From: a virus
Length of the DNA: 21,522 nt
Reading direction: 5' to 3' (one strand)
Virus record (IMG/VR): IMGVR_UViG_3300045136_000348
Span: 1-21,522 of that record
In this document: in pieces, positions 1-21,522 of the stretch
Numbering within the stretch: the stretch's first letter is position 1
Layout of the letters: every line of letters begins with the position of its first letter
Notes under the pieces: generated by a model
What the model saw: only the letters and a program-made list of their open reading frames with translations
Databases searched by the model: none
What the model was told of the DNA's origin: nothing
Program-made: the position numbers and the translations under genes

Positions 1-738
1 GATTGGCCAGTGAACGAGGCCGACCTAACCGCGCGTCATTTGTGGCTGTGCCAGCAAGCGGAATTCCGGGAGCGGATGAAGTCTGACCCGGACTATTACG
101 ACGTGAAGATTGCAGGCTGGTGGGTTTACGGGATATCGGCATGGATCGGCGGCGGTTGGTGTAGTGTCCAGCTGCCATCGGCGGGTAATGGCAATACAGA
201 TACGCACGCGCATTGCAGGCGGCCGCATCTGAACCGTAATACGGGCGTGCATCGCCAAATCGAGCGGGGGGCTCTTGGGCACACTGATTATCTGCTGGAC
301 TACTTCGATGTGCTAGCGCAGAGACTGCGCGGTGTTCGCGTCTGTTGCGGTGACTGGGAGCGGGTATGTGGGCCAACGCCAACGATCAAGTTAGGCATTA
401 CTGGGGTATTCCTCGACCCGCCTTATAGCGCAGAGGCTGACCGCGATGGCGACATATATGCGGTAGACGACTTGCAGGTTGCAAAACGAGTAAGAGATTG
501 GGCGGTGGGGCATGGCGACAACCCCGACATGAGAATTGCGCTGTGCGGGTACGAGGGCGAGCACGAGATGCCGGATTCTTGGGAATGTGTTGCGTGGAAG
601 TCTCATGGAGGGTACGGCACTATTTCGCAAGCGCCGGATTCGCGTGGTCGGCAGAACTCCAAACGCGAGCGTATCTGGTTTTCGCCTCACTGTTTGCGGC
701 CACAAAAATCAATATTCAATGCAACAATAGCTATATAA
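1..738 (+). CDS. DNA adenine methyltransferase (D12 class), 5'-truncated by the window edge
   Basis: Probable SAM-dependent N6-adenine DNA methyltransferase acting on phage DNA. The catalytic motif DPPY is encoded at 415-426 within GVFLDPPYS and is followed by RIALCGYEGEH and a GGYG segment, an arrangement I recognise from phage adenine methylases. The frame is open to base 1 and reads DWPVNEADLTARHLWL there. This looks like the interior of the protein, because the N-terminal SAM-binding part (FxGxG region) is missing. I therefore treat the gene as starting upstream of the window, not at the GTG at position 10. The TAA stop (736-738) shares one base with the ATG of the next gene (TAATG), which suggests translational coupling. 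The target sequence cannot be deduced. The family assignment is fairly secure. The role, which could be protection from host restriction or regulation of packaging, is inference. Confidence 0.85.
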   Translation, partial: DWPVNEADLTARHLWLCQQAEFRERMKSDPDYYDVKIAGWWVYGISAWIGGGWCSVQLPSAGNGNTDTHAHCRRPHLNRNTGVHRQIERGALGHTDYLLDYFDVLAQRLRGVRVCCGDWERVCGPTPTIKLGITGVFLDPPYSAEADRDGDIYAVDDLQVAKRVRDWAVGHGDNPDMRIALCGYEGEHEMPDSWECVAWKSHGGYGTISQAPDSRGRQNSKRERIWFSPHCLRPQKSIFNATIAI

Positions 739-1352
739 TGGCCCCAGCGCAGGATGCGGACGACAAAATGGCTAAGATCGCGGTGGACGCTGACGGGGTG
801 CTGGCCGATTTCGACGAAGGGTTCATCGAGATCGTTAATAAGATGTTTCCTGGGCGCATCCCCGCCAACTACGTGCATCACGATTGGGACTACTCCGAAG
901 TTCTCGCCAAGGACGAGGTGGGCAAGGTATTTTCGCGTATTCGTCACCACAATAACTGGTGGTTGGGGCTCTCCCCTCTGGGCTCAAGCGTAACCGACCT
1001 TGCGTCGTGGCTAATCTCGAATTCTGGCCACGACGTCTACGTATGCACGGCGCGCTTTCCCACGGTGGGCATGACCGTCGCCAAACAGACTGAGTGGTGG
1101 CTCAAGAGCTGCGGCCTGACGCCGGTCAATAACTTCCTAGGCATCATTGTGGTGGCGGATAGTACCCTGAAGATAGATGTCTACCGCGCCACTGGCATAG
1201 AGTACTCGATTGACGACAAGGCCGAAACGGTAGAAGCTTGCGACGCCCTGCCAGGACACAAGGCATATCTCCTCGACCAACCCTGGAACCGCACCGCTAA
1301 GGTAAAGCGCCGTGTCAAGGCGGTGGCCGAATTTCTGCGAGAGGTGCGGTGA
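738..1352 (+). CDS. HAD-family 5'(3')-deoxyribonucleotidase
   Basis: A 204-aa protein with the motifs of the NT5C-type deoxyribonucleotidases, which remove the phosphate from dNMPs in the cytosol. Motif I is DADGVLADF (Asp17 nucleophile, Asp19). Motif II is VCTARFP (Thr104). A conserved-type Lys is at 145, and motif IV is the DD at 159-160. The late LLDQPWNR segment matches the LFxQPYN element of the family. The ATG at 738 overlaps the methylase stop (TAATG) but has no Shine-Dalgarno sequence. An in-frame ATG at 768 lies 13 bases after AGGA and begins MAKIAVDADG, so the shorter form is possible. The stop overlaps the next gene. In phages such enzymes adjust nucleotide pools or remove host-type nucleotides. 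The preferred substrate cannot be read here. Confidence 0.85.
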   Translation: MAPAQDADDKMAKIAVDADGVLADFDEGFIEIVNKMFPGRIPANYVHHDWDYSEVLAKDEVGKVFSRIRHHNNWWLGLSPLGSSVTDLASWLISNSGHDVYVCTARFPTVGMTVAKQTEWWLKSCGLTPVNNFLGIIVVADSTLKIDVYRATGIEYSIDDKAETVEACDALPGHKAYLLDQPWNRTAKVKRRVKAVAEFLREVR

Positions 1353-1552
1353 GAAATGACACTGTCAGGTACGTTGGCCATCAGCTCCTTATCTACCTAG
1401 AAGGAGTCGATATCCACGCATCTCCGCGCCGTCCTGACTGCGCCTGCGCGTTGGAGCAGGCCATTGACGAGATTCGCGCCATTGCCTACCGCCTGATGGG
1501 CACAAGCGATGATCCCGACTCCGAGGTAATTGACGGCGAAGATGATCCCTAG
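1349..1552 (+). CDS. 67-aa protein of unknown function
   Basis: Not recognised. A GTG start at 1349 overlaps the nucleotidase stop by four bases (GTGA) and has GAGAGG four bases upstream, so the gene is probably translated from the same message. The product has a short N-terminal half, a CAC cysteine pair near residue 27, a predicted amphipathic helix (LEQAIDEIRAIAYRLMG) and an acidic C-terminus rich in Asp and Glu. It is the last gene on the plus strand. Its stop lies eight bases from the stop of the convergent lysis gene, with no recognisable terminator between them. Confidence 0.55.
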   Translation: MRNDTVRYVGHQLLIYLEGVDIHASPRRPDCACALEQAIDEIRAIAYRLMGTSDDPDSEVIDGEDDP

Positions 1553-1560
1553 TTAGCGTC

Positions 1561-1947
1561 CTACGCGGAAAGGTACACTTCCCGGATGGTAGAGTTCACT
1601 GTGATGTCTCGTCCCAGGGCCTTGGACAGGAAGCCGCATACGAATTGCGCGTAGCCTGCAGGATCGTTGTGATCGGCGCCAGGCGCGTAGATGTTGAAAA
1701 AGTCGCGCATGGTCTGCTCGGGCTTCAGGCGCGTATGCACCTTGGCCATGATGTCGCCGGTTAGTGCCAGCCAGCCATCAAGGAACAGCGCGAATACCCG
1801 GTAACCTCCCGCGTCGGTTTCCTGCCCGGCCTTGTAGGGCCGTAGGTTGCCAGGGTTGCAATTGCGCAGGTTGCGCGTGGTTGGGTCAACTTTGTTGCCG
1901 CCTTCAAAGTAAAAGATGGCTAGCGCCGTGGCATCAATTGGTGTCAT
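1561..1947 (-). CDS. Muramidase/transglycosylase-like endolysin (NPGNLR family)
   Basis: A 128-aa protein that probably cleaves cell-wall peptidoglycan. The core NLRNCNPGNLRPY resembles the NNPGNxR motif of phage lytic enzymes often annotated as structural protein P5 or transglycosylase. It is followed by a GYRVFALFLDGWLAL segment (the usual FxxFxxxxxGxxAL pattern), an IYAP element and a C-terminal helix, in the order expected for that family. A catalytic Glu candidate lies in FYFEGG near the N-terminus. AGGAG at 1959-1955 is seven bases from the ATG at 1947, which I chose; the ATG at 1950 is only four bases away, and the longer reading from 1989 has no such site. It is the last gene of the minus-strand late block, a common place for lysis genes. 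It has no signal peptide, so it would need a holin or another export route. A virion-associated hydrolase is an alternative. Confidence 0.72.
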   Translation of the reverse strand: MTPIDATALAIFYFEGGNKVDPTTRNLRNCNPGNLRPYKAGQETDAGGYRVFALFLDGWLALTGDIMAKVHTRLKPEQTMRDFFNIYAPGADHNDPAGYAQFVCGFLSKALGRDITVNSTIREVYLSA

Positions 1948-2077
1948 CATAGGTCTCCTGATAACCGTCAGTATAGGGCTCCGGTTCAAAGTCGCTCCCG
2001 ATGTAGCCCTCTGCGTCTACCGCATCTCCTTCGTCATCCGAGGGGTCTGAGCCAACCCCAAGACTGCAACTGTGCAT
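1934..2077 (-). CDS. Small acidic protein, 47 aa, no Lys or Arg
   Basis: A candidate gene filling the space between the ATP-grasp gene and the lysis gene, overlapping both. The predicted peptide has 14 Asp/Glu residues and no Lys or Arg, with several aromatics (YIGSDFEPEPYTDGYQ). The ATG at 2077 lies inside the end of the ATP-grasp gene in another frame and has only a weak ribosome site. The stop at 1934 falls just inside the lysis gene, and the lysis gene's AGGAG lies in this frame. Without this gene about 85 bases would be unassigned in an otherwise gapless operon, which favours it. No family is recognised. A spacer with chance coding potential remains possible. Confidence 0.4.
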   Translation of the reverse strand: MHSCSLGVGSDPSDDEGDAVDAEGYIGSDFEPEPYTDGYQETYDDTN

Positions 2078-3293
2078 ATCGCCGCTCGATGCAGGCGCAG
2101 CAGTCGTTGCGGTACTGTAGGTCTGGAATGTCCAGCGATTTGATGCATTGCTCGACTGCATCAAACGCCTCCTTGATGCTTCCGCCTGCGCCGATTGGCG
2201 AGCCAATCACATTATACGTGCCGCCGGTAATCAGCTCGAATCCCTGCTTGGAGACGTCGTAGAGCACGAAGGATTCCAGGTGGTCAAGGTCGACTCCGCG
2301 AATGGGCACTCTGACCTTGCGGCGGCTGAATTCTGCGGAGGGATAGGGTGGCACGGATAGTCGCAAGGTAGCGGCAAACTTCGCTCGGGGCTCACTGAGC
2401 GTCGGGGCGCGGCCAATAGCAATATTGAACAGGAAATCACCGAAGCCAATAGGAAGGAGACGAGTAAGATTACAAGTACCCTCATACCCGAAGCGTGGGG
2501 TCCACTCAAGGCCCCATACATCTCCTTCAGTAGCGATCGTGTTGAGGTCCACCATTCCCACATACCCGGCCTCCTTTAGCAGCGGTCCCATCTTTTCTAG
2601 GCCCTGTTGGAAGATAGGATTCTTGCGAGCAGGCATCCATACCACGTTGCCGGCGCATCCCGTATTGGGGCCAACACCGCCGCTCATGAGTTTCTTTTCT
2701 TCCAGCGTGTGATTCAGCGCCACCCACTCGTTGCCTGTCCACCAGGCCTCGGTCGACACTTCTATGCCTTCCACAAACTCTTGTAGAACGAATGACTTGA
2801 CTTTTGCGTCAAGCCGGGTCTCGATGAAGCGGATCATGTCGGGCGCGCTCTTGGAGACGTAGGTTTGGTCCGAGGGCAGATCGTCGCCGATGGGCTTCAA
2901 CACATACCGCTTGTTATTCTTTTGGAGAAACGTCACGGCCTCTCGCGGGGAGGAGAAGGCTTCCCATCGAGGCACCTTGATGCCTGCGCGTTCCATGGTC
3001 TCTAGGCCAAAGACGCGGTCATCTTCGAGGCGGTCAGCAAGCGCCGAGCCGCCAATGGTAGGCGTAACCTTTCTGGCATCGTCGGCGGCCTCGCCCAGGC
3101 CAGAGGAGTCGAATACCACAAGATCGTACTTAGAAGGATTAGGGGCCTTGGCGAGTGGCGGCGGAATCAGGCCGCTAAGCGTGGAGGCGTCTTTGTCGGA
3201 AGCGCAAACCCAATCGACGTCGTGACCTTCTTTCTCAAGCAGATGTACGAACCATGCGCCGTCTCCCTTGACGCTCACGAGAAGAATCTTCAT
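2034..3293 (-). CDS. PurD-like ATP-grasp ligase
   Basis: A 419-aa ATP-grasp enzyme resembling glycinamide ribonucleotide synthetase (PurD) over nearly its full length. It has an N-terminal Rossmann-like segment (MKILLVSVKGDG), then the ATP-grasp core: VLKP at 131-134, VLQEFVEGIEVS at 169-180 (PurD: IEEFLDGEEAS), GVGPNTGCAG at 207-215 (PurD: GPNTGGMG) and LEWTPRFG at 262-269 (PurD: EFNCRFGDPE), followed by the C-terminal PurD-type region. Asn of the E-x-N metal site appears replaced by Thr, and the DPE after FG is not conserved, so the acceptor may not be phosphoribosylamine. The ATG at 3293 overlaps the preceding micro-gene (ATGA) and is preferred over an in-frame TTG at 3299. The family acts by forming an acyl phosphate and ligating an amine. 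The true substrate is unknown, and its position among late genes is odd for purine synthesis. Confidence 0.8.
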   Translation of the reverse strand: MKILLVSVKGDGAWFVHLLEKEGHDVDWVCASDKDASTLSGLIPPPLAKAPNPSKYDLVVFDSSGLGEAADDARKVTPTIGGSALADRLEDDRVFGLETMERAGIKVPRWEAFSSPREAVTFLQKNNKRYVLKPIGDDLPSDQTYVSKSAPDMIRFIETRLDAKVKSFVLQEFVEGIEVSTEAWWTGNEWVALNHTLEEKKLMSGGVGPNTGCAGNVVWMPARKNPIFQQGLEKMGPLLKEAGYVGMVDLNTIATEGDVWGLEWTPRFGYEGTCNLTRLLPIGFGDFLFNIAIGRAPTLSEPRAKFAATLRLSVPPYPSAEFSRRKVRVPIRGVDLDHLESFVLYDVSKQGFELITGGTYNVIGSPIGAGGSIKEAFDAVEQCIKSLDIPDLQYRNDCCACIERRYAQLQSWGWLRPLG

Positions 3294-3415
3294 GCGCAAA
3301 TCCAGTCGTCATCCTTGAGGTCCCAAAAAGGAGTAACGCCGCCGTCCCAGTAAGTGCAGGCTCCCTTCTTAGAAGGCAACCTTTTTGGCGGCTTTGGTGG
3401 CAGCGTGGGCTCCAT
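3290..3415 (-). CDS. Micro-gene, 41 aa, coupled to the ATP-grasp gene
   Basis: Candidate small gene whose TGA overlaps the ATP-grasp ATG (ATGA), the coupling seen throughout this operon. The predicted peptide begins proline- and lysine-rich (PPKPPKRLPSKKG) and ends with a Trp/Asp-rich segment containing two Cys (ACTYWDGG, then FWDLKDDDWICA). The C-terminal half does not overlap any other gene, which argues for real coding there. The start is uncertain. The ATG at 3415 lies inside the 52-aa gene and has only a weak GAG eight bases upstream. A TTG at 3379 would give 29 aa but has no usable ribosome site. No family is recognised. It could be an accessory or a substrate of the ATP-grasp enzyme, which is inference only. 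Confidence 0.45.
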   Translation of the reverse strand: MEPTLPPKPPKRLPSKKGACTYWDGGVTPFWDLKDDDWICA

Positions 3416-3527
3416 GATAGGCACTCTTTGCGGCAGGAGCAACCACATGTTTCGCGGTGAATCGTGCCACGCCAGCGTTGGCGAAAACAGGAGCAAGCAA
3501 CACAGCAACCAGAAACAGACGCTTCAT
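3369..3527 (-). CDS. Secreted cationic small protein, 52 aa
   Basis: Clear small gene: GGAGG at 3537-3533 is five bases from the ATG. The N-terminus MKRLFLVAVLLAPVFANA is a textbook Sec signal peptide, with a basic n-region, a hydrophobic core and an ANA cleavage site. Cleavage would leave about 34 residues, rich in Ala, Lys and His and almost free of acidic residues (GVARFTAKHVVAPAAKSAY, then HAATKAAKKVAF), predicted to be amphipathic and cationic. The start overlaps the stop of the 43-aa gene (ATGA). If the signal is not cleaved, it would be a single-pass inner-membrane protein. Near lysis genes it could help permeabilise the envelope, act in exclusion, or be a small antimicrobial-like peptide. 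None of these is shown by the sequence. Confidence 0.7.
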   Translation of the reverse strand: MKRLFLVAVLLAPVFANAGVARFTAKHVVAPAAKSAYHGAHAATKAAKKVAF

Positions 3528-3655
3528 TTTAACCTCCATCGCAAAATATGGTTGTTGGGCATCCGCAGATACCATGGACTATGCGCGAGGGCCCATGCTA
3601 AGAGCAGGCCATCGACGAAATCCCAGGCATCCTGGTTTGGACGTCGCCGAGGCAT
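3524..3655 (-). CDS. Micro-gene, 43 aa, Trp-rich
   Basis: Small gene filling the gap between the 80-aa gene and the signal-peptide gene. The ATG at 3655 has GGAAGG about seven bases upstream, and its TGA overlaps the next ATG (ATGA). The predicted protein starts MPRRRPNQDAW, has a hydrophobic middle (FVDGLLLAWALAH, then PWYL) and a basic end (HILRWRLK). It is not hydrophobic over a full 18-20 residues, so a single transmembrane helix is possible but marginal. The intact frame, ribosome site and exact coupling at both ends support a real gene. No family is recognised; a membrane-active lysis accessory is one guess. Confidence 0.6.
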   Translation of the reverse strand: MPRRRPNQDAWDFVDGLLLAWALAHSPWYLRMPNNHILRWRLK

Positions 3656-3670
3656 TCGTTAGCCTTCCGA

Positions 3671-3913
3671 CTAGGAACCAGTGCTAGCGTACTTCCGGGT
3701 CAGCGAGTCCGTGCGCGTCCTGGGCTTGTTGATGCCGGCGCGCAGACGGCCTGGCATCAGCGTCTCTTTCGCGGGCTTGGCGCCATCCGCAGCCCCGCCA
3801 GGCGTCGAGTACCCCTTCAGAATCATAGACCCCGCGTTCGAGCGCGAGTACTCGCTCAGCTCGATTTCGGCGATAATCTTTTGTGCCTCGGACCTTGAAA
3901 GACAAAAGCTCAT
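3671..3913 (-). CDS. 80-aa protein of unknown function
   Basis: Good small gene with AGGAGG at 3926-3921, seven bases before the ATG. The N-terminal part (SRSEAQKIIAEIELSEYSR) is predicted helical. The rest is basic and likely unstructured, rich in Gly, Pro, Arg and Lys (GRLRAGINKPRTRTDSLTRKY). It follows the 556-aa virion protein gene after 24 bases and starts the run of small genes leading to the ATP-grasp enzyme. A virion-associated or DNA-binding role would fit its basic tail, but no family is recognised. Confidence 0.65.
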   Translation of the reverse strand: MSFCLSRSEAQKIIAEIELSEYSRSNAGSMILKGYSTPGGAADGAKPAKETLMPGRLRAGINKPRTRTDSLTRKYASTGS

Positions 3914-3937
3914 AATGGTACCTCCTGTTCCATTATA

Positions 3938-5608
3938 TCACTCAGTCGGCTCGGCAGTCATTCCGGTAATGGCGCCTACCGCAGGATGCGCCGCCTGCGC
4001 CCCCTTCAGCGCCGTTCTGGCAATCCCCGCTCCAGGCTTAGGCAGCGATGTCTTCGAGATTCCCGCGGCCTTCGCTAGCCTCGCGCCTTCCTCGGCTGCG
4101 CCCTTGGGCAAGCCCTTGTCCAAACCGATCTTGGGGCCAAACTTGGACATAATTCCACTCTCGGTGGACATGCGCTGCACGATTCCCTTGGCGAGGTTGT
4201 TGGTGCCCTTCCACAGCTCGCCAAGCTGGCGCCACTCCTCGCCCAGGCCTTTTGCGTTGGCCACCGCCTCCTTGCCCGCTTCGAGTTCCTTGTCCAGTTC
4301 TCGCAGGATCGGCTCCCACTGCCCAATCTTGTAGGCGTCAAGCTTGGTCAGCATCCGCTGAATCTGGTTGTGCAGGCCATGGGCGCTGGCGTAGTCGATG
4401 AGCGTCTGCCCTGCAGGCGTTGCCCTGATCTTCTGGAGAATATCTTCGCCAATGCGCCGTATAGCGGGTTCCGTCGCTCCTTTCATTTGATTGGCCAGCT
4501 GGCCAACCTTTGGGTTAGGCTGAAGCACTTCCTTGTCCAGAAGCTTGTGCAGACGGTCATACTGGCGGCTAAGCGCGTCCAAGATCGGCTGCGTGAAGTC
4601 CGCCGCAATGCGCGAGTCTTTTACCGAGCCTCCCAGCCCCTTTTGCAGTTCCGCAGCACGCTCTGCTGCTCTGGCCGCTTTGCTTGCCGCTTCGGCGCCT
4701 CGCAGTGTCCTTGCGCCGCCGATCATGCCCTTGATGACGCCAGACACCGCAAACGGCAGCAGCGTTCCCGCTGCCATTCCTGCGTAACCTTTCAGATTCC
4801 CTTGCTCGCGCAGAGCGGCCAACTCGCGGAGGTTGAGCATGTCCTCGGCTCCCGCGGCAAGCGCTCCCATGACGCCTGGTCTCTTGTACAGGCCCTCAGG
4901 AGCGCTATGCCATGGAGCGGCTCCCCGAGTAAAGGCCTGTAATGGCGTCATCGTTCTCATCTGCTCTTGCACGCTAGGCTGACCTCCGCCTAATCCCCCT
5001 TGGGCCGTTGGAGGCGCAGACTGTTGCGCCGCTGCTGGAGTGGTAGCACCTGGAGCGGGCATTCCCGGAGCAGGTGTTCCTGGAGCAGGTGCTCCAGGAG
5101 CAGGCGTCGACGGCGCAGATGTCCCTGAGGTAGGCTTATTACGACTCCATCCCTTAGCTTTGGCCGCTTTGTATAGCTTGGGATCAATTTGAATAGAGCG
5201 GTTATCCTTGTAGACCGTGATCGACTTATCCTTGTTGGCGGGATTCTTGTCAGCCGGGACCACCTTCTCGCCTTTGTGGAGCATATAGATTCCCGTCTCG
5301 GGAACATAGTCGGTGCCCTGTTGAAAGACTCCCTTGAGCACAGGATGACGGGCGTTCAGCGCGGGGCCTGCGATAGTGTAGTCCCTGTATTGCTCCGCCG
5401 TCCGCGTGGCGTGTTCAGCTCCTGGCTGCAAGTAAGAAGGCATAGGATACCGCTGCGCCTCCAGACCTTCATTAGAGACGTTGGGCACCATCTGGGCGAA
5501 GAACTCCTGAATCCCCGGCCACGTGCCAGGCGCGGCCATTGGATTGATGTTCTCGTTCATCACGATGGCCATCGCTTTGTCGAGAGCGGATTGTCCCTTG
5601 TCAGCCAT
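3938..5608 (-). CDS. Large internal virion-like protein with PAPG repeats
   Basis: A 556-aa protein, probably a virion protein ejected with or lining the DNA path. Seen directly: a short segment YVPETGIYMLHKGEKVVPA (residues 101-119), resembling an element common near the ends of phage tape-measure proteins; a low-complexity stretch of PAPG pentapeptides (residues 166-190) and a Gly/Gln-rich linker; one hydrophobic stretch near residues 275-297 (YAGMAAGTLLPFAVSGVIKG) that could enter a membrane; and a long Ala/Lys/Glu-rich helical C-terminal half. The ATG overlaps the stop of the preceding 551-aa gene (TAATG). Position after the adaptor-like and small core-like genes matches the T7 and P22 order of ejection proteins. 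No catalytic motif was recognised. A fibre or minor tail protein is less likely. Confidence 0.65.
   Translation of the reverse strand: MADKGQSALDKAMAIVMNENINPMAAPGTWPGIQEFFAQMVPNVSNEGLEAQRYPMPSYLQPGAEHATRTAEQYRDYTIAGPALNARHPVLKGVFQQGTDYVPETGIYMLHKGEKVVPADKNPANKDKSITVYKDNRSIQIDPKLYKAAKAKGWSRNKPTSGTSAPSTPAPGAPAPGTPAPGMPAPGATTPAAAQQSAPPTAQGGLGGGQPSVQEQMRTMTPLQAFTRGAAPWHSAPEGLYKRPGVMGALAAGAEDMLNLRELAALREQGNLKGYAGMAAGTLLPFAVSGVIKGMIGGARTLRGAEAASKAARAAERAAELQKGLGGSVKDSRIAADFTQPILDALSRQYDRLHKLLDKEVLQPNPKVGQLANQMKGATEPAIRRIGEDILQKIRATPAGQTLIDYASAHGLHNQIQRMLTKLDAYKIGQWEPILRELDKELEAGKEAVANAKGLGEEWRQLGELWKGTNNLAKGIVQRMSTESGIMSKFGPKIGLDKGLPKGAAEEGARLAKAAGISKTSLPKPGAGIARTALKGAQAAHPAVGAITGMTAEPTE
5039..5116 (-). 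repeat. In-frame 15-base repeats coding Pro-Ala-Pro-Gly-X
   Basis: About five imperfect tandem copies of a 15-base unit (GCTCCTGGAGCACCT and variants on the coding strand) encode the pentapeptide series PAPGA, PAPGT, PAPGM, PAPGA inside the 556-aa virion protein. This is a proline-rich flexible or extended linker between the N-terminal region and the helical C-terminal half. Copy number is likely to vary among relatives through slippage. Confidence 0.8.
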
Positions 5609-7263
5609 TAGTCTGGAATCTGGCTAGCGTCTTTGATTACCTGACCAGCCCCGCCACCGCCGCCTTCTGGGGATTCTCCCACAGCTTGTAGGCCCTTGCG
5701 TAGACGGTTTCGGACACCGTCAAAGATGTCAATTTGTCGAATAACGAAATCTCTGGGCGTTCCTGGGCCGGGCAACATGCGAGCGACGGCATGCCGCAAA
5801 AGATCGGAGGCCGTGCCCATGCCTGCGGTGCGCAAGGCATAGGCATTTTCTTCTAGCGATGCAAGCGCCGTAACGTAGTCGATCTGGTCAAGAGTAAGCG
5901 TGCCCTTAGCCAGAGAACTCACGAAAGTTTGCACCGCATTTCCAGGATTGTCCGACATAAGCGCCAATATTAACTGTGCGCGATGATACGGCGATAATCC
6001 TGTCTTTAGATTCTTGAATGCCTCTCGAACGTTATTGGAGTTGTAATCCATGTCGTCGAATACGGCATTCGACATGTCGATGGCCCCTGCTCTCGAAGCA
6101 GGCGCGTACCTTCCTGGGTACTTGTTTATCTGTTGGGCGTTGGCCATGACCAAGCTATGGCGGTCTCCCCAAGTGTCCACGACGCCATACTCACGGCCAG
6201 CCATGTACGCGGAGGCTCTTGCGCCTGCAAGTTTCTGCTTGGCAGCCTCTGCCGTCGCCCACGCCTTGTTGGCCTCTAGGTACTTCCGCTGAATGCCTGC
6301 GTCTTTCTGGAACTCTGGGTCAGAAGGCGTTACAACCCCTGAACCCGAAATGACTCCGTAAGGCTTGCCCTCGATGGTCAGGACTTTGCCCTGGTTAGCC
6401 AGTGGCTTGATGGGAGCCTTGATGGGCTTGCCGTCAATCTGTACCTCTTTGGCCGGGCGAGAAGGATCACTCTCATCGAAGGCGTACCACTGACCAGCAG
6501 TATCTCCCACGGTGCCCTGCTTGAAGACCCACTTCTCCTTTTCGGCCTTCATTTCATCGACGCCGATTCTAGACGCTTCGAGCATCGTTTTAGGGTCGGG
6601 CGGTTGCATCTGCCCAGCCTGGGCCAGGGCCTCAAAGCGGCTTTGCATGACCTGTTGCCTCAGTTGTTCCAACTGCGCCTCAGCCATCTTCGATTTGTGG
6701 AACTGCTTCAACGCCTGGCCATACACGTTCTCTTTTTCGTCGAAGATGTTCTGGTTAAGCGCCTTATACATGTTCTTGAGGCGCTTGACGCTCTTGGGAT
6801 TGGCGGGATCAAGAAACGCCCTGACCCAGGTCATGTGCTGCAGGTTATTTATTACCTTCTGCCTAAAATCTGGGGCATTGGGATCGCCAGCCGCTAGCTC
6901 TGCTTTCTGCACTGCCTGATCGAGGCTCTGCCAGTCCGCAAGAGCGTCCCTTACTTGGTTCTGCTTATGCTGCGCACTGAGATTGTGAATGAGCGTGCCC
7001 GCGTTATAGAGAACATTTCCTATGTCCTCCTCACGAGTATGCACCGCTCCCATGCGGTATCCCTGTGGCTTAAGGTCTTGAGCGCTAAAGCGAGGTGATG
7101 CCTGACCAATCCCAGCAGGCCGAGGCTTGACGGCCTGCGAGAGCATTTGCTGCACCATCTGGTCAAGCTTGTCCTTTTCGAGGGCAGACCCTGCCGCTAT
7201 TGGCGCAACGGCACCAGCGCCTCCGCCTGCCCCTACAGGTCCTGCCGATGTTGTCATCAACAT
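5608..7263 (-). CDS. Large internal virion-like protein, 551 aa
   Basis: Not assignable to a named family from motifs, but size, composition and place suggest an ejected inner-virion protein. The N-terminus is low complexity (Gly/Ala-rich). Residues 100-220 are Lys/Gln/Glu-rich and probably coiled or helical (AEAQLEQLRQQVMQSRFEAL). The middle has a beta-like stretch (GKVLTIEGKPYGVISGSG), the later part is helical again, and the C-terminus has a GGGGG run. The start is ATG at 7263, with AAGGA nine bases upstream; an ATG two codons later is less well placed. It begins 12 bases after the 227-aa gene and is coupled by TAATG to the 556-aa gene, so the two are probably made in fixed proportion. Confidence 0.6.
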   Translation of the reverse strand: MLMTTSAGPVGAGGGAGAVAPIAAGSALEKDKLDQMVQQMLSQAVKPRPAGIGQASPRFSAQDLKPQGYRMGAVHTREEDIGNVLYNAGTLIHNLSAQHKQNQVRDALADWQSLDQAVQKAELAAGDPNAPDFRQKVINNLQHMTWVRAFLDPANPKSVKRLKNMYKALNQNIFDEKENVYGQALKQFHKSKMAEAQLEQLRQQVMQSRFEALAQAGQMQPPDPKTMLEASRIGVDEMKAEKEKWVFKQGTVGDTAGQWYAFDESDPSRPAKEVQIDGKPIKAPIKPLANQGKVLTIEGKPYGVISGSGVVTPSDPEFQKDAGIQRKYLEANKAWATAEAAKQKLAGARASAYMAGREYGVVDTWGDRHSLVMANAQQINKYPGRYAPASRAGAIDMSNAVFDDMDYNSNNVREAFKNLKTGLSPYHRAQLILALMSDNPGNAVQTFVSSLAKGTLTLDQIDYVTALASLEENAYALRTAGMGTASDLLRHAVARMLPGPGTPRDFVIRQIDIFDGVRNRLRKGLQAVGESPEGGGGGAGQVIKDASQIPD

Positions 7264-7275
7264 TATTCGACGTCC

Positions 7276-7959
7276 TTAGCCTGTCGCCAACACCATAGCT
7301 GCATCCGTCGCAGCGCTGGAACCGCCACTATTACCGATCTGGCTTAGGCTGCCAAGCAACTGGCCCGCGCCGCCTATCAGCGATCCCAATCCCTGCTGTG
7401 GCACACTTGCCTTAGCGAGGGCCAGCTTGTTGCCGCCCAGCAAGATGTCTAAATAGTTCTGCACGGCCTGCTCGTACAGCTGAGCCGCGATCTGTTCTTG
7501 ATTTAGATTGACCTGTCCAAGGTAATTGCTGAGGCCATAGGCCGCCGGCGATGACATGCCTAACCCTGCGCTGCCAAACTGCTCTAGAATGTTTGCTTGG
7601 CCCTGCTGAATCTGTGGCTGCATGGCCTGAAATAGCCACTGCATCACCTGCGGGCTAAAGCCTGCCCCGCCCTGCAAAAAGTCTGCCAGCATCCCCGCGA
7701 TATAGCTTGGATAGCCCGCCTGCTTGAGCGAGTTGAGAACCTGGGGATTTGAGCCGCTAAACGGAAGCAGCGAGAATGGAGTTCCTGAAAATGCCGATCC
7801 TGCCAGGGGCATAGTCGTGCCTCCGGGCCAAGGCTCGGCGACGCCGGGCACTCCAGGTGTCGTGCTGCCAGTGCCGCCCATCACGGACGGCATGTTGTAG
7901 CCGCTAGGGTTGCCTCCGCCCCCTGCCAGGGCGCCGGGATTGAAAGGAGCTGGAGTCAT
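7276..7959 (-). CDS. Virion-associated (inner core-like) protein, 227 aa
   Basis: The N-terminal 60 residues are Gly/Pro-rich and probably flexible. The centre is helical with FGSAGLGMSSPAAYG followed by a Gln-rich helix (LNQEQIAAQLYEQAVQNYLD). This Gly-Ser-Ser-Pro-Ala pattern recurs in small inner-core or ejection proteins of podovirus-like phages, as far as I recall. The C-terminus has a glycine-rich hydrophobic stretch (GLGSLIGGAGQLLGSLSQIG) that could interact with a membrane. The ATG overlaps the adaptor gene stop (ATGA). Assignment is by gene order (adaptor, small core protein, two large core proteins) and weak sequence resemblance. Confidence 0.55.
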   Translation of the reverse strand: MTPAPFNPGALAGGGGNPSGYNMPSVMGGTGSTTPGVPGVAEPWPGGTTMPLAGSAFSGTPFSLLPFSGSNPQVLNSLKQAGYPSYIAGMLADFLQGGAGFSPQVMQWLFQAMQPQIQQGQANILEQFGSAGLGMSSPAAYGLSNYLGQVNLNQEQIAAQLYEQAVQNYLDILLGGNKLALAKASVPQQGLGSLIGGAGQLLGSLSQIGNSGGSSAATDAAMVLATG

Positions 7960-8684
7960 CGCGCACCGTACCTTCCTTGCATGACCGTCACGCTTCTCGT
8001 GTTGTATTTTTGATCACGCTCTTGCTGGAACAGCTTAACCATTATAAGTCCTGGCCTTCCGCGCTTGCCGTCGCTGGTGATTGCCTCGGGGTCTCCGTAG
8101 AGAATCTCGCGCAGGCTGTGGTACTGGTCCGTCCAGCGCTTGAGAATACAGATTCGCATCGCCGCCCCGTAGGCCACAATGTCAAGCCAGTCGCGGCCAA
8201 TGTATATTGGGTCGCTCAGGTCGGGAGTCGCGGGGAACGGGTGCTTGACCTGGTAGCGCAAGTACACGGTATAGTTGGCGTTTGGCACTGGCCCAAAGTG
8301 GAAGTTTTTGTCAAAGCGCGTAAACCACGCCGGGACTCCCAGAACCGCCGGCGCCGTCATGGTTTCTATTCCCGCAGGCGTTCGGTACCGAACAGGCGCG
8401 ACGATCGTGTTGTTAGGAGTGTCCACGAACAACGCGAAGGACTCGGGCATCGAGTATTCGTCGCCAGTGTTGACGAAGAGCGAGACAGGATAGACCGCCT
8501 GGCCGGCGGTCAGGTTGACCTGCGGCCCAGTCGATTGGAGCTCAGGAAAAGGATTGCTGTTCGTCAGCTCGTAGATCGTCTTGACAACATAACGCGCAAT
8601 CTGCGAATCAGTGACGTCGGTGCGACCCTGGAGAGCATCCAGTACGTCCTGCTTGATGTCGTTGATGGTTGCAACTTGCTGCAT
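7956..8684 (-). CDS. Head-tail adaptor-like protein (gp11/gp4-like)
   Basis: A 242-aa protein probably docking on the portal and linking head to tail. The N-terminus is helical (INDIKQDVLDALQGR, IARYVVKTIYELTN). The middle is beta-rich with LTAGQAVYPVS and a YTVYLRYQVKHP strand. The C-terminal half contains IGRDWLDIVAYGAAMRICI, the helical W-x-x-I/V-x-x-GA pattern common in podovirus adaptor proteins. Its place between the nozzle-like gene and the core-like genes fits. It lies 18 bases after the 135-aa gene with a weak ribosome site, and its stop overlaps the next ATG. The link to T7 gp11 or P22 gp4 is by pattern and size, not alignment. Confidence 0.55.
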   Translation of the reverse strand: MQQVATINDIKQDVLDALQGRTDVTDSQIARYVVKTIYELTNSNPFPELQSTGPQVNLTAGQAVYPVSLFVNTGDEYSMPESFALFVDTPNNTIVAPVRYRTPAGIETMTAPAVLGVPAWFTRFDKNFHFGPVPNANYTVYLRYQVKHPFPATPDLSDPIYIGRDWLDIVAYGAAMRICILKRWTDQYHSLREILYGDPEAITSDGKRGRPGLIMVKLFQQERDQKYNTRSVTVMQGRYGAR

Positions 8685-8702
8685 GCTCTTAAGCCTATAT
8701 GC

Positions 8703-9110
8703 CTAGGCGGCCATGAAGATTTCGGCGTAGGTGTTGGCTCCGCTGGCTCCCAGGCTTAGCGCGGTGAATCCGCCGCTGCCGGGGTTCGTGGAGAATGTGG
8801 CCATCGTCAAGAAGATTCCGTTGGGCACCAACACATAAGGCGAAGCCCACGCTGCGCCGCCGGTAGGCGTGAGGGTAATCGAGATAGTGTTCGAGCCGCT
8901 CAGGTTCTTGATCGACAGCACCCACACGGTTGCTCCTGGTAAGGTAAGCGATGCCGGCCCGGGGCTGGCCACGAGGAAATAGGTATCGTAGAAAGTGGCG
9001 TTGGTCTGGGCCACAATGGTCGTGATTGGGCTGTTGACCCGCTGGACACTGTTACTGTTATCAATGATTTGCAGGTTAGCGCCCGCGAGTTGTGCATTTG
9101 CGTTGGCCAT
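8703..9110 (-). CDS. Small beta-rich virion protein (fibre/decoration-like)
   Basis: A 135-aa protein with alternating Ser/Thr/Ala and hydrophobic residues, such as ASLTLPGATVWVLSIKNLSGSN followed by ISITLTPTGG. This LP-x-A-T...IKN pattern is typical of beta-structured modules in phage spikes and head fibres. GGAGGGAG sits about seven bases before the ATG. It has no signal peptide or catalytic motif. It is the third of three consecutive small beta-rich genes after the nozzle-like gene. Fibre, head decoration or a trimerising adhesin are the likely choices; receptor binding is not shown. Confidence 0.6.
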   Translation of the reverse strand: MANANAQLAGANLQIIDNSNSVQRVNSPITTIVAQTNATFYDTYFLVASPGPASLTLPGATVWVLSIKNLSGSNTISITLTPTGGAAWASPYVLVPNGIFLTMATFSTNPGSGGFTALSLGASGANTYAEIFMAA

Positions 9111-9140
9111 GGGTACACTCCCTCCCTATTATACCGCCCC

Positions 9141-9509
9141 TCAGTAGATGATTAGGACAAACGCTACCGACGCCTGGTCACACTTCAGCGAGATCGTTCC
9201 CAGTGAGGTTTGGGTGGCCGCAGTCCACGCCGTCCCGCTATCGTATATGTGCGCCGCTGCGTTTGTCCGTACAACGCTGAATCCAAAGGGCACATGGCGC
9301 AGATTATGTTGAACAGTGAAGGCAGTGTTGGCCACGGCGGGAGTTGTCCCTGTGGCCTTGTACACCTGCATGTTCATGTCGGCGTCGGCGTTCGACGTGG
9401 TCGTCCCAAAGCTTATGTTCGACAATGTCTTAGACATCAGCTCCTGAACGTAGCGCAGAACCTGCTCGGTAGTCTGAGAGCTAAGGCCAAGCGTGCGAGG
9501 CGGCTTCAA
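9141..9509 (-). CDS. Small beta-rich tail/fibre-like protein, TTG start
   Basis: A 122-aa protein. Residues 1-30 are helical and could form a coiled coil or attachment segment (QTTEQVLRYVQELMSK). The rest is beta-rich, with GTTPAVANTAFTVQHNLRHVP followed by a strand-like C-terminus ending VAFVLIIY. The NTxFTVxHxLxxVP pattern recurs in C-terminal modules of phage fibres. It starts at TTG 9509, overlapping the previous stop (TTGA), with AGGAGG seven bases upstream; no ATG gives a better start. It is likely a virion surface protein. Confidence 0.65.
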   Translation of the reverse strand: MKPPRTLGLSSQTTEQVLRYVQELMSKTLSNISFGTTTSNADADMNMQVYKATGTTPAVANTAFTVQHNLRHVPFGFSVVRTNAAAHIYDSGTAWTAATQTSLGTISLKCDQASVAFVLIIY

Positions 9510-9967
9510 AGGACTGCCTCCTCGACTTCGCCAATCAACACGGCTTCTACGATCGACACCGGGCCGCCGCCGGCGGCGCGCGAAATGGACAGCTGCGGCC
9601 GGAAAGCGGTCAGCGTCAGGTCGATGAACTTGGTAAGGATCGCGCCGCTGGCTGCGCTCGTTCCAATGTTGAACTGCGCCGAGGCAGTTACGATGTTTCC
9701 ATTGTCGTTGGTTCCGGTTATAGTTGCGGTGATCGTTGCCGATCCAAGGTCAGTGTAGATCAGGATTATGCGGCGCACCGTCGGCACGCGTCCAGGCACA
9801 ATGTCCTCGGAGCGCCACGAATAGCTGGAGCCATCGACGGTATCGTTGAAGTTAGAAGGATCAAAAATAGAGATGAACGAGGCGCCAGTGTCGGAGGCAG
9901 AAGTAGGCACAAACAAGAAGAACGTTGTCCCCGCAAATCCTCCGTTCTCGCCAAAAGGTACCGCCAT
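9506..9967 (-). CDS. Beta-rich virion protein, 153 aa
   Basis: The product alternates hydrophobic and Thr/Ser residues (ATITATITGTNDNGNIVTAS, then FIDLTLTAFRPQLSISRA), which points to an all-beta jelly-roll or immunoglobulin-like fold, and ends in an acidic EVEEAVL. It starts four bases after the stop of the Hint-bearing nozzle-like gene with no strong ribosome site, so it probably depends on translation of that gene. Two overlapping neighbours of similar character follow. A head-fibre, tail-fibre or decoration role is likely. No enzyme motif was seen. Confidence 0.6.
   Translation of the reverse strand: MAVPFGENGGFAGTTFFLFVPTSASDTGASFISIFDPSNFNDTVDGSSYSWRSEDIVPGRVPTVRRIILIYTDLGSATITATITGTNDNGNIVTASAQFNIGTSAASGAILTKFIDLTLTAFRPQLSISRAAGGGPVSIVEAVLIGEVEEAVL
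9517..9522 (-). promoter_or_regulatory. Ribosome binding site fixing a TTG start
   Basis: A full AGGAGG lies seven bases upstream of the TTG at 9509, inside the last codons of the preceding gene (Glu-Glu of its EVEEAVL end). It supports TTG as the true start of the 122-aa fibre-like protein and coupling of the two genes. Confidence 0.75.
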
Positions 9968-9971
9968 ATGC

Positions 9972-11675
9972 CTATCCTTGGAATGGCTTTAGATTGTGCG
10001 CAAACCAGCCATTGTTTAGTCGATAGCTGTGGCCGATGTAGTCCTCGGCCTCAACTTCTAGATTGTAGACCAGGCCTTCGTAGCCACCAGTCTGCTCGAA
10101 TACCTTGCCGGCCATCACCCACTCCTCGCCGTCCTTGGAGATCATGTGCTCGAATGTAACCCATTCGTCGTTGCCCATGTGATGGAGCAAACCTTTGTAC
10201 TCGTGAACCATTGTCTTAGAGACGCGACGGAATCCTGTTAGGGTCTCCACACGGTCGCCTACCACGATCGACGCTATCGGCCTCCAACCATCATCAGTCA
10301 GCACCAGCGTATTGGGGGTAAAGCAGAACCTTCCGCCGCCGCCTCCGGGCAGGCCTCCACCGCTGTGTTGTGTGCTGTTGACTATGAGTTGCGTCGACAC
10401 CGAAATTGGTGTATCGCCAATCCAGCACTTGTAGGGAATGCCGACGGTGACATCGCTCATCTGCCACGGCGCCCAATTGTTGTCCTCTAGCGAGTAGACC
10501 CAGCACTTGGTCGCGCCGCTGGGCGTCAGGATGAACAGCATGTACACGTAGTAAGTGTAGCCCAGCGTTAGGGCCGGAACTATGACGCCTGTTGGCGGCT
10601 GCGTCGTTGTCGCGAGGTCAGCAAAGATTGCGTCGCGCGCCCCTGCGCCAATCGGCGTGAGAGCGCTTCCACTGATCTTGTATATATTTTCGGTGGAAAC
10701 GAATATGCCCATGTCGCCGTACTGCGCTATCGAAGCGGCATAGACGTTGCCTATGCCCTGCTCAGAGGCCCACAAGTGATTGAAATCAAACGGCGCGGTG
10801 CCGTTGCCGGTAGGCGATACTTCGGTGATTCCGTTTTGGCGAAAGATGTAGCCTACCCGGCCAAGAAACATCAGCCCTGTGATGAGATCAGGCACATCCA
10901 GGAAGTCCGCCGAGCCTGCGCTTGGAAATACGCTGGGATCGAACGTCGCGCCTTGCGTCCCCAGGTTAGAGCCAAACGCGCCGGCGCCAAACGGATTGAA
11001 GCCGCTGTTCGACCAGCGAACGCGTTGAGGGAATGCTCCTGTACCGCCCTGCACCCCAGCAACGATTGGCGTCTCCGAAGTCGAGGCCAGGATGAGATGG
11101 TTGTCCAGTTCGCCGATGAACTGCGCGCCGATCAGTGTCGTAGTTGACGGGGGGAGGCCGCTAACCCCTGCGCCTAAGAAGGCGATATCATTGACGGGCG
11201 TCAGGGCCGCCCCGTCCCAAGCCGACACGTGACCGTTGTTATTCGTGTAGTACAGGATGCTCTGAAACACTCGCCAGCGCACAAACGTTGCGGGGGCCAT
11301 TGCCGGCCCTCCGACCAGTGACCAGGGGTTTTGTCCCTGGGCCAGCAAATTCTGAATGCCAACGCGAAGCTGGAACATTCCATTCACCGTCCAGCAGACC
11401 GTGTGCCAAACGTTGTTGCGGCTCAGGAACGATCCGACGCCTAGAATCTGGTTACCGTCTGGAGAAGGCAGATAGGCTTTGAACTGGGGCCGCGTTCGCA
11501 GCTCGGCGTTGCGAAACATGAAGTTCAGCGTCGCGGGAGTCTGCGCCGGGCTGATTAGGTTGGGCGGCGTCTGGACGTTAAGGCCGCCATAGGGAGACGA
11601 CCAGGAGGTTGCTACGCCGCCGGCAGGAGCTGTCCAGTTGGCAGGTGAATATACGATTTCAAATGGCTTGCCCAC
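9972..11675 (-). CDS. Tail nozzle/hub-like protein with C-terminal Hint domain
   Basis: A 567-aa two-part protein. Residues 1-436 are beta-rich with repeated strand-turn units, including GLMFLGRVGYIFRQNGITEV and DMGIFVSTENIYKISG, like the beta-propeller nozzle or hub proteins of short-tailed phages (T7 gp12, P22 gp10). Then comes a Gly-rich linker (HSGGGLPGGGGGRF, 437-450). Residues 451-561 are a Hint domain: block A CFTPNTLVLTDDG, VVGDRVET, block B VTFEH, block F VYNLEVE, and terminal AHN, followed by only LKPFQG. It starts at GTG 11675 with AGGA about seven bases upstream. The family chemistry is an N-S acyl shift at Cys451. With Leu after Asn561 and no real C-extein, canonical splicing is unlikely, but self-cleavage is plausible. 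The nozzle assignment rests on gene order and pattern. Confidence 0.7.
   Translation of the reverse strand: MGKPFEIVYSPANWTAPAGGVATSWSSPYGGLNVQTPPNLISPAQTPATLNFMFRNAELRTRPQFKAYLPSPDGNQILGVGSFLSRNNVWHTVCWTVNGMFQLRVGIQNLLAQGQNPWSLVGGPAMAPATFVRWRVFQSILYYTNNNGHVSAWDGAALTPVNDIAFLGAGVSGLPPSTTTLIGAQFIGELDNHLILASTSETPIVAGVQGGTGAFPQRVRWSNSGFNPFGAGAFGSNLGTQGATFDPSVFPSAGSADFLDVPDLITGLMFLGRVGYIFRQNGITEVSPTGNGTAPFDFNHLWASEQGIGNVYAASIAQYGDMGIFVSTENIYKISGSALTPIGAGARDAIFADLATTTQPPTGVIVPALTLGYTYYVYMLFILTPSGATKCWVYSLEDNNWAPWQMSDVTVGIPYKCWIGDTPISVSTQLIVNSTQHSGGGLPGGGGGRFCFTPNTLVLTDDGWRPIASIVVGDRVETLTGFRRVSKTMVHEYKGLLHHMGNDEWVTFEHMISKDGEEWVMAGKVFEQTGGYEGLVYNLEVEAEDYIGHSYRLNNGWFAHNLKPFQG
9993..10325 (-). other. 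Hint (intein-like, BIL-type) domain coding region
   Basis: This stretch codes residues 451-561 of the 567-aa protein. It begins with Cys (TGC, 10325-10323) and ends with His-Asn (CAC AAT, 9998-9993). Length is 111 residues with no homing endonuclease insert. The next residue is Leu (CTA), so the Cys/Ser/Thr nucleophile needed for splicing is missing. This matches bacterial intein-like (BIL) domains, which cleave their N-terminal partner or pass it to another nucleophile. Reading through the TAG at 9974-9972 gives no plausible C-extein. Confidence 0.8.
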
Positions 11676-11688
11676 ATATCTGTCCTAG

Positions 11689-12219
11689 CTAGTCAACGGT
11701 TATGAGGACGACTCCGCTCTGAATGGTGATTGGCGTCAAACCATTAATCCAGAAGATTTTGCCGCGATTCTGGGAGCCACCACCGGTTGCCGTCGCTTGC
11801 CACACGGGGTTGCCCGAACGGTCCCGTAGGTCGAGAGTGTTGCCCGCAGCAGCGGCGTTCTGCCACGAAATGTCTTCGACGCGCACGTAAGCGTTGTAAA
11901 GGCACTGCGCAAGCGTTCCGCCACCGCTCTGCGCTGTTCCTGAAGGAATCGTGAACTGCGGCGCCATCGTGAATGACGTGCCGCCGCTGGCCCCGACGAT
12001 CAGCTTGTAAAAGCCATTGTAGGCCGCAGCAGACGCCCCAATCACCGTAAACCACTGCGCAGGCTGCACGTCCGCCGCCGTGTGGAACGTGAAGGCTGCG
12101 GTCGTGGTTATCGTGACTGTGCCGTCGGCATTCAGCGTTAGGCCTGTGGCTGCCGTGATGGAGGCGGTAGCAGGATCAGCCGAGGTAAGCGACCATGGAT
12201 TGGCTTGCAGTTGGGCCAT
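11689..12219 (-). CDS. Beta-rich virion protein, 176 aa
   Basis: Ala/Thr/Gly-rich protein with many probable strands (GTVTITTTAAFTFHTA, GTSFTMAPQFTIP) and a C-terminal half containing NTLDLRDRSGNPVWQATATG and ending ITIQSGVVLITVD. The composition is that of a capsid or tail surface protein. The ATG at 12219 comes three bases after the stop of the upstream 220-aa gene and lacks a ribosome site, so it is probably translated by reinitiation. It is followed by the nozzle-like gene. No family name is offered; head-tail joining or decoration are possible roles. Confidence 0.55.
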   Translation of the reverse strand: MAQLQANPWSLTSADPATASITAATGLTLNADGTVTITTTAAFTFHTAADVQPAQWFTVIGASAAAYNGFYKLIVGASGGTSFTMAPQFTIPSGTAQSGGGTLAQCLYNAYVRVEDISWQNAAAAGNTLDLRDRSGNPVWQATATGGGSQNRGKIFWINGLTPITIQSGVVLITVD

Positions 12220-12222
12220 AGT

Positions 12223-12885
12223 TTAACCGAATTCCACCGCGCAGTGCGCTCCGAGCCCGTACACCCGAACCGCGGACGTAGCCGCAGTCGTGATGACAAG
12301 CTCAATGTTCAAATTGGAAATGTCGTTGATCTCGAAGTTCAGCGGCTGCGCCAGCGTGACTTTTTGCACGTGCGGCGTGCCTGCTCCCGTCGTGGTCGTC
12401 AAGGCGATGGCCGTAGCGGCCACGACGGCAGTATTTGTGAAGGCGGTGTTCTCGGTGTAAGTGGCGCGATTCAGGCCAAGCGTAGCCGCGGTAAGGGCTG
12501 CAGTCTGGACAGAGTAGACCGCGAAGATGTCGATGACCGCCACTCCCCATGGAAGAGGCGGCGTGCCAAACTGCGATGCTGTGGCGCCGCCGGAGAATGG
12601 GTTCGAGGGGCCTCCTGCGGCAGTGCCAAATACTTCCTGAAACTCGTTTGAGGTAAGGAGCGTGCCCTGGCCAGGCGTTGCGGGGAACGTGACGTAAGGG
12701 CGCTTGTAATCCGCAAGGTCGGCCCAAATCTGGACGGTGGAGACGCCTGCGGTGTTGTTCAACGAGACGTCGCCCAGGCCGTTGCGGACCCAGGCATACT
12801 GTCCCGCGGCGGTGCCCTGTTGCGCCGTCGGAAGGTTGAGGTTCGCCGCGCTGTAGAAAAGCAATGCTCCAAAAGTTCTCGCCAT
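12223..12885 (-). CDS. Beta-rich virion protein, 220 aa
   Basis: Ala/Thr-rich protein whose C-terminal half alternates hydrophobic and Thr residues (VVAATAIALTTTTGAG, VQKVTLAQPLNFEIND, NIELVITTAATSAVRVYG), suggesting a beta-sandwich. The N-terminus begins MARTFGALLFYSAANLNLP. AGAGGA lies about four bases before the ATG. It lies between the zinc-ribbon gene and the 176-aa gene and is probably co-translated with the latter. It is likely a structural protein of the head surface or the head-tail junction. Confidence 0.55.
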   Translation of the reverse strand: MARTFGALLFYSAANLNLPTAQQGTAAGQYAWVRNGLGDVSLNNTAGVSTVQIWADLADYKRPYVTFPATPGQGTLLTSNEFQEVFGTAAGGPSNPFSGGATASQFGTPPLPWGVAVIDIFAVYSVQTAALTAATLGLNRATYTENTAFTNTAVVAATAIALTTTTGAGTPHVQKVTLAQPLNFEINDISNLNIELVITTAATSAVRVYGLGAHCAVEFG

Positions 12886-12894
12886 GATTCCTCT

Positions 12895-13161
12895 CTAATA
12901 CATCACGTCGACCGCATCTTGCCTGCGCTCGATAGGCGACGTTATCTTCGGGTCAGGCTCCAGCTCGTGCCGCCAAATCGCCACCTGCCTCGCCACCGCC
13001 AGTTCGCGGCTTCCTACGATTGGCATCTTGCCCTTGTCATAGCAACGGTTCGGGTGGCAAACGAGGATTCCGTTCTGCCAGTCCATCTTGGAGAGCGGCC
13101 ACGTCACGCCGCACCGTTGGCAAACCTCGTAAACGTTCCGTCGCTGGCTATGTAGCTGCAT
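12895..13161 (-). CDS. Zinc-ribbon-like small phage protein, 88 aa
   Basis: Contains CQRCG (Cys14, Cys17) and CHPNRCYD (Cys35, Cys40), separated by a Trp-bearing segment (TWPLSKMDWQNGILV). This C-x2-C...C-x4-C arrangement with a following acidic or aromatic residue recalls the small CERCG...CxxCYD proteins found next to capsid genes in many phages. It likely binds one Zn ion. The C-terminal 40 residues are basic and helical (SRELAVARQVAIWRHE). The ribosome site is weak. The role in the virion or its assembly is unknown. Confidence 0.65.
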   Translation of the reverse strand: MQLHSQRRNVYEVCQRCGVTWPLSKMDWQNGILVCHPNRCYDKGKMPIVGSRELAVARQVAIWRHELEPDPKITSPIERRQDAVDVMY

Positions 13162-13164
13162 TCG

Positions 13165-13350
13165 CTATCCGTTCTTGCGATGTTTAGGTGTCGTCGACTT
13201 GATTGTCATCTTGTTGTGCTCGCGCAGGGTCAGCGTCGGGCCCATGTGGCCGCCGCGCCCGGCGTGAACGAAAACTTTGTGCGCAGGACGATTATGCCGC
13301 GGAGCTGGCCCCCGGCGCTCACTCCATTTCACAATGCATCCTTCGCTCAT
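13165..13350 (-). CDS. 61-aa basic protein of unknown function
   Basis: The ATG at 13350 overlaps the stop of the 34-aa gene (ATGA) and has GGAG six bases upstream. The product is rich in Arg, Lys and His (WSERRGPAPRHNRPAHK, then IKSTTPKHRKNG). No motif is recognised. Together with its upstream neighbour it gives two consecutive very basic micro-proteins right after the capsid gene, which would suit contact with packaged DNA or the capsid interior. Confidence 0.5.
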   Translation of the reverse strand: MSEGCIVKWSERRGPAPRHNRPAHKVFVHAGRGGHMGPTLTLREHNKMTIKSTTPKHRKNG

Positions 13351-13451
13351 CGTCCTCTCCGCCTGCGCGCGTTGTCCAGGCCATGCCTAGCCGACGGCTT
13401 TTTCATGGCCTTCTTGATCGCGTCCTTTGAGACTGCCTTGGCTTTCTTCAT
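13347..13451 (-). CDS. Micro-gene, 34 aa, very basic
   Basis: Small gene directly after the capsid gene, with GGAG five bases before the ATG and a TGA that overlaps the next ATG. The peptide has 14 Lys/Arg against two Asp in 34 residues (MKKAKAVSKDAIKKAMKK, then a tail with RRRRGR). It looks like a nucleic-acid-binding or capsid-lining peptide. The intact ribosome site and coupling make chance less likely. Twelve bases separate it from the capsid gene stop. Confidence 0.6.
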   Translation of the reverse strand: MKKAKAVSKDAIKKAMKKPSARHGLDNARRRRGR

Positions 13452-13463
13452 GCCTTCTCCTTA

Positions 13464-14414
13464 TTACGGACCGTTGCTACCCCACACGCCAATCGGGCTA
13501 GTCGCTCCAGCAGAGAACCGCTGGAACGTTATGATCTTGGTGGATCGGGTGTCGAAGTCGTCGTCGTAATCGGTGTCGATTGGATGACGGTCGAAGAACT
13601 TTAACTGGTGAGAGTCCTTCTCGGCCACTGCGAACCATGCGCTCTGCGAAGTGAAATAGTTCATCACGCGGAACTTCAAGTCTTCGCCGAGCAGCGCGTT
13701 AAGCTCGTTGTCGTTCGTGTACGGCTTGCCCGGCGAGCCGAGAATCTCTCGAGCGATGAACTTCAGCTCAGGAGGAATCAGGATATAGCGCGGCTTCACG
13801 CGCACCGGAATGCCCTGCGAGTCGACCAAACGCTCGAACTGGTTCACCATGAGCTGCACGCCGGTGAACGAGAGATCGACATCTGGCGATGGCCGATTGG
13901 GATAGGTTCCCGCGGCGTAGATGACGTTGGCCAGACCGGGACCAAGATTAGTGGCCGCTACGCCGCCAAGCAGAGGATGCTGCGTGTTGAACAGCGAAAC
14001 CTGGTCGATCGACAGAACCGTGGAGAAGCCCAGGTTGAACACGTTGGCAGCCACCTGCTCGCGCGCGAACATTGCCGACCGCGTATGGGCCTTGGGCACT
14101 TGCCTGAGGATGCCATACTGGTCGTCCTCGATCAGTTCCCAGGTCGCGCGAGAGCCAAGCGCGTAGGTCAGGTGGAGATAACGCTTGGTGCCGCCCTGGA
14201 CCATGTCATCGTAGATTGCCGCCGATCCCTCGGGCTTCTCAGGCATCGCCCCAACGCCAGCCATCTCGACTTCGTCCTCATACGCCTGCGATGAGGTCTC
14301 GATGTTGAAGACGTGGGTATATTGCTCCTCGCGCATCTGAAGATCGAGGAAGTGCAGGAACCAGTGATGAACACCAGGTGCCAGTGTTTGTGCAAATTGA
14401 CCACGAACCATCAT
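13464..14414 (-). CDS. Major capsid protein (HK97-fold type)
   Basis: A 316-aa protein forming the head shell. Recognised from its place after the scaffold-like gene and from its sequence. The N-terminus (QFAQTLAPGVHHWFLHFL) and LTYALGSRATWELIEDDQYG segment resemble Mu gpT-like and related capsid proteins. It also has an N-x-QHPLLGG element and a C-terminal segment with SAWFAVAEKDSHQLKFFDRHP, a pattern common in phage coats. AGGAG lies ten bases before the first of two adjacent ATGs (14414 and 14411). Length fits a small HK97-fold coat without a built-in delta domain, consistent with a separate scaffold gene. Confidence 0.8.
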   Translation of the reverse strand: MMVRGQFAQTLAPGVHHWFLHFLDLQMREEQYTHVFNIETSSQAYEDEVEMAGVGAMPEKPEGSAAIYDDMVQGGTKRYLHLTYALGSRATWELIEDDQYGILRQVPKAHTRSAMFAREQVAANVFNLGFSTVLSIDQVSLFNTQHPLLGGVAATNLGPGLANVIYAAGTYPNRPSPDVDLSFTGVQLMVNQFERLVDSQGIPVRVKPRYILIPPELKFIAREILGSPGKPYTNDNELNALLGEDLKFRVMNYFTSQSAWFAVAEKDSHQLKFFDRHPIDTDYDDDFDTRSTKIITFQRFSAGATSPIGVWGSNGP

Positions 14415-14437
14415 GGCGCCATATCTCCTACGTTCTG

Positions 14438-15067
14438 CTATCCGAGCAGGTTCACTGCCCCGGAAAGGAACTGAAACAGCACGCGAGTTCCCGCAGCAGG
14501 AACGTCACGCAAATCTAAAGCGATCACGGTGAGAACCGTGTTGGTGCCGGCAGTCGTCTTGTTACGATCGACGTACCAGTAGTTGCCGCCCGTGTCGAGC
14601 GTCAGGCCGTATTGCTTGCCTACGTCCGTGTTGGCGGGCACCACAGGATTGCCGTTGTTGCCCAGCACCGCCGAGAAAATCGTATCGGGCGTCGGAAGAA
14701 TGAATCCCACCCGGCCATCGTTCAACGGGGCGCCGTGAGCAATGTTCTTGGCGCTGGACTGATTTGGAACCGAGCCAAACGTGCCCTGAACCGCGCCGAT
14801 GCCAAGGAACGGAGAAAAGGGAGTCGGGGCGCCAGAGCCGGTCGCGCTTAGGTTCGAGGCGGCCTCATAGCTGATGCCGCAGATTCCGCCCTGCCCTGGC
14901 CCTTGCGTGTTGGCCACCCACGCCTGGACACCGCCATCGCCTGCCGCGATCGAGACAGGAGTGCCCGCCTTGAATGTTTGCCCCGCCTCTTCAATCAGCC
15001 GGAATGCCCGAAACTGGTTGCCCGAGATCGACTCCACGGGAAGGATAGGAATTGCCGTGATCGCCAT
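14438..15067 (-). CDS. Capsid decoration-like structural protein, 209 aa
   Basis: A beta-rich protein just upstream of the capsid gene. The segment FKAGTPVSIAAGDGGVQAW followed by GICGISYEAASN is typical of head stabilisation or decoration proteins encoded next to major capsid genes (an F-x-x-G-x-P-V...G-I-A/S pattern). The C-terminal part (YGLTLDTGGNYWYVDRNK) is also strand-like. AGGAG lies nine to ten bases before the ATG. It is co-transcribed with the capsid gene, 23 bases apart. It probably sits on the outside of the shell, but it could be an internal head protein. Confidence 0.6.
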   Translation of the reverse strand: MAITAIPILPVESISGNQFRAFRLIEEAGQTFKAGTPVSIAAGDGGVQAWVANTQGPGQGGICGISYEAASNLSATGSGAPTPFSPFLGIGAVQGTFGSVPNQSSAKNIAHGAPLNDGRVGFILPTPDTIFSAVLGNNGNPVVPANTDVGKQYGLTLDTGGNYWYVDRNKTTAGTNTVLTVIALDLRDVPAAGTRVLFQFLSGAVNLLG

Positions 15068-15070
15068 GAC

Positions 15071-15727
15071 TTATTTCTCCTTCTTAGCACGCAATTCATC
15101 AATCACAGCGCGGGTTTCATTTACCCTGCCACTGCTGATTGAGTCATTCACGAGAGCGTCTGCGTTTTCGGGAATGAACGGCTTGGCAAGACCGGTGCGT
15201 GCGCCCGGCTCAGCAGAAATCGTCTTGCGGCTGGGAACCGCGTCGCTCATCACGTCGCTTGAGCCGCCCTCGGTGTAGAAGCCTCGCGCGTTGCCATAGA
15301 CCATGGCTTTGGTCATGTTGGCCTTGATCGCGGCGTCGTATCGGTCGGCCTGAATCTTCATCAGAATGAGGTCGCCTGCTCGAATCTCGCCGTCCTTCGC
15401 TTGTACATCGCCGCCCTGCACCTCAACGTCGTCGTTGGTCGCGTTGGTGAAGCCCTGCGCCCTGCGTTGAGTGTAGATACGTCCGCCTTGGCCGTCGCGG
15501 TTGACCCAGCGATAGCGGTATTCGTGATTTTTTACGCGGATAGAACAAACTTCGGGAACCATCAATGGCTTGGCCACGATGGCCTTGTTGAAGAGGATGG
15601 CCGCTTCAGGGGAAATGAACTTCTCGACGGAAGTGCCCGCGGAGACGTTAGCGTTAACGTCCGTCGTGCCCAGGTCAGAAACTACATTGGCGGCGCGCTT
15701 GATGCCATCTTGCGTTGTGAGAGCCAA
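15071..15727 (-). CDS. Structural-region protein of unknown function, TTG start
   Basis: A 218-aa protein with a beta-like core (YRYRWVNR, GGRIYTQRRAQGFTNATNDD) and a basic, helical C-terminus (VIDELRAKKEK). I recall similar YRWVNR...GFxNAT proteins in capsid regions of uncultured phages, but I know no function. The only reasonable start is TTG 15727, one codon after the in-frame TAA of the DUF2292-like gene. There is no Shine-Dalgarno sequence, so translation probably reinitiates after that stop. It could be a second scaffold-like or minor head protein. Confidence 0.55.
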   Translation of the reverse strand: MALTTQDGIKRAANVVSDLGTTDVNANVSAGTSVEKFISPEAAILFNKAIVAKPLMVPEVCSIRVKNHEYRYRWVNRDGQGGRIYTQRRAQGFTNATNDDVEVQGGDVQAKDGEIRAGDLILMKIQADRYDAAIKANMTKAMVYGNARGFYTEGGSSDVMSDAVPSRKTISAEPGARTGLAKPFIPENADALVNDSISSGRVNETRAVIDELRAKKEK

Positions 15728-15730
15728 GGA

Positions 15731-15916
15731 TTATTCATTTTCGCCATCTTGACTCCGACTGGTTCGGTCATCAGCTGGTTTGATCGTTTCAGACTTCTTA
15801 ATCAGGACTACTCGTCCCGACTCATACCTAATCTCTATCGTACCATAAAGTCGGTCACGAACTGCTTCAACCAGAAGCAGCTCCACATCCGGGCAAATCA
15901 GGCTAGCGGCCTTCAT
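15731..15916 (-). CDS. YezD/DUF2292-like small protein, 61 aa
   Basis: The middle LLVEAVRDRLYGTIEIRYESG followed by RVVLIKKSETIKP closely follows the small YezD/DUF2292 pattern (helix, then G-x-V/I-E-I-x-x-x-x-G-R-V-V-x-I-x-x-x-E). The family is short and of unknown biochemical role; some members occur in operons of sulfur metabolism. The extra C-terminus is Asp/Arg/Ser-rich. The ATG overlaps the upstream stop (TGATG), and GAGG lies eight bases before it. Presence between scaffold and capsid genes suggests a phage-specific use. Confidence 0.6.
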   Translation of the reverse strand: MKAASLICPDVELLLVEAVRDRLYGTIEIRYESGRVVLIKKSETIKPADDRTSRSQDGENE

Positions 15917-16152
15917 CAGTGCAGCCTCACCTGGGGAACCACGATGTTGTTACCTGCGGCCATGCCTTGCCTAGCCCGTTGCTCGCCAAGGACTTGCTTA
16001 GCCATCTCCAGCAGGCCCAGCTTGATCACGTCGTCGACCTGGGGCCAGCCAATCTCGATTCTGCCCTGCGTTGGCATCCAGTCAATAACAATCCTGACCA
16101 GAGGCGTGCCCGCTTCGGGCACTTGTTGTGCATGTCCATTTCCTTCGCTCAT
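15916..16152 (-). CDS. 78-aa protein of unknown function
   Basis: Begins MSEGNGHAQQV with a flexible N-terminus, then a strand (LVRIVIDWMP, GRIEIGWP) and a helix (DDVIKLGLLEMAKQVLGEQRAR). AGGAGGAG is about five bases before the ATG, and the stop overlaps the next start (TGATG). It lies between the scaffold-like and DUF2292-like genes and is probably an assembly accessory. No family is recognised. The strand-helix order with an IDW element is reminiscent of small phage head-region proteins, but this is weak. Confidence 0.55.
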   Translation of the reverse strand: MSEGNGHAQQVPEAGTPLVRIVIDWMPTQGRIEIGWPQVDDVIKLGLLEMAKQVLGEQRARQGMAAGNNIVVPQVRLH

Positions 16153-16160
16153 CGCTCCTC

Positions 16161-16847
16161 CTACGAGACGAACTTCAGCTTAGCCATTGCCTTCTTTGCA
16201 TCCTCTACCGAGACCTTCATATGTGACAGCAATCTGCGCTGGCCCTCGGTCAGACCGTCATTGATTGGCGTGGCGGTGCTTCCGTCTCCACCCGAGGACG
16301 ATTCCAGAAAGAAGCTTCTGGACTTGCCATCAAACCGCATCCCCGCCTTGCGCGCTTCCCGTCCGAATATCATATCAACGGTATTGCGGATGTATTGCGG
16401 ATCGCCGCGAAATGGCTTGCCCTCCGCCGTGGCTAGGGGCGTAGCGTCCAGTACTTTGTTGATCTCTGGCTCGTACTGATCCCACAGCTCGCCATACCCT
16501 GCCTTGAGGTACTCATTCTTGACATCGCTCCGGGCAAGCCGCGCGGCTACGTCGTATTGCGCCAAAAGAATTGGGCCCAGGCGCTGGTTGAAGGCGGCGT
16601 TCTCGTCGTCTAGCACGCTGACCACGGTAGGGCGCTCCGCTTGCTGCTCCTCGACAACAGGGCGACGCACAACGTTCTGCTCCAGAGCGGCAAAACGGTC
16701 GCCCAACTCGGTAAGTTTTTGGGTGAGCGGAGTCAGAGCTTCTGCGATTAACTCCGATGGGGTCTTCTCGGGAGGCTTGCTTTCAACTTCGGGCTTCCCG
16801 TCTCCCACCTGTACGTCTTCCGGCTTCTTATCAAACGGCCATGCCAT
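16161..16847 (-). CDS. Capsid scaffolding-like protein
   Basis: A 228-aa, highly charged protein between portal and capsid genes, where scaffolds usually lie. The N-terminus is Pro/Glu/Lys-rich and disordered. Residues 33-60 form a probable coiled coil (LTPLTQKLTELGDRFAALEQ). The C-terminus (GLTEGQRRLLSHMKVSVEDAKKAMAKLKF) is a basic helix-turn-helix-like end of the kind scaffolds use to bind coat protein. The ATG comes two bases after the stop of the 111-aa gene, with AGGAG about 11 bases upstream. No protease motif was seen. Assignment is by position and composition. Confidence 0.65.
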   Translation of the reverse strand: MAWPFDKKPEDVQVGDGKPEVESKPPEKTPSELIAEALTPLTQKLTELGDRFAALEQNVVRRPVVEEQQAERPTVVSVLDDENAAFNQRLGPILLAQYDVAARLARSDVKNEYLKAGYGELWDQYEPEINKVLDATPLATAEGKPFRGDPQYIRNTVDMIFGREARKAGMRFDGKSRSFFLESSSGGDGSTATPINDGLTEGQRRLLSHMKVSVEDAKKAMAKLKFVS

Positions 16848-16849
16848 AG

Positions 16850-17185
16850 CTACTTAGACTCCTTTTTTCTAAAGTAATCCCGCTGCCACTTTTCGTGCAA
16901 CTCTGGTAGACTTTGCAAATCCTCAATGATATTGTACTCCCCCGCGGCCTCGTCACGGGCGGATGCCGGCAACCGGGTATCGCGGAGCTTAGCGAGGGCT
17001 GCCTCCTGCAAAAGGCGCAAGGCCCGAGAGATAGCCTTCCACGTTTCCGAACGGAACGCGGTCTCCACCTCCGCCGGCGGCAGGCGCATTACCTCCCCCC
17101 AAGGATGGTTGTTGAGAAGCGCCTCCTGCTGCTCCTCCCTCCTTTGGGACGGGCGCTTCGGGGACGTAGAGATCGGGTTGGTCAT
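16850..17185 (-). CDS. 111-aa helical protein overlapping the portal gene
   Basis: A mostly helical protein (FRSETWKAISRALRLLQEAALAKLRD, then IIEDLQSLPELHEKW). I recall similar short proteins with a ...LEELLSLPE... end beside phage terminase or portal genes. The ATG at 17185 has AAGGA eight bases upstream. Its first 197 bases are shared, in another frame, with the end of the portal gene, whose tail there is low complexity (Gly/Ala/Pro). The sequence therefore looks shaped mainly by this gene. A TTG two codons earlier is less likely. Its function is unknown; an assembly or terminase-related accessory is possible. Confidence 0.65.
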   Translation of the reverse strand: MTNPISTSPKRPSQRREEQQEALLNNHPWGEVMRLPPAEVETAFRSETWKAISRALRLLQEAALAKLRDTRLPASARDEAAGEYNIIEDLQSLPELHEKWQRDYFRKKESK

Positions 17186-18938
17186 AGCCAAAGTCCTTCA
17201 AAACCTTTCTGTGAAGCTGTTCGCTCGCTACCACCCGCTTGATGAGGTATTGCTTGACCTCGGGCGGCACGATGGGGTTGCCGATCGCCTGCATTACCTG
17301 GGATATTGCCGTGTAGAAGCGTTCCATCAATCCAGCGATGAGCAAACCGGTCTGCTTGTCAACTTCCCGGTTTAGGCTGCCAGTGGCTGCTCGAATTGGA
17401 ATGCGCAGCCGATTGCGCTCAAACTCCTGGAAAGCCTCCTGCAACAGCGGGGCGTCCAGGCCAAACATCTGCTCCTTGCCCCCTGTTCCGATACGCCCAT
17501 AGATAGCGGTCAGCGCCGAGCCAAGCATGATGTGGGCATGGCGAAACTCTGCCGTGGCGAATCCCACCACCGAGTTATTCTCCTGCATCACCGCCAGCGT
17601 TCCTTGGCTCGAATACACGTTGGGGCGCTTCATTACACCGCCTGTGCCCGCGCCAGAGATTGCCGGAGTTATTCCGGCGCGTCGGGCCACCAGGCCAAGC
17701 GTCATCTCCTCGTTCTTGAAAGTCGAAGGATAGACGTCGCCGACCTGGAGCGGCTCAATCTCGTCCTTGTCGCCAACCAGGACGGCGGTGGGGAACAGTT
17801 CCATGTTGGCGTCGAGAGCCCGCGCCCTTGGCGACACGCGGAGGGCACGAACGTTGGCCACGGTCGCGTTGTCTAGGCGCTGATTGTGCGTTGTCGAGAG
17901 TTCTTCCTGATAGTTTTCGAGCAGCTCCGAATAGCCGTGCCCGTACATTCCGTCTGTGCGATAGCCGAGCTTTGCGCGCTTGATTGGAAGCTCGTTCTTT
18001 GGCAGGAAATTGAATATCTTGCGCAGAACCGTTCGAGTTCTCTCGTGATAGCTGTAAACAAGGCGGTACTTGTGGCCGCCGTTCCACCACGGGAAATAAC
18101 ACTCGTAGATGTCCCATTCGGCGGTAACGTCGGGATAGCCGCCAGTGGCGATGCCCTGGTCCGTCAGCTCCTCGCGCTGTCCCTCGGAAGGATTGGGTCT
18201 GTCGGGCGAGCTCAAAATCTTCTCCACTGCTTGCCGATCGTATATGTCGCGGTGCGCCCGGTCCTCAAGAGCGACGCGCTTCAGGGGGTGGCGGACGGCC
18301 ACAAAGTCTGAGTCTTCGAGCGTCTGCGCTGTGGGATCGGCCAGGACGTCCTCGTGGCGAAGCTTGCACACCCTAGGGCCAAAGCGGACAGTTTCGTCCC
18401 TGCCCCTGATTCTCTTGCCGCTTTCGTCGTATCCCACCACTACCGCTTCCTCGACGTGTTCAAGAGCGATCTTGACGAAGGCTGTGCCTAGCTTGGCGGC
18501 GTCAGTGAACCACAAGGCTTCGACGAATTGGAGGTTCAGCTCGTCAGGTTCTATGCCGACGATGTCCATGAAGTTCTCGATGACTTGGCGGCGCTGTTCC
18601 AGCTTCTTCCTGGTTTCGGTGTCCTCGGATTTCACGAAGTTTTGGAAGGGCCATAGCGGATGCGTCGCATAGATCAGGCCCATGACGCGGGCGACCATCG
18701 TGTCGACGGTCTCGCCTACCACCTGGACGACTGTGTTCGCGGCGTTGGGAAAAGGGAAGTTTCGGGTCATCTCCGCGGGAGTGCCCAGGTAGATGCGACG
18801 CCACTTGGGCAGTCGGTCGGTATGCAGCTCGCGGTGGGCCTGCTTAAGCCAGCGAAGGTGATCCTCGATGTGGTGCTCGATCGCGGTCTCGACTTCGGCG
18901 CTAAACTTTACATTGACCGTCTGGAGCTTGTTCGGCAT
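16989..18938 (-). CDS. Portal protein
   Basis: A 649-aa protein forming the dodecameric DNA gate at one head vertex. Recognised by size, its place after terminase and its sequence: an N-terminal helical region with FPFPNAANTVVQVVGETVDTMVARV, a wing-like beta region (EWDIYECYFPWW, YRLVYSYHERTRTVL), YGHGYSELLENYQEELSTTHNQRLDN (a stem-helix type element) and a C-terminal helical region ending DFGYDQPDLYVPE. This resembles the long portal proteins of P22-like and related podoviruses. The last 50 residues are a Gly/Ala/Pro-rich tail overlapping the 111-aa gene. AAGGTG lies about five bases before the ATG, and the first 38 bases overlap the preceding gene. Confidence 0.85.
   Translation of the reverse strand: MPNKLQTVNVKFSAEVETAIEHHIEDHLRWLKQAHRELHTDRLPKWRRIYLGTPAEMTRNFPFPNAANTVVQVVGETVDTMVARVMGLIYATHPLWPFQNFVKSEDTETRKKLEQRRQVIENFMDIVGIEPDELNLQFVEALWFTDAAKLGTAFVKIALEHVEEAVVVGYDESGKRIRGRDETVRFGPRVCKLRHEDVLADPTAQTLEDSDFVAVRHPLKRVALEDRAHRDIYDRQAVEKILSSPDRPNPSEGQREELTDQGIATGGYPDVTAEWDIYECYFPWWNGGHKYRLVYSYHERTRTVLRKIFNFLPKNELPIKRAKLGYRTDGMYGHGYSELLENYQEELSTTHNQRLDNATVANVRALRVSPRARALDANMELFPTAVLVGDKDEIEPLQVGDVYPSTFKNEEMTLGLVARRAGITPAISGAGTGGVMKRPNVYSSQGTLAVMQENNSVVGFATAEFRHAHIMLGSALTAIYGRIGTGGKEQMFGLDAPLLQEAFQEFERNRLRIPIRAATGSLNREVDKQTGLLIAGLMERFYTAISQVMQAIGNPIVPPEVKQYLIKRVVASEQLHRKVLKDFGYDQPDLYVPEAPVPKEGGAAGGASQQPSLGGGNAPAAGGGGDRVPFGNVEGYLSGLAPFAGGSPR
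17194..17198 (-). promoter_or_regulatory. Ribosome binding site for the overlapping 111-aa gene
   Basis: AAGGA lies eight bases before the ATG at 17185, inside the portal gene (codons of its KDFGYD region). It supports internal translation of the out-of-frame 111-aa protein and decides its start over the TTG at 17191. Confidence 0.6.
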
Positions 18939-19107
18939 CCGGCACCTTATGGACAGCGCGGTGGAATCTTACTGCCGCCTCTGCATTCTCAATAGTATCG
19001 CACAGGCACTGCCACTGACACGAGCATACCACCTCGAACTGGTAGGGAGACCGGCCAGCATGGGCGTTAGGGCGAATGGTGAGATTGTGGGGGATAGGCA
19101 TTGGCAT
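18901..19107 (-). CDS. 68-aa Cys-rich small protein
   Basis: Contains a cluster CSCQWQCLC (four Cys) followed by a helix with two His (AVRFHRAVH), which could hold a metal ion. The ATG at 19107 overlaps the TAA of the 49-aa gene (TAATG), and GAGGTG lies eight bases upstream. The 3' end runs 38 bases into the portal gene in another frame. The upstream open frame to 19341 is not used, because the overlap and ribosome site fit this start. No family is recognised. Confidence 0.6.
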   Translation of the reverse strand: MPMPIPHNLTIRPNAHAGRSPYQFEVVCSCQWQCLCDTIENAEAAVRFHRAVHKVPDAEQAPDGQCKV

Positions 19108-19256
19108 TAGCCGATCACCTCTACTACGTCCCAATCCGTTATCTCCTTTTCCATGTAGTGGCAACAAGTTCCTTCGGGATGTCTCACTAAGCAGGAAATT
19201 CCCAAATAACTGCGCTCCCACCACCGCTTGCATATATTGCAGAAGTAGATTTTCAT
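19107..19256 (-). CDS. Micro-gene, 49 aa, Cys-rich (zinc-ribbon-like)
   Basis: The peptide starts MKIYFCNICKRWWERSY and has CxxC at 6-9, Cys22, His26, then CCH at 31-33, and an acidic end (EKEITDWDVVEVIG). This looks like a small metal-binding protein, though the exact ligands are unclear. GGGAG lies six bases before the ATG, and its TAA overlaps the next start. Both support a real gene. It is the second of three small genes between terminase and portal. Confidence 0.65.
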   Translation of the reverse strand: MKIYFCNICKRWWERSYLGISCLVRHPEGTCCHYMEKEITDWDVVEVIG

Positions 19257-19268
19257 TTTTGTCTCCCG

Positions 19269-19472
19269 TCAGCAGCAGCACCCGCTCCATTCTTGTTTTT
19301 GTTCTGGCGGCTGTTCGTAGCTGCGCCCATGCACGGGGCATCTGCGCCTGGGCAGGGGCGGCATCATGCCATGGCTGGAGCGGTCCTGCACGACGATGGT
19401 AATGGTATCGCCGGGAACAGCCAGTCTCCAGGCGCGTTCCATGCCCTCGTAGTCGTAGACGTTGAAATTCAT
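19269..19472 (-). CDS. 67-aa protein of unknown function
   Basis: AGGAG lies nine bases before the ATG. The N-terminal half looks like a compact fold of strand-helix-strand type (MNFNVYDYEGMERAWRLAV, DTITIVVQD). The C-terminal half is Pro/Arg-rich, with CPVHG and a terminal CCC that might bind metal. It follows the terminase gene after 18 bases and precedes the 49-aa gene by 12 bases. No family is recognised. Confidence 0.55.
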   Translation of the reverse strand: MNFNVYDYEGMERAWRLAVPGDTITIVVQDRSSHGMMPPLPRRRCPVHGRSYEQPPEQKQEWSGCCC

Positions 19473-19490
19473 CCTACAATCTCCTCGTTT

Positions 19491-21119
19491 TCAGTAGCCA
19501 GTGATTGATTTTCGTCCGGCAATCCAGCGCTCGCGGCGTTGCCGCACGATATCGAGCACTCGCTTAGCGTGAATGGCGTTCCAGGTTTGGGTCGCGTACC
19601 CGAGACAGTCAAGGATATCAACGGTTCGGCTCCCAGGGTAATCGTAATATTCATTGAGGAAAAGAGATTGGTCCCGTCGAACCCAAAATCGTCCCTCCCG
19701 AAACAGAGGTTCAAGAGACTCGATGCGAGTTCGCTTAGCGTTTTTTCCATGCTCACTTTTAAGCTCTCGGACATGGAGTTTCCGGTTCTCAATCTTGTTG
19801 CGGTACTCGATATGATACTTCAAATACTTCTGGGCCGCTACGGTCTCCAACCAGAATTCTGACATATTCCAGCGCTCCGCCATCTTGTAGATGTTTCCCA
19901 TGAGATCGTCATAACTCATGGAGGCCGCCCAAATGTCCAGCAAGTAGATGCGATCGGTGTCAGGGTCAAAGCCCGTAACTATAATTGCATGGCGCGCCCG
20001 GCCTTCGCTTCCGGCGTGGTTCGGATCGACCACCATGCTGCGAATGAGGGTTCTGGGATCAATGTCCTTTATGGTCTCTCCGTCTTTTACGTCGTGGCGC
20101 AACCAGTAGCTTCCCACTTTTATTGGCGACTCGCAAAGCGAATAGAAGCGCAGCCAGTCCTTGTTGAAGATGCATTCCTCGGGATTGACCGCAAGGTTGA
20201 GGTATTGGTGCGAGAAGATGTACGGGCCTTGCACTTGGCGAATCTTTTCCAGGTCTTCGACGCTAAACTCCTCAGGGAAAATGGGGCGCCCGGCGGGATG
20301 CTCGGAGCAGCAGCCGCCCAACGCGCCATGGCTTTCGATTCTGAACTCGCGCTGGTTTTCCCGAATCCACCCACTGAGGTCATTGGGAGACCACCGATTG
20401 TTTACGACTGTCCAGTTAGCGTCGCGGAAGGAGACGAGCGCGCCAATCAGGAGTTTGTGGTAGTCGATGGTCTTGGCCATCACGAGATCGGATTCGAGGG
20501 CGTCTTTTCCCACAACGTCGTCCTCGTTGACATCGTGGTAGTGACGGCTTTGAAGAGCGCCGCCCACGCCCAGGTAATCGAATGTGCCTTCGCCGTTTGG
20601 GCCATGCGAGGCCGCTTTGTGCGTTTTGCTCTCGTTGGTCCAGGAGCATTTTGAGTCCGGGATGATTTCGGGGAAGCAGAACCTGAAAAGGGCGTTGTCC
20701 TTGTAGTGCCAGTCGATGCGCGCGCCGATCAGGACAGCGTTGCCAATGACTTCGCTCACGGTCAGCGTGCGCCGGCTGGGATCGTGGCACTTACGCATCC
20801 AGGTGATCCAGGCGTCGTCGTAGCCTAACTCGCGCATAGCGGCTTCGTCGCTGTCGTTGAATGGCAGGGCGCGCCACATGGTTCGGCCCTCCGTGACCAT
20901 GACGGTCTTGAAGTGATCGCGGGGCAGCTCGATCAGGTAGCGCGGTACGTCGGTTTCCAGGCGCTCTAGGATAGGCTTGTGGAAGGTGGGAGAGAGCTTG
21001 CTGCGCTGGAGAGTGGATTTTATGAAGAAGTAGAGCGAGCCAAGCGAGTTGAGACGCATGGCCAGCTTGAATTTGTATGTGTCCTTGGGATCAGGAACGT
21101 CGAGGACACGCCATTTCAC
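19491..21119 (-). CDS. terL: Terminase large subunit
   Basis: A 542-aa packaging motor: N-terminal ATPase and C-terminal RNase H-like nuclease that cuts concatemeric DNA. The ATPase P-loop region is LIELPRDHFKTVMVTEG (62-78), a divergent Walker A with PRDHFKT in place of the usual G-x-x-x-x-GK. A Walker B-like acidic cluster is HDVNEDD (195-201). Nuclease acidic residues are Asp365 in MVVDPNH, Glu425 in WLETVAAQ and Asp501/Asp504 in VDILDCLGYA. It starts at GTG 21119, overlapping the previous stop (GTGA); the nearby ATG at 21114 is out of frame. Length is within the family range. No small terminase gene was seen in the window. Confidence 0.87.
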   Translation of the reverse strand: MKWRVLDVPDPKDTYKFKLAMRLNSLGSLYFFIKSTLQRSKLSPTFHKPILERLETDVPRYLIELPRDHFKTVMVTEGRTMWRALPFNDSDEAAMRELGYDDAWITWMRKCHDPSRRTLTVSEVIGNAVLIGARIDWHYKDNALFRFCFPEIIPDSKCSWTNESKTHKAASHGPNGEGTFDYLGVGGALQSRHYHDVNEDDVVGKDALESDLVMAKTIDYHKLLIGALVSFRDANWTVVNNRWSPNDLSGWIRENQREFRIESHGALGGCCSEHPAGRPIFPEEFSVEDLEKIRQVQGPYIFSHQYLNLAVNPEECIFNKDWLRFYSLCESPIKVGSYWLRHDVKDGETIKDIDPRTLIRSMVVDPNHAGSEGRARHAIIVTGFDPDTDRIYLLDIWAASMSYDDLMGNIYKMAERWNMSEFWLETVAAQKYLKYHIEYRNKIENRKLHVRELKSEHGKNAKRTRIESLEPLFREGRFWVRRDQSLFLNEYYDYPGSRTVDILDCLGYATQTWNAIHAKRVLDIVRQRRERWIAGRKSITGY

Positions 21120-21502
21120 TTGGACTTCCCCGGATGGGCGTCAATGGGCTTGGCGGCGGCCACGCGGCGCTCGGCTTCGTCCATCCACTTGCCGCACGCG
21201 GAGAGGGCGGAGCGGCGGCCCTTGGAGGTCAGAGGGAAGTAGTCGAGCGTCATTTCCCATCGGCCAAGATTCCAGCCACGCTCGGCGTGGGCTTCGGCTG
21301 CGTAGACGTTGCGGTATTCGTTGGCGTCGCGCCCAAAGGCGAGCAAGATGGGAGAGACGGTGCAAGAGTAGCTGATGACAGCCTCAGGATGAAAGTAAGT
21401 CCAGTGGTCTGCCCAGCTATCCTTTGCCGTTGACAAAGCTGTCAGCGCCGTTGACAAGGCCAAGAGGAGGATGCTCGGGAGTCGGAAGGTGGAGGGCGTC
21501 AT
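21116..21502 (-). CDS. Signal-peptide-bearing protein, 128 aa, unknown function
   Basis: The ATG at 21502 has GGAG six bases upstream; a longer reading from 21514 lacks a site. The N-terminus MTPSTFRLPSILLLALSTALTALSTAKD is a probable signal peptide or membrane anchor and contains a seven-residue repeat (ALSTALT, ALSTAKD) from a 21-base direct repeat. The rest has Cys, Trp and charged residues (SWADHWTYFHPEAV, NLGRWEMTLDYFPL, WMDEAERRVAAAKP) and ends in KSK. It overlaps the terminase start (GTGA). Its operon start lies outside the window. It could be a periplasmic or membrane protein used late, but I recognise no family. Confidence 0.55.
   Translation of the reverse strand: MTPSTFRLPSILLLALSTALTALSTAKDSWADHWTYFHPEAVISYSCTVSPILLAFGRDANEYRNVYAAEAHAERGWNLGRWEMTLDYFPLTSKGRRSALSACGKWMDEAERRVAAAKPIDAHPGKSK
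21426..21457. repeat. Short direct repeat, 11 bases twice, 21-base spacing
   Basis: The sequence gccgttgacaa occurs at 21426-21436 and 21447-21457, 21 bases apart, inside the signal-peptide region of the 128-aa gene. In frame it duplicates seven residues of the hydrophobic segment. It looks like a recent small duplication. Confidence 0.6.
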
Positions 21503-21522
21503 CGTGTACTCCAAGGCGGCCA

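What the first reader, a model, noticed from the sequence alone, without database searches (positions are those of the whole stretch)
9972..11675. Hint (intein-like) domain fused to the C-terminus of a tail nozzle-like protein
The 567-aa protein ends in a complete 111-residue Hint domain: Cys451 in CFTPNTLV, VTFEH, VYNLEVE, and final His-Asn at 560-561. It has no endonuclease. A Gly-rich linker joins it to the beta-rich tail part. The residue after Asn is Leu and only six residues follow, so ordinary splicing is not expected. Hint domains of this kind (BIL type) are known to cleave the N-terminal partner through a thioester, which can also be transferred to an outside amine or thiol. The inference is that the nozzle protein may be matured, or covalently joined to a partner, during tail assembly. 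I do not know of this arrangement as a described tail-maturation mechanism.
Basis: partly seen in the sequence, partly recalled or inferred. Interest (0 to 1): 0.8.

Follow-up and report, generated by a model that had tools for sequence, protein, structure and literature searches.

The report
Self-cleaving domain on phage tail nozzle
A short-tailed phage carries a small intein-like self-processing domain, with every catalytic residue intact, on the end of its DNA-injection nozzle protein; relatives show that such domains have landed repeatedly on the outer tail proteins of unrelated phages, which suggests a little-known way to mature a virus tail, though no activity has been measured.

Summary
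In detail: the 567-aa ORF is on the minus strand (11675..9972), and residues 451-561 are a complete Hint domain (AlphaFold2 pLDDT 94; Z 12.8-13.4 to Vint and bacterial intein-like domains). Cys1, TxxH and His-Asn are present; there is no endonuclease, and Leu follows Asn. The rest is a podophage nozzle beta-propeller (matches: Pan3, Pa223, P22 gp10, SU10).

Three things are added. (1) In this lineage the nozzle is encoded as two adjacent genes. The Hint sits on a Gly-rich tail exactly at that split, and the next gene (9506-9967) encodes the missing C-terminal part. (2) Only 3 of about 43 split nozzles carry a Hint. The three lie on separate branches of the nozzle tree and carry different Hint types, and an 85%-identical sister lacks one, so gain or loss is recurrent. 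(3) The window Hint belongs to a phage family of 14 C-terminal Hints on distal tail proteins (nozzles, tail hubs, lectin/CBM fibres). All keep Cys1, TxxH and HN, and none has C/S/T after Asn.

Best reading: an A-type-BIL-like auto-processing domain that removes itself from the nozzle. Splicing back the last six residues, or transfer to a partner, is not excluded. No activity was or could be tested. New variant of a known kind.

The parts
9972..11675 (-). Nozzle-Hint fusion ORF, 567 aa, GTG start
10401..11675 (-). Nozzle N-part (about residues 1-425): start of platform domain plus beta-propeller
   Evidence: phrog_3287 virion structural protein E 4.5e-8; Foldseek/VIA matches to podophage nozzles Pa223, SU10, VP1, Pan3, P22 gp10
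10326..10361 (-). Gly-rich linker GGGLPGGGGGRF (residues 439-450)
   Evidence: sequence; Gly-rich tails also end 11 Hint-less relatives
9993..10325 (-). Hint domain, residues 451-561 (Cys451, Thr507-x-x-His510, His560-Asn561), 111 aa, no endonuclease
   Evidence: Pfam Vint/Hint_2; AlphaFold2 pLDDT 94, pTM 0.86; Foldseek and VIA matches
9975..9992 (-). Six residues after Asn (LKPFQG); their last codons also hold the Shine-Dalgarno-like CAAGGA of the next gene
   Evidence: comparison of tails
9506..9967 (-). Nozzle C-part gene (153 aa), starting 4 nt after the stop of the fusion ORF; homologous to the C-terminal domain of nozzle proteins that are single chains in relatives
   Evidence: phmmer against L006 (E 6e-20) and against separate downstream ORFs in L003-L017; present next to the N-part in most nozzle loci

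Best explanation
This is a catalytically intact, A-type-BIL-like Hint domain on the Gly-rich C-terminal tail of the larger half of a split podophage nozzle protein. Most likely Cys451 attacks the Phe450 carbonyl to give a thioester, which is resolved by hydrolysis or another nucleophile, and Asn561 cyclises to cut on the other side. The Hint then leaves, and the mature nozzle half (about 450 residues) ends in a Gly-rich tail like those that Hint-less sister phages encode directly. The domain is a portable module that has been gained repeatedly by distal tail proteins. Shown: the domain, its fold, the complete set of catalytic residues, the nozzle identity by fold, the split gene and the recurrence. 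Inferred: that it cuts, when it cuts, and that the cut matters for tail assembly.
For: Hint identity and fold. Nozzle identity. Fourteen non-redundant C-terminal Hints all keep Cys1, TxxH and His-Asn at about 32-63% identity, and none has Cys/Ser/Thr after Asn; two of the three nozzle Hints (L112, L115) also surfaced in searches by nozzle homology, so their intact sites do not depend on the Hint search. Partners are distal tail proteins: tail hubs (Phage-tail_3, Rcc01698_C), CBM/LamG/PA14 fibre-like proteins and nozzles. The nozzle tree needs three separate Hint changes. L113 and L115 are 85% identical in the nozzle part, without and with Hint. Hint-less sisters end in bare Gly-rich tails. Published BILs lacking a +1 nucleophile mainly cleave (PMC7664689).
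Against: No cleavage was observed and no virion proteomics exists for this uncultured phage. Conserved Asn with a non-conserved 3-6 residue tail is not obviously needed if N-terminal cleavage alone were the purpose. 111 aa is shorter than the 130-155 aa quoted for BILs (PMC9185962). Most related nozzles do without a Hint, so it is not required for nozzle function in general.
Confidence: 0.55

Rival explanations
1. True protein splicing: the Hint is a mini-intein inserted a few residues before the native stop of the nozzle half, and it ligates the Gly-rich segment to the last residues (GGGGGRF-LKPFQG) without a nucleophilic +1 side chain.
For: All three nozzle Hints, of different Hint types, are followed by x-[KR]-P (LKPFQG, NRPVKP, IKPNIN) as are some Hint-less tails (TKPLP, NPRPPRTIF, GGRPINLL); other C-terminal Hints 0/11 (Fisher p 0.003). 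Window and L109 tails align at DNA level (p about 0.016). His-Asn is fully conserved. The listed title of Aranko 2013 reports trans-splicing by a BIL without nucleophilic side chains (reference list).
Against: +1 is never C/S/T in 14 members. The L115/L113 tails do not align better than shuffles (p 0.29). L112 and L115 nozzles are related, so the tails are not fully independent. BILs of this kind mostly cleave.
Confidence: 0.2
2. Covalent transfer: the thioester hands the nozzle half to another amine or thiol, for example the N-terminus of the separately encoded nozzle C-part, re-joining the split nozzle, or to another tail or host component.
For: The Hint lies exactly at the point where the ancestral single-chain nozzle (L006, L018, L020) is split, and the C-part is the next, closely coupled gene.
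Against: Most phages with the split nozzle have no Hint and presumably assemble without a covalent link. The C-part has no N-terminal Cys, and its start does not differ in a special way between Hint-carrying and Hint-less phages. Hubs and fibres with the same Hint are followed by different small genes.
Confidence: 0.1
3. Inert or structural: an appended Hint that no longer cuts, acting as a folding or trimerisation aid, a capping domain, or a hitchhiking element tolerated in a flexible tail.
For: A flexible Gly-rich tail is a permissive site; presence and absence vary among close relatives.
Against: Catalytic residues are intact in all 14 C-terminal members while the rest of the sequence has diverged to about a third identity. 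If removal were unimportant, decay would be expected, because only 3-6 residues follow.
Confidence: 0.15

Closest known systems
A-type bacterial intein-like (BIL) domains (Amitai 2003; structure 2lwy, Clostridium thermocellum)
   Same: Horseshoe Hint fold (Z 12.8, rmsd 1.9, 30% identity, residues 1-111), N-terminal Cys, TxxH, terminal His-Asn, no C/S/T needed at +1, no endonuclease
   Different: 111 aa instead of 130-155; on a phage virion protein rather than the variable bacterial proteins described for BILs; only six residues follow; no activity measured
Vint domain (PF14623; structure 8r2c, Tetrahymena)
   Same: Best sequence and fold match (E 3.7e-6, Z 13.4)
   Different: Vint follows VWA-Vwaint in eukaryotes and is described as lacking the later motifs (PMC2362128); the phage domain has the terminal His-Asn
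Class 1 mini-inteins, including phage inteins
   Same: Fold and catalytic blocks A, B, F, G
   Different: No +1 Cys/Ser/Thr; sits in the last residues of a structural tail protein, not inside an essential active site; no homing endonuclease
Podophage nozzle proteins (SU10 gp17, P22 gp10, Pa223)
   Same: Beta-propeller core matched over residues about 31-420
   Different: Here the nozzle is split into two genes and its larger half carries a Hint
Auto-cleaving C-terminal domains of phage tail fibres and tailspikes (intramolecular chaperones; from my own knowledge)
   Same: C-terminal domain on a tail protein expected to cut itself off
   Different: Unrelated fold and chemistry

Membership tests
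Hint superfamily | Horseshoe Hint fold | tested here: met
   AlphaFold2 pLDDT 94; Foldseek E to 1.9e-6, only Hint/intein/BIL among significant hits; VIA Z 10.7-13.4
A-type BIL | N-terminal Cys, TxxH, C-terminal His-Asn | tested here: met
   Cys451, Thr507-Phe-Glu-His510, His560-Asn561; invariant in alignment A3
A-type BIL | No obligatory C/S/T at +1; no endonuclease | tested here: met
   Leu562; 111-residue domain with no insert; 0 of 14 C-terminal Hints have C/S/T
A-type BIL | Typical length 130-155 aa (PMC9185962) | tested here: not met
   111 aa; so described as BIL-like, not filed as a member
A-type BIL | Autocleavage in vitro | not testable with these tools
   needs expression
Class 1 intein | +1 Cys, Ser or Thr and splicing | tested here: not met
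   Leu at +1; splicing itself not tested
Vint | VWA-Vwaint partner in a eukaryotic protein | tested here: not met
   Partner is a phage nozzle
Podophage nozzle protein | Beta-propeller with split platform domain, hexamer on the adaptor | tested here: inconclusive
   Propeller fold matches nozzles best, but the model is of middling quality (pLDDT 64) and general propellers score close (Z 17-18.6); SU10-type portal and adaptor genes nearby; hexamer not testable

The most novel reading that the evidence does not exclude
Autocatalytic Hint processing (excision, splicing or ligation) is a recurrent maturation step of distal tail proteins across unrelated phages. In this phage it acts at the seam of a two-piece nozzle, possibly re-joining the pieces covalently.
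Probability: 0.25. Interest if true: 0.85.

Novelty: new variant of a known kind. Interest (0 to 1): 0.6.

Why it matters
Inteins and BILs are usually discussed as selfish elements in enzymes or as processors of bacterial secreted proteins. A family of endonuclease-less Hints with intact active sites, placed after Gly-rich linkers at the ends of nozzles, tail hubs and fibres, would mean that phages use this chemistry on the virion itself. It gives a simple, directly testable prediction (virion nozzle about 117 residues shorter than its gene) and offers very small natural Hints (about 103-120 residues) as tools.

Tried and rejected
Class 1 intein: rejected on the +1 residue. Hint unique to this phage: rejected, since a linker-plus-Hint DNA pattern and profile scans found a family. 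Frameshift joining the two nozzle genes: not supported; the downstream frame has a stop 24 nt before its ATG and a plausible ribosome-binding site. Single origin of the nozzle Hints: the nozzle tree needs three changes; the Hint tree puts the L115 Hint with a hub Hint (L103, 100/98 set), but sisterhood of the window and L115 Hints is not formally rejected (p-AU 0.11), and long branches make that tree weak. No match to the Hint or the whole protein was found in 50,697 named phages; a related class I Hint gave one weak partial match. No class I relative was confirmed in the GTDB genome contigs. The C-part profile and nozzle profile found no PDB sequence relatives. The PDB sequence search with the single Hint was uninformative. 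DNA-level proof that the tail after Asn is native: weak (p 0.016 for one pair, 0.29 for the other). Literature searches found no description of Hint or BIL domains on phage tail proteins in the open-access library; subscription papers on BILs could not be read. In one step of my reasoning I began recalling a known phage tail protein sequence from memory; it was dropped and used in no tool call or claim.

Full report
The window is a fragment of an IMG/VR viral contig with a podophage head and tail module on the minus strand: terminase (19491-21119), SU10-type portal (16989-18938), capsid (13464-14414) and SU10-type adaptor (7956-8684). The finding's ORF is on the minus strand, 11675 to 9972, 567 aa, GTG start. 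A 12.2 kb stretch of another contig (L002) is 100% identical over 12,188 bases, so the architecture is not a one-off sequencing error.

The Hint domain is real. Residues 451-561 match Vint (E 3.7e-6 on the domain alone, at Pfam's cut-off) and Hint_2. AlphaFold2 gives pLDDT 94. The model matches Vint 8r2c (Z 13.4), the C. thermocellum BIL 2lwy (Z 12.8, rmsd 1.9, 30% identity) and many inteins over residues 1-111. Cys451, Thr507-x-x-His510 and His560-Asn561 are the expected catalytic residues. Leu562 is not a nucleophile.

The partner is a nozzle. Residues 30-411 match phrog_3287, a virion structural protein. A model of residues 1-440 (pLDDT 64) has podophage tail or portal-tail proteins as its first seven Foldseek hits: Pa223, SU10, VP1, Pan3 and P22 gp10. 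VIA Z is 20.5 to Pan3 and 18.2 to P22 gp10, although unrelated propellers reach 17-18.6. The SU10 nozzle has a platform domain built from both ends of the chain, with the propeller between (PMC9509320).

The nozzle is split. In relatives L006, L018 and L020 it is one chain of about 500-550 aa; in the window and in most relatives the C-terminal domain is a separate gene directly downstream (window 9506-9967). By analogy with SU10, the C-part is probably the second half of the platform domain (inference). The split falls in a Gly/Pro-rich linker, which belongs either to the start of the C-part or to the end of the N-part. Fourteen N-parts end in Gly-rich tails, and three of these carry a Hint (window, L112, L115); about 29 without such a tail carry none. 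The nozzle tree requires three changes of the Hint state. L113 (no Hint) and L115 (Hint) are 85% identical in the nozzle part. The L112 domain is very divergent: its C-terminal motif passes the NCBIfam intein_Cterm cut-off, while hhalign to the family is only partial.

The window Hint belongs to a family of C-terminal Hints (alignment A3). The others sit on tail hubs with Phage-tail_3 and Rcc01698_C domains (L079, L080, L085, L086; L103 has Phage-tail_3 only) and on proteins with CBM, LamG or PA14 domains (L078, L081, L100), plus less clear partners (L083, L090, L105). Nearly all have a Gly-rich linker before Cys1 and 3-6 residues after His-Asn (exceptions: L105 with 26 residues after and no Gly linker; L090 preceded by another Hint). 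All 14, counting L112, keep Cys1, TxxH and His-Asn; +1 is L, A, Q, I, G, L, V, M, V, Y, N, F, L, I. The regular expression reports the first T..H in a range; for the window the true block B, from the alignment, is TFEH.

Mechanism. With these residues the first step (N-S acyl shift at Phe450-Cys451) and the last (Asn561 cyclisation) are both possible. Published BILs without a +1 nucleophile predominantly cleave (PMC7664689). Because only a few residues follow the Hint, failure to cut would cost nothing unless removal itself mattered, so uniform retention of the active site argues that cutting is selected (inference). The mature product would then look like the Gly-tailed nozzle halves of Hint-less sisters. 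Splicing is the main rival: the three nozzle Hints are all followed by x-[KR]-P, found also in 4 of 11 Hint-less Gly tails and in 0 of 11 other C-terminal Hints, but DNA-level support is weak and two of the three nozzles are related. Transfer to the C-part or to another partner is possible but has no specific support.

Wider pattern. The same pattern search also found Hints with Gly-rich flanks near the N-terminus of large tail-tip-like proteins and in tape-measure proteins. So Hints in Gly-rich stretches of phage tail proteins may be common, but only the C-terminal family was studied here.

Verdict: observation confirmed, interpretation partly supported; a new variant of a known kind; interest moderate to high because it is recurrent and easily tested, but no activity is shown.

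Noticed in passing
window 2034-3299 (-): An ATP-grasp protein with a GARS_A (PurD-like) domain (Pfam E 5e-12) sits in the tail/lysis end of the phage structural module; its role there is unclear.
   Followed up: no
window 498-1352 (+): A 5'-deoxynucleotidase-like (NT5C) reading frame on the opposite strand to the structural genes.
   Followed up: no
[quoted passage not shown]
   Followed up: partly
L041 and L063; L090: Two Hint domains in tandem in one phage protein; L090 lies on a 463 kb viral contig.
   Followed up: no
L022/L075 and L028: Hint domain after a Gly-rich linker in a tape-measure protein (TMP_3, E 1e-26 in L022).
   Followed up: no
L078, L081, L083 and L080, L086: Two sets of small genes (76-102 aa), alike within each set, start within about 15 nt downstream of the Hint-carrying fibre and hub genes.
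   Followed up: no
L002 and L030 (contigs 3300045107_000208 and 3300045107_000233): Two different phages from the same metagenome both carry C-terminal Hints of this family, on different tail proteins.
   Followed up: no
L112 (629 aa ORF 2731-4617): A nozzle with a highly divergent Hint-like domain ending SHN-IKPNIN; only its C-terminal intein motif reaches a curated cut-off.
   Followed up: partly
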